DNA from: Cantharellus purpuraceus
Lineage: Eukaryota > Basidiomycota > Agaricomycetes > Cantharellales > Hydnaceae
Direction: 5' to 3'
NCBI GenBank assembly: GCA_025174535.1
Contig: JALBUN010000006.1
Coordinates: forward strand, 1,364,001 to 1,428,000
DNA: 64,000 bases
In this document: piece after piece, positions 1 to 64,000 of the stretch
How positions within the stretch are numbered: position 1 is the first letter of the stretch
Layout: each line of letters starts with the position of its first letter
Translations under genes and position numbers: made by a program
The notes under the pieces: generated by a model
What the model saw: the letters and a program-made list of their open reading frames with translations, nothing else
Told to the model about the DNA's origin: nothing
Database searches by the model: none

Positions 1-263
1 ACTTCGCAACTATCTTTCTCTTGCACCAACATTGCCACCACAATGCGAATGTGTCATTCTATCCAATCTTTACGATCGACTTTGAAGTTTGTGTGTATAT
101 GAAGACAAGAAGTCGTACATGGATAATCTAAGCTGTTATGTGTGGTAAGTGAGAGAACAAGAAATGATTCGAGACAGTCTGGCACAGGAAGGAATTTTCT
201 TGAGTGTTAGCCGCCCAGTATTTGCCCCCAGCCGTATTTTTGGAATGTATGGAACACGAGGCA

Positions 264-1026
264 TCAAGCTGGCGTCGAGATCAAAGGCTGCTTATGGACC
301 CACTCATTCTTCGACAGCTCCCCGGCGACAAAGGCGGCGAAAGCTCGTCTCGGAAGCCAAGGGGTGGTATGACCGTCCCCTACATATCCCGCAACGAACT
401 TGTCTTCTTGTTTGTCGGTGAGTAGCGGAACTCTTCCGATCGTCCACATCACTTCTGTGTCAGCCCGGACAGCCTCTCCAATAGCGACGACATCCTGAAC
501 GAATGGGTAAGTGGCTTGGCAACTGACCCGCTTCCTCGGTGACACTGACTTTGTAAGCATTGGGCGCGAAAAGTGCAACGCCGTGGACAAGGACCCAGAA
601 TTGGAGGTCGAACTTATCATTTGGATCTTTCATGCTCGTGGTACCAAGTAAAATGAGGCGCTTGACGCTCTGTTCACGCATCACCTCGAGAAGCAGAACA
701 TACCCCTTGGCGAGGGGCGTGCCAGGCGGATGAAGGGGTCCCTGTTTGACACTGGGGCCGAGCGCAGAGATCACAGCATGGACGCCAGAAAGAGCGCCCT
801 TTAGAGCTTCTCTGTCATTAAGTTCACCCTTGACTACGGTCACAGAGGGGTTTGAGGTAATATCGGAGGGAAGCTTTGAGGGCGTTCTGGCGTATATGAC
901 GACCGTGTGCGAGTCCTTGAGGACGTATTCGATCAGGAGAAGGCCTAGGAGAGCGTTGGATTGACTTTGGACATGTGTGAATCACTGACCTACTCCTCCG
1001 GTGGCTCCCAAGATGAGGACGTGCAT
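264..1026 (-). CDS. NmrA-like NAD(P)-binding protein, 3 exons
   Basis: Atypical short-chain dehydrogenase/NmrA-type Rossmann protein, likely a cytosolic NAD(P)-binding oxidoreductase or redox sensor; the substrate cannot be inferred. Exons are 990-1026, 550-944 and 264-494, with introns at 945-989 (45 bp) and 495-549 (55 bp), both GT-AG. The product is about 220 residues, normal for this family. The N-terminus reads MHVLILGATGGVG, the glycine-rich nucleotide-binding loop; the first intron falls just after it. Then follow a beta-strand/acidic region (VTVVKGELND) and HAVISALGP, typical of the second half of the Rossmann core. The start at 1026 puts the glycine loop at the very N-terminus, as expected; an in-frame upstream start at 1176 would add an unlikely extension. 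It is divergent from the otubain gene. Family assignment is good, function unknown. Confidence 0.85.
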
Positions 1027-1623
1027 TGCTGGTTGGAGGTGAGGAGAGAGTTGCGTGATAGGCGCCTTGTGCTGTTGTGATTGAACTGTGCTGCTCAGTG
1101 GGAGAGGAGGCCATAGTGGCTGTATACCTTTGCCGCAGCGAGCTGTGGCGTAGCCATCTATCTGCACCGCGGTCAAATAACAATCATTAGCAAAGAGCTA
1201 GATTTGACTCGGCACGACCCTATGTTTAGTCTCCGATTTCAAAATTATTTGCGGCCCTCCGCCAGCGTACAGTTACCGATCTATCAGCTTGACTCGTTCT
1301 ACTTAGATATCCGGTCGCCCAACACGGTTACGCTGTTCGTAAAATTATACGTTATATTCGTCCTACCGTGTCACTCTACCTATCATTAGTCGGATCAAGT
1401 CTCAAGGAACAAATCGTACTTGGACATTGTGCCGACACCGGACCGCAGAGATTCAGGAGTATATAGGCAAACATTACAGAGGAGCTTTCATCAACAGGCT
1501 GCGTGCGTGCTTAGTTGTGGCCACGTGTTTTGCGCGCCCTTGGAACAGGACAAATTACACGACGTCTACACGCGTTTTCGTTTCTCTTCGCAGTATCAAA
1601 GCGCAACGCCATTATTTACGAGC
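1027..1623. promoter_or_regulatory. Divergent intergenic region
   Basis: About 600 bp between the divergently transcribed NmrA-like gene and the otubain gene, so it should hold both promoters. I see no strong TATA box. Open frames here (e.g. around 1420-1640) lack recognisable protein features. Part may be 5' exon or UTR of the otubain gene. Confidence 0.4.
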
Positions 1624-3046
1624 ATGTCAGAGGATCCTGCAATAGATCTTCCCGCTAGGGAGTCCATAACACCTACCCCAATACCTTGTCAGTCTTTAGC
1701 TCTTTCTGTCCCTCAGGCTCTCAATTATGCATTATCTACTCACCGTGCCCTGTTCTTCGCAATTTGTCGTCGATAACCCTATCCGAAATCAATATCGTCG
1801 TCGTCGCCAAATCGAATTTTTAGCCAGATTGGGTGTTACGGACTTACCCGACTCGAGTGTGGTCCAGGAGAATGATGCAAATATCGCTGCGGCACTAGAC
1901 GGCGGTGCGTGTGCGCGCTGTTGAGCTCGTATTGTCTAATGTCGCTGCGCAGAGTTTCAGTCACTCACGCCAGCTCAGCTACATGAGCTGCAACAAAACA
2001 TGCTTGATGAGGCGTCAGAGGAAAGACCATTGATCAGCCCATTGGCTTCATTGAATGTATTGCGAGAAGAGTATGAAGGAGGTTCCATGTCCTTTGTGAA
2101 AAAGATCGACTGGCTGAAGGAGAAGGGGTTCAAAGGCATCCGACGAGCACGCGGGGATGGAGATTGTTTTTATCGATGTCAGTCCCTTATTGCAGCCGTG
2201 AGAAAGCTCTAACATGTCCGAATAGCTCTGGCCTTTTCTTATGTCGAAAGAATTTTGCGAGCGCCGGACGTAGCATTAGCCGTGGCGACGTCAATTTCCG
2301 TGCTGCAGTCTACTCTCGAAATGCTGCAGCTTGCAGGCTTTGATGCCATGGTGTACGAGGGTAGGTTCCTGATCTTGAACTACATTTATTATCGCCTTGG
2401 TCAATGCTGCAACAGATTTCTATGAAATATTCGTGTCACTTATTCAACAGGTCATTACCCCAGACTCTTCTGACGGTCATACTTTGAATACATCTATCCT
2501 GCTCGAGGCTTTCCAAGACCCTCAAAGTAAGCTTCTTCTCATCCTTTGGTGTGTATACTGAGCAGCGTTTGGGCTTACATAGTGTCAAACTCCATTGTTG
2601 TTTTCCTTCGTCTATTGACATCTGCCCAAATACGAGCCGACCCCGATAATTATGCGCCGTTCTTATTCCATCAGGATACCTTTGAGCCACTCCCTGTGCG
2701 CGAATTCTGCGAGACTAATGTAGAGTCCGTTGGCCGTGAAGCAGGTCAGTAGCATCGTCCGAGTATCGAGTATATCTCATGACGTTGCCAATGCAGATCA
2801 TGTGCAAATATCAGCGCTCTCACGAGCGCTCCGGATCAATGTTAAAGTAGCTTATCTCGACGGCAGGGGTGACGACGAAAAGGTAGACTTTGTAGAGCTC
2901 AAAAATGTGGAAGAAGGTTATAATGGGATGAATGAGGTTGTCTTGCTCTATAGGTATGTAATTAGAGCTTCCAAAGCGTTGCTGACTGACATTCTTTTAG
3001 ACCTGGTCACTATGATACTTTGGAGTACCGAGATTCAGACGATTAG
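1624..3046 (+). CDS. Otubain-like cysteine protease (peptidase C65), multi-exon
   Basis: Deubiquitinase of the otubain (OTUB/C65) family, removing ubiquitin chains in cytosol or nucleus. Exon pieces read in order: an N-terminal region ending AAALDG; intron 1905-1952; a block with EFQSLTPAQL and FVKKIDWLKEKGFKGIRR; the catalytic motif GDGDCFYR near 2155-2180 (nucleophile Cys); four further exons; and a final exon after intron 2955-3000 giving LLYRPGHYDTLEY with the catalytic His. The stop is TAG 3044-3046. The Cys box, spacing and terminal YRPGHYD are diagnostic of C65. The 5' end is uncertain: the ATG at 1624 gives a plausible start, but the join between 1624-1700 and the frame used from about 1765 is not resolved, and 1727 is an alternative start. 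MDE1 follows on the same strand. Confidence 0.85.
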
Positions 3047-3393
3047 ACCGCATGCTGTTATCTTTCTTGCATTGTGAATCTTGTATACCGAGAAACTTCG
3101 TTAATAATATGGCCATCTGCCGTGTATCTTGCTCACCTCGACATGCGCTCGAACGACCAGACGCGATGCGTCACGTGTGACACAAGCGACTCGGGGACCA
3201 GCTAATTACGAATAGACCGTGATTTCATAATTGACTGAAAGTCTATTTTGCATAGCTTGTGAATATTGTTGTGACATTGTTTATAGGTACCAGTCCTCGG
3301 TGACCATGGATTGTTGCCAGTTGCAACTTTGCGCGACTGAGAAGTCATATCGCCATAGTCGGACTCTCAAAGCTTCTTCTGTCAAAATTCACC

Positions 3394-4600
3394 ATGTCCT
3401 CCCTCCCTGCAGCAATTTCTGCCTTGGTTGACGCCAAAAAAGCATCTGATCCAGATAGTCTTGTAAAGTCAGAAGATCCTAATCATGTGAGTTGTGAAAG
3501 ATGTCTTCGCTGTGTTCAAAAGTTTGACGCTGCGTACTGGTGGTATTTGGCACTATGCAGCCAGCGAATTTGATACCGGAACTGTGTCGGAACTTTTATT
3601 TGTGTGTTCTCTTGAATTAATGGTCGTTATCTGTCGGGTTCAATGTGTCTAAATCGTAAGGCTCGGGTGGGTGACTGGCACTGGCGGTTGGTGTTCGTTG
3701 TTTATTACCACTGGCACTCCCGCTAACTGCATCCATCTCGATTCTTGGTTGCCCATGCTCCCGTTATCGTGTATTAGGCGGAATCTCCATCCGTCAAGGG
3801 TACAGCTATCTTGCTATTCGCACCATCCAGCAAGACTTACAAGACCGCTCTGCCATTCTAGCGACATAGTATACATAGCGCCCTCCGGCGTCCAAAAGGA
3901 GCGAATCCTCCCCGAACACATATTTGTCCTCCCCTTCCCCCAACCCGAGCCCTCTCCGCACACCGATCGTATATTTCTCCGCCGGCCTAGCCAGAATCTC
4001 AAAGAGTCCGCTTGCACGCCGCTGTTCTGGAACGCATTCGATCTGAGGGAGGCTGGGAGCTGCATTCACACGCATTCGCAGCATGCGGTCATGGCGACGT
4101 TGTTATGGTCTGGGAGTGAGTTCACGATCTCGCATCAGGAGATGATCAAGGGGGTGCGGGTTGGCGGGACGGGGCGGGCGTTGTCGTATCTCGATACTCT
4201 CGTGGTGCCCATCATCGAGAATACTCCGAATGAGGAGGATCTGAAGGATAGTATGGCAGATGTACGTGTGACGGTTGTGGTTGGATACGGATGCTGACAA
4301 GACGCTCTGTTAGGCGATGAACAAGTACCCTGATGCGGCGGCAGTCCTGGTTTGTGCCTATCCAGCTCTGCCCGTGCGCTTTGACTGTATTGGAACAGGT
4401 TCGTCGTCATGGTGTATATGTTTGGGGCGTGGATTGGGAAAAGGCAAAGACACAAGCGGAGGTGCGTGGCCAAAATACAATATACAACATTAAAGTGCTG
4501 AGGTTGGTCACCAAACTAGTGTCTGGATTACCTATTTGAGATCGGCGTGAAGATGAAGACAGCTGGTCTTCCCACCCTTTTGAACAGTTATCGAGCGTAA
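3394..4600 (+). CDS. MDE1: Methylthioribulose-1-phosphate dehydratase (methionine salvage)
   Basis: Zinc enzyme of the class II aldolase fold that dehydrates 5-methylthioribulose-1-phosphate in the methionine salvage pathway (MtnB/APIP/Mde1). It starts MSSLPAAISALVDAKK at 3394 and has about seven exons with GT-AG introns. Spliced motifs in order: HPANLIPELCRNFY, LGWVTGTGGGISIR (the glycine-rich phosphate site, assembled across two introns), IYIAPSGVQKERI, CIHTHSQHAVMAT (HxH zinc ligands, near 4062-4095), SHQEMIKGV and RALSYLDTLVVPIIENT, then RRHGVYVWG and the C-terminal exon CLDYLFEIGVKMKTAGLP ending TAA 4598-4600. All hallmark residues of the family are present, so the gene looks functional. 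The region between HIFVLPFPQ and SACTPLFWN, rich in Pro/Arg, replaces a variable loop. It is convergent with PUS3. Confidence 0.92.
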
Positions 4601-4785
4601 GGTAACAAACTCATATTTTCGTTATCACCGTGTACTATCATCATATCTCGGACTACTACTTTCTTGTATGCCGTGGTATAAACCACGAGCCAATTGACAT
4701 TTTCAATATAGAATAACCTCGTATGCAACGCATGTGCTGTGACCACAGAGGCATAGCATTAGAGCTATATCTATAGAACATGGTT

Positions 4786-6417
4786 CTACTCATCACCATC
4801 ATCAGGCCGTGCCTCACCTGCTTGGTCCTGTTTTGCAAGCCGCTCCGCCCAACGTCTTTTACCTCGTCCATTCCTCCAGCGCTCGTTCACTGTCTCCGCG
4901 CTTTCTCCGCGTTCCCGCGTCAGCAATGGCTTGTATTTTGAAGTGCGAATGTACGACCCGCCGCCCACTGGGACGTTTAGAATTGTCTTCTGATGGTGTA
5001 AGAGAGGTAGGTCTTTCTTAGCAGATGACAAGGGAAGAGGTGTGAATGGGACGGGATGATATCTGGCGGCGGCTCGCAGAAAATGGCCATTAAGTGTTGC
5101 ATGGATTCTGGATCGAGTATAGATGGAAAACAGCTGATGGCGCACATTCGTTGTCATCAAGGTCTCCTTGTCAGCTAATGATCTCGAAGCATCTGTAGAG
5201 GGGTCCCAATCTGTTTGCCATCGCGTTTCCTCATCCGAATATCCACAGTCCCAGAGGACCAACGGCAGACCATCAGCTATCTGATAAGAAGGCTTACGAT
5301 CCACAACATGGATCGGTTCGCGAGGCCGGAATGGAGGTGATGGACTTTGGGGGTCGACGTTAAGAAAAGAGGAGATAGTGTGCGGTTCTTCGAGGCCTGA
5401 TCCAACAAGGAACAAGATGGCCATGATGCTCCGCACCTGATTATATAGAAAGGCATTACCAACAAGGTCCAGCACGTACATGGCACCTGCGTCCATGTCA
5501 GATTCGTCAGAGCCTACAAGGGATATTTCGGCGCGGTGGATGACTCTGTTATAATTTTCAATCTGTTTGCTACCATCGAGCGTGCAAAGATTTCGAAAGT
5601 CGTGAGTTCCGATAAGACGAGTGGCGCCATCGCTCATCCGCGAGACGTCGAGTTCTGGGGAGGCAGGGAAGAAGTACTTGTAGTGTCTGAATCGACATGA
5701 GAACCTTGCAGAGAAGGTGTCTGATACAGGAGACCAACAAATGACGCGGATGGTTGGAGGAAGGACACGGTTGAGGACTTGAATGTACGGGATTTCTGTC
5801 ACTGAGGAACCACTATCTTGCTGCTGCACACATGACGAAAAGGGAGGGTCCAAGTCAGCCATTAGAGGAAGATCATCATTACTTTCTTCTATAGGTGAGT
5901 CCGAAGATGTAATATTATTTGTCGTTGGCTCATCCACTGGTTCCTGGAGAATTGAGACTCCTAGCGCACTTCTGACCCAGAGAGAGATGACTTGTCCTGC
6001 AGCGCTGACGCCTCTGTCAGTCCTACCGCATCGTTCCCACTGGCATCCTTCGAAGCCTTTTCCAGGGTCGATTAGCCGTGTTCGAACGAGCGCATCAAAT
6101 AGGACACCCTCAACAGTAGGCAGGGGGGTATAATCTTTCTGGAAAGCAAGACCGTTGTATTCGGAACCTGCATAGCAGAACTTCAGAGCTATTTTTCGTC
6201 GCGGATGCGATGAGAAAGAAAAGGGTTCAGAATTGGTGTCTATTTTCAACTGCGTCGGCACTTGTGAATCTAGTTGATGCAAGCGAGCTATTAGATCCTC
6301 TCGGGTCCAATTATGGTATGGTGATAGAGTTCGAGAGCTTGTCATTATAGACATACGAGGAACTCGCATGCACGATCCTCTGTGATATTGGAGACACCGC
6401 AGCTCAGAGACAAACAC
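4786..6417 (-). CDS. PUS3: tRNA pseudouridine(38/39) synthase, TruA family
   Basis: Converts U38/U39 in the tRNA anticodon arm to pseudouridine (Deg1/Pus3 in yeast and animals). It is an intronless reading frame of 543 residues, close to the family length. N-terminal NWTREDLIARLHQLD is the Pus3-type helix. IALKFCYAGSEYNGLAFQ begins the catalytic core; GRTDRGVSAAGQV holds the catalytic Asp at residue 134; LNRVLPPTIRV, FSARFSCRFRHYKYFF and GNAFLYNQVRSIMAIL are conserved TruA motifs. Residues about 155-205 form an acidic/Ser-rich insertion. The C-terminal tail is basic (RGKRRWAERL). The annotated start gives a 20-25 residue leader before MSIMTSSRTL; the internal Met near position 6354 is an alternative. 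Lack of introns contrasts with its neighbours. Confidence 0.92.
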   Translation of the reverse strand: MFVSELRCLQYHRGSCMRVPRMSIMTSSRTLSPYHNWTREDLIARLHQLDSQVPTQLKIDTNSEPFSFSSHPRRKIALKFCYAGSEYNGLAFQKDYTPLPTVEGVLFDALVRTRLIDPGKGFEGCQWERCGRTDRGVSAAGQVISLWVRSALGVSILQEPVDEPTTNNITSSDSPIEESNDDLPLMADLDPPFSSCVQQQDSGSSVTEIPYIQVLNRVLPPTIRVICWSPVSDTFSARFSCRFRHYKYFFPASPELDVSRMSDGATRLIGTHDFRNLCTLDGSKQIENYNRVIHRAEISLVGSDESDMDAGAMYVLDLVGNAFLYNQVRSIMAILFLVGSGLEEPHTISSFLNVDPQSPSPPFRPREPIHVVDRKPSYQIADGLPLVLWDCGYSDEETRWQTDWDPSTDASRSLADKETLMTTNVRHQLFSIYTRSRIHATLNGHFLRAAARYHPVPFTPLPLSSAKKDLPLLHHQKTILNVPVGGGSYIRTSKYKPLLTRERGESAETVNERWRNGRGKRRWAERLAKQDQAGEARPDDGDE

Positions 6418-6733
6418 CTTAGACGTGGGTTGCGACTCGAATTATAGCTGAATGCGTGTGATTTTTTTAGTCTCGAGTAGGCAACATGCAGCAAAGAGCC
6501 ATATCCCTCACCTTCTGGAGTCAGTGGACGGCACGTGATGTGTGAGTCTGTGACAATCACGTGACTCACCTGTCACCACGTCAGTGGAACAGTAACAGTT
6601 AGAAGTAAGCCATCGTATACTGCGTTGAATAACGACCCAACTGAAGAAGACAAGACCTGAAAATTTGAGTGACTATCTACAACGGTTTGGCTTTCAAATT
6701 CTTTATATTCTTCAACTCAACTCGAGAACGCCA

Positions 6734-9700
6734 ATGCGACCCTCCACCAGCCTCAAGCCTACCAAAGCAGCTGTCGAAGAGAAGTCTACAGGTGTTTTCA
6801 CTTACAAAGTGACATTAAAGAAACTAATTGGGACACTTACTAGCCTCTTTCAAGAGAAAGGCATCTTTCACAGGTTGGCTCCTGTCCTTGCCATTGCAGG
6901 CTCGCATTGATCAGTACCCCTAAAAATACAGATTCCGAAGAGTCAGATCCTGAATTCATCAACGGAGCACCCTACATTGAAGAGGAAAAGAAGAAGAGGC
7001 GGCAGATCCCAAGCCGCTCTTTAAAGCATCCAAGTCCGTCCCATCAAGCGGTGTTGTCACATAGCCGTTAACGTTCCTTTGTCCTTGACAAACAGAGAAG
7101 CTCCAAGTTGGAGGCTCTACATTCCTATGTTCACATAACCCTCTCAAGGAGTTTCTGGGTTGGTTGTCCGAGTCCGTCATTCCTGATTATGCATTCATTG
7201 GTTTATTCGATCAAGGATCTGACCTGGATGTCAACTCTGCTTCAGAAGCCGAAAATAAAGCAGCAGTCAACAAAAAGGAAGAAGAGGAGGAGGAAGAGAG
7301 AGAGTATGGTAGTGATGCCGAGAGGACAAGCTCTCCATACCGGGAACGCAGCACAGTCAAATCAAAGCTTGCACCCAAAAGAAAAGATGTTTCCATTGCT
7401 ATGCTAAGCCACGCCTCGCATGCCAAGTTCGGAAGCACTCCAACAGCACAGGAAGATGATTCAGCAACAGGTGTGTAGGTTTGTTTTCTATATAAAGTAT
7501 GACTAACTGGTTGTGTTCAGAGCCCGAGAGTGATGAGGGGGAGCACTATATCCGCCCAACAATGATCCGTGAATCCCCACCGTCCCCGACTTCTGGACAA
7601 TATGTCCGATCCGCGGCTAGCGATGAATCCACAACAGGTACTGATTGCTTAACAACAGATACTATTCACTGAATTGACAAACAGAGCCTGAAAGTGATGT
7701 GGACCTGATGATTAGTAACAATAGGAAACCAAACTTTTCGAGTGCTCTTCCGCAGCGAAGGGTTGAAATGCAGGCACTCAGTGAGAAAGCACATGCAGTA
7801 GTTTGGTGATCAGATGAATATATTTTCGTGTTTTAGATGATGAGTCTGCTACGGAGCCCGACTCTGACGGGGATTTGTCATGTGCACCATCCCACAAATT
7901 GAGAGAGGCTGGCGACCCAAACGCTCCACCATTACCCTTGAAACAGGTGAAGGTCTCCGTAGTTGTATTTATTAAAGAAACGTTCTTGACGTTTTGATAG
8001 TCTCGACATCCACGCCCTCATTTCGAAATCACACCTTCTCAATCTCTTGTGGGCCCATTCGTTTTGGATAGTTCCCGTGGTATACAAATCAACCCTGCCA
8101 TCAATCGGTGGCTTCGTGACTATCAAAGAGAGGGTGTTCAATTCTTTTATGAGCGATACAAGGATGGGAGAGGTGGCATCCTTGGTGATGACATGGGTCT
8201 CGGTCAGTGTGACCCTGTATGGGTGCTTCTATTTCTCACATTGACGATCAGGGAAAACTATTCAAGTCATCGCATTTCTGTCTGCCATCATGAAGAAGAC
8301 GGGTGATAGCCGAGATCGAGATCGTCGGCAAAAGCACGTGGATAAACTTCAGGACTCATCAGGATGGCATCGTAATAGGAGGCTCCCGCCTGCGAATGCA
8401 ACTTGGCCTACATGCTTGATCATTGTTCCCGCTACAGTTGTGCACAATTGGGAGCGTGAGTTGGAAACATGGGGCTACTTTGAGGTCGGTATTTATGCTG
8501 GTACACCCAAGCAACGATCACCGGTCCTTCGAGACTTCGAGTTAGGGAGGTTGGACATTGGTAAGTGACGGCAAGCAGCACAGCAGGCGGAAATATTGAT
8601 GAGCCTGTGTAGTTATTGCTTCCCTCGGCTTGGCGCTTAAGGATATCGACTTGTTAGAATCCAAAACGTGGTCATGCGTCTTTATTGATGAGGCACATAA
8701 AGTAAAAAATGCGAGCTCTCAGACCACAATGGCTTTCAATCGTTTCGATTGCCTAGTTCGATTTGGTCTCACGGTCAGGATAATTTGTAATCCATTGTTG
8801 GCTGAGGATTACTCATTGCTGGATGCAGGGCACAGCTATTCAGAACAATTACACAGAATTTTGGAACATCCTTGACTGGTCCAATCCAGGACGGTTGGGC
8901 ACACTCGCCCAGTGGAACGGATGGGTTACAAAGCCTCTTATTTTGGGACAAGATAGTAAAGCCACTCCCGAACAGCTTGCTACAGGGCGGGTACGTTATT
9001 TGCCGCAGAACAAATTTTCTTGAAGACACGAATGATTCAGATCGTCGCTGAGCGACTGGTGACCAGATTACTACCGCATTTCTTCAAGCGAAGGTGCTTC
9101 ATATTCTCTCAGGTTGTCTGTAGCAGAAACTCATCGCTGTTGTGAATAGAACGAAAGACATAATTGCAGATCAATTGCCGGAAAAGATTGATCAAGTAGT
9201 GTTTTGCCCTCTCACAGAGACGCAGAAACGAGTCTATAGAAATTTTTTGAACACGCGGGAGGTCCAAATCATGTTGAAGAAAGACGACCCGTGCGATTGC
9301 GGTTCTGGGAAACTGTACGTCGATCATTCTACTCAGATGACCCTCTCATGCTTCCCTGTTCTTCTAGAGGAAAAGATTGTCATTACACGACATGGAAAAG
9401 CTCCTGGGTATTTGAGAACATGGCGATTCTCTTGAAGATTTCGAATCATCTCGCCTTGATCCTTCCCGGTGAATTCCTACTAGCTAAAAGTTTCCTAATT
9501 ATTCTAAGCTCACGTTTTCCAGCGCCAAATGATACTCCCGAGCAAACCCAACGACATCGTGACCAAGCGAACATCGCATGGCCACCGAATGGCCCACCTG
9601 CACCAAGTTATGGGCAGGCAGTTTTTGATACACAGTTATGCGGGAAGTGGAAGGTTTGTCCGTTGGCATGGTTGATGTTATATATTGTTACTAATGACAC

Positions 9701-11433
9701 GGGGTAGGTCCTGAAAGACCTTCTGACGGCATGGCAGGGCGAAGGAAAAAACAAGGTTCTAGTCTTTACAAAATCGGTGAAGCTCCTAGAGATGCTGGAA
9801 CAGCGATTGAAAGAAGCATGTACGCGTAACCCTCGTTTTTTGTACCAAGTATTTTTTATGTTTTTCCAGTCATGCAGTATCGAAAATTAGATGGGTCAGT
9901 AAAGCAGGCAGACCGTGAGTCACGGACTTCTTCTCCCGTATTTACTTGACGATTTATCATCACAGGCATGCCCATGGTCGATCAATTTAACGAGGATCCG
10001 GATGTATTCGTCTTTCTCATTTCTATCATGGCCGGTGGTGTAGGTCTCAACCTTGTTGCGGCGAACAAAGTCGTCATTTTTGATCCAAACTGGAGTACGC
10101 ATTTTCATGATATATATCTGATTTATTTATTTTCACAGACCCTGCACATGATCTGCAAGCGCAAGATCGTGCGTTTAGGTTTGGCCAGCGTCGGGACGTT
10201 TCAGTTTATCGGTTTCTAGGAGCTGGTTCACTCGAGGAGCTCATATATAAGCGTCAGATCTACAAACAGCAGCAGATGAAAATCGGTTATGAGGCAAGCC
10301 ATCAGACCAGGTCCGTGTCCACAGGAGCATATTGCGTATAGGTCTATATTAATAGACCGAGCAGATACTTCGAGGGCGTGCAAGGTGACAAGTCTAAGCA
10401 AGGCGAACTTTTCGGACTAAAGAACATATTCTCCCTGGATGAATTTGGGACCACTACGAAGCATACAGTACGTCCGAAATATTCGTAACGTCGCTAAATA
10501 CTCAATATACGAGAAGATCGAGAGGAGTCACCTGGCACAACTGGATTGGGCCCTGACAAATTTAGAGGGTAAAACGAGCAGCAAGGGGAAGAGTGCTGAG
10601 AAAGTCGATGTGAGCCATTGACATTTGCGTTGTTCACTATTAACTCTATGGTTTGAAGCCCGAGACGAAGGGCCTGCAATCCCTCTTCTTTGGAACAGGC
10701 AAGCATTGCTCCAGACCTTTTGCATTGGCAGTTGATGAACATTGGTAATATTTAGGGGAAGATTCCTTACCCAAGACACACGAAGAGGAGAATGATATCC
10801 ACAGAATCTTAAATTCCAACGGTGTCAGCTACACCCACCATAATGAGAACCTTCTGAAGGCAAGTACAATCGAGACAAAGTTTACAAAGAAAGCAATTGA
10901 GGTGATTCATTTCTTTTGATATCATGACTGGCCTAGAAGACTAACGTCGATACGGCAATGTCTGCATAGAGTAAAAGGCAACGGGAGGATGAGAGCAGGA
11001 GGGTTCGAAGGGGTAAGACTACGAAAACGAAGACAGAGGAAAACTGGCCCCCCAAGAGGAAACATCACAAGCTTCAGTTGCATTGCAAAGCACTGTGGGT
11101 GTATTGATTATATCAACATCCCTGTGGCAATTCATCTATCGTGATATGCAGTCTGTTGGATCGCTTGGATGCTCTCATTACACTGGGCTACATCAGTGTG
11201 CCGAATGACGTTACCAGGTTTGCGGAGGAATTTGTACAGAAGCCAGAAGAAGAGCAGGCGTTGCTTTTAGGTAAATTGGACGAAGAGGCCAGGAGGGTGA
11301 GTGCTACAGGTACACGGACAGGCGCATAGCATTGTTAAGTGATCCCTTGTTCCTCTTTGTTTTACTATGAGTACTGTTGTCACTGTAGCAACTTGTGATT
11401 GAGCGTCTCCCGGAGCAGTTTCCCTTCGACTGA
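6734..11433 (+). CDS. SNF2-family DNA-dependent ATPase, ERCC6L2/Rad26-like
   Basis: Large multi-exon chromatin/DNA-repair ATPase. Acidic, Ser-rich N-terminal exons (about 6734-7950, with repeated EPESD segments) precede the helicase core: [13 protein letters not shown] (8.1 kb), Walker A DDMGLGKT with an intron (8203-8251) splitting Gly from Lys, [24 protein letters not shown] at 8687-8698, [17 protein letters not shown], then DPCDCGSGK (a cysteine motif typical of fungal ERCC6L2 relatives), [43 protein letters not shown] (motif V) and [17 protein letters not shown] (motif VI, near 10.15-10.21 kb). A basic C-terminus (KRQRED) and [19 protein letters not shown] follow; the last exon encodes [14 protein letters not shown] with TGA 11431-11433. 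The extreme 5' exon junctions (6734-6960) are uncertain. Its 3' third recurs inverted at 55.6-56.8 kb. Confidence 0.88.
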
Positions 11434-12846
11434 AAGGTGCTTGATCAAAAGATAGCTTTTGGGTACCTCATATACATGCAAAGTATGCACCGGCATCTGC
11501 TGATTAGAGAAACCAAACTCTCCGAGGCGCTTCTGAATCCAGACTTGACGTAGGCTGCTCACGTTGGAAGCACAGATAAGTCTCTGCTGTACTTTAGTAA
11601 CACTCGGGCCGGTCTTACATAAAGTAAAGACTTTCTTTCCACAGCGTGAATCAAATATTTTTGTTGTTCTCCACCAAAAGATTGGTCACAGCCTGAGAAC
11701 GTTCGTGTCAGCTAATTCTTGCAGGGTCAACGGTTGCGTATACATGTGTGCATGCGATAGATAGCATTCAGCGTACATCGATCAAGCCTTATTGTGAGTA
11801 TGAGACGCTCATGAAACTTGACGAGCGTTGGGCTCGGAAGGAGGGCGGAAGATGAAGATAGAAAATAACTCGACCACATGGAGGACGATATATGTGGTGC
11901 CTTTGTTGTATGTTACCCATTTGTCAATTGAGTTAAGAGAAGAGAATAGCGAACCGTCATCAATTCATTGGCCACATCTCATGGGCACTCTATGAGTTTG
12001 GTAAACCTATTGGATCCTGGAGTTCCGGGAACAGTCGTAGAATCACGACGTCATGGTAGTGGTCTGGATGCTATCGAGAGACATTATCCAAATTTCTCTC
12101 TCGTAGGTACTCATATGCCAGCACTCGGGGCTTTGTAGGCACTCCTGGCACTGGACTCATTGTGCAGACGTGATATCGAGAGGTCCGCTTGAAGACACTG
12201 AACCAGTCACGCGTTTGCAATTTGCCGGTCAGCCGCCTTCGAGTAGATATGGACCGCATCGTCCCTTACAGAGATCTCAAGGTCGACTCAAAACGGTCTC
12301 CACTCTTCTCAGCCAAAGAGCTAATATCCCCTAGGAAGCAGTAAGAGCACTCTGTTCAACTATCTGATATCCACACTAAGTCCCATTCAATTACGGAATG
12401 TTGGAACCACAACGAACACCTATTGAGCGGCCATTTCACAGGGAATGAGCATCTCTTCCTGGCTCAGGAACGCCGCGTGCTAATCTGTGACGATGTATTG
12501 CGATTGTGGAACAAAAGAAAAAACCGCTGTATGTTCTGGTGCGAATATTTGTCTAGAAGGGCTCAAAGCATTGAATGCATTCACGAAAGGGCCATAACTG
12601 TCGTCCCATGCCACTGGAACAAAGAACTTCGTTCCGACATCAGAAGGGCTCAAAGTCACTTGCCCTATTTCGGGGGGTAGGAGGACACGCAGGCTTTGTA
12701 TTCCTCATGGTGTGGCACCTCTCGGGCACCTATACCAAGCCTTTGTCAGAGTATATAAAAGGGGGGGAATTGGCTGACTTTCACCAGATCACTCCCCCCC
12801 TCACCTTTCCTTGTCTGACCTACTCCCAGCACTTTGTGTGTTCATC
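11434..12846. other. Spacer between SNF2 and zinc-finger gene; weak conserved ORF
   Basis: No confidently recognisable gene. On the minus strand about 12071-12259 a frame includes RDWFSVFKRTSRYHVC and PGVPTKPRVLAYEYLRERN; the equivalent frame is retained in the inverted arm (about 54780-54930, +). A minus-strand frame 11380-11562, antisense to the last SNF2 exon, is also partly kept (LSVEG-LLRET). Retention may only reflect recent duplication. 12.3-12.75 kb is probably zinc-finger gene upstream DNA. Confidence 0.4.
12751..12764 (+). promoter_or_regulatory. TATA box of the zinc-finger gene
   Basis: The sequence GTATATAAAAGGGGG lies about 90 bp upstream of the ATG at 12847. The inverted paralogue keeps GTATATAAGAGGGGG at the same distance. 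Strong TATA elements are uncommon in the host genes of this window, suggesting regulated or inducible expression; that is inference. Confidence 0.6.
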
Positions 12847-14728
12847 ATGCCTCAGTTCACTCCCAGCTTTGAAGAGTTTGACGTGCCCTGGGACGCATTG
12901 GACGCGTCTAGCAGCGACATAGACCTTGATCATCTATGGTCCTCATATACCAACCCTCCCGACGGGGCCCCTTCAATACCCATGGCCGGCCTAGATGGCA
13001 GTCGCGTGAGCTCCAGCAACTACAGTTATTCCGAATCACACCAGTTCGATCAATTTGACTTGTCAAGTGAGTCGAGGAACCCATACAATGAGCAGCATTC
13101 TCATCTTTGGTTTACAGCTTTACCACAGCCGCCTGACGTATTGCAAGAGCCGTTGTATTCTCTGGAAGCTACATGCTCATATCCGCAGTGTAGCCAATGT
13201 TTCAAACCAATGTCGGCAAACACAAGAGTACCATTGGAAACCACGGCTCTTGAAAGGTCGCCAAACTCAAACCAACTGCTTGACCAAACCCAGCTCATGG
13301 CTGCGCCCCCTCACCTGCAACTTCCATTGACCATCCCACCGACCACCCCCCCGACTGCCCTGTCGACCATTCCATCTACTATGTCATCGACTATTCCTAC
13401 CTCCGACGCAGGGTTAGGCAGCAGTAGAATACCAATGGAGCCCTACTGGGAGGCAGGGCTCGTATACCCACAGCTTTCCGAGGAGAATTCATACAAGTGA
13501 GCATCATTTCGTGTGTTTACATATACGGTTATGCTGACTTTGTGAATTTCAAGTAATGCTTACCCATCAGACAATAATTTGAATCATATCTCTATACCGC
13601 GTCTATCTGTCGCAGGAGGTGGGATACCTATGGAGCCCTACCGGGAGGCAGGGCTCGCACACCCACAGCTTTCTGAGGAGAATTCGTACAAGTGAGCATC
13701 ATTTTGTGTTTACATATACGGTTATGCTGACTTTGTGAATTCCAAGTTATGCATACCTGTCAGATGACAACTTGCATCACATTTCTCCACCGCCCATACA
13801 TCCCCATCCGTTTGTCGCAGGAGATGTAGCGCCCCACGATCATCAAATAGAAAGTTCCCACCTTAACTATCATGTGCAACGGCCGCTACCTCTAAGTGTT
13901 CATGAACCAATACATTTAGGGGGGCAGATGGTCGTTACAAACCAGGGGCGGAGGGAAACAACAGCCATCTTGGCTGGGGTCCTGAACCAGTGAGTGCATT
14001 GTGTAGCCATGACGCAAGTTTGACCGATTGGATTGTACAGACCATACGGTACAGACCCCAGCAGCGCAAACAACTTTAGTCACGACAGTGACACAGCGTG
14101 GCACACCATAACTGAGCCACGTGCCGGTACAGTTGCTTTAAAGCAGCTGGACAGATCACCCGCCGGCATCACAAAATCCCACCAGACAACCACGACATCG
14201 ACTACCACCCTGTCGCATTATATCCCGCCACCTTCTATCCCGCCGTATTCCACATCGCCACATTCTAGTACGCCGTTAGATATTATTCTAACCGGTGATA
14301 AATGCAGCTATGTAGGCCCTGACGGAAAGGCATGTGAGAGGAATATGGCATCGGTGAGCAACAGGAACGTGGCAAGACACTGGTTCACCTGTCATGCAAT
14401 GAAGGAGCTCCGTCATATTCGTGCCAAAACATTGGCCATGTCTAAAGCAACGATCATTAATTCCACGGCGAGGAAATTGGCTGCGGAGAGATATCTGGGA
14501 ATTTGTCCACTGGAGACTTGTGTGGACAAAGGAAAGCCCGGTGCTGAATTCGCGCGTGAAGACAGCCTTAGCCGTCACATGGCGAACCCCAAGCAACACA
14601 AGGGGTTTGTCATGTCCAGACTCGAAGCGAATAGATGGGCCCACGCTAACATGGAGATATTTAGCATCCCAGACAAGTTTGCCAGTGCATATGAAGAGGC
14701 TGTCTCTAGAATATGGCACGGGTACTGA
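12847..14728 (+). CDS. Two-finger (C2H2-like) putative transcription factor, copy 1
   Basis: Multi-exon gene. Exon 1 (MPQFTPSFEEFDVPWDALD, acidic, Ser-rich) ends at a GTGAGT near 13070. Exon 2 starts in the frame LPQPPDVLQEPLYS and carries CSYPQCSQCF, then a Pro/Thr-rich stretch. Later short exons lead to the C-terminal domain of about 231 residues (14033-14728): a Cys pair CSYVGPDGKAC with a downstream His/Cys, and a second set CPLETCVDKGKPG followed by SLSRHMANPKQH. This resembles two degenerate C2H2 fingers of Agaricomycete-specific regulators. Low-complexity acidic and Pro/Thr regions fit an activation domain, so a nuclear DNA-binding role is inferred, not shown. Stop TGA 14726-14728. One unit of the gene is tandemly duplicated (13430-13815). 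An intact inverted paralogue is at 52239-54149. Confidence 0.75.
13430..13815 (+). repeat. Tandem exon-intron-exon duplication inside the zinc-finger gene
   Basis: Two consecutive copies of about 190 bp. Each encodes IPMEPY-EAGL--PQLSEENSYK, then a GTGAGCATCATTT donor and an intron containing ATATACGGTTATGCTGAC, then an exon piece with SD-NL-HIS and a Ser/Pro-rich tail to GTCGCAGGAG. Both units keep splice signals, so the duplication adds coding exons without breaking the frame. It is also present in the inverted copy, so it pre-dates that duplication. Confidence 0.8.
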
Positions 14729-15090
14729 GATAGAGTATGCGCTACCTGGATGGGAGATTTGACAATGGAGCTCTCGCGTTCTTGATGGGTTTATATGGTC
14801 TGGAAGAACAAGGGGAGCACGGGACAAAGGGGTGTCAGTCACGTGCTGAAATGATAGTCGGTCAATCGATCATATGGTGCGTCGCCGTGAATCAGCACTA
14901 TCACCTTTGAGTTTTTCATAGCGTTAGGCTTGAAGGACGATGGGAATGTTATCTGATACGTAGAAGCCGTTTGTAATTTTGTATTTTTTTTTTGTACTAT
15001 CGGTCTAGGATGCGAGACATTTGTCGCTACCGCCCTTACACAACGTGGGTCTTGCTTGAGTGTGTGGTGAAAAGAGCCGAGGCCATCAGT
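14729..15090. other. 3' flank of zinc-finger gene
   Basis: Non-coding; contains an A/T run and is conserved in the inverted arm (51871-52238). Probably 3' UTR and terminator of the zinc-finger gene. No other feature seen. Confidence 0.4.
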
Positions 15091-15600
15091 AGAGAGTATT
15101 TGTTACCAATAATTACTGGGGCGGCTAATAAATTTTTATAAACTAATAATACAAGCGCTAAGGTCATTAATAACTTTCACAGGTGCTCTGCACGTGACAG
15201 GAACGTGACAGACCTTAATCACTGCACTGAGCAGTTGATCGAGGTCGGATGTGGAAGACTCCTCACGTGGCTTGCGCGAAAGTTTTTGAATGGCAGGGAG
15301 GCTGGCTGTGGTAACCGAAGCGGAGAGAGAGAGGTGAGCCCGGGGAAGGTGTGCTGATTTCATGGGGTCTAAATGAAAAGTTGGGTCAGCCGGGTGACAA
15401 TAATGGGAGGGGGGGTGGTAGAAGGGATAGAGGAGCCATAGAACGGCTCAGGCTGGATGGCAGCCATGTGAGGCGAGATGCAGTGTGTTGTGGGTAGGAG
15501 TGGACGCGTTCTTTACTATCAAGTTCCCATGGTGTACTAGTAACTTTTATTCTGCCCGGCATACGCCGGAGCCAATAATTATTGGTAACAAATACTCTCT
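15091..15600. mobile_element. MITE-like element with 28 bp terminal inverted repeats
   Basis: The left end reads AGAGAGTATTTGTTACCAAT at 15091; the right end is its reverse complement ending at 15600. The match extends about 28 bp with one mismatch. If the outer bases are taken as TA, the element has a TA target duplication, as for Tc1/mariner-type or similar DNA transposons. It is about 510 bp with no credible transposase; the frame at 15136-15363 (-) has no recognisable domain. It sits at the boundary of the inverted duplication: the other arm keeps only AGAGAGTAT here, so insertion or breakpoint use at this site is likely. Confidence 0.75.
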
Positions 15601-15892
15601 AATAAGCTCAACAGAATATATCACCTCACAAGGCGTGAAATGTTTAACAACCTTTTTGCAAGTCCCAGTGACAATTGACATCCCATACTGACTCAGGGGA
15701 TTTGACCAACATTCTTTCCAGCTCACTGGGTCTATCTTGGACAACAGATGTCAGAGAGCACTCTTTGAGGCTTCCTATAAGGTGTATCACCGCTCATTCC
15801 ACTTTGATCACTCATTCCGACATCAAGGTCAAATGCAAAGGGTGCCTCATGTCTTGATTCATCGTTCAACAGACAGGTGGCCATTACATATG

Positions 15893-16175
15893 CAGGGAAA
15901 CAACAGCCATCTTTGCTGGGGTCCTGAACCAGCTAGTGAGTGCATTGTGTAGTCATGTACGCAAGTTTGACCAATTGGATTTTACAGACCATACGGAACA
16001 AACCCCAGCAGCCTATACAACCCTAGTCATGACAGTGACACAGTGTGGCACTCCATAACTGAGCCACGTGCCAGTATGGTTGCTGTAAAGCAGCTGGACA
16101 GATCACCTGCCAGCATCACAAAATCCCACCAGACAACCATGACATCAACTATTACCCTGTTGCATTATATCCCGC
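15893..16175 (+). pseudogene. Third zinc-finger gene copy, 5' fragment, CpG-decayed
   Basis: Matches 13953-14225 of the zinc-finger gene, including the exon end (AILAGVLNQ), intron and start of the next exon. Most differences are CpG in the intact gene changed to TpG or CpA here. It is cut by the 1.42 kb element and resumes for about 70 bp at 17595-17660. The upstream 15601-15892 stretch shows no feature I recognise. Confidence 0.8.
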
Positions 16176-17594
16176 TGACGAGCCAGGACGCATCGAGGAC
16201 GTATATCGAATCACTCTGACAGTCCAACTCCACCAGCATCTTTTCGTATCAACTTTTAAATAGTGCCGCAACTCCCTCTCCACCTCAGTCTCTAATTCTA
16301 GCCATTGATTGTCACTCATGTTTCATCACCATCGATCATTATCAGCCTTCTATTCACACCGATCCTTTCATCATCATTCATATGGCTTCCAATCCTATTC
16401 CTCTCTCCAACATCTCTTCTAATAATACGTCACACTGGTCTCTGGACACAGAGGACTATCAAAAATACGCCGAGCTCCACGGGCATGTTAAGCCACCTCC
16501 ATGTGTCAAAATACTTCCCAAACTCTTTCAACGTCCAAGATCCCCACTATGTCTCTCCTATGCCATTGGCGATCCTATATTCTTTCACGATTCCGTTGAA
16601 CCATATACATTCCTCGGCATTTCGCCTCTATATCATAACATGGATAGAAGAGTCAAATGTGAGGTAGAATTTCAGTCACCATCGCCAACCTATCCTCCCA
16701 CTTCAATCTGACTCAGGTTACATTGTGTCAGGCAAAGGGACCGAATACCCTTGGAATGGGATACCATATGGAGACGTATCACTAAGACAATAAGGAGTAT
16801 TTGTTGTGGATGCTGACTGAAGTCCTCATGTGACTGAGGGTCAATTTACCTTCGGAGCCATAGGGAAGATGGTATTGGTGGACGTTTCTATTGTTCTTTT
16901 ATATGACTTACCCCTGTTTCATCTTTTAATTCATTCATTACTCATCCTTGTTCTATTTTTGGTTCTTTTATTACTCATCACCCCCTATTCTTACAAAGAT
17001 TACCCCTATCTGTCGCTTCATTTCTCTATGATTTCCCCATTAGTAGTTTGACTTCACATGCTTCGTCAGCAGGCTTGATCAGCATTTCTTGCATCATATC
17101 ACATCATTTGCTCCTCATATTGTGTTGTTGTGCCCTGGGGATTTGTATATAAAAGGGTGCTAGTTTTCGCCTTTGGAATCAATCAACAAGTTTTCAGCCC
17201 ATGCTCTAAAGTCAAAGTCCACACTCTAAGTCTACGCTCTACGCTCTACATCACAATCCATCAGCTCTACACTGAGGTAAAGCACCTTGGTTCAACGATC
17301 AGATTTCCCTCCGCCACCGAGAGGTCACTTCTCCTGAAACCAGCTTTCACATACCTCTCAACTGGGTTCTCCATTGTCATCCAGTCACAGAGCACAATCA
17401 GCCATCGGGACCAACCTTTTGCTCCCATCCTCATCCAACCACAGAGCACTATTCCACTTTCCTGTTACTCAGTGCTGCCTCTACCCCTCAACCTGATTGA
17501 TCTTTGGAGTGCTGAACAACTGCGTTACACACCGCCTGTTTGCTAGGACCGTTGCACGCAGGCTTATAGGATTTATTCCTTAAGCGAACCGACA
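16176..17594 (+). mobile_element. 1.42 kb TG...CA element with one small ORF, copy 1
   Basis: Begins TGACGAGCC and ends GAACCGACA; flanked by CCGC on both sides (4-5 bp target duplication) and inserted in the zinc-finger fragment. A second copy is at 45898-47313. It holds a roughly 110-residue ORF (16382-16711), a GTATATAAAAGGG promoter-like TATA near 17148, and from about 16802 a segment starting TGTTGTGGATG that itself reads like an LTR down to the element end. It could be a non-autonomous LTR-type element or the 3' part of a gypsy element. Many CpG positions of the 45.9 kb copy are TpG/CpA here. Confidence 0.65.
16382..16711 (+). CDS. Small element-borne ORF of unknown function
   Basis: About 109 residues, starting MASNPIPLSNIS, with WSLDTEDYQKYAEL, a Pro-rich link and AIGDPIFFHDSVEPYTFLGIS. 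The paralogue at 46104-46466 is longer because its CGA is TGA here at the C-terminus. The ORF between chromodomain and LTR of the gypsy element at 61427-61864 shares the layout (WSVDSRDTARA, RDPLFIGNYDIPYAFQGL). No known domain recognised; an accessory retroelement protein is inferred. Confidence 0.5.
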   Translation: MASNPIPLSNISSNNTSHWSLDTEDYQKYAELHGHVKPPPCVKILPKLFQRPRSPLCLSYAIGDPIFFHDSVEPYTFLGISPLYHNMDRRVKCEVEFQSPSPTYPPTSI

Positions 17595-17660
17595 CCGCTG
17601 CCTTCTATCCCATCATATTCTATCCCGCTGCCTTCTATCCCACCACATTCTAGTACACTG
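17595..17660 (+). pseudogene. Third zinc-finger gene copy, continuation
   Basis: Carries TCTATCCCACCACATTCTAG-like repeats matching 14222-14275, restarting after the TG...CA element. The CTATCCC-type unit is duplicated relative to the intact gene. Homology ends before the zinc-finger domain. Confidence 0.65.
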
Positions 17661-17950
17661 CAAAACTTGGAATTGGAGACTGTTGGTGTTGGGGATGTAT
17701 ATCCTGTTGTTGTGTTGGAGGTGTCCTTTGGGGTCAAGTGACCACTTCAGATTGGAAGGGTCATCCAAGTGTTTAACTGCAACAGGATCAGACTGGAGTG
17801 ATGAGTGGATGTTGGAGTGGAGTTGGTTGATGTCCATAATGGTGACAGCTTGGAGGGTGGGAGTCATGAGAATGGATGCTTGTAGGGATGATGCCAGCTG
17901 CTTGTTAGTGAACACAGGATGAAAGTTGTGTGAATTTACAGTGGCATAGT
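17661..17950 (-). pseudogene. Ty3/gypsy pol fragment (RNase H-integrase linker)
   Basis: A minus-strand frame contains FTNKQLASSLQASIL, VTIMDINQLHSNI, DPSNLKWSLDPKGHL and NNRIYIPNTNSLQFQVL, typical of the segment just before the integrase H2C2 finger in fungal gypsy elements. There is no RT or integrase core here; it is a remnant truncated on both sides. A plus-strand integrase scrap from a related element lies at 25320-25432. Confidence 0.7.
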
Positions 17951-18982
17951 CGCTACTCCCTTCTTTAGGGTAGATGTTGTTTTGGAACCTGCAAAATTAT
18001 GGTGTTAGGGCAAACTCTAAATCACCACAATTTTTGTGAATGAACAGCTGAGAAGAATATCAAATCCTACTGCAGCACAACTCCAGAAACGATTTAACAT
18101 TTGTACTTTGGTTACAATCTCAATGCAGATGATATGCAGGAAGGTAATACATTTCTTAGCAGTAGAGAATGAATAAGACTTCCAGAGTCTAGAGTTCATG
18201 GATGCTTAGGGGTCCAGATATTCCAAAATGAGGGGAATGCACTTAGAGGCTAGAGGAAGTAGGCAGATGAATCTGACCGTCCAACCAGTGGCACTCTGAA
18301 GCAGGTAACAGCAGTGTGTGAAGTAGTCTAGCAACTGCTTCACACAAGTTCAAGATTCTAATGCTCTGCAAAGGCAGTACACACTAGTAACTTAAACAAG
18401 AGCACTAATGGCAGGACTATTGATAGACAATCTCACTCTGTAGATTTGTAGTCATGTGAGGTAGATACTACACTCATGCCTAAAGTAGGATAATCACTAT
18501 TTTGAGTGCAATCAAATACAGCTACACAACTGTAAGTGACCCTTGAACTGGTAAATCAACAGTTATTTAGATATAGAGGATGACACTGTATGTCACTCTA
18601 GTCACACTGATGTGCAAATGATGAGGTAGAAATGGTTATTTATTCAGAGGCAAAATGGCCTCCTTATATACTGTATCTACAGGAGCTGACTAATCCTTCT
18701 ACCTATCAATAGATATGAGTCATGGCAGGAGTCATAGCCTGAGTCATGGTAAGAGTCATAGCATGAGTCACCATTACTCAAATAACTTGGGCAATACTCT
18801 GTTTCCTGGGCTGATCAGCACAGCTATGGGTAGGCATAGCTTCTATTGAACTCTCCACCAAAAATGGAGTCAGGAGGAGCTATGGTTGCGAAGATATTGA
18901 GGATTTACTGGCAGTGGTGACCAGATTGGGTCAGAGATTGAAATGAGTCATGTGATTGAAAATGAGTCAGTAGATCAAGTGA

Positions 18983-18996
18983 CTCTGCTGAATTTG
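18983..18996 (+). repeat. LINE target-site duplication, left copy
   Basis: CTCTGCTGAATTTG, 14 bp, repeated exactly at 25055-25068. It proves target-primed insertion of the LINE into the LTR. Confidence 0.9.
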
Positions 18997-19114
18997 GGAG
19001 CGCTTGTTCCTTACCATCACCTCAACCTGTTTTCCCATGGCCCCGCCAGCTGTACTCATAGCAGACAACCGCAAAAGATAACAGATAGCAGCAGCTCCTA
19101 TATATCTACATCAC

Positions 19115-20590
19115 ATGTCCATGCAACAGCCCACGCAGCTGACACAACCACCGTCACAGCAACCGACACAACCCATGCTGGTAGCACCCACCCTCACACG
19201 CCCCAGAAGGTCCCCATCTCCAGGTAACACCGATCATGGGGACCCAGTGATTTTGCTATCCCAAAGAGGTATCAATGAAGCTAATAAAACTAACATATCA
19301 GCGTTAGCAGCGGCCATGAGATCTTTTGGAGACTTCAAAAAAGCAAATTCATATAACATTGGCAAAGAGGGCGCCATACAGCTTCTGGCAATAGCAAAGC
19401 TATTGGAGGAGGCCGCGAATATGCAAAAAACCACCCAGGACAATCTTGTAACCAAAGATATGCTCCAGTCAGCGGTAACAGATATCAAACTTGCTGTAGC
19501 AGCCAGCCAAATCCTCACACCCACGAACCCTACATATGCATCAGTCACAAGAAACGGAGGTCCCACTCGCCCCACCACCTCAGCAGACCTTCAAGAAAAA
19601 CAAATCTTCGTGTCCCTAAAACACACGAGCCCTGAAGCAACCATCATCAAAACCCCCCCAACAGACCTCACAAACCAGTGTAACAAGATCCTATCAGACT
19701 TCTTCTCGAGGTCTGAGAATGGCAGCATCCCCATGCCCAAACCCATACATGGTGTCACATGCTCATCCAACAACAATTTAACTCTCACCTTTAAGACCAA
19801 GGCAGATGCAATGAGAGCCAGAGCGCATGCGGAAGAATGGTGTAGGTTAATAGACATCAACACCATGACACTGCAACGCACATATGCGGTGGTAGTGCAT
19901 AATACCCCGGCATCCATTTGGGAGGGGATGGGGGACCAGCGACAAGTTGCCAAAGTCATCGAAAGAGAAAATCGTGACACAGCAGCCCTTGACTACGACA
20001 TAGCCAATTTAGCTTGGCTCAACAGTGATGAAGCCAGACAAAAATCCAGAAGAGGCCCGCTCATGATCAGCTTCAAAACTAAACAAAGCGCAAATGTGGC
20101 TATAGAGCAAGGACTAGCGATAAATGGTATACTCTGCAATGTCAGCATATACATACCCAGACCTCCGCAGTGCTTCAGGTGCCAAGACTGGGGGCACCAA
20201 GCGATGGAGTGTTCTGGGGAGAACCGCTGCAGCAGATGCGTGGGACCGCACACTACATCTCAGCACACATGCGAGCACTCAAACCCATGCACACCAGGAA
20301 AGCGTTGCAACATTGAGAAACCCAAATGCGCAAACTGCAACGAAGAACACTATAGTTGGATCAAATCATGCCCAAACGCCAGAGCTGCATTCACAGCCCA
20401 AACACGCAGGGACATCTACAGCTCCGGTCGCTATGAAGCTCACACTCCATACACCTTCTCCACCTTCCAATCGAAACAGTATCAACACGGCCCCACCTCT
20501 ATGCAATCATCGCACTGCGCAAACTCCTCTCCTCAATTGCTGAATGTTAATATAATCCCTGCCACTTCCCCGCCAGCACCCCATGTCTGA
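19115..20590 (+). CDS. LINE ORF1, gag-like zinc-knuckle protein
   Basis: 491 residues, uninterrupted. The N-terminus is Gln/Pro/Thr-rich; a helical region follows (about residues 45-130), then a nucleic-acid-binding fold, then at about residues 350-425 three cysteine sets: CFRCQDWGHQAMEC (CX2CX4HX4C), CSRCVGPHTTSQHTC and CANCNEEHYSWIKSC. The role is RNA binding and chaperoning of the LINE transcript. It overlaps the ORF2 start by 8 bp (ATGTCTGA), suggesting coupled reinitiation. An ATG further upstream in another frame is rejected. It is the only intact LINE frame here. Confidence 0.88.
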   Translation: MSMQQPTQLTQPPSQQPTQPMLVAPTLTRPRRSPSPGNTDHGDPVILLSQRGINEANKTNISALAAAMRSFGDFKKANSYNIGKEGAIQLLAIAKLLEEAANMQKTTQDNLVTKDMLQSAVTDIKLAVAASQILTPTNPTYASVTRNGGPTRPTTSADLQEKQIFVSLKHTSPEATIIKTPPTDLTNQCNKILSDFFSRSENGSIPMPKPIHGVTCSSNNNLTLTFKTKADAMRARAHAEEWCRLIDINTMTLQRTYAVVVHNTPASIWEGMGDQRQVAKVIERENRDTAALDYDIANLAWLNSDEARQKSRRGPLMISFKTKQSANVAIEQGLAINGILCNVSIYIPRPPQCFRCQDWGHQAMECSGENRCSRCVGPHTTSQHTCEHSNPCTPGKRCNIEKPKCANCNEEHYSWIKSCPNARAAFTAQTRRDIYSSGRYEAHTPYTFSTFQSKQYQHGPTSMQSSHCANSSPQLLNVNIIPATSPPAPHV

Positions 20591-23500
20591 AAACACCCCT
20601 CACATACAACACAACCTTAAAATACTACAACAAAACTGTTGCAGATCCAAGGGGGTTATGCTCACGCTAACAAACACTGCAGATCCAAATGATTGGGACA
20701 TCATTCTAATTCAAGAACCATATATATACCCTAATTCAAGTCTCACGGCAACTTCAAGCAAATGGATACCGTTATACCCAGCGACCTTAGCAGAAGATAA
20801 CCCATCCACCCCTAAATCGATCATACTAGTAAACGCCAATCTACACTCCGACGCATACGACCAGATCACAATTTGATCCAACCACATTACAGCAATCAAG
20901 TTCATGCGCAGCAACACCCCAATAACCATATACAACATTTACAACCCCCCAGAATCAAACCTGGCAATTTTGGAACTCCAGAACTGGCTACAAACGCAAC
21001 CCCCTAATGTTAACGACCACATAATATGGGCAGGTGACTTCAACAAACATCATGCAATCTGGGCCGGTATGGACAACCCAGAATGCAATCGACATAGCAA
21101 TAGCACACTCCTCATAGAGCTCTTAACACAATACGGTCTAAACCTCAGAATACCTGCTGCCACACCAACCTTCCACTCTGACAGTCATGACACATGGTCC
21201 ACCATAGACCTGGTCTTCAGCACAGCAATTAGCGCGGACCTCATTGTATACTGCAATGCTGACATGGCCTCACGAATCCCAGGCGCAGATCACCTTCCAA
21301 TACATACAATCATAAATACGTCCATCAGTCACAAAGAAAACCAACCCCAACGCAACTTTCATAAGGTAGACTGGCCAAAATTTCAGAAGAAGCTTGAAGA
21401 ACACATTTCATTATACACCTCCTTATCCAATACTAATCACATAATTCACACCCCACAGAATCTAGACCAATATGTTGACAACATTACAGATGCTATTCAG
21501 AAGACCATTTGTGACATCGTTCCATTCGCATGCATTACGAGCTACACTAAACAATGGTGGACTGAAGAGCTCTCCCATCTTCGGAAGGAATTTGCAAGAC
21601 TCAGCAGATATGAATTCCATGCGTGAGACTCCTTGGAATGGGCACAGGCGAAAGCAGCCAGTAACAAAGCTAGAAACACATACACCTCTGCACTATGCTG
21701 TACCAAAGCGAATCACTGGAGGCAGTGGCTCGAGAATATTGAGGAGAAGGATATATGGATAGCGGGCAAATTTGCAAAAAACCCCATCTCAGACAGCAGC
21801 CTCACTCACATACCTACACTCTACAAAAAGGATGTAAACGGCCAAATCCTGGAAGAATTCCATATGGATGACCAAAAAGCTAAGTTACTAACAGAAACAT
21901 TCTTTCCCCAGCGCCCCACATCTCTCCCCCCCATGCCAGAAGATAACAGAATCCCTGAAACCCATATCCGATTCAGCATGCCTGCCCCACACCAAATCCT
22001 ATGCAGAATTACAAAAACCAAGCCCTTCAAAGCTCCGGGAGGTGATGGTATACCCAATGTCATACTCAAGAAATGTGCCGATACGCTTGTACCCCTCCTG
22101 CACAAGTGCCTCACTGCGATCATAGAGCTCAAACACTTCCCGAAAGCCTGGAAGACATGGAGGACCATTGTCCTATGCAAACCAGGCAGAGCAGACTACA
22201 CAATTGCGAAGTCCTACCGGCCTATAGCGCTGTACAACACCATGGGCAAAGTCCTGTCAGGGGTAATGACAGATATATTAGTATACACCACGCTACGTCA
22301 TTCACTCATTCCTGCCAAACATTTTGGTGGGCTCCCAGGTAAGAATACCACTGACATGCTCCTCTACCTCACGCACAGGATCAAAGAAAGCTGGAGGCGA
22401 AACAAAGTTGTAACAGTTATTCTTCTTGACATCGCCAGTGCCTTCCCAAACGCAGTCACCAAGTGCCTTATCAAAAACATGTGTCGTCTGGGATACCTGA
22501 AAGAAATCATAATTTTCTTCAATGCCATGCTTACAAATAGGCATTCCTACCTCTCATTTAACGACTTCACCTCGACAGGACAAAACATAGATAATGGTAT
22601 TGGACAGGGAGAGACAGCATCCATGGTCCTCTATCTTATCTACAGTGCAGGTCTCATCTCCATACCACAAGGCAGAATGGAAGATGGGGGAGCATATGTG
22701 GATGACACCTTCTTTGTAGTGATCGGAGACACCTTCGAGGAGTGCGACATCAAACTCAATAACATGCTAGATGCTCAGGAAGTATGGTCAGCAGCGCACA
22801 ACTCACACGCAGAATTATCCAAATTCAAATGTCTCCAATTCACACGAAAAAACATTGTGAGGCCTAGCTTCTACAGGCCAAACTTGGACATAGTACTCCA
22901 CTCTGTAGACCATGCAAGACTCTTAGGAGTCGAGATCGACAATCAACTCTGCTGGCACCACCATGCACAGAAGGCAACCGCCAGCGGTGCAAATCTGCTT
23001 ATGGCCATTAATAGACTGACCAGACCATCCTTTGGTCTACCAGCCAACTACGTCCGCAGACTATACATCTCCATGGTCGTCCCAAAAATGGAATATGCAC
23101 TGCCAGTGTGGTACACCCCAATGGGTACCTACCCCCGATCAGGCAGAAAGTCGGGCTCGGTCAGACACACAAGAGAAATGGGAAAGGTACAAAGATTAGC
23201 ATGTAAACTAATCACAGGTGCTTTCAGATGCACAGCAACAGACATTCTTGAACTACATGCAGACATCCCACCAATGCAAATCCGCCTTGCAGATACATGT
23301 CACCACCAGGCTCTCCGGCTATGCACCCTACCCAAATCACACCCACTCGCACCCATCGTAGAAAGAAGCATCAGATGTAACGTAGACATCGCTCAGCAGT
23401 TGACCATCTATTAAAACACTTCGCCATCAAATCATCAACTATAGAAGGAACAATACCGGCATCACCCCTCCTGGAGGCCGCAGTTTACTTCAAACATCGA

Positions 23501-24455
23501 AAAAGATCCCAAAGCTGCCCTCCAAAGGATCCGCACAAGGATGGATGACCTTCAAATATTTACCGATGGCTCAGGTCACAAGGAGCACATAGGCGTGGCA
23601 GCTACCACCCTGGCAGGAGATTATCACCTGCAATTCTGTCTAGGACACGACTCAAGGCACACGGTCTTCGAAGGTGAACTGGTTGGTATCATACTTGTGC
23701 TACAGATCATCTACACACAACATATGGCACACACAATCCTGATTGCACTAGACAATCAAGCCGCTATCGAGGCGATTAGCAAAGATACACTGCAACCATC
23801 ACAATACCTATTAGATGCCATTCAAGACTCGATCAGGAAACTCAAAGCCCACCGTAGAAATCTACTTATACACTTTGAATGGGTCCCAGGCCACAAGGGT
23901 GCGGAAGGTAATGAATTAGCTGATACCCTCGCTAAACAGGCAGCAGAAGGTCTATGCTCACCTGCCAACAATCTCCCCCAACTTCTCCACTGAAGGTTAC
24001 CAGCTAGCCTTGCCGCACTCAAAGCATATAGAAAACAAAGTATATATGGCAGATGGCAGGAGTTATGGTGTCAGTCACTGAGGCACGACAAGATATCCAA
24101 ATTTGACCCACGACTACCTAATCGGAAGGCAGCACGCTCAATCCTGGCCCTACCACGACACGCAACCAGCATCATTATACAATTGAGATCCGGACACATA
24201 GGACTAAACTGTTTCCTCAAAAGAATCAAGGCTGTCGACAACGCACTATGTGCCCAATGCAAACAACTAGAAACAGTTGTGCATTACCTACTACACTGCA
24301 AAAGATTCGAATCACAGCGCAAGGAGCTACGCCGCAACACAGGTAAAGCGAGCTATTCCACATCCCGACTACTAGGCAATGATAATGTCATCGATCACAT
24401 GCTCAAATACATTGAAGGATCGAGAAGATTTTTGACACGGAAAGACCCTGAATAG
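20583..24455 (+). pseudogene. LINE ORF2 (EN-RT-RH), degenerate
   Basis: The apurinic-type endonuclease shows ILIQEPYI, WAGDFNKHHAIW, TIDLVFS and GADHLPIHT. The RT shows GDGIPNVILKK, LLDIASAFPNA and YVDD (near 22.70 kb). The RNase H shows IFTDGSG, FEGEL, ALDNQAAIEAI and GNELADTLAK, keeping all four acidic residues. The C-terminal motif CAQCKQLETVVHYLLHC precedes TAG 24453-24455. Breaks: in-frame TGA at 20874-20876, 21624-21626 and 23991-23993, and two frameshifts between about 23395 and 23540 (the frame of VDHLLKHFAIKSS is used in between). All three stops can derive from CGA. Confidence 0.88.
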
Positions 24456-25054
24456 ACTAAGCTTCACATTATCTACCAAAGAAGCTCAACACTGACATAG
24501 ACCACAACACACAGAACAACACGTTTCCAACACACTCATCAGCTCTCGCTTTATGCCGATCCATCAAGGGGTACCCCACCCCGCCTTCACGCCTCCCTGG
24601 CAACATACTCCAGTCGATCTGAAAAGAAACCTCAATATGACCTAGCTGGGCACCAACATCACACCCACCCCTTAGATCCGACCCCGTCAATCACCACATA
24701 GATACCATCCCTTATACAATGAATATATGAGCTCCCTGCATTGGTGATACGGGGAGTTTTGACTGTGCCTGGAGAACCAGGCGCAGGATCCCTATGCAGC
24801 AAGAGGTATAAAACCCAGGGTACAGCCAACCTCTAAGGGCGATAGGTTTAGAACCGCATCACCAGCCATTAAATTGGCCAAATGCATAGCTCATAAAACT
24901 ATCTATTTCCCGATCTCTACCACCACAATCCTACACAGTGACAATGAGGCCCGTAATCAAAGATCCTGGCTATACCTTAGTTCATGTAACAGTAACGGTG
25001 TACCATAAGCGCATCAGCGCTTCAAGCACCTTAATTGATCTTCTCTCTCTCTCT
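24456..25054 (+). other. LINE 3' UTR with CT-repeat tail
   Basis: Non-coding 0.6 kb after ORF2. It contains a GCGCATCAGCGC hairpin near 25010 and ends in a (CT)n microsatellite abutting the target duplication. In LINEs with simple-repeat tails this region is read by the RT for priming; that role is inferred. Confidence 0.6.
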
Positions 25055-25319
25055 CTCTGCTGAATTTGAAGCTGCTGGCATCGGCGAAGTTTTGTGGGTC
25101 CATGTGGGTCCAAACTTTGCCCAGCAGGACAATAAATTTGTGAACCCATTTCTGCATGGAAAATTCCTGAAAAAAAATATGAAAAAAATAGAGAATATTT
25201 GAATGACCCTAAATAGAAAAAGCAGCATGTATATGCTGATATTTTAAGGCCATAAAGCGAAAATATACAATTTTGGGACCATAAACAAGATCTTTTCAGG
25301 GAAAACCAGTTCCCATACA

Positions 25320-25432
25320 GAGAACTTTAACTACTGCCTACCACCCTCAAGCTGATGGACAGAGGTTTTGAATCAGATGCTGGAAACCGTGCTGCGCTCT
25401 TATGTAAGCCCCACGCATGACAACTGGGTGGC
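25320..25432 (+). pseudogene. Ty3/gypsy integrase scrap
   Basis: About 110 bp. Conceptual pieces TAYHPQADGQ, LNQMLE and SPTHDNW in shifting frames match the end of a gypsy integrase core, with one small deletion. It is trapped between two LTR copies. Confidence 0.65.
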
Positions 25433-28248
25433 TGTTTTGGAACCTGCAAAATTATGGTGTTAGGGCAAACTCTAAATCACCACAATTCCATGAATGAACA
25501 GCTGAGAAGAATATCAAACCCTGCTGCAGCACAACTCCAGAAATGATTTAACATTTGTACTTTGGTTACTGTTTTGGAACCCACAAAATTATGGTGTTAG
25601 GGCAAACTCTAAATCACCACAATTCCGTGAATGAACAGCTGAGAAGAATATCAAATCCTACTGCAGCACAACTCCAGAAACAATTTAACGTTTGTACTTT
25701 GGTTACAATCTGTTGTAATGGTCAATGCAGACGATATGCAGGAAGGTAATACGTTTCTTAGCAGTAGAGAATGAATAAGACTTCCAGAGTCTAGAGTTCA
25801 TGGATGCTTAGGGGTCCAGATATTCCAAAATGAGGGGAATGCACTTAGAGGCTAGAGGAAGTAGGCAGATGAATCCGACCATCCAACCAGTGACACTCAG
25901 AAGTGGGTAACAGCGATGTGTGAAGTAGTCTAGCAACTGCTTCACACGAGTTCAAGATTCTAATGCTCTGCAAAGGCAGTACACACTAGTAACTTAAACA
26001 AGAGCACTAATGGCAGGACTATTGACAGACAATCTCACCCTGTAGATTCGTAGTCACACGAGGTAGATACTACACTCATGCCCAAAGCAGGACAATCACT
26101 ACTTCGAGTGCAATCGAATACAGTTACACAACTGTAAGCGACCCTTGAACTGGACAATCAACAGTTACTGAGATATAGAGGATGACACTGTATGTCACTC
26201 TAGTCACACTGATGTGCAAATGATGGGGTAGAAATGGTTATTTATTCAGAGGCAGAATGGGCTCCTTTTATATTGTATTTACAGGAGCTGACTAATACTA
26301 CTGGAAACTTCTACCTATTAATAGATGGAAACTACTGGAAGCTAATGGAATATGTGAGAAGGGGGTGGAAGTTTCCTAGCCAATGAGCTGCTTGGATTTG
26401 CTCTGACTCATGGCATGAGTCATGAATGGAGTCATAGTATGAGTAATCACAGGAGTCATGGTATGAGTCATGGAAGGAGTCATTGCATGAGTCACCATTA
26501 CTCAAATAACTTGGCCAATACTTCGTTTCCTGGGATGATCAGCACAGCTATGGGTAGGCACAGCTTCTATTGAACTCTCCACTGAAAATGGAGTCAGGAG
26601 GTGCAGTGGTTGTGAAGATATTGAGCCTTTACTGGCAGTGGTGACCAGATTGAGTTGGAGATTAAAATGAGTCATATGGTCGAAAATGAGTCAGTTGTCT
26701 AGGTGACTCTAGCTAACTTTGAAGCTACTAACATCTACGAAGGTTTGTGGGTCCATGTGGGTCCCAAACTTCGCCCAGCAGAACAACAAGGTTGTGGACT
26801 CATTTCTGCATGGAAAATTCCTGAAAAAATATGAAAAAATAGAGAATATTTGAATGGCCCTGAATCAAGAGAAAGCAGCACATATATGCCGATATTTAAG
26901 GCCATGAAGCAAAATTGTACAGTTTCGGGACTTTAAACAAGATCTTTTAAGAGAAAACCAGTTCCCATACAGTTACAATCCTTTGTATTGGTCAATGCAG
27001 ACTATATGCAGAAAAGTAATATGTTTCTTAGCAGCAAGAAATGAATAAGACTTCCAGAGTCTAGAGTTCATGGATGCTTAGGGGTCCAGATATTCTGAAA
27101 AGAGGGGAATGCACTTAGAGGCTAAAGGAAGTAGGTGGATGAATCCAACCGTCCAACCAGTGGCACTCTGAAGCAGGTAACAGCAGTGTGTGAAGTAGTC
27201 TAGCAACTGCTTCACACGAGTTCAAGATTCTAATGCTCTGCAAAGGCAGTACACACTAGTAACTTAAACAAGAGCACTAATGGCAGGACTATTGACAGAC
27301 AATCTCACCCTGTAGATTTGTAGTCATGTGAGGTAGATACTACACTCACGCCCAAAGCAGGACAATCACTACTTCGAGTGCAATCGAATACAGTTACACA
27401 ACTGTAAGCGACCCTTGAACTGGACAATCAACAGTTACTGAGATATAGAGGATGACACTGTATGTCACTCTAGTCACACTGATGTGCAAATGATGGGGTA
27501 GAAATGGTTATTTATTCAGAGGCAGAATGGCCTCCTTATATATTGTATTTACAGGAGCTGACTAATGGTTCTGGAATATTCTACCTATTAATAGATGGAA
27601 GCTACTGGAAGGTTGTGGAAGGTGGAATAAAGGGGTAGAATATTCCAAGCCAATCAGAGGTTCTGATCACTGGACTAACACTGATCAGGAGCTGAATAAT
27701 GGTTCTGGAAAGTTCTATCTAATAATAGAAGGAAACAGCTAGAATGTTATGGAAAGGGGTAGAATATTCCAAGGCAATCACCTGATTTGATCACCCATCA
27801 CCTGATCTGATCCCTGAACTAGGCACTGATCAGGCAAAAAGAAGGGTGTCCACCCTGTTTTCTGCACTGGTTTGGACAGCCATGGATAGCCACATGTCAT
27901 GTGATGATCTCCACAGAAAATAGTGCCATGAGAGGCTGTGGTTGTCAAGTTAGAGAATATTTATTGATCAGAGACATCTGAGCTTGAATTCAGGCTGAAT
28001 GCCTGGTCCAAAGGGGGAGAGCCAGCTGTGTGAAGGTTTGTGGGTGCCTATGGGTCCACAACAGCAGAAATAAATGATTCTGGGCCAAGTTCTGCATTAA
28101 AAAATATAGAAAAATAGAGAATATTTGAATAAGTCCATTCCAGGTACAAGCACCAAATATATGGTGATATTTAGGAATGGAAAAGCAAAGTATAGCACAT
28201 TGGTGCTGTATAAATAGGATTTGATAGGGAAAAGGTGGTTCCCATACA
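25433..28248 (+). mobile_element. Long LTR copy 2, family A start and family B end
   Basis: Starts TGTTTTGGAACCTGC at 25433, is interrupted by copy 3, resumes at 26977 and ends CCCATACA at 28248. From about 27.77 kb the sequence is family B (CACCTGATCTGATCCCTG, GGACAGCCATGG) rather than A, so the copy is a natural A/B form, as is 42365-43437. Flanks do not match (GTGGC versus GGGTC). Confidence 0.75.
25570..26971 (+). mobile_element. Solo long LTR (family A), copy 3, nested
   Basis: 1402 bp, TGTTTTGGAACC to CCCATACA, inserted inside copy 2 with a perfect 5 bp target duplication GTTAC (25565-25569 and 26972-26976). This fixes the element ends. It contains the TGAGTCA repeat block (26.40-26.50 kb) and two more TGAGTCA sites near 26.67-26.69 kb. 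No internal region is present, so it is a solo LTR. Confidence 0.9.
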
Positions 28249-28463
28249 GGGTCCATGCTTCACCCAGCAGGATGATAAATTTGTGAACCCATTTCTGCAT
28301 GGAAAATTCCCAAAAAAAAATATGAAAAAAATAGAGAATATATGAATGACTCTAAATCAAGAGAAAGCAGTGTGTATATACTGATATTTTAGGCCATGAA
28401 GTGAAAATATACAATTTTGGGACCATAAACAAGATCTTTTCAGGGAAAACCAGTTCCCATACA
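28249..28463 (+). mobile_element. 3' fragment of a related long LTR (variant C)
   Basis: Resembles 25090-25319 (ACCCATTTCTGCATGG, ATACAATTTTGGGACC) and ends CCCATACA. Its 5' part is missing. It interrupts the copia gag fragment that follows. Confidence 0.7.
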
Positions 28464-28839
28464 AATAGCACTGCATGGAGATGCTATCCATGCTCACACC
28501 ATACATGTCCTCTAGAGCTTTCCAAGCTTTTGCTGGATCATGATTGCCCATAATAGGCTGCTTCCACTCATCTTCAATGTGCAGGGCAATCTCCATATAT
28601 GCCCTTCCAGCACAAAGATCCTATGCTGCAATGGCTGCCATCTCAGCTGCCTTCAGTGCCATTGCATCCACTGGCTCTGGCCTGAGGACTACACCTTGAA
28701 CCATTACCATCTGGTTCAGTCCATATAGTATGGTCTCCATGTTGTTCTTCCATGAGTAGAAATTCATCAAGTTGAGTTTTGGGAACATTGAGAACCCATT
28801 CCCAGTCATAGTTATGTAGTCAAGTTGCATAATGGTCAT
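28464..28839 (-). pseudogene. Ty1/copia gag fragment
   Basis: Minus-strand frame from ATG 28839: MTIMQLDYITMTGNG, LMNFYSWKNNMETILYGL and, after an in-frame stop near 28621, ALHIEDEWKQPIM and PAKAWKALEDMYG. It is nearly the same protein as 57037-57420 on the plus strand. Gag is cut at MDSIS by the LTR fragment. The capsid N-terminus of a copia polyprotein is inferred from that match and the zinc knuckle and protease in the second copy. Confidence 0.8.
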
Positions 28840-28891
28840 AGTAATTGAGTAGATAATTCGTTCAATTTATGTGGCGGCGGGGCCCATAACC

Positions 28892-29022
28892 TGTTGAACA
28901 GCAATTTTACATGGCAGTCAGGGATAAAACTAACTCTATTGTATGTGGCCATAGAGGAACTATACACATGCTGACTAATAGTGAGCGTGCTATATATATA
29001 GAGTAAGTGAGCATACTTCCCA
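28892..29022 (-). mobile_element. Short copia LTR
   Basis: On the minus strand it runs to TTCAACA, followed by GGTTATGGGCCCC, a probable primer-binding region. It includes CTCTATATATATAGCACGC (TATA). It matches 56842-56984. The 5' limit is uncertain. Confidence 0.6.
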
Positions 29023-29029
29023 CACCTTC

Positions 29030-29300
29030 AAACACTTTATCTACCTGGAGTAAGCTTGTATTAAATGAAAGCAATGTGAACTTATCGACTGGGAGACACC
29101 ACCACTGGCGATGATCTAGAAATGGCTTTACTAAACCACAAACAACGGTGCACAGTCTTCGAATGCTGCTTACGATTCTTAACTTCCAGTGCCACTCAGA
29201 CAGTGGTTCAATTTCCTTTGGATGCTCAAGGCTAGCAGTGATATTGAGATTGAGCCACTGCCTCTTGGTCACCCCGCTAGAGGACAACCCTAACTCCGCT
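29030..29300. repeat. Segment duplicated at about 32270-32480
   Basis: Shares GACTGGGAGACACC, AAACCACAAACAACGGTGC and CCACTCAGAC-GTGGTTC with 32.27-32.48 kb in the same orientation at roughly 80 percent identity by eye. Minus-strand frames overlap both but with different stops; coding status unknown. Confidence 0.6.
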
Positions 29301-29435
29301 ACCACTCATGAGCATGGAACCTTCATGGGAACAACACAATATATATAGAGACGAGCATGTCGAAAATCCAGAGTGCACTTGGCTGCTTAGAACGAAAACG
29401 GAAGCCGATTAGGAACTTGAAGTGCAATTGAAACT

Positions 29436-29627
29436 GTGAGAAGCATCCTTCAGGATGAAATGCACAATTCATGGAAAGGGCTGCTTACCTGCCCCATGAA
29501 TTCAACATTTGGACACATTGTTGGACTACAGGGCAAAACTGTGAAACATCGGCAAGAAAAGACAAACACTAGGATTCACATCCCCAAAGCGGGAGAAGGG
29601 GCCACAATTACAATAATTGGTCAGTAG
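29436..29627 (+). pseudogene. Isolated KH-domain relic
   Basis: The frame contains HIVGLQGKTVKHRQEKTN followed by TRIHIPKAGE and ATITIIGQ: the KH GXXG loop, helix and beta-strand of an RNA-binding KH domain. Upstream and downstream domains are missing, and no splice signals rescue a full protein. It resembles vigilin-type KH modules like those at 37.5-39.4 kb. Probably a remnant of a KH gene left beside the copia LTR. Confidence 0.6.
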
Positions 29628-30902
29628 CTCCTGTTTGTGGAAAGGATGAGACTTTATCTATAAGGCCCAAGAAGACAGGTGGATCAGGTGAAAAAATATA
29701 ATATTACAGCTGGGCTCCCATGGACAACAGTATCAAATGATAACGACACAAATGTCATCCCAAGGATCTCATGCTTGTACATATATATGTGGATGACTGT
29801 GGCAGAGTTGTTGGTGCTGTGCGTCTTGTCACAACTTCACACCCCCTTCGGGTTCTCTCATCGCATTGTACTGTAGATATTCTTCGATGCCATCATGTGA
29901 GTCCAGTAAAGGATAAGCTTGAGTAAGCACTGCACGTCCTGATCACTGGCCAGACTTCATTAGGGTCAAGAAATGCGGGGAAGTGGTGCGACACGTAGGC
30001 CTGTCATGGCTATACACATGGAACATGTGGTTCCGCCATGGAAACACTCACAGAAGCTGAAAAATGGAGCATGACAAATTGTGGGGGACGCACCAAAACA
30101 CAAGATTGTGACTTTGTTAGTAATGAAATGAAGACGGGATCAACCCCGGAGTAGGTGGTTCCAGTTCATGTGAATGGTAAGGCGATGGCTGAGGGGGAGA
30201 GAGAATGTTCTGAACAAGGATTTGGTAGTGTGTTTTTAAGCACCTCTCAACAGGCCTAGATCTCGTTAGTCTATCTTTCTGGATTGCACACTTAACTTTT
30301 GTAGATATTCAGGCGGTTCCTTAAGGTCCTCAGATCTCAGAGCCCGAGACTTATATTGGGATGTTAATCCGTCCTCCTGGTCAGTTATGCAGCGTCAGTT
30401 GAATTGATCTAGAGCACGAGAAAGATCCCTCACCCAAGGTGCTGGAGACAGGCACAGGAGATAGATTAACGCATATAAGTTCATCAGCCCTGAGGCCAGC
30501 CGAAATTCAACATTCAGGACAGGTGTAGAAAGAAAGGAAGTACCGCGTGCACGCGTACTGGTTTCCAAACTAGCATGCTTATTTTTACCTGCGAATATCA
30601 TCATCATGCTTACAGTCATCAGGGCAAATCCTATCGTGGAAGGTGCTCTCAAGATCTCAGGTGTCGGCAACCTCCGATCTTTATATCACTATATCTCTTT
30701 ATCTCTTCATATCCATGATTTCCCTTGTCCCCCGACCTCACTCTTTGCAGCAGACAACTCCGCGAGCAAGCGAGCAGGCAACCAAGCAAAGCAAACTTAT
30801 CGGAATAGGACGTGGCTGATAGAAATGGTACATAGGGTTCATGTTTGATCTTTGACAGACATACATCGACGTCCCATAGGACTTGGAGACGAACGCGAGG
30901 GT
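29628..30902. other. Region without a supported gene
   Basis: 1.27 kb. A minus-strand frame (30395 to about 30640) encodes a small hydrophobic protein (FALMTVSMMMIFAG and LMNLYALIYLLCL as possible membrane segments), but it lacks a good ATG context and homology cues. Nothing else recognised. Confidence 0.35.
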
Positions 30903-31579
30903 TCATCGATTAGCGTCCTGTTCAGCGGGCTGCGTCTGCGATGTCTCAGACCACTTCAATATCTCCGATAAGAAATCGTCCATCAACTCGGGGTGGAAGG
31001 TCCCGCTCGCCTTCCGATGTTTAGGGTCGGGTGTTGTCACTGTGAAAGAACGTGGTTACTGATATGACCATCGCGAGGTATAGGTCATTGCGGACGAACC
31101 AATCAGTTTTGGCATTGGTGTGGTAGTGTCTGTGGAGTATAGAGATTGAGTCAACAACCATCTTGGGGGAAATAATGGGCGTGGTACTGTACGCACTGTT
31201 CGCACTGTTGACCCCGCCGGTGGCCCCCGATGCCTTGCACTGGTCATGGGGATCATATAACCTACGGTGCTTGTTCTCCCGCTGCATGCCCGTATCGGGA
31301 CGTGACGTTTTTGGGGGAGCACTTGCCGGCAGGTTTTCTTTTTTTGGATCGGTGCGAGGCACCTTGTGCCATTGTGACAGGTGCTCTCGCAACTTTTCTG
31401 GAGGGATAATGGGCCTCCTCTCCCCTCCACCTGCTGTGAAATAGTTCAATAATAATAGTACAAGAAAGGACCTTGTGCCTACCCTCTGCATCTAGCTTGG
31501 CAATCTCTGCGGCGAGAGCTTCGTCAACCTTGATACCAGAAGCAAGAAGAATATTTTGAAGAGAATCGTTGTAAGACAT
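30903..31579 (-). CDS. Unrecognised small protein, 2-3 exons
   Basis: Starts MSYNDSLQNILLASGIKVDEAL at 31579. A GT-AG intron (about 31444-31492, donor GTAGGC) joins to AGGGERRPIIPPEKLREHL, then a basic, Ser-rich middle (ASAPPKTSRPDTG) and SPKMVVDSISILHRHYH with KTDWFVRNDLYLAM. The last exon may be TTPDPKHRKASG...FHPELMDDFLSEILKW ending TGA 30903-30905, but the splice into it is not resolved. A TATA-like GATATAAAGTG lies about 75 bp upstream. No family recognised. Confidence 0.5.
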
Positions 31580-31639
31580 GATGAGTCCAAGTTTTGACCA
31601 CAAGAAGTGGGGGTGGGGGTTGATAAATGATGGGGCACG

Positions 31640-31665
31640 CCCAGCTACACTTTATATCCTGCCAC
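31640..31665 (-). promoter_or_regulatory. TATA-like element upstream of 31579
   Basis: Minus strand GGCAGGATATAAAGTG, about 75 bp upstream of the MSYNDSL start. Placement fits a core promoter. Confidence 0.45.
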
Positions 31666-32356
31666 GCTACTCATATATCTACCAAACTTCTTCAGACAAG
31701 CTCCGACTCGGTTCACTAGTATTGTGTTCTGCCGAGATCTGAATTGCCGGGTGCGCCTTTTCGTGAATTCTCTAATACATCGCTAGACACGACATGATAA
31801 GCCAGTTGAAAGTAAAGGGTATACTTCCTTGTTTTTCAGATAGGTATGGTCCGCAGCATGCCTGGAAACTTTATACCTGTCACTCGGTTGGTCGGATATG
31901 GGAATAATACTAGTATGTACCACTACGCCAATTTGCTTCCGACCCATGCATGATATATAAGCTGCTGGACTTTGGGCCTCATGAGTATTATCATTCACTT
32001 CACCACTTCTTCCCCCTTCCTATCTCTAGCAGCGTGGGCAGGAGGGTTTGTCTTCTCATACTCCCAGTCGAGGTTGGATTAGCCGACAGCGGAAGATGAG
32101 ACAAATGTATTCAATACCTCCATCCAGACCGTTCCAGTCACAGCACGTTGGTATCTAAAAAGAGCTGGCGGTAGACTAAGAATATGTGCCTTTTGACAAG
32201 TGAATACGGCTCATGCATACGAAATACATGACCGAAGCGGCCAATGCAGCATCCCCATTCCCGTCAGATACATTCTTTATCCACCTGGAGATAAGCTTGT
32301 GTTAGATGGAAGCAAACTGAACTCGGCGACTGGGAGACACCGCCACTAACGATAAT
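31666..32356. other. Intergenic, no supported gene
   Basis: Contains a 71-codon minus frame at 31783-31998 without recognisable features and the right-hand member of the 29.03/32.27 kb duplication. No RNA gene seen. Confidence 0.35.
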
Positions 32357-33107
32357 CTAGTGTGACTTTACTACCAAACCACAAACAACGGTGCGTAGTC
32401 CTCGAATGCAGCTTACGATTATTAACTGTCTAGTCCCACTCAGACGGTGGTTCGATTTCCTAGTGGTTGCTCCAGAGTCCGATGCCACCGCCGACGCCGC
32501 CACCAGCGCCACCACCGAGGTGCTCGGGTTCCTGTAGCAACTCTTTGACCTTTCACTGCTAAGCACCCCCTGAGATTCAAAAGCGACCGTTTTCACTAAA
32601 GAACGTGTACCGAGTTAGTAATTTGTCTGTGGACCTTTGGTGGATATGCTCGTGGTGTGGCACAAGATACTCGGAGCGCACGACATCCCACAATGGTGCT
32701 GTTAACTTCCTCTCTGTTCATGCATTCTTTCAATGCTCCCGTGGCTTCTGATGCCACCATTGATGACAACATCTCAACCCGAGGCCTCATATCGATGAAG
32801 CCTTGAGTTCGGATATTGCTACCATGGTTCTATTCTGTTTGTCAGTCTCGGTTTACACGTAGTAGAGGGCAAGAGACGAGGCGATGCACTGCCACAGTGG
32901 GTCCTTCAGGTTCTCCTTAGCTTGACCACGCAATTGAGAAAGTAGATTGATGTCTCTCAGGGCAAACCACCAAGATACCAGTGGAGTTGGCAAAAGTGGG
33001 ACGCCAGTGTTGCCGCCATGATCGCCACCGAGACGACCAAAACATGGGACTATACCCCAAAATACGACTCTATCCGGTATGTTAGTATACAACAACCCAC
33101 TATGCAA
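32357..33107 (-). pseudogene. Unrecognised minus-strand gene, exon structure unclear or broken
   Basis: Coding-like pieces in order: GIVPCFGRLGGDHGGNTG, PLVSWWFALRDINLLSQL, NLKDPLWQCIASSLALYYV (33107-32853), then IRTQGFIDMRPRVEML, ATGALKECMNREEVN and AYPPKVHRQI (32790-32596), then an Ala/Val-rich stretch. Frames change between pieces without good splice sites. No family recognised. Confidence 0.4.
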
Positions 33108-33359
33108 AGGGTGACGTCAGGCATAGCGAGCGTGACGGCCAATGCATGCGCGCATATGCTTGTGGGTTCAAACACCAGAATGGGAGAGAGACCACCTAAA
33201 TTACAATAATTTTGGCACAGCCTTGTAATACTACTGTTGCGCTTGTACCTTAACAGGCTCGTTGTATATCGGCCGGTGGTGGATTGAAAAGTAAATGCTT
33301 ACACAAGCATTCTCGTCTCAGTAGTCACATGACCATTTGCCCCCAATTGTCATAATCGA

Positions 33360-34622
33360 ATGGGACTGCTCTCCACGATCTTGACACCAACCCCACGCTC
33401 CCGCGAGACTCTGGTTCTTATCCAGAGCACACTGGCCATGCCGATGTGGCTCCCTCTCATGCATGCTATCGTCAACGCAGGCCCGACCAACGCGACGATT
33501 GTGTGCGTGTGTCTGCTACATCCGCCAGAGACGGTGCTTGCGGACTAGGTTGGAAAGCCCACACAGGGGGCGGTGCGAATCGTTGACTGGACAGAGAGGG
33601 TTCCGGGGTATGCGGAGGGAGATGTGGATGAGGATGTTGGTCGACACAGACTGTTGAAGGAAGTATATAAAGCTATTGAAGATGGTGTGTACGTGTCTAG
33701 GACGACCATCGTACTAATGTTTAGCCATGGAATGTCGAAATACAGCACCAGCTGTTATCCTCGTTGTAGACTCTCCCGACACTCTTTGTGAAGACGTCGA
33801 GTCACCCTCTAAGGCTTATTTGATTCTCAAAACATGGCATACTGCCATCAAACCGACCTTGTTCGTGCTGATTTATTACGGTCACATGTTAAAACTGACA
33901 TGTCTAATTCTCATTCAGCACCGTCCCGCCTAGTACTCTCCCTCTCATCCCCCTCTCCCCTCCTCCCCCTCATCGTCCCCCCTGCCTTCGCCCCTTCCAT
34001 TGCGCATCTTACCCTCAACCCCACCGCGCTACTCCGCCACCTCTCAACCGAATACCTTACACTCCCCCCGCCATATTCTCCTCCAACGAAATTTTGGCCC
34101 ATATTCGCCGGGCTCGCGACCCGCGGGGAGGGCGAGCGTCTCGTGTGGGGTGCAGACGGGATGGGGTCGAGTGTCGAAAGTGTAGTTGAGGTAATCGTGA
34201 GAAGTGCTAGTGGGAGGAGAACGGTCGAGCGGAGCCTGGAGGGGTGGAAGAGCAACGGGGTGTGCAAGTTGGAGGAGTTGGAAGAATTGAGGGATATTTG
34301 GAGTAGGAATGGGGGCAGTGTGAGTTTTTTTTTTTTTCAATTATGCGTGAGAGACATTGAATAATGTCGATTTTACCCCTTCGTTTCATCTATAGCAGCC
34401 ATCAGTGACGCCGGATCCAACACATAACCTTCCTTTTAACCTCAGTCTCACTGCGTCACAGCAACAATCCCGTGCCCAAGTTCCTCTTCCATATGCCCAT
34501 GAAGGTCCGACACTCTTCCGCATTGCATCATCTCCACTAACTTTGATGCAGGACAACCTAATGACAATTCTAGCACGGGAGGTGCAATATATTATGATCC
34601 GGATGAGGATTTAGATATATAG
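33360..34622 (+). CDS. ELP5: Elongator complex subunit Elp5
   Basis: Elp5, with Elp4 and Elp6, forms the RecA-like accessory ring of Elongator, needed for wobble-uridine modification of tRNA. Exons: MGLLSTILTPTPRSRETLVLIQ from 33360; AVRIVDWTERVPGYAEGD; AVILVVDSPDTL and AYLILKTWHTAIKP; SRLVLSLSSPSPLLPLIVPP and HLSTEYLTLPPPYSPP, GLEGWKSNGVCKLEELE-like; then LPFNLSLTASQQQSRAQVPL and, after a final intron, GQPNDNSSTGG with the acidic tail YYDPDEDLDI, TAG 34620-34622. The LPFNLSL...QVPLPYAH box and acidic C-terminus are diagnostic. An in-frame TAG at 33546-33548 requires a 48 bp intron (GTGTGCGTG...GACTAG) or else breaks the gene. The intron before SRLVLSL is short (about 38 bp). Confidence 0.82.
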
Positions 34623-35675
34623 GCGACGGCATTGTGGGAGGCGTTTTTCGTTGATATTTGAACCCTCAACTTTCTGATGGATTTTGTCCAGCTTTGGGGT
34701 GAATTCTCGAGACAATGCACATCCGGAAAATGGTATTTCGCGGAGGGGGTGTATTAAAGCTATGAAATAGGTGATGCACCAGCAACGCTTGTGGTCGATG
34801 GCTATGCGATGCGATGCGATACTGTAGGTCTTGCGCTGAGGTGATACATTGTAGTGGGTGGCTTATGCTTGTATCTGTTCAATACTGAATTACAAACATC
34901 TCGTTAGTGCTGCCTATTACTTGCCGGCAGACTCGAAGGTTGACGATGTTAGAATTGTATTACGTCATGGTATGACGATAGTTGCATGTGGGTTTTGTTT
35001 TAGGAGGCAAACGAAACGTTGAACTAATTTCTTCTGACCAACTAGCTCGAATACTTTAATTGCAATGAGTAGCTAGATCAATTTCTATATCCCACTTGTG
35101 GAGTAGCATATCTGGTTTAGAATATTCTAGATCACTATTCAAAAGAAGAGGAGATGAATCGCGTTACTGTGATATGCCAGGTTTTTGCAATGTCGATGTG
35201 TTCATATTATCCCATCGAGTGTAATCAGGTTTGCCACAGACGTAATTTTGTATTACATCTCACGACATGTCACAGAACTCATGGCACACTCTTTGGCACA
35301 ATGCCAGGTGGCGCTCCGAGTCACACACATGACTCGAGAATGGATCTTCGTTATCAGTGCTGTGGCTGTGAAATAGTAAGCTTGTACCACCAGTTTTCTC
35401 TTAGTCTACAAGTTGCGTTTACAGGAGTGTAAACTTGTTACAGAAATTTGAAAGAACATGGGTTCCTCATGAATCATGAATTCAGGTCTGCCTCGTGCAC
35501 GAGCGGGTTTCATAGCTGGAGTGACAATCTCTGGAGAAGAAGCCATGATGTTCTTGTGGCAGTAGCATCCAAACACGACCACAGGGAAGTGTGATACTTA
35601 TAACAGACGGTGGTGTGAGCGGTGGTGGCATAGGTCTCTCTACCTATCTCGACTTGACGTAAATAGCATACCTCG
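34623..35675. other. Intergenic region
   Basis: 1.05 kb, no supported gene. A GCGAT triplet-copy run lies near 34805-34820. Probably the ELP5 terminator and kinase promoter. Confidence 0.4.
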
Positions 35676-37500
35676 ATGTCTCCCAAGACCCGACGCTCGC
35701 CTTCCTCTTCTGGATCTGTTTCCCTTCCACCAATACTTCATAATATACCCAAAGTTTCCGCGGACCAAGCCATCGCTGGCATTCAACAGTTCGGCAAACA
35801 GTTGATGTTGAATCGGGTTTGTAATCGCTCTTTCATTGGACCCAGTGCTTGTCTAACAGACATTATAGTGCCAATTGAAGCGTCTTATAGCAGTTAGTCA
35901 GAACGCGTATGATAGCTCAGCTTGCAACGAGAAAGTTCAGAGGTAAGCGGTCTTCTGTAAAGGCCTTCATGAGTGATGGAATGAACGGAATGTATCCTGC
36001 GGTTCGAGACTTCTCGCTAGAGTGTACACGCGCGGTCGAACATGGCGTTCAGCCGGTCCCCTGGAGAGCTTGGTCTTGCTCCCCGATGAAATGAAAACGT
36101 TTGAGACGGAGCTGAGTCAGTTTGGCACACCGCAGGTTCGTGCAGTCTCCTGGTACCTATAGCCTATTCCTTACTTTCGATCAGTCATTTACACCCAGTC
36201 CGCAGGACGAGAGGTCCGAGAAAGCCGCTATAACTTCGGCTTTCGAGCGAATTCTCGCAAATGAACAAACTCGGTCACGGGCAATGACTCTCAGAGGTCG
36301 TCCCGCAGAATTGTTCGTTTCATACCTGCAGACGGTTTGTGTCTTCCTCCTTTCCCGTCACATAACATTTAACCCACAATCACAGGCATTAGACCTGTCC
36401 CCCGAAATGAACTCTAAGGTTCGGGAGGAATGGATCAAAGCGTTGCGAAAGTTGGCTGTCGAGGCAGAAGTATTACCTTCAGATTTAAAGATTGAAGAGG
36501 TTACTCTTATCGGCACCGACCCTGTGGCAAGTGGAGGATATTCTGATGTGTATCAAGGCAAATGGAAAGATAAGTTAGTCGCTGTGAAGCGACCACGTTA
36601 CTTTACTGCCAAAGACAATTCGGAAGTTTCCAAGGTTAGAGTAGCTGACTTATTGGACAACCAAACTGACATGATCCTTCTTTAGCAAGTACGACGCGAG
36701 ATATTGCCATGGCGTCAACTCTCTCGCAACTATGTCCTACCACTCCTGGGTATATTCAATAAAGAACGTCCATTGGATGATCTGATCTCGGAGTGGATGC
36801 CGAATGGGACTCTTAGCACCTTCCTTGAGAAGAATCCGAATAGAAACCGGCTACAATTGATTTAGAGTGCAACCTTTACTCGTGCTGCACAGGTATTCTA
36901 ACACAGTGGATGTAGCTTTGCCAGGTTGCCTCAGCTCTGAAATACCTTCATAATCATTCACCACCTATTGCGCACGGCGACATAAAAGCGGTGAGCTTTT
37001 ATGTCATCCATAAGGTTCTCTCTTTGATATTTTAAGAGGAACATATTTGTCAATTCTTCTGAATGTCCGGTAATTGGCGACTTCGGCCACTCTTGCCTAC
37101 GCTATACCATTGATAGGACTCTGTCTTCTACACTGGAGGGCGGATCAACAAGGTGGATGGCACCGGAGCTTCTTCTTTCCAATTCCAATGGTGATTATGC
37201 CAGTGTGATCCCTACCCTTGAAAGTGATATGTGGTCCTTCGGGATGCTCGTGCTCGAAGCATTGACAGGGGATATGCCATATGCAAACATGCCTGACCTA
37301 GCCGTATTCTTTTGTCTCAAACAAAAGCAGAAGTTACCTGCACGGATGAGTTCACATATCACTGAACGTGGTTTGACAGATGATATCTGGAGGCTCCTAA
37401 ATAGGTGCTGGAATTTTACGTACCCGAAAGAAAGGCCCTCGGCGACTGATTTACTGGAGCGACTCAAAACATTGTCACGAGACATACAAATAACTGCAGA
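35676..37500 (+). pseudogene. TKL-like protein kinase, interrupted by a nonsense codon
   Basis: Starts MSPKTRRSPSSSGSVSLPP. A helical N-terminal region over several exons leads to EEWIKALRKLAVEAEVLP, then the kinase domain: GTDPVASGGYSDVYQGKW (glycine loop), LVAVKRP (VAVK Lys), the hinge region ISEWMPNGTLSTFLE, a TAG at 36863-36865 in LQLI-stop-SATF, ALKYLHNHSPPIAHGDIK (catalytic loop; HGD for HRD, intron inside it, then RNIFVN), GDFGHSC (DFG), TRWMAPELLL, DMWSFGMLVLEALTGDMPY and RCWNFTYPKERPSATDLLERL. Catalytic residues are present, so only the TAG (CAG-like position) inactivates it, unless an unseen intron removes it. Such kinases are expanded in Agaricomycetes. KH-coding sequence follows at once. 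Confidence 0.75.
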
Positions 37501-37539
37501 GAATGAACGCACAGTAAGAGCACTTCTTTTGTCTCGAGA

Positions 37540-39408
37540 CACTGCAAAAATAACAATTCCAAGAAAACCGTGTTTATCCCAAAGACACTGGTTAAACAGA
37601 TTATCGTCCCTAATGCTGCAACTTGGAAGGATGTTAGAATTGTTGAGGAAAGTAAAACAACCATCCAGAAAAATACGCATATGGCCATCTTTCAGGTAAG
37701 AACATCGTCTCTGAAATTAGTGGCTACTTCAAGTCACAGCCTCTTTGTAGGTAATAGGACGCGCTGTACCGGTTGCTGCGGCTTGTCTTCGAATTGAAGA
37801 TTCGATCAAGAAATATGTATGCCACGCATATCCTTCTGCTGTAGGAAGTGGCTGAAAGTCGCAGGTGGACATTCGTGTGACAGATAATATGGATATCCCA
37901 AAAGAGTATTACAGCCGTATAATTGGACATAAACACTGCAATCACCACAAGTTGGAGAACTTACACGGGGTTCAGGTTACTTTTCCATCCAAACAATCAC
38001 CGAGCTCCCAAGTTTCTATTACGGGGTCTGCGGAAGCGGTTAAGAAAACGAAAGACAGTCTCCGCGAGGTACTCACCCAGCCTCACCGTTTCACTGTTAC
38101 TGATTGTCCTAATTCAGTTGCTGTGGTTCGAATGAAATTCAAGGGATGTACTTGAAGTTTCGCAGAAACAGTCGACGAACAACGAAAACGCATCCTTCGG
38201 TCACCTTCATGGGGATTGAAAGTGGAGTATCAAGGTGATAGGGCGACAATTACACTTCGAGGGAAAAAGGAAGGGATAATTATCGCGCGAAACAGCATAC
38301 GTGCCATAGAAGAGGAAGTCAAACAGGAAATTACAGAGGACATCCCTCTAGACGCCTTTCTTCATGATATGATTGTATCTGACCGTCAGGCCTGGGTCGA
38401 TATCGTCGATCGGTGTGAAGGACCGCCACACCCTGACTCCGACGAATATCCTTTTGTATTGTCCATGTAAGCCTGTCATTTGCGACTTAATATTCTAAAT
38501 GTTCACTGGTTGTAGATCACTCAACAGCATACAAGTTTGTGGGCCACCAAACCTTGTTAAAGCATTACGCACGGAAGTAGGCGAACTCAGAAATGTTGGC
38601 CACAACTATGTGTTAGCCAAGAGAATATCCGCACACAGACATCAATCACTGCTAGACACCCCAGGCGGGCTTATGCTAAATCTAAGAAAGCATGCCCAAG
38701 CAATGGTCTACTTCCCCAAGTCAGGTGGATATAAGTATATCGGCAAACCACAGAATATGGACCATTATGGCGACAATGTAGATTTTAGGGAGATTATCAA
38801 GGTGGTTGGCACGCTTGAGGAATGCCGAAAGGCCAGAGAGTACTTAGAGGTTCGTCTTCGACTGTATGATCAACGATAGGGCGATGATGTAGAGTCTATC
38901 ATATAGGATCTGATCGAAGAACAAAGAAGGCAGGAGCGTAATCCCATGTATATGTTTCCAGCCATTTTGCATGATGCTATCAAGCGAAAGCTGGACCCAA
39001 TGTTTGCACTCTTGGAGTCACGGTGGAATCCAAGGTACCCACGTCGAACAAATCCATTCTCTGTCTGGTCGGCGATGATCAAGGTCTTGTCACCTCATTT
39101 GGTCCTGAATAGTCGATACACATTCAGGATGCTTCCAAGACTCTACCCATGTGTGAGATGCGACTAGCATGTCAAACAGATCAAGATTCGATGAAGGCAG
39201 GCCAAGCTCTTATAAAAGAAGTCAAGACCCTTTGGCGGAGAATTGGAGCAGCAAACATCTCATGTTCGTGAAGGAGAAACTGGATATACTCACGGGCCAG
39301 AGCGATGTATTCTGTCAAGTGGTGGAACAACCCGTCCCGTGTCGTCTAGTAATTGGGTGGTGCGTGTTTGTTCCCATTACCTGCATACCGTACTCTAGCC
39401 TCGTTTGA
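37540..39408 (+). CDS. Multi-KH (vigilin/Scp160-like) RNA-binding region
   Basis: Exon pieces in order: KKTVFIPKTLVKQIIV; VDIRVTDNMDIPKEYYSRI with IIGHKHCNHHKLEN (KH GXXG-type loop) and VTFPSKQSPSSQVSITG; ETVDEQRKRI; GLKVEYQGDRATITLRGKKE; ALRTEVGELRNVGHN; RKHAQAMVYFPKSGGYKYIG; VVGTLEECRKAREYLE; and LMFVKEKLDILTGQSDV near the end. Repeating KH-like units with interspersed helices fit vigilin proteins that bind polysomal RNA. Introns of 40-55 bp occur at about 37815-37863 and 38120-38165. There is no start codon context: it abuts the kinase exon at 37.5 kb, so it may be a fused or truncated gene. A TGA at 39269-39271 disturbs one reading of the 3' end. Confidence 0.65.
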
Positions 39409-39540
39409 TAAAAATTGCATGACAGGACTTTCAATGGATGCAGTGGAAAAAGTGATAAAAGGCACCATTGCACTGATAGAGGCAGAATTAGATGATATTT
39501 AGTTTTACTAAGACAGTAAATTTGCCACTAATTTTAATCA
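39409..39540. other. Short spacer
   Basis: No feature recognised; A/T-rich. Confidence 0.3.
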
Positions 39541-40445
39541 GTCATACAGCTCCTTGTGGAGCTGTTTGGACAAGTCTGTGTCCATATGATCATATGGCTC
39601 TGGGGGGGAAGGGATGGCTCTCAGTCATCCCTGACATCATCATAGCATCCTCATCCAATTAGATGGATGAGGAAGAGACAATTGCTAAGGCAGTATCTTG
39701 ATCAAGGTCATGATTTAGTTTATCATGACCCAACCACTCTGCTAGAGAGTGTTTAGCAGCTTCCCAAGCTGTGCAAGAGGCTCCTAGAGTCTCTCATTTT
39801 TGCTTACCAACCCTGGTGGGTTGGTTAAATGAATCTCCAGAGGCAATGCAACTTGCAAATACCTCTAGGAGGGCAGTGTGAATGGGGGTGATGCCTCCCA
39901 TTCATCCAAGCCAGAGTGCAAGCTTCAGTTTGGTGTGCCCTTTGGGGGAACAATCCCCTGAATCATATGCTCCCATTATGGAAGTGTGGAAAGAATCACC
40001 AATAGTTGGTGAGAACTTATGGCCACTGTTTAGGGATTCCCAGTGGCTGGTCATCTGAAACAAAGCCCAGAGGTTCTTCTTGAATGCAGAAGAACCTTTT
40101 TTAGGAGTGGCCTTTTTGAGCCACATCCAAATATCTGACTTCTGCTCTACCAGCACATTCACTGGTGCATTCTCAGCCAAGACCATTGTTCATGGAGGGT
40201 GTGGTGTGGCCAAAGAGGATGACATGGTGGAGGTGGAGAGGGAAGAAGTGGAGGTGGATCCAGAAGCAGAGGCAGAGGCAGAGGCAGATGTGGAGCTTGG
40301 AGCAGATGTGGAGCCCAACCCACACTCAAGCCGTTATGGGGAAATGGCCTGGGTGGAGGCAGTTGAAGATCATAGGTGGGCAGAGCTGTATGCTGCTATG
40401 ATGAAGAAGAACCGCAAGGTCATGGTCTTCTTCTTGAAGACATGT
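39541..40445. repeat. Hairpin-saturated tract 1
   Basis: Perfect inverted repeats follow one another with small loops. Examples: CAGCTCC/GGAGCTG at 39547-39564; the 16 bp palindrome CCATATGATCATATGG at 39582-39597; CCTCATCCA/TGGATGAGG at 39649-39672; GGTCATGAT/ATCATGACC at 39706-39730; ACCAACCC/GGGTTGGT at 39806-39825; GCCACTG/CAGTGGC at 40022-40047; AGGTTCTTCT/AGAAGAACCT at 40071-40097. A plus frame at 40080-40440 encodes an acidic low-complexity peptide; a minus frame 39902-40186 has no recognised domain. The origin is not identified, possibly the same gypsy relic as 43.4-44.6 kb. Confidence 0.75.
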
Positions 40446-42364
40446 CTGAGTGATCACTTTTCCATTCCTAAATATCAGCATATAAAAAATGGTGCTTATG
40501 CTGAAATGGACTTATTCAAATATTCTCTATTTTTCCCTATTTTTCTGGGGATTTTCCATGCAGAACTTTGCCCAGAATGTGCTGATTCTGCTATGCTACT
40601 GTTGTGGACCCACTGATGCCCACAAACCTTCACACAGTCAGCACTCCACCTCTGAACCAGGCATTTGGCCTAAATTCAAGCTCAGATGTCTCTGATCAAT
40701 AAATATTCTCTAACTTAACAACCACAGCCTCTCAGGGCACAAATTTCCATGGAGATTATGAGCTGAGATGTGGCTATGCATGGCTGTGCAAACCAGTGTA
40801 AAAACAGGGTGGATATCCTCTTTTTTGCCTGATCAGTGCCTAGTCCAGTCATCAGAGCAGGTGACTGGTTGGAATTGTTTTGGAACCCGCAATATTATGG
40901 TGTTAGGGCAAACTCTAAATCACCACAATTCCATGAATAAACAGCTGAGAAGAATATCAAATCCTACTGCAGCACAACTCCAGAAACGATTTAATGTTTG
41001 TACTTTGGTTACAATCCCTTGTAATGGTCAATGCAGATGATACGCAGGAAGGTAATACGTTTCTTAGCAGTAGGGAATGAATAAGACTTCCAGAGTCTAG
41101 AGTTCACGGACGCTTAGGGGTCCAGATATTCCAAAAAGAGGGGAATGCACTTAGAGGCTAGAGGAAGTAGGTGGATGAATCCAACCGTCCAACCAGTGAC
41201 ACTCTGAAGCGGGTAACAGCGATGTGTGAAGTAGTCTAGCAACTGCTTCACACAAGTTCAAGCTTCTAATGCTCTGCAAAGGCAGTACACACTAGTTACT
41301 TAAACAAGAGCACTAATGGCAGGACTATTGACAGACAATCTCACCCTGTAGATTTGTAGTCACGCGAGGTAGATACTACACTCACGCCCAAAGCAGGACA
41401 ATCACTACTTCGAGTGCAATTGAATACAACTGTAAGCGACCCTTGAACTGGACAATCAACAGTTACTGAGATATAGAGGATGACACTGTATGTCACTCTA
41501 GTCACACTGATGTGCAAATGATGGGGTAGAAATGGTTATTTATTTCAGAGGCAGAATGGGCTCCTTTTATATTGTATTTACAGGAGCTGACTAATACTAC
41601 TGGAAACTTCTACCTATTAATAGATGGAAACTACTGGAAGCTAGTGGAATATGTGAGAAGGGAGTGGAAGTTTCCTAGCCAATGAGCTGCTTGGATTTGC
41701 TCTGACTCATGGCATGAGTCATGGATGGAGTCATAGTGTGACTCAGAGCAGGAGTCATAGTATGAGTAATCACAGGAGTCATTGCATGAGTCACCATTAC
41801 TCAAATAACTCGGTCAATACTTCGTTTCCCAGGCTGATTAGCACAGCTATGGGTAGGCACAGCTTCTATTGAACTCTCCACCGAAAATGGAGTCAGGAGG
41901 TGCAGTGGTGGCAAAGATATTGAGCATTTACTGGCAGTGGTGACCAGATTGAGTCGGAGATTGAAATGAGTCATGTGATTGAAAATGAGTCAGTTGTCCA
42001 GGTGACTCCGGCTGACTTTGGGGCTGCTGACATCTGCGAAGGTTTGTGGGTCCATGTGGGTCCCAAAACTTCGCCCAGCAGAACAATAAGTTTGTAGACT
42101 CATTTCTGCATGGAAAATTCCCGAAAAAATATGAAAAAATAGAGAATATTTGGCCCTGAATCAAGAGAAAGCAGCAGATATATACTGATATTTTAAGGCC
42201 ATCAAGCAGAATTGTACAGTTTCGGGACTTTAAACAAGATCTTTTAAGGGAAAACCAGTTCCCATACAGGAATCTTCTACCCCTTTCTTCTACCTTCCAC
42301 TAATTCCCAGTAGTTTTCCTCTATTATTAGATAGAACATTCCAGAACCATTATTCAGCCCCCTG
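40446..42364 (-). mobile_element. Family B long LTR, minus strand, split by an A-type LTR
   Basis: Pieces 40446-40875 and 42274-42364 are the reverse complement of family B LTR sequence (compare 27.67-28.24 kb). Both termini are missing. It hosts the insertion at 40876-42268. Confidence 0.75.
40876..42268 (+). mobile_element. Solo long LTR (family A), nested copy
   Basis: 1393 bp, TGTTTTGGAACC to CCCATACA, with a perfect target duplication GGAAT (40871-40875 and 42269-42273) inside the minus-strand B LTR. It includes a TGACTCA/TGAGTCA block at 41.70-41.80 kb and two TGAGTCA sites near 41.97-41.99 kb. Confidence 0.9.
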
Positions 42365-43437
42365 TGTTTTGGAACCCGCAAAATTATGGTGTTAGGGCAA
42401 ACTCTAAATCAACAATTCCATGAATGAACAGCTGAGAAGAATATCAAATCCTGCTGCAGCACAACTCCAGAAACAATTTAACATTTGTACTTTGGTTACA
42501 ATCCTTTGTATTGGTCAATGCAGACTATATGCAGAAAAGTAATACATTTCTTAGCAGCAAGAAATGAATAAGACTTCCAGAGTCTAGAGTTCACTGACAC
42601 TTAGGGGTCCAGATATTCCAAAAAGAGGGGAATGCACTTAGAGGCTAAAGGAAGTAGGTGGATGAATCCAACCAACCAGTGGTACTCAGAAGTGGGTAAC
42701 AGCGATGTGTGAAGTAGTCTAGCAACTGCTTCACACGAGTTCAAGATTCTAATGCTCTGCAAAGGCAGTACACACTAGTTACTTAAACAAGAGCACTAAT
42801 GGCAGGACTATTGACAGACAATCTCACCCTGTAAATTTGTAGTCACACGAGGTAGATACTATGCTCACACCCAAAGCAGGAATATCACTACTTTGAGTGC
42901 AATCAAGTACAGTTACACAACTGTAAAAGATCCTTGAACTGGTAATCACCTGATCTGATCATCAATCACCTGCTCTGATCCCTGAACTAGGCACTGATCA
43001 GGCAAAAGGGAAGGTGTCCACCCTGTTTTCTGCACTGGTTTGCACAGCCATGGATAGCCACATCTCAGGTGATGATCTCCATGGAAAATAGTGCACTGAG
43101 AGGCTGTGGTGGTCAAGTTAGAGAATATTGATTGATCAGAGACATCTGAGCTTGAATTCAGGCCAAATGCCTGGTCCAAAGGGGGAGAGCTGGCTGTGTG
43201 AAGGTTTGTGGGCACCTATGGGTCCACAACTGTAGTACAGCAGAAATAAATCATTCTGGGCTGAGTTCTGCATGGAATATTCCTGAAAAAATATGGAAAA
43301 ATAGAGAATATTTGAATAAGTCCATTCCAGGTCAAATATATGCTGATATTTAGGAATGGAAAAGTGAAATAGAGCACATTGGTGCTGCATAAATAGGATT
43401 TGATAGGGAAAAGGTGGTTCCTATACAGTAAAGTTGA
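42365..43437 (+). mobile_element. Long LTR, A-type start and B-type end
   Basis: Begins TGTTTTGGAACCCGC and ends CTATACA. It switches from A to B sequence near 42940, as in 25433-28248. No target duplication (CCCTG versus GTAAA), consistent with recombination between insertions. Confidence 0.75.
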
Positions 43438-44610
43438 AATGGGATAAGAACTCCCACCACCTAATCTGTCTGGGAGACAGGTTCTTTTGGGTCTTGAAGT
43501 ATTTGAGACCCTTGTGGTCAGTTACTAGGTTGAACTTTTGTCCTAGTAGCTTATCTTCCCATTTCATTAGGGCTTTGAGCACAGCTATAGTCTTGTGCTC
43601 ATGAGTCTTATAGTGCTGTTATGCAGCACTAAATTTTTTGGATAGAAATCTGGCAAACCAACAGGTCTGCCAATCTTTTCCTTGCTGATAGATGGCTCTG
43701 ACTCCAGTCTTGGAGCTGTCAGTAATAACCCAAATAGTATTGGGGTTATTGACATCAATGGGTTTCAATATTGTAGCCCTACATGCTAGGAGCTTAATGC
43801 TTTTGAAGCATTTCTCCAGCAATGGCATCCATAAGAATGGGAGGTTATTATGAGCACAACCCAATAAAGGGGTTGTGTATGCAGTTATATCTGGCATATA
43901 GTGTGCCAGATACTGCACTAGTCCAAGGAAACATTGGACTTCATGGTACAACCTAGGTCATCTCCACTCTCATATTCACTGCATTTTGTCAGCATTTGCA
44001 TGCACACCTTGGTCATCTATTAGGTGACCAAGGCAATCCATACTTGTTGAGTATAGATCAATCTTATCCTTGCTCAGGAACATGTGCTTTCCTGAGCTCA
44101 GTGAACACCATCTCTAGGTGGTGTTCGTGCTCTCATATAGTATGAGAGTACACAATGTCATCCAGATATACATGGATGATCTTGGAAGATGGTGGTCATG
44201 AGCTGTGAAATGTCAAGGGGGAATTACAGTCCCCTTGCTGCATGACTTGACTGATGAATGTCCCCAAGATGGTTGCAAATGCCATCTTGGGTATATCTGT
44301 TGGCCTGATGCGTATCTGTATGCCTCAGACATATCAAGTTTAGATTGATATGTACAGCAGGCAACATTGTGTCTGATGTTGTCCTGATCAGGGAGGGGTG
44401 TTATGTCCTTCACCGTATTGTCATTCTGTTCATGCAAGTCAAACACAGTGCAGAGCTTCCCATTTTTCTTGGGAATGCATAGCATTGGTATGGTGTATCG
44501 CAGAACTTTCTCTGAAGTTCTGCACTTAGGCAAGTGATAATGTATTTGCTTGTCAGGATCCATGAGATTCATCTCATGGTTAACTTCCCTAAATGGGGGA
44601 AGTTCTAAGA
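43438..44610 (-). pseudogene. Ty3/gypsy reverse transcriptase-RNase H remnant, hairpin-saturated
   Basis: Read on the minus strand, conceptual pieces in order are KKNGKLCTVFDLHEQN, VKDITPLPDQDNIR, QSKLDMSEAY, then YLDD-type sequence (YVYLDDIV-like at about 44170), LSKDKIDLYS, CLGHLIDDQGV, VQCFLGLVQYLAHYMPDITA, PIDVNNPNTIWVITD, FLSKKFSAA, LMKWEDKLLGQKFNLVTDHKGL and LSPRQIRWWEFLSHFNF. These are gypsy RT and RNase H landmarks with several frameshifts. It ends where an LTR abuts. The whole stretch is built of short perfect inverted repeats (see finding), which is not a property of the family. Confidence 0.85.
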
Positions 44611-44766
44611 TGCTTGTTCAGAAATACAACAAATATGTATATACAACCTATTTTCCTCAAATTTTACACAATATACTAGATTAAAAACATATATTTTGGC
44701 ATAATTCTCAAAAGTAATTGTTTTTTCCCATTTAGTGGTGGCAACTCTCTTGAAGGAACATCCAAA
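44611..44766. other. A/T-rich segment before the Helitron end
   Basis: About 155 bp, ending in A immediately before TCTATAATAC; no gene seen. Confidence 0.4.
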
Positions 44767-45870
44767 TCTATAATACAAAAGGCCTAGGTGGGTTGTGGGC
44801 ACACACTTATGTCAGCTTATCTAATCTGTGCCAGCCTCCCGTTCACCTGCTGTCCAGTCATGTGACACGTCGCGTGAGGTTGCTGAGTGCGTGCTTGCAA
44901 AAATCAAAATTTTCATTTGCTTTCTACCCCGGACCTCCACCAGCTCGCTGTCCACAATCTGTTCTCTACTAGCTCTTGCTGTCTTTTGCTGTCTGCTAGC
45001 TCTTGCTCCCTATTGCTGCTGTCTGTCACTGTCTACTAGCTTCTTGCTCCCTGTTGGTGTACTCTTGCTCTCTGTTGGTGTACTCTTGCTCTCTGTTGCT
45101 GTCTACTAGCTCTTGCTGTGGGTTGCTGTCTACAATCTGACGCTGCCCGGTATATTTTAACTTGATACTAGCTTTTGTCATCTGTCGCTGTCTGCAATCT
45201 GATGCTGTCCAGTTTATTTGACTGCTATAACTAGCTAGCCATCACCCAGCACTCGTGTCCGCGCGCGCACTCGGGCCCCCTCCAGCCCACAGTTGCGTCC
45301 GCACTCGCACTCAGGCCCCCTCTAGCTCGCACTCACGTCCGCATCCATACTCACGCCTCCTCCAGCCCAAACTCACGTCCACACCCGCACTGACGCCCCC
45401 TCCAGCCCTCACTCGCGTTCGCACTGCACCTGCACTTGCGCCCCCTCCAGCCTATACTCACATCTGCACTCGCACTTGTGCCCATCCAGCCCACAGTTGC
45501 ATCCACACTCGCACTCATGCCCCCTCTAGCTCGCACTTGTGCCCGCACCCGCATTCACGCCCCTTCTAGCCTGTACTCGCGCCCCCTCCAGCCCAAACTT
45601 GCATCCGCACCTGCACTGACGCCTCCTACAGCCCTCACTCGCACTCACATCCGCACCCGCACTTGCGCTGCCTCCAGCCCACACTCGCATTCAACTTGCA
45701 TCCGCACCCCCTGCGCCGCCTCCAGCCCGCACTTGCATCCACATTCGCACTGATGCCCCCTCCAGCCCACACTCACGTTCACGCCACACCCGCACTCGCG
45801 CCCCCTCCAGTCCTCACTCGTGTCCGCACTCGCACCCCACACTCGTGCCCCCTGGCCATAGGTACTCTAT
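44767..45870 (+). mobile_element. Non-autonomous Helitron, 5' part only (copy A)
   Basis: Starts TCTATAATACAAAAGGCC right after an A, as Helitron 5' ends insert between A and T. Then a subterminal block shared with copies B and C (CGTGAGGTTGCTGAGTGC, AAAATTTTCATTTGC), a CT-rich block with repeated TCTTGCTGTC-like units, and the CpG-rich minisatellite. It has no 3' hairpin or CTAG end: it stops at about 45870, before the TG...CA element. Confidence 0.7.
45240..45850 (+). repeat. CpG-rich minisatellite of Helitron copy A
   Basis: Imperfect tandem units around 39 bp (GCGCCCCCTCCAGCCCACAC-type plus CACTCGCGTCCGCACC-type), with 30-39 bp variants. Reverse-complement equivalent of the arrays in copies B and C. 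Open in several frames because unit lengths are multiples of three; not a gene. Confidence 0.85.
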
Positions 45871-45897
45871 ATATCTCCGGCGATTCAGAGATCGCGA

Positions 45898-47313
45898 TGA
45901 CGAGCCAGGACGCATCGGGGACGCATATCGAACCACTCTGACAGTCCAACTCCGCCAGCGTCTTTTCGTATCAACTTTTAAATAGCGCTGCAACTCCCTA
46001 TCCACCTCAGTCTCTAATTCGAGCCATCGATTGTCACTCGTGTTTCATCGCCATCGATCATTATCAGCCTTCTATTCACACCGATCCTTTCATCATCATT
46101 CACATGGCTTCCCATTCTATTCCCCTCTCCAACATCACTTCTAATAATACGTCACACTGGTCTCTGGACACAGAGGACTATCAAAAATACGCCGAGCTCC
46201 ATGGGCATGTTAAGCCACCTCCACGTGTCAAAATACTTCCAAAACTCTTTCAACGTCCAAGATCCCCACCATGTCTCTCTTATGCCATTGGCGATCCCAT
46301 ATTCTTTCACAATTCCGTTGAACCATATACATTCCTCGACATTTCACCTCTATATTGTAACACAGATAGAAGAGTCGAATGTGAGGTAGAATTTCAGTCG
46401 CCATCGCTGACCTATCCTCCCACTTCAATCCGACTCAGGTTACATCGTGTCAGGCAAAGGGACTGAATACTCTTGGAACGGGATACCATATGGAGACGGA
46501 TCACTAAGACAATAAGGAGTATTTGTTGTGGATGCTGACTGAAGTCCTCATGTGACTCAGGGTCAATTAACCTTCGGAGCCGTAGGGAAGATGGTATTGG
46601 TGGACGTTTCTATTGTTCTTTTATATGACTCACCCCTGTTTCATCTTTTAATTCATTCATACATGACTTACTCATCCTTGTTCTATTTTTGGTTCTTTTA
46701 TTACTCATCACCCCCTATTCTTACAAAGATTACCCCTATCTGTCGTTTCATTTCTCCATGATTTCCCCCTTTAGTAGTTCAACTTCACACGCTTCGTCAG
46801 CTGGCTTGATCAGCATTTCTTGCATCATATTGCATCATTTGCTCCTCATATTGTGTCGTTGTCCCCTGGGGATTTGTATATAAAAGGGCGCTAGTTTTCG
46901 CCTTTGGAATCAATCAACAAGTTTTCAGCCAACGCTCTAAAGTCAAAGTCCAAGCTCTAAGTCTACGCTCTACACTCTACATCACAATCCATCATCTCTA
47001 CACTGAGGTAAAACACCTTGGTTCAACGATCAGATTTCCCTCCGCCACCGAGAGGTTGCTTCTCCTGAAACCAGCTTTCGCATACCTCCCAACCGGGCTC
47101 TGCATTGTCATCCAGTCACAGAGCACGATCAGCCATCAGGACCGACCTTTAGCTCCCATCCCCATCCAACCACAGAGCACTATCCCACTTCCCTGTTACT
47201 TACCCCTCGCCCTGATTGATCTTTGGAGTGCTGAACAACTGCGTTACACACCGTCTGTTTGCTAGGACCGTTGCGCGCAGGCTTATAGGATCTATTCCTT
47301 GAGCGAACCGACA
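45898..47313 (+). mobile_element. 1.42 kb TG...CA element, copy 2
   Basis: Matches 16176-17594 end to end (TGACGAGCC to GAACCGACA). The ORF at 46104-46466 is longer than in copy 1. A TATA (GTATATAAAAGGGCG) lies near 46870. CpG dinucleotides are better preserved than in copy 1. No clear target duplication; flanks are GCGA and GCGT. It lies between the two oppositely oriented Helitron 5' ends. Confidence 0.65.
46104..46466 (+). CDS. Small element-borne ORF, longer copy
   Basis: 120 residues, same protein as 16382-16711 with 11 extra C-terminal residues (RLRLHRVRQRD) because CGA is not mutated to TGA. WSLDTEDYQKY and AIGDPIFFHNSVEPYTFLDIS are conserved. It shares its layout with the ORF of the gypsy element at 61427-61864. 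Function unknown. Confidence 0.5.
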   Translation: MASHSIPLSNITSNNTSHWSLDTEDYQKYAELHGHVKPPPRVKILPKLFQRPRSPPCLSYAIGDPIFFHNSVEPYTFLDISPLYCNTDRRVECEVEFQSPSLTYPPTSIRLRLHRVRQRD

Positions 47314-47353
47314 GCGTGCGCCCACAACCCACCTAGGCCTTTTGTATTATAGA
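47314..47353 (-). mobile_element. Helitron 5' terminal remnant
   Basis: Minus strand TCTATAATACAAAAGGCC and the following GTGGGTTGTGGGC, 34 bp identical to the copy A 5' end. It abuts the CTAG end of copy B. Only about 40 bp remain before the TG...CA element. Confidence 0.7.
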
Positions 47354-47789
47354 CTAGGTGAGACCCCTTCCTTTGGAAGGACCCATTTCAGTGGTCATCA
47401 CATTATATGCATGCATTGGACAATGCTTTTACACACAGATTAGAAAATGCTTTTATGTGCACATTAGAAAATGCTTTTATGCATGGATTAGAAAATGCTT
47501 TTATGCATGGATTAGGAAATGCTTTTACATGCAGATTAGAAATTGCTTTTACATGTGGATTAGAAATGCATATATGCACACATCATATCTGGATGGGTTC
47601 AAGTGGTCATTGTGGTCTGGTGGAGCTTCAGGTGGTCACCATGGATGTGTATGTCTTTTTCAGATGCACTCAGATACACCACATCAAATTTCCAACCCTC
47701 CTCTGATCTGTCCATACATATTCCTTTGGTGGTACTTGAGACAAACCCCTATAATATACAGCATGATGTTGGGCATCTGTCTGTGTCCC

Positions 47790-47850
47790 TGATCAGTGGT
47801 TAACTGCATGTGTCTTTTCTGTTTTGTTGCAGGTTCAAATCTCTCTCATC
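47790..47850 (+). ncRNA. tRNA-like Pol III box pair (possible SINE relic)
   Basis: GATCAGTGGTTAACTGC (box A-like) and GGTTCAAATC at 47832-47841 (box B-like) are about 40 bp apart. The same pair is in copy C (50284-50293 and 50324-50333). Stems of a full tRNA do not form. Suggests a decayed tRNA-derived SINE inside the Helitron; low confidence. Confidence 0.35.
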
Positions 47851-48129
47851 ATTTTTATTTTCCATTTGTCCTTAGGGTTTGTCAACTTGATTAAATCTTA
47901 TTAAATCTCTAAATAACACTTTGCTAAAAAGAAAAAAAAAAATAAAGAATTATTTTACTAAATACATGTTGCGCGTGCGGGCGCTAGTGCGCAGGCGCGA
48001 GCGGTGTGCCCTCCTCCGGGCCGTCGTCACGGCGGCGGTAGTCGTCCCTGTCGCCGCGGGGCACACCGTATGGCCGTCGCCGGGGTGGACGGACTGGGTG
48101 GCGGGGACAACACGGTGCACGTCAGCAGG

Positions 48130-48230
48130 CACGCATGCGGGCTGGAGGGGTGCGGGCGCGAGTGCGAGTGTGAGTGCGGACGCGAATGTGGGCTGGAGGG
48201 GGCGTGAGTGCGGGTGCGGGGGCGCGAGGT
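48130..48230. repeat. Minisatellite piece, left part, copy B
   Basis: GCGGGCTGGAGGGG-type units; continues at 48920 after the 0.67 kb insert. The minus-strand frame 47950-48132 (MPADVHRVVPATQSV) has a counterpart in copy C (50438-50665), so this flank may be an old coding remnant of the Helitron. Confidence 0.7.
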
Positions 48231-48234
48231 GTGA

Positions 48235-48900
48235 GCCTGTCCATTAGGATTAGCTCAACTCTTTAGAATCGAAGTCGAATGCAAACATGGAGATATACGC
48301 AGAGTCGGCATACGTGCAGTTGCTTGTCAAAAACTTAACAAGTGATTCACACTGGGCACCATCTTGTACCTCATGTGGTTACCGCCGCATGCCTTATCGT
48401 CCGTCTCAATGGACCACAGTGCACTCAAAGGTCGCCGTCTTGTGGATCGCACGTGCTTGCAGCTGAGGAACATGGGCATATCAACGGCCATGTACGGTGC
48501 CTCATCAACAATCTTGGACAGGGTCATGTTCCAGATAGAAGGCACGCGAGACATGGCGGGAAGCGCGCAGTCGATGACATTGAGGTCGTGGGTGGAAAGG
48601 TCACCATGCTGGAAGAGGTGGTGAATGATCCAGCGCGTGAAAGTGGGAGTTCATGACTTTTCGGGGATGCATGTACCTATTTCGGGGGGATGTCTGCGGC
48701 GGAAGGGGCAAGCCGAATCCAATAGACAGTGGTTCTGCACTCATATAGTTAGCAGAAGCAACACATAGGTCAATGTTGTCACTATACCTTGCATAATGTG
48801 CATGCGAAGCTGCGATGCAAGACGGGCTTGTACGGGGGGTGGTAGTGCAGAGACGTTGGCAATGGCTAAAAACAAACCAAAAAAATCAGCAGGCGCTCAC
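48235..48900 (-). pseudogene. Apparent captured host-gene fragment inside Helitron B
   Basis: Non-repetitive, balanced-GC DNA within the minisatellite, absent from copy C. The minus strand reads like exons: IANVSALPPPVQARLASQL, donor GTATAG and acceptor GTGCAG, a second exon, intron GTACAT...TTCCAG, then HGDLSTHDLNVIDCALPAMS, SIWNMTLSKIVDEAPYMAVD and MRYKMVPSVNHLLS, possibly followed by a short exon. The NHL near the end is reminiscent of an alpha/beta-hydrolase C-terminus but I cannot assign it. Helitrons commonly carry such pieces. Confidence 0.5.
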
Positions 48901-48919
48901 TCACCAAACTCAGCAGCCA

Positions 48920-49620
48920 CGCGTGGAGGGCGCGAATGCGAGTCGGACGCGAGTGCGGGCTGGAGGGGGCGCGAGTGCGGGTGCGCATGCGGACTGGAGG
49001 GGGCGCGGGCGCAAGTGTGGGCTGGAGGGGGGCAAGTGCGGGTGCGCATGCGGACTGGAGGGGTGCAGGCGCGAGTGTGGGCTGGAGGGGGCGCGAGTGC
49101 GAGTCGGACGCGAGTGTGGGCTGGAGGGGTCGCGAGTGCGGGGGCGTGAGTGAGGACTGGAGGGGGCGCGAGTGCGGGCTGGAGGGGGCGCGGCGGGTGC
49201 GGATGCAAGTCGAATGCGAGTGTGGGCTTGAGGCGGCGAGTGCGGGTGCGAGCGCGAGTACGGACGCGAATGGGGGCTTGTGGGCTCGAGGCGGCGCGAG
49301 TACAGACGCGAGTGGAGGCTGGAGGCGGCGCGGCGGGTGCGGATGCAAGTCAAATGCGAGTGTGGGCTGGAGGCGGCGCGAGTACGGACGCGAGTGGGGG
49401 CTGGAGGCGGCGCGGCGGGTGCGGATGTGAGTCAAATGCGAGTATGGGCTCGAGGCGGCGCGAGTACGGGGGCGTGAATACGGACGCGAGTGGGGGCTGG
49501 AGGCGGCGCGGCGGGTGCGGATGCGAGTCGAATGCGAGTATGGGCTCGAGGCGGCGCGAGTGCGGGTGCGGACGCGAATGTAGGCTGGAGGGGGCGCGAG
49601 TGCGAGTGCGGGCTTGAGGG
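48920..49620. repeat. CpG-rich minisatellite, main array of copy B
   Basis: Units of 30-39 bp such as GCGCGAGTGCGGGTGCGGAC and GAGTGTGGGCTGGAGG, with variants GGAGGCGGCGCGGCGGGTGC. Long frames on both strands arise from unit lengths divisible by three. The whole region is extremely CpG-dense. Confidence 0.88.
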
Positions 49621-49967
49621 GGTACAGCGAGCCAGTGGTCAGCTACAGCTCGTAGCGACAGCGACAGATATATACAGCAACAGCGACATATAGAGCGGCT
49701 TGTAGACAGCGATAGCAACAGAAAGCGACAGCAGAGAACAACAGCAGAGAGCAATGGCAGCGACCGATTGCGGACAGTGAGCTTGTGAGGGTTGGGGATA
49801 GAAAGCGAATGAAAATTTTCGTTTTCGCAAGCGCGCACTCAGCAACCTCACGCGACTTGTCACATGACCGGACATGACCGGGCAGGTGAACGGGAGGCTG
49901 GCGCAAATTAGATAAGCTTTAGATAAGCATTGCGCCCACAACCCACCGTGCTCGTTTCTATTATAGA

Positions 49968-51860
49968 CTAGCAGAGTACCCCTTCCTTCGGAAGGACCCA
50001 AGTAGATCTTATATGCATGCATTAGAAATGGTTTTAGTGCATTAAAAAATGCTTTTACGCACGGGATAGAAAGTGCTTTTACATGTGGATTAGAAATGCA
50101 TATATGCACACATCATATATTGGGTTCAGGAGGTCACCATGGATATATATGTGTTGATTTGGATGTGTACATTTTGATGCACTCAGATACACCACATCAA
50201 ACCCTCCTCTGATCTGTCCATACATATTCCTTTGGCAGTACTATAATATATAGCATGATGCAAGGTAGCTGTATTGGGTGTCTTGGATCAGTGGTCAGTT
50301 GCATGTGCCTTTTGTTTGGTTGGAGGTTCAAATCTCTCTCATGTAATTTGTATTTTCCATTTGTCCTTAGCGTTTGTCAACTTAAATACCATTAATCTCT
50401 GAATAACTGCTCAAAAAAGTAAAGTAATAACAAAGAATTAAACTATTTTTTCACTAAATACATGTTGGCAGGGGCAAGTACGGCAGGTGCGAGTGCGGGC
50501 GCTAGTGCGCAGGCGAGAGTGGTGCGCCCTCCTCCGGGCCGTCGTCGTCTCTGTCGTCGGGGGGTACACCGTATGCGTCGTCGCCACCTGCGCCGGGGTG
50601 GACGCTGGCGGGGCATGTGGGACGGACTGGGTGGCGGGGACAACACGGTGCATGTCAGCGGGCACCCATGCGGGCTGGAGGGGGTGCGGGCGCGAGTGTG
50701 GGCTGGAGGGGGCGCGAGTGTGAGTCGGACGCGAGTGCGGGCTGGAGGGGATGCGAGTGCGGGTTAGAGGGGGCGCGAGTGAGGGTGTGGACGCAAGTGC
50801 AGGCTGGAGGTGGCGTCAGTGTGGGTGTGGACGTGAGTGTGGGCTGGAGGGGAGGCGCGAGTGCGGGTGCGGACGCGACTGTGGGCTGGAGGGGTCGCGA
50901 GTGAGGCCTGGAGGGGGCGCGAGTGTGGGTGCGACGCAAACGCGAGTGCGGGTGCAGCGCGAACGCGAGTGAGAGCTGGAGGAGACGTCAGTGTGGGTGC
51001 GGACGCGAGTGTGGGCTGAAGGGGCTGGAGGAGCGTGAGTGCAGGTGCGGCGCAAACGCGAATGGGGGCTGGAGGGGGCGTCAGTGCGGGTGCAGACGCG
51101 AGTGTGGGCTGGAGGCGGCGCGAGTGTGGACTCGGACGCGAGTGCGCGCTGGAAAGGTGCGGGTGCGAGTGCAAATGCGGGTGCGGACGCGAGTGCGCGC
51201 TGGAGGGGGCGTCAGTGCGGGTGCGACGTGAACGCGAGTGTGGGCTGGAGGCGTCAGTGCGGGTGCGGACGCGAGTGTGGTCTGGAGGCGGCGCGAGTGT
51301 GGGTGCGGACGCTAGTGCAGGCTGGGGTGCGGACGCAAGTGCGGGCTGGAGGGGGTGCGGGCGCGAGTGTAGGCTGGAGGGAGCGCGAGTGCAAGCTAGA
51401 GGGGGCGCGAGTGTAGGCTAGGGGGGGGCGCGAGTGCGGGTAGACAGCAGAAGCTAGTATCATCAAGTTAAACTATACCGGACAGCGTCAGATTGTAGAC
51501 AGGGACCAACAGCAAGAGCTAGTAGACAGCAACAGAGAGCAAGAGCTAGTAGACAGCAATAGACAGCAAGAGCAAGTAGACAGCGGCCAACAGTAAGAGC
51601 TAGTAGGCAGCAACAGACAGCAAGAGCTACAGACAGGGAGAGCCAGGAGAGCGACAGCTATCAGCAAGAGATTGTGGACGGCGAGGGAGCTTGTGGAGGT
51701 CGGGGGTAGAAGGCGAATGGAAATTTTCGATTGGCAGGCGCGCACTGAACAGCGTGGCGCGACTTGTCACCTGACGGGTGCTTATGCAATATTAAGCAAG
51801 CTTACGTAAGCTTATGTCAGAAAGCACCCATGGACCCACCATGGCCTTTTTATTATATGA
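49968..51860 (-). mobile_element. Non-autonomous Helitron copy C, 1.89 kb
   Basis: 5' end T at 51860 (minus TCATATAATAAAAAGGCC, preceded by A). 3' end CTAG at 49971-49968 with a perfect hairpin (CCTTCC/GGAAGG, 49981-49995). Its CTAG is followed at once by the 5' end of copy B, so B and C are head to tail without spacer. The minisatellite is at 50670-51430, the CAG-rich repeats at 51480-51660. A minus frame at 50438-50665 matches the one in B. Confidence 0.78.
50670..51430. repeat. CpG-rich minisatellite of copy C
   Basis: Same unit family as in copy B (GTGCGGACGCGAGTGTGGGC, CTGGAGGGGG), uninterrupted here, showing that the insert in copy B is secondary or was lost here. Confidence 0.85.
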
Positions 51861-52238
51861 TATGATTGATACTCTCTATTGATGGCCTCGGCTCTTTTTA
51901 CCACACACTCAAGCAAGACCCACGTTGTGTAAGGGTGGTAGCGACAAATGTCTCGCATCCTAGACCGATAGTACAAAAAAAAATACAAAATTACAAACGG
52001 CTTCTACGTATCGGATAACATTCCCATCGTCCTTCAAGCCTAACGCTATGAAAAACTCAAAGGTGATAGTGCTGATTCACGGCGACGCACCATATGATCG
52101 ATTGACCGACTATCATTTCAGCACGTGACTGACACCCCTTTGTCCCGTGCTCCCCTTGTTCTTCCAGACCATATAAACCCATCAAGAACGCCAGAGCTCC
52201 ATTGTCAAATCTCCCATCCAGGTAGCGCATTCTCTATC

Positions 52239-54149
52239 TCAGTACCCATGCCATATCCTAGAGACAGCCTCTTCATATGCACTGGCAAACTTGTCTGAGA
52301 TGCTAAATATCTCCATGTTAGCGTGAGCCCATCTGTTCGCCTCGAGTCTGGACATGACAAACCCCTTGTGTTGCTTGGGGTTCGCCATGTGACGGCTAAG
52401 GCTGTCTTCACGCGCAAATTCAGCACCGGGCTTTCCTTTGTCCACGCAAGTCTCCAGTGGACAAATGCCCAGATATCTCTCCGCAGCTAATTTCCTTGCC
52501 GTGGAATTGATGATCGTTGCTTTAGACATGGCCAATGTTTTGGCACGAATATGACGGAGCTCCTTCATTGCATGACAGGTGAACCAGTGTCTTGCCGCGT
52601 TCCTGTTGCTCACCGATGCCATATTCCTCTCGCATGCCTTTCCGTCAGGGCCTACATAGCTGCATTTATCACCGGTTAGAATAATATCTAACGGTGTACT
52701 AGCTTGTGACGGTGTGGAAGGCGGCGGGATAGAATATGACGGGATAGATGGTGGCGGGATATAATGCGACAGGGTAGTAGTCGATGTCGTGGTTGTCTGG
52801 TGGGATTCTGTGATGCCGGCGGGTGATCTGTCCAGCTGCTTTAAAGCAACTGTACCGGCACGTGGCTCAGTTATGGTGTGCCACGCTGTGTCACTGTCGT
52901 GACTAAGGTTGTTTGTGTAGCTGGGGTCTGTACCGTATGGTCTGTAAAATCCAATCGGTCAAACTTGCGTCATGACTACACAATGCACTCACTGGTTCAG
53001 GACCCCAGCTAAGATGGCTGTTGTTTCCCCCCATCCCTGGTTTGTAACGACCATCTGCCCTCCTAAGTGTATTGGTTCTTCATGATGGTAATAGCCACTT
53101 AAAGGTAGCGGCTGTTGCACATGATGGTTAAGGTGGGGACTTTCTATTTGATGATCGTGGGGCGCTACTTCTCCTGCGACAAACGGATGGGGATGTATGG
53201 GCGGTGGAGAAATGTGATGCAAGTTGTCATCTGACAGGTATGCATAACTTGGAATTCACAAAGTCAGCATAACCGTATATGTAAACACACAAAATGATGC
53301 TCACTTGTACGAATTCTCCTCAGAAAGCTGTGGGTGTGCGAGCCCTGCCTTCCAGTGGGGCTCCATAGGTATCCCACCTCCTGCGACAGATAGACGCGGT
53401 ATAGAGATATGATTCAAATTATCGTCTGATGGGTAAGCATTACTTGAAATTCACAAAGTCAGCATAACCGTATATGTAAACACACGAAATGATGCTCACT
53501 TGTATGAATTCTCCTCGGAAAGCTGTGGGTATACGAGCCCTGCCTCCCAGTGGGGCTCCATTGGTATTCTACTGCTGCCTAACCCCGTATCGGAGGTAGG
53601 AATAGTCGATGACATAGTAGATGGAATGGTCGACATGGCAGTTGGGAGGGTGGTCGGTGGGATGGTCAATGGAAGTTGCAGGTGAGGGGGCGCAGCCATG
53701 AGCTGGGTTTGGTCAAGTAGTTGGTTTGGGTTTGGCGACCTTTCAAGAGCCGTGGTTTCCAATGGTACTCTTGTGTTTGCCGACATTGGTTTGAAACATT
53801 GGCTACACTGCGGATATGAGCATGTAGCTTCCAGAGAATACAACGGCTCTTGCAATACGTCAGGCGGCTGTGGTAAAGCTGTAAACCAAAGATGAGAATG
53901 CTGCTCATTGTATGGGATCCTCGACTCACTTGACAAGTCAAATTGATCGAACTGGTGCGATTCGGAATAACTGTAGTTGCTGGAGCTCACGCGACTGCCA
54001 TCTAGGCCAGCCATGGGTATTGAAGGGGCCCCGTTGGGAGGGTTGGTATACGAGGACCATAGATGATCAAGGTCTATGTCGCTGCTAGACGCGTCCAATG
54101 CGTCCCAGGGCACGTCAAACTCTTCAAAGCTGGGAGTGAACTGAGGCAT
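52239..54149 (-). CDS. Two-finger putative transcription factor, copy 2
   Basis: Paralogue of 12847-14728 with near-identical exons. Start MPQFTPSFEEFDV at 54149 (the MFI lead-in codons are not needed). Ser/Pro-rich middle, tandem IPMEP...PQLSEENSYK units kept, and finger region CPLETCVDKGKPG plus SRHMANPKQH, stop TAG/TGA 52239-52241. Few substitutions, mostly not CpG-directed, and no frame break seen, so it may be expressed. A TATA lies at the same distance upstream. One intron has a small insertion. Confidence 0.75.
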
Positions 54150-55564
54150 GATGAACACAAAGCGCTGGGAGTAGGTCAGACAAGGAAAGGTGAGAGGGGA
54201 CTGATCTGGTAAAAGTCAATTCCCCCCCTCTTATATACTCTGACAAAGGCTTGGTATAGGTGCCCGAGAGGTGCCACACCATGAGGAATACAAAGCCTGC
54301 GTGTCCTCCTACCCCCCAAAATAGGGCAAGTGACTTTGACCCCTTCTGATGTCGGAACAAAGCTCTTTGTTCCAGTGGCACGGGACGACAGTTATGGCCC
54401 TTTCGTGAATGCATTCAATGCTTTGAGCCCTTCTAGACAAATATTCGCACCAGAACATACAGCGGTTTTTTCTTTTGTTCCAGTGGGGATTCACAATCGC
54501 AATACATCGTCACAGATTAGCACGCGGCGTTCCTGAGCCAGGAAGAGATGCCCATTCCCTGTGAAATGGCCACTCAATAGGTGTTCGTTGTGGTTCCAAC
54601 ATTCCGTAATTGAATGGGACTTAGTGTGGATATCAGATAGTTGAACAGAGGGCTCTTACTGCTTCCTGAGGGATATTAGTTATTTGGCTGCAAAGAGTGG
54701 AGACCGTTTTGAGTCGACCTTGAGATCTCTGTAAGGGACGATGTGGTCCATATCTACTCGAACGGCGGCTGATCGGCAAATTGCAAACGCGTGACTGGTT
54801 CAGAGTCTTCAAGCGGACCTCTCGATATCACGTCTGCACAATGAGTCCAGTGCCAGGAGTGCCTACAAAGCCCCGAGTGCTGGCATATGAGTACCTACGA
54901 GAGAGAAATTTGGATAATGTCTCTCGATAGCATCCAGACCACTACCATGACGTCGTGATTCTACAACTGTTCCCAGAACTCCAGGATCCAATAGGTTTAC
55001 CAAACTCATAGAGTGCCCATGAGATGTGGCCAATGAATTGATGACGGTTCGCTATTCTCTTCTCTTAACTCAATTGACAAATGCGTGACATACAACAAGG
55101 CACCACATATATCGTCTTCCATGTGGACGAGTTATTTTCTATCTTCATCTTCCGCCCTCCTTCCGAGCCCAACGCTCGTCAAGTTTCATGAGCGTCTCAC
55201 ACTCACAATAAGGCTTGATCGATGTACGCTGAATGCTATCTATCGCATGCACACATGTATACGCACCTGTTGACCCTGCAGGAATTAGCTGACACGAACG
55301 TTCTCAAGCTGTGACCAATCGTTTGGTGGAGAACAACAAAAATATTTGATTCACGCTGTGGAAAGAAAGTCTTTACTTTATATAAGACTGGCCCGAGTGT
55401 TACTAAAGTACAGCAGAGACTTATCTGTGCTTCCAACGTGAGCGGCCTATGTCAAGTCTGGATTCAGAAACACCTTGGGGTTTGGTTTCTCTAATCAGCA
55501 GATGCTGGTGCATACTTTGCATGTATATGAGGTACCCAAAAGCTATCTTTTGATCAAGCATCTT

Positions 55565-56840
55565 TCAGTTGAAGGGACACTGCTCCGGGAGACGCTCGAT
55601 CACAAGTTGCTACAGTGACAACAGTACTTATAGTAAAACAAAGAGAAACAAGGGATCACTTAACGTAGCTATACGCCTGTCCGTGTACCTGTAGCACTCA
55701 CGCTCCTGGCCTCTTCGTCCAATTTACCTAAAAGCAACGCCTGCTCTTCTTCCGGCTTCTGTACAAATTCCTCCGAAAACCTGGTAACGTCATTTGGCAC
55801 ACTGATGTAGCCCAGTGTAATGAGAGCATCCAAGCGGTCCAACAGACCGCATATCACGATAAATGAATTGCCACAGGGATGTTGATATAATCAATACACC
55901 CACAGTGCTCTGCAATGCAACTGAAGCTCACGATGTTCCCCCTTGGGGGCTTGCCTCATAACCGTTTTTTATCTGCTGCTGTTTGTATCTGATGCTTATA
56001 TATGAGCTCCTCGAGTGAACCAGCTCCTAGAAACCGATAAACCAAAATGTCCCGATGCTGGCCAAACCTAAACGCATGATCTTGCACTTGCAGATCATGT
56101 GCAGGGTCTGTGAAAATAAATAAATCAGATATATATCATGAAAATGTGTACTCCAGTTGTTATGACTATATTCATTAACGTCCAGATCCCCGTCTGATCC
56201 ACTCAGATCCCTGCACATATGAATCTATACTCCATTTGGAAACCACCGTCTCCATCTACCTGTTTGATTGTCACTGCTGATTCCGCCCCCCCATCTCCGG
56301 TTCCAATTGATGCATCACCATCACCATAGGAACCCAGACATCCGTCCCCATTGGACCCAGACACACTCATGTAAGGCCATCGGCCTCAGAGACCCATCAC
56401 TGGAGTAATTATTATTAGATTTCAAATATGTATTTAAGTTGCCCAACTGGGGACTTCATTTCCCAGTTCGAATATCTAATCATGCCTAGTTCCTAAAGTC
56501 CGATCCTAACTCTCTAAAGTTGTACTCCATCTCTGAAATCTTGGACACCGGTATTAGTGAGGGCACAGCACATAAGCTGAAGCCAAGTCCATTCCGACCC
56601 CCATGACATGCTCTGACTCCGACCTGACCTTTGACCTCAATCTCCAACCCAATCTCTGACCCCCAATGAGACCTAGTGCGTAACACCAGTTCAGATCAAA
56701 AATGATGACTTTGTTTGCCACAACAAGGTTGACACCTACACCACTGGCCATGATATGTGATAGTGTGACCACAAGAATGTCCCGACCCCCGTGACCAATC
56801 GCCATATGTACCTGCATCATCTTCATTTGCCCTTCCTCTC
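55565..56840 (-). pseudogene. 3' fragment of the SNF2 gene, truncated copy
   Basis: Contains sequence equal to motif V (ASGVGVNLVVANKVIIFDLN), the intron-like [11 protein letters not shown] segment, part of motif VI and the terminal [15 protein letters not shown] and LPEQ exons. It lacks the N-terminal two thirds and Walker A, has a 750 bp deletion and a solo LTR. Not functional. Terminal TGA is about 55565-55567. Confidence 0.88.
56158..56685 (+). mobile_element. Solo LTR in the SNF2 copy
   Basis: 528 bp, TGTTATGACT to GTGCGTAACA, flanked by the 5 bp duplication CCAGT (56153-56157 and 56686-56690) in the exon encoding FDLNW. Unrelated to the long LTRs. Drawn on +, orientation arbitrary. Confidence 0.88.
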
Positions 56841-56841
56841 T

Positions 56842-56984
56842 TGTGTAGAAGAGGAAGTATGCTCACTTACTCTATATATATAGCACGCTTGCTTATTAGT
56901 CAGCACATGTATAGTTCCTCTATGGCCATGTACAATAGAGTTTAGTTTTCATCCCCAACCGTTGTGTAAAGTTGCTGTTCAACA
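56842..56984 (+). mobile_element. Copia LTR (5') and primer-binding region
   Basis: About 143 bp, TGTGTAGAAG to TTCAACA, with CTCTATATATATAGCACGC as TATA and GGTTATGGGCCCC just after its end as probable primer site. Matches 28892-29022. The left limit is approximate. Confidence 0.6.
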
Positions 56985-57036
56985 GGTTATGGGCCCCACT
57001 GCCGCATAAATTGAACGAATTATCTACTCAATTACT

Positions 57037-58224
57037 ATGACCACTATGCAACTTGACTATATAACTATGACTGGGAATGGGTTCTTGATGCTCCCAAAAC
57101 TCAACTTGATGAATTTCTACTCATGGAAGAACAACATGGAGATCATACTATACAGACTGAACCAGATGGTAATGGTTCAAGGTGTAGTCCTCAGGCCAGA
57201 CCAGCAGATGCAACAGCACCAAAGGCAGCTGAGATGGCAGCCATTGCAGCATGGGATCTTCACACTGGAAGGGCATATATGGAGATTGCCCTGCACATTG
57301 AAGATGAGTGGAAGCAGCCTATTATGGGCAATTGTGATCCAGCGAAAGCTTGGAAAGCTCTAGAGGACACATATGGCATGAGCATGGATAGCATCCGTGT
57401 AGTGCTGTTCACAGATAATGACCATGAAGTACATGGCTGGGATGCTGATCCAGATGCACCAGCTAAAAATGGAAGAGGTCTGGCAGAAGCTCATAGCAGC
57501 TGGACAGAGCATACCCAATTCACAGTTCCTTTCATACTTTCTTAACTCCTTGCTGGCTGAGCTTGACCAATTCACCACTACAGTTAATCACACTATGGAA
57601 ACCATCGCAAGCATCACAATGAGGCTCAGACAGATGGAGCTATGCCATGAGTTATGTGGTGAAGGTGGTAGTGAGGTAGGGTTACTGGCTAAAGGAAAGG
57701 GCAAGGGAATAAATATGAAACAAAAGGGAAAGTGCCACAATTGCAGAAAAGCAGGGCACTGGGCACATGACTGCATGAAGCTGAAGAAGAAGAAGAGTGA
57801 CTCAAATGAAAAAGGAGATGCACAAGCACCTGTGGGGCACATGTTTACAGTGCTGAATGCACAGGTGGCAGGACATGATGGTGTCACTACATACTATCTA
57901 GACTCCAGGGCATCTAGCCACTACATGCCATGCTGAGAGGATCTACAGAACTACGCACCATTTACTGCTCTCTGCATGATTACCACTGCAAAGGGTCAGG
58001 TGCAGGCCATAGGAGCCAGGACTCTGCAGTATGCAATCTGGCTGAAGGATGGCAGTGAAGCCTTTGGTGAGCTCTGAGATGTGTCATGGATGCCTGGCAT
58101 AGCAGCAAGATTACTGTTGGTGTGTCAGCTAGCATGGAGTGGATACACAGTGGCATTCAAGAAAGCTGGCTGTGAGCTGCACGGACCAGGCAGAAACACT
58201 ATAGACATACCAGTGGTGGGGCAG
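57037..58224 (+). pseudogene. Ty1/copia gag-protease region
   Basis: Starts MTTMQLDYITMTGNG. Gag segments LNLMNFYSWKNNMEI, then after a +1 shift MAAIAAWDLHTGRAYMEI and MDSIRVVLFTD, back to frame 1 with MHQLKMEEVWQKLIAA and SYFLNSLLAELDQF. Zinc knuckle CHNCRKAGHWAHDC. Protease site LDSRASSHYM: the usual DSGAS has Arg for Gly. TGA at 57934-57936 and a second TGA near 58076 fit former CGA codons. Cut at 58224 by a long LTR; pol resumes at 60296. Confidence 0.85.
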
Positions 58225-60290
58225 TGTTTTGGAACCTGCAAAGAAACGATTTAACGTTTGTACTTTGGTTACAATCCATTGTAATGGTCAATGCAGACAA
58301 TATGCAGGAAGGTAATATGTTTCTTAGCAGTAGGGAATGAATAAGACTTCCAGAGTCTAGAGTTCACGGATGCTTAGGGGTCCAGATATTCCAAAAAGAG
58401 GGGAATGCACTTAGAGGCTAAAGGAAGTAGGTGGATGAATCCAACCGTCCAACCAGTGGCACTCTGAAGCAGGTAACAGCGATGTGTGAAGTAGTCTAGC
58501 AACTGCTTCACACGAGTTCAAGATTCTAATGCTCTGCAAAGGCAGTACACACTAGTAACTTAAACAAGAGCACTAATGGCAGGACTATTTGTTATTTGAA
58601 TAGTGTAAATAATTGCTTTGCTGGAGTGTAGTGACGAGCAGAAGTCGAATAGAAAGTGGAGCAGTGGTGGGAACTGGATGTATGCATAGTCGAATTGAAG
58701 ATATACTTGAGTAGTATCTTCCTACGAAGTTTGATGGGATTTGGTGTGATCTTCGTCTAGATATTGACAATTTGAGCAGGGATCAGGAGCAGATGACTCG
58801 AACGAGAGTAAATGCTTAATAGAAAAATATCCAGTTATTGTATGGCTTCGTAATTCGAGATTCGAGTTGGATATGCAATATTCTAATAGAATATGCAAAA
58901 TCTAATAGAAATACGCGTTCGTTCTGGAGATATTCCAGATACGAATAGATTCAGACACACAGACAGAAACAGGTGAGAGGAAATTCTCTAGTCTGTTCAA
59001 GTGCATTACAGATGTGATTTATATATGATAATAAGTCCTATGAATGAGTGAAGTCATTCGTAAATGTCCTGAGTCAATGATGGGATGGATGATGAGATGA
59101 TGATGGGGGAAGTGTCCATGATGATGAAATGATGAAAATAAAAGCGAAAATAATGTCCAGGAAGTTCTGGAACTCACAGGGGCTTCTCCTGTTCCCTATT
59201 CCATTCCTGTAACTGTCCTCCTTTACCCCCTTTGTCCCTCAAAACCTCCTGAGCCTCCTATATGCTCCTGTTCCCCCCCTGTCCCCTGTAATCCCCCTCT
59301 CCTCTCCCTTCTCCCCAGAAGTCCGGCAGCTAGATGTCCGGCAGCTGGAACAACACTATTGACAGACAATCTCACCCTGTAGATTCGTAGTCACGTGAGG
59401 TAGATACTACACTCACACCCAAAGCAGGACAATCACTACCTCAAGTGCAATCGACTACAGTTACACAACTGTAAGCGACCCTTGAACTGGACAATCAACA
59501 GTTACTGAGATATAGAGGATGACACTGATGTGCAGATGATGGGGTAGAAATGGTTATTTATTCAGAGGCAGAATGGGCTCCTTTTATATTGTATTTACAG
59601 GAGCTGACTAATACTACTGGAAACTTCTACCTATTAATAGATGGAAACTACTGGAAGCTAGTGGAATATGTGAGAAAGGGGTGGAAGTTTCCTAGCCAAT
59701 GAGCTGCTTGGATTTGCTCTGACTCATGGCATGAGTCATGGATGGAGTCATAGTATGAGTAATCACAGGAGTCATGGTATGAGTCATGGCAGGAGTCATT
59801 GCATGAGTCACCATTACCCAAATAACTCAGTCAATACTTCGTTTCCTGGGATGATCAGCACAGCTATGGGTAGGCACAGCTTCTATTGAACTCTCCACTG
59901 AAAATGGAGTCAGGAGGTGCAGTGGTTGTGAAGATATTGAGCATTTACTGGCAGTGGTGACCAGATTGAGTCAGAGATTGAAATGAGTCATGTGATTGAA
60001 AATGAGTCAGTTGTCCAGGTGACTCCAACTGACTTTGGGGCTGCTGACATCTGCGAAGGTTTGTGGGTCCATGTGGGTCCCAAAACTTTGCCCAGCAGAA
60101 CAACAAGGTTGTGGACTCATTTCTGCATGGAAAATTCCCAAAAAAAATATGAAAAAATAGAGAATATTTGAATGGCCCTGAATCAAGAGAAAGCAGCACA
60201 TATATGCTGATATTTTAAGGCCATGAAGTGAAATTGTACAGTTTCGGAACTTTAAACAAGATCTTTTAAGGGAAAACCAGTTCCCATACA
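58225..60290 (+). mobile_element. Solo long LTR (family A) inserted in copia pol
   Basis: TGTTTTGGAACC to CCCATACA with the perfect duplication GGCAG (58220-58224 and 60291-60295). About 1.3 kb after removing the inner solo LTR. The first 110 bp after the 5' end are deleted. It contains the TGAGTCA block at 59.72-59.82 kb. Confidence 0.9.
58590..59355 (+). mobile_element. Solo LTR nested in the long LTR
   Basis: 766 bp, TGTTATTTGAATAG to GGAACAACA, flanked by CTATT (58585-58589 and 59356-59360). Not related to the host LTR. The sequence ends TGTT...AACA as an inverted pair. No coding capacity. Confidence 0.9.
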
Positions 60291-60295
60291 GGCAG

Positions 60296-60543
60296 GTTTA
60301 TCCAGTGTGACTCCAAATCAGAAGCACACACTGCAGGAACTGCCAACTTGATGTTTACCAAGGGTGACAACAACAGCTAGCCAAGTGGTTGCAGGATGAG
60401 TGGCTGATGACTGCAATGGCATGTACTGAAGTCACCTGGATGGACCTGCATAGAATGATGGGTCATTTAAATTTGTGTGACTGCAAACGATTCACTGAAG
60501 GAGCGGTGGAGAATACCAGGGTCATGGACATCACAGCACCACT
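60296..60543 (+). pseudogene. Copia pol continuation (pre-integrase zinc region)
   Basis: Same element as 57037-58224. The frame shows TWMDLHRMMGHLN (His pair of the integrase zinc site) and KRFTEGAVENTRVMD. A stop lies upstream; the pol core is absent since another LTR interrupts at 60544. Confidence 0.75.
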
Positions 60544-61011
60544 TGTATGGGAGCCACCTTTTCCCTATCAAATCCTATTTATGCAGCACCAATGTGCTAT
60601 ACTTTGCTTTTCCATTCCTAAATATCAGCATATATTTGGTGCTTGTACCTGGAATGGACTTATTCAAATATTCTCTATTTTTCCATATTTTTTCAGGAAT
60701 ATTCCATGCAGAACTTGGCCCAGAATGCTCTTATTCTGCTGTGATACCCATAGGCACCCACAAACATTCACACAGCTGGCTCTCTGCCTTTGGACCAGGC
60801 ATTCGGCCTGAATTCAAGCTCAGATGTCTCTGATCAATAAATATTCTGTAACTTAACAACCACAGCCTCTCAGGGCACTATTTTCCGTGGAGATCATCAC
60901 ATGACATGTGGCTATCCATGGCTGTCCAAACCAGTGCAGAAAACAGGGTGGACACCCTTCTTTTTGCCTGATCAGTGCCTAGTTCAGGGATCAGATCAGG
61001 TGATGGGTGAT
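60544..61011 (-). mobile_element. Family B long LTR, minus strand, truncated by the gypsy insertion
   Basis: Reads TGTATGGGAGCCACC at 60544 (the reverse complement of the LTR end) and continues with B sequence to the chromovirus LTR at 61012. The rest must lie beyond the window if the gypsy element is intact. Confidence 0.75.
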
Positions 61012-61373
61012 TGTGAGGGCGACGCTAATGACGAGGCCACAACAACAAGATACTCAATAAGTGAGAGCTGATAAGAAATAATGCCAGCTGGTACAGCAGA
61101 TATCCTCAGTCTATACAGCTGTTTCTGATAAATACATGGGACTTACCTGGTACAGTGGATATCCTCAGAGATCAAGCTGAGGGGATCACACTGCACCAAG
61201 GCGAGTCTTTATACTAAATGATGGAGACGGATAGGAGAACCAAGATAGGGGAGGAAGGATAGGGGAAGTGATAGGGGCAATGAAATAGGGGAGACGCACC
61301 CTGACAGGCTGCACTGATAGGGGTGTCAAGAGACAATACTAAAAATAGAATATGACTTATTTGAACCCTGACA
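61012..61373 (-). mobile_element. 3' LTR of a chromodomain Ty3/gypsy element
   Basis: 362 bp; minus strand TGTCAGGGTTC to CCCTCACA, with TGT-AGGG inverted termini. Promoter-like TAGTATAAAGACT lies inside. The purine tract AAGAGGGAGGTGA precedes it. Left flank GTGAT (61007-61011) is the candidate target duplication; the other LTR is off the window. Confidence 0.8.
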
Positions 61374-61426
61374 TCACCTCCCTCTTAATGCATGTCGTCT
61401 CGATATGCACTATCGTCCCATCCATC

Positions 61427-61864
61427 TCAAGAGAGACACACCCTGAAGCACTCTGCAAGGTCCCTTCTCACTCTCTGCCAAAGTAGAGGCCATGATGAGT
61501 GTTGATGGTGACTCTTCTCTGCCTTGGGGTAAAGTGGGATGGTGAACTCTCTGGGGGATATGGGATCGTTTGTGCTGAAAACTGCTCCAAGTATCATCTC
61601 CCCTCCCTCATAGGTGACTTTACCGGCGAGCCCTTGGAAGGCATATGGTATGTCATAGTTGCCAATGAATAGAGGGTCCCTGATGTAGTATGTCTGGTGT
61701 CTTGATGGATTACGATGCCAGAAGGGGAAATGAACTTGTGGAGGTGGAGATGGGAGGTTATAATCCTCTACAGCACGTGCAGTATCCCTTGAGTCAACTG
61801 ACCAAGTGATTGATGGGTAGGAACGGAGTGAGCATAGAGGGGTGGATTCAGACTGGTAAGGCAT
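61427..61864 (-). CDS. Accessory ORF of the gypsy element
   Basis: 145 residues: MPYQSESTPLCSLRS, then WSVDSRDTARAVEDYN, Pro-rich QVHFPF, TYYIRDPLFIGNYDIPY, AFQGLAGKVTYEGG, and a basic C-terminus. It lies between the chromodomain ORF and the LTR. Same layout as the ORFs at 16382-16711 and 46104-46466. No domain recognised; may be a retroelement-specific factor or a relic of a longer gag/env-like region. An intact frame, unlike pol. Confidence 0.55.
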   Translation of the reverse strand: MPYQSESTPLCSLRSYPSITWSVDSRDTARAVEDYNLPSPPPQVHFPFWHRNPSRHQTYYIRDPLFIGNYDIPYAFQGLAGKVTYEGGEMILGAVFSTNDPISPREFTIPLYPKAEKSHHQHSSWPLLWQRVRRDLAECFRVCLS

Positions 61865-61970
61865 GGTGGGTTGGGTAGTGAACGATGATGGTTTTACTGA
61901 GGAAGGGGAAGTGGATTCACTGGCTTATATACAGTTAGTGGAATTTCGGCATGGATGAATTTGGTGAGCG

Positions 61971-64000
61971 CTAAGCTTCACTGTGCCTATTCTGCGGCTC
62001 TGAAATGTGTCCAATACCACGTGTTGGGTTCCTGCCAGCTGTCCAATCAAAGAGGACCTGTTTGGGAGGTTCTGTGAAGTTCTCAAAGCGTCTGAAGGGA
62101 AGAGCTGCATAGGTGGCTGCTGAAATACGCTTTGGGGCTTCAGGATTTTCCCGATGGAAGTCTGCAATGCACCTTCTAGCCCCACTGGCATCCTTAGCTG
62201 GGATCCAGAGGTCATCAGCAGCTCCATAGCCCTTCCAACGCACCAGGTATTCCAGTCTTCCTCGGAAAACTCTGCTGTCAAGGATCTTCTCAACTTCGTA
62301 TTCCTGTACTCCATCTCGAATGACTGGAGGTGGTGGAGGAGATGACTGGCATTCAGGGATGGGATCCTTTTCATAAGGACAGAGTAAGACAACAGAGAAC
62401 ACTGGATGAGTGCGGCCAAAGATTGGGGGAAGTCATAGGCCATAGGCATTTCGTGAGACCACCTTATTAATCACATACAGTCCTAACCATTTGTGATCAA
62501 GTTTCTTGGTTGGACAGGTGGTGGTGATATTTTGTGCATTGAGCCAGACCTTGTCACCAGGTTTGTATACTGGGGCTGCTTGCCGATGGGCATCATAGAA
62601 TCGTGCCATATCATCTGCTGCCTTTTCCAGGGCAGAGCGAGCCTCAGTGGTGGCCGTCTCCATACGCTCAGTGAATTCTTCCAGTGCTTCAAGTCGTGTC
62701 TCTCAGATTGGCTCTAGCCCAAGCCTTGGGTGTTGGCCTGTATCAAGCATGAAGGGGGTTGATTGCGTGGAGGAGTGGATGCAGTTGTTGTATGTGAATT
62801 TGGCAAGAGCAACCCACTCAATCCAGTCATCCTGGCGCTGATTGACGAAAAGCCTCAAGTATTGTTCAATTTCTTGATTGACCCTTTCCGTCTGACCATC
62901 GGTTTGTGGATGATATGCTGTGGATGCTGCAACCTTGATCCCCAAAAGCTTATTGAGCTCGCGCATAAATTGAGAGACAAACTGGGTGCCACGGTCACTG
63001 ATGATCTCCTCAGGAAGGCCGTGGTGTTTCCACACATGGTCTCAGAAAAGTTGTGCAACTCCTATGGAGTTGATGTCAGAGGTGGTAGGGATAACATGTG
63101 CTCGTTTGGAAAGACGGTCCACAACGACAAGGAGTGCATCATAGCCGTGGCTGATGGGTAGTTCTACAATAAGGTCAACAGATATCACTTGCCACCTCCA
63201 ATCTGGGACACGATTAGGCAGGAGTTTACCCATAGGAGGAGCAGGGAAAGTTTTTGTCCGATTGCAGAGGTCACATCCCTTGACGTATTTGGCAATGTAT
63301 TGTCCAAATCCAGGCCACCAGTAGCTGCGGGATACAAGTTCTGTTGTTCTCCAGCGACCAGGGTGACCTGTAATGTGAGTATCGTGGTGTGCCCTTACAA
63401 TGTCATGGCGCAATTTTGGGTCAAGAGGGACATATACCTTGCCATGATAGAGGACGAGTCCATTCTCCTCGGTCCATTCCTGTCCTCGTAAATTCCAAGA
63501 GGGACCAAGTTCCTTAAGAGCCTTTACAACCTTTTCATCTCTGTTGGTGCAGTTCCGCACACGTTCCAGGAATATGTCTCCTTCTCCTGTGATCATTTGA
63601 GCTTCTGGCCCTGGATAGGTGGATGTCGCATCGATGTGGAATAGCTCAGGGCCAAGAAGAACCTGGTTCTGGTTATCTTCCTCCCCCCACTTATGATCTA
63701 CACGTCGTGAGAGGGCATCAGGTTTGGCTGAATGTCGTCCAGGATGGTGGATCAGTTCAAAGTCAAAACGAGAAAGGTATAGTGACCAGCGAGCTTGTGG
63801 ACGATTGAGATTCTGAGCTGTACGGAAATATGTGAGGTTTTGATGGTCGTTAAGGATTTCAATCTTGTATTTGGTCCCTTCCAAGATGTGGTGCCATTCT
63901 TCTAGTCCACGGATGACTGAGAGCAATTCCTTATCATGGATGGCATAGTTGCACTCTGCATCTGAAAGGCTCTTGGATACAAAACCTACCGGCCTCCATT
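61971..64000 (-). pseudogene. Chromodomain Ty3/gypsy pol (RNase H, integrase, chromodomain), 5' end off window
   Basis: Reading minus from the edge: PVGFVSKSLSDAECNYAIHD and DHQNLTYFRTAQNLNR (RNase H/RT end), HHPGRHSAKPDALSR, integrase H2C2 (HHDTHITGHPGRW ... CDLCNRTKTF), core Asp in ISVDLIVELP and ISDRGTQFVSQ and Glu in QTERVNQEIEQYL (DD35E), then the GPY/F-like region AAPVYKPGDKVWLNAQN, and a C-terminal chromodomain YEVEKILDSRVFRGR with YLVRWKGYG and DDLWIPAKD. Chromodomains target chromovirus integration to heterochromatin. Three in-frame TGA codons (63042-63044, about 62703, about 62433) interrupt it; all can be CGA to TGA changes. Confidence 0.92.

Follow-up and report, generated by a model that had tools for sequence, protein, structure and literature searches.

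Hairpin-rich remnants in the window

The window is a 64,000-nucleotide stretch of the Cantharellus purpuraceus genome. Its minus strand carries, at positions 43438-44610, a decayed reverse transcriptase (RT)-RNase H fragment of a Ty3/gypsy family that is tiled with hairpins. The assignment comes from matches elsewhere in the genome and from the minus-strand reading, in which the resemblance to gypsy RT-RNase H noted in the first-pass annotation was recognised by eye. The domains are confirmed on a sibling copy, L031, while a single-frame Pfam search of the relic itself, in which stops were written as X, returned no match.

The full hairpin array, to which no strand is assigned, extends from 43466 to 44604 and is supported by stem counts and a shuffle control. 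It holds 24 perfect stems of at least 6 bp with loops of at most 12 nt; within 43438-44610, 19 of these are at least 7 bp long, 14 at least 8 bp and 7 at least 9 bp. An exact stem check of the 13 arm pairs listed in the first-pass annotation found every one perfect and at its given coordinates. Six are 8-bp stems, at 43611-43631 (loop 5), 43724-43750 (loop 11), 43855-43877 (loop 7), 44103-44126 (loop 8), 44130-44148 (loop 3) and 44582-44604 (loop 7). Another six are 9-bp stems, at 43888-43912 (loop 7), 44007-44033 (loop 9), 44072-44097 (loop 8), 44329-44353 (loop 7), 44500-44523 (loop 6) and 44560-44579 (loop 2), and the 10-bp stem lies at 44263-44291 (loop 9). Dinucleotide-preserving shuffles of 43438-44610 (n = 300) have on average 4.0, 1.2 and 0.28 stems of at least 6, 7 and 8 bp, with maxima of 10, 4 and 2, against the observed 24, 19 and 14. 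The description of the relic as built almost entirely of hairpins is overstated, because the arms of stems of at least 7 bp make up 26% of it.

Elsewhere in the window stems of at least 7 bp number 0-3 per kb, apart from 9 in the 39-kb bin, 8 in the 43-kb bin and 11 in the 44-kb bin. The hairpin feature is also present outside 43438-44610. A second remnant on the minus strand, at 39531-40140, has 10 stems of at least 7 bp at 39546-40097 and corresponds to the end of ORF4, one of two extra reading frames of the element described below. It was placed by its stem count, by 41 matches within the genome, where 40 of the 217 candidates were scored, and by its position in two other copies: in L034 the sequence adjoins ORF3, and in L037 it overlaps ORF4. 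RT-RNase H and this piece of the ORF4 end are all that the window copy retains.

Several other features were observed in the window. Between the two hairpin-rich remnants, 40454-43367 looks like a small LTR-type element, with direct 577-bp repeats (40876-41451 and 42365-42942, 91% identical) flanked by inverted 0.4-kb repeats (40454-40867 and 42963-43367, 85%). A C-rich degenerate tandem array with copies about 68-74% alike lies at 45237-45853. The reading frame at 45957-46421 belongs to a different repeated family, found in several 10-kb loci, and its surroundings show no hairpin enrichment. The edge of another gypsy element is present at 63864-64000, with an RNase H match in a 529-codon open frame (C6:1427864-1428148). 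A single 11-bp perfect stem with a loop of 5 occurs at 36979-37005, outside the hairpin-tiled element.

The element family

The genome comprises 40.15 Mb in 50 contigs, and positions 43438-44610 have 46 matches in it, 40 of the 168 candidates having been scored. In L031, Pfam identifies Ty3_capsid (8.5e-8), zf-CCHC (1e-4), RVT_1 (5.7e-15), RT_RNaseH (3.4e-25) and Integrase_H2C2 (1.4e-8), and rve is found below its cut-off (3.4e-4). The domain order is gag, RT, RNase H, integrase. The relic at 43438-44610 belongs to a dead copy of a Ty3/gypsy LTR retrotransposon that has undergone CpG decay.

Pieced together from different copies, the element comprises a 269-bp LTR followed by gag, RT-RNase H and integrase, then two additional ORFs and a second LTR, and two copies suggest a length of about 9.3 kb. 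The 269-bp sequence is located 5' of gag in L033 and, 93.7% identical, 3' of ORF4 beside L034. It is treated as the putative LTR, its two occurrences coming from separate copies. A first screen of the genome gives 434 candidates for LTRs and leaders of the family. ORF3 (L034:7935-8834, plus strand, 300 open codons) and ORF4 (L037:809-1495, minus strand, 229 open codons) lie between integrase and the 3' LTR, on the same strand of the element. Neither matches a Pfam family above its cut-off. ORF3 has no homologue at E 1e-3, and ORF4 has four relatives that are 54-60% identical across 41-80% of its length. ORF3 is found 143 times in the genome, with 131 of 298 candidates scored. Inspection by eye shows at least six of these occurrences to follow an RNase H locus of the same strand at a distance of about 2-3 kb downstream. 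DNA of relatives was found neither in viral_contigs (two scans) nor in genome_contigs (one scan).

Hairpins are present throughout the LTR, leader, gag, RT, RNase H, ORF3 and ORF4 at about 14 per kb, and the integrase piece that was tested has few perfect ones. Ten 10-kb loci show about three stems per 250 bp within the element and few outside it. The LTR is tiled as well, and stems of 9, 11 and 12 bp are found in the leader, which its position suggests is non-coding. Tiling of both the LTR and the leader means that translation does not cause the hairpins.

Age and decay of the hairpins

All 27 sibling RT-RNase H copies that were retrieved hold 12-22 stems of at least 7 bp, and when the copies are aligned the set of stems is largely identical. 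The hairpins are therefore older than the copies. An assembly or basecalling artefact is judged very unlikely from these sequences, because many separate, divergent copies show the hairpins. Among 244 informative columns between copies, 163 are CG, TG or CA sites, which is the mark of CpG decay in inactive copies. A process acting at the locus of the relic, or on the relic after its insertion, is therefore not supported: the siblings inherited the stems, the circumstance that the first-pass annotation itself named as refuting a process and making them ancestral, and present change is mostly CpG decay. Its proposal that something has perfected local palindromes survives for the once active element, whose coding sequence is otherwise ordinary and whose palindromes go far beyond what chance and codon choice provide, and fails for the relic itself.

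Stem history was followed at the ORF4 end in 21 copies (20 of 40 scored, and the window copy). Fourteen of these form one cluster and seven fall outside it; distances reach 0.19 when CG, TG and CA sites are set aside. Eleven centres of stems of at least 6 bp are common to both groups, five occur only in the cluster and five only in the others, which indicates that the element, while still evolving, acquired or lost stems. Stem sites diverge by 6-10%, compared with 17.5% under random placement (at most 2 of 1000 placements are as low), and 2-4 double changes are seen in these comparisons. Four pairwise comparisons elsewhere, read in both directions and at two thresholds, give lower divergence in stems in all 16 readings, and at most 5% of placements are equally low in 12 of them. 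Most stems are old and have been kept, and some have been gained or lost. Overall covariation is no higher than in controls (41 covarying pairs versus 40, 38 and 45), so covariation was rejected as sole proof of pairing.

Hairpins within coding sequence

The frame of the window relic is broken, and the codon-shuffle control was applied to five naturally open sibling frames with 300 shuffles each. Stems of at least 8 bp exceed the synonymous shuffles in four of the five: 5 versus a mean of 0.16 in gag, 6 versus 0.29 in RNase H, 10 versus 0.27 in ORF3 and 5 versus 0.24 in ORF4. The integrase piece is unexceptional (1 versus 0.20). Together with the dinucleotide shuffles these results rule out chance and codon usage.

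An open sibling RNase H frame was compared with 23 relatives out of 120 listed (441 found), Trametes sanguinea being among the relatives listed. The frame is 42-65% identical to the 23 and aligns with them without hairpin-sized insertions, and inserted palindromic repeats were on this ground rejected as the source of the hairpins in RNase H. Agreement with the modal residue of the relatives is 70% for 60 codons in arms, 61% for 185 codons outside and 58% for 12 codons in loops. Among 37 stems classified by codon phase, 20 pair 1-1/2-3, 12 pair 1-3/2-2 and 5 pair 1-2/3-3 (hand-calculated chi-square about 9, P about 0.01), and the rarest class is the one in which synonymous change helps least. 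These data suggest that the stems arose under protein constraint, and hence in an element that was then active.

Geometry of the stems

Stem geometry was examined in 9176 bp from two oriented copies (L033 3500-9485 and L034 1-3190). This sample contains 129 perfect stems of at least 7 bp with loops of at most 12 nt, and only 13 with loops of 13-24 nt. Their arms are reverse complements without internal mismatch, as template switching expects. The number of stems falls sharply between spans of 26 and 27 nt, from 55 stems spanning 23-26 nt to 11 spanning 27-30 nt. The longest usual loop declines with stem length, from about 14 nt at 6 bp to 8 nt at 9 bp, which indicates that the limit acts on total width near 26 nt. 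Stems of 10-11 bp, which reach spans of 27-31 nt, are the exception. There are hardly any one-mismatch stems with 4+4 pairs (5 observed versus 2.7 per shuffle), overlaps between stems are rare (4 and 4 versus 22.6 and 16.7 under random placement), and direct repeats show no excess comparable to that of hairpins.

Pairing and folding on the two strands

An alignment of 28 copies with 20 stems contains 161 majority Watson-Crick pairs and three internal mismatches, one of which is a sense G-U. Single mismatches within stems comprise 30 sense G-U, 43 A-C and 48 other in the ten loci, the corresponding numbers for the 28 copies being 11, 11 and 27; these counts cover stems of all ages, many of the mismatches perhaps post-dating insertion, and the majority test on 28 copies is cleaner but small. 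The mismatch counts show no sense-strand tolerance of G-U as a sign of selection on RNA.

The folding z-score of the sense strand per 200 nt averages -3.55 to -4.89 in five coding pieces and -1.06 to 0.02 in five control retroelement loci. The integrase piece reaches -4.05 despite its few perfect stems. Sense and antisense z-scores do not differ (mean difference 0.20, P 0.89, 21 folding windows), and in RT-RNase H the antisense strand is the more stable of the two in raw folding energy, with a margin of 8.07 kcal/mol per 200 nt (166 folding windows). Watson-Crick purity and similar z-scores on both strands argue for a strand-symmetric, Watson-Crick cause.

Other retroelements in the genome

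Thirty other RVT_1 loci were used for comparison; by DNA, 29 of them are one family, and L067 is a relative at 68-69%. They have 0.6-2.6 stems per kb, with shuffle means of 0.35-0.98. Loci L069 and L070 of a further gypsy family, locus L071 and the copia-type locus L072 have 2, 1, 1 and 6 stems, respectively, in 2.5-3.5 kb. As far as examined, with few other families compared, hairpin tiling belongs to one gypsy family. This restriction points to something that the element itself brings.

Origin of the hairpins

The best reading of these observations, to which we give slightly less than an even chance, is an element-specific and strand-symmetric process filtered by the encoded proteins, probably fold-back template switching during reverse transcription. 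The active lineage's own replication would repeatedly have used the growing strand as its own template for a few nucleotides, by fold-back, intrastrand switching at imperfect palindromes, so that near-palindromes up to about 26-31 nt wide became perfect ones. Events that spoiled a protein would have been purged and those permitted by synonymous codons would have accumulated. CpG decay would later have struck the copies and would now be eroding the stems. On this account the hairpins need not serve any use. Template switching has been established as creating and fixing perfect stems (PMC8794818) and as homogenising short inverted repeats in yeast genes (PMC8604942).

We count in favour of template switching the excess over shuffles, the restriction to one family, the tiling of LTR and leader, the Watson-Crick purity, the similar folding of sense and antisense strands and a width limit without long loops. 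The distribution of phase classes, arm residues that are no less conserved than others, subfamily-specific stems and the occurrence of a few double changes are counted on the same side. Against it, no single event is seen with ancestor and product polarised, the double changes are few, overall covariation stays at the level of controls, and the width limit near 26 nt is without a derived cause. The intrastrand model, as presented in PMC8794818, leads one to expect an excess of G-C over C-G and of U-A over A-U, and the stem pairs show the opposite asymmetry (C-G 265, G-C 218, A-T 297, T-A 276). Loop inversions, as in the interstrand model, are absent from ORF4 (0 inverted versus 918 same-orientation loop pairs) and number 20 versus 3110 in RT-RNase H, where the five shown are one near-palindromic loop. 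The link to reverse transcription is suggested by a single line of evidence, the family restriction, which comes from few independent families. That the agent was an undescribed, element-specific copying error of the RT or its replication complex, reaching across about 26 nt, which steadily rewrote the element's own genome into tandem perfect hairpins and was limited only by the encoded proteins, is put forward tentatively, as something that may well be wrong.

The main rival is selection, which we consider a serious possibility, although on balance less likely than not. It holds that hairpins were built and are kept because the element benefits from tightly folded transcripts of one or both strands, or from a folded single-stranded cDNA, for instance through evasion of small-RNA silencing, in a way comparable to the ordered RNA structure found across genomes of RNA viruses. 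Such selection could account for the strong sense folding relative to the control loci, for the low divergence of stem sites, for the rarity of overlaps, and for the few double changes (at most four per comparison) that preserve pairing. Copying of the pairing, with coding sequence in both arms, would likewise lead one to expect the low divergence. The absence of sense-strand G-U use is difficult for selection on a transcript, as is the antisense strand, which folds equally well by z-score and better in raw energy for RT-RNase H. The sharp cut-off in loop and width is also more than folding energy alone demands.

Less probable, and in our view unlikely, is a process of host DNA, such as hairpin mismatch repair, template switching in replication or conversion in silent chromatin, of which this family would merely be the main target. 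The strand symmetry is compatible with such a process, and in the ten 10-kb loci the copies are located in repeat-rich stretches among other elements. However, hairpins are lacking in other gypsy families, which stop codons often break up to the same degree. In addition, the stems are common by descent and the differences between copies are mostly CpG decay, so no such process is visible after insertion. Finally, explanations by chance, composition bias or codon usage, by palindromic repeats that were inserted, or by an artefact of sequencing would suffice for the integrase piece only and are highly implausible for the element, given both kinds of shuffle, the alignment of RNase H without hairpin-sized insertions and the hairpins in all 27 siblings.

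Relation to known systems

The element resembles fungal Ty3/gypsy elements (Metaviridae) in its order of gag, RT, RNase H and integrase, its LTR-like ends and its ordinary RNase H, and differs from them in being tiled with perfect hairpins and in carrying ORF3 and ORF4 after integrase. RNA viruses can have genome-scale ordered RNA structure, with folding energy well below that of shuffles along coding stretches. The coding folding energy of the present element is likewise below that of shuffles, whereas its stems are short, near-pure Watson-Crick, strand-symmetric and present in the LTR too. Rickettsia palindromic elements are one repeat family inserted into genes as extra residues. They share with the present element the presence of palindromes within coding sequence, but the RNase H described here has no hairpin-sized insertions.

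Quasi-palindrome template-switch mutations, as described in PMC8794818 and PMC8604942, also have perfect reverse-complement arms close to one another and homogenised arms in coding DNA. Those are scattered single events, whereas here about 14 stems per kb are found in one family with a width limit of about 26 nt. For the genomic RNA of yeast Ty3, PMC11381356 considers six palindromes near the 5' end, one of which is needed for dimerisation in vitro. Ty3 RNA therefore offers a parallel in its short palindromes, and the present element differs in being tiled throughout. In the literature searched, which lay largely outside subscription journals, no description of such a hairpin-tiled element was found. 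What would be new here is the extent of template switching and its restriction to one element family.

A coding retroelement with more than 100 perfect short hairpins, in a genome where the other retroelement groups examined lack them, is a natural experiment. If a mutational drive is responsible, structure has been written into a genome without selection, which bears on the origin of RNA stems and of microRNA precursors. If selection is responsible, the element provides a strong example of a transposon camouflaged by structure. Drive and camouflage differ in what they predict for G-U use, the width limit, new stems and the non-coding parts. If the fold-back reading is true, intramolecular template switching would have shaped this retroelement genome over almost its entire length.
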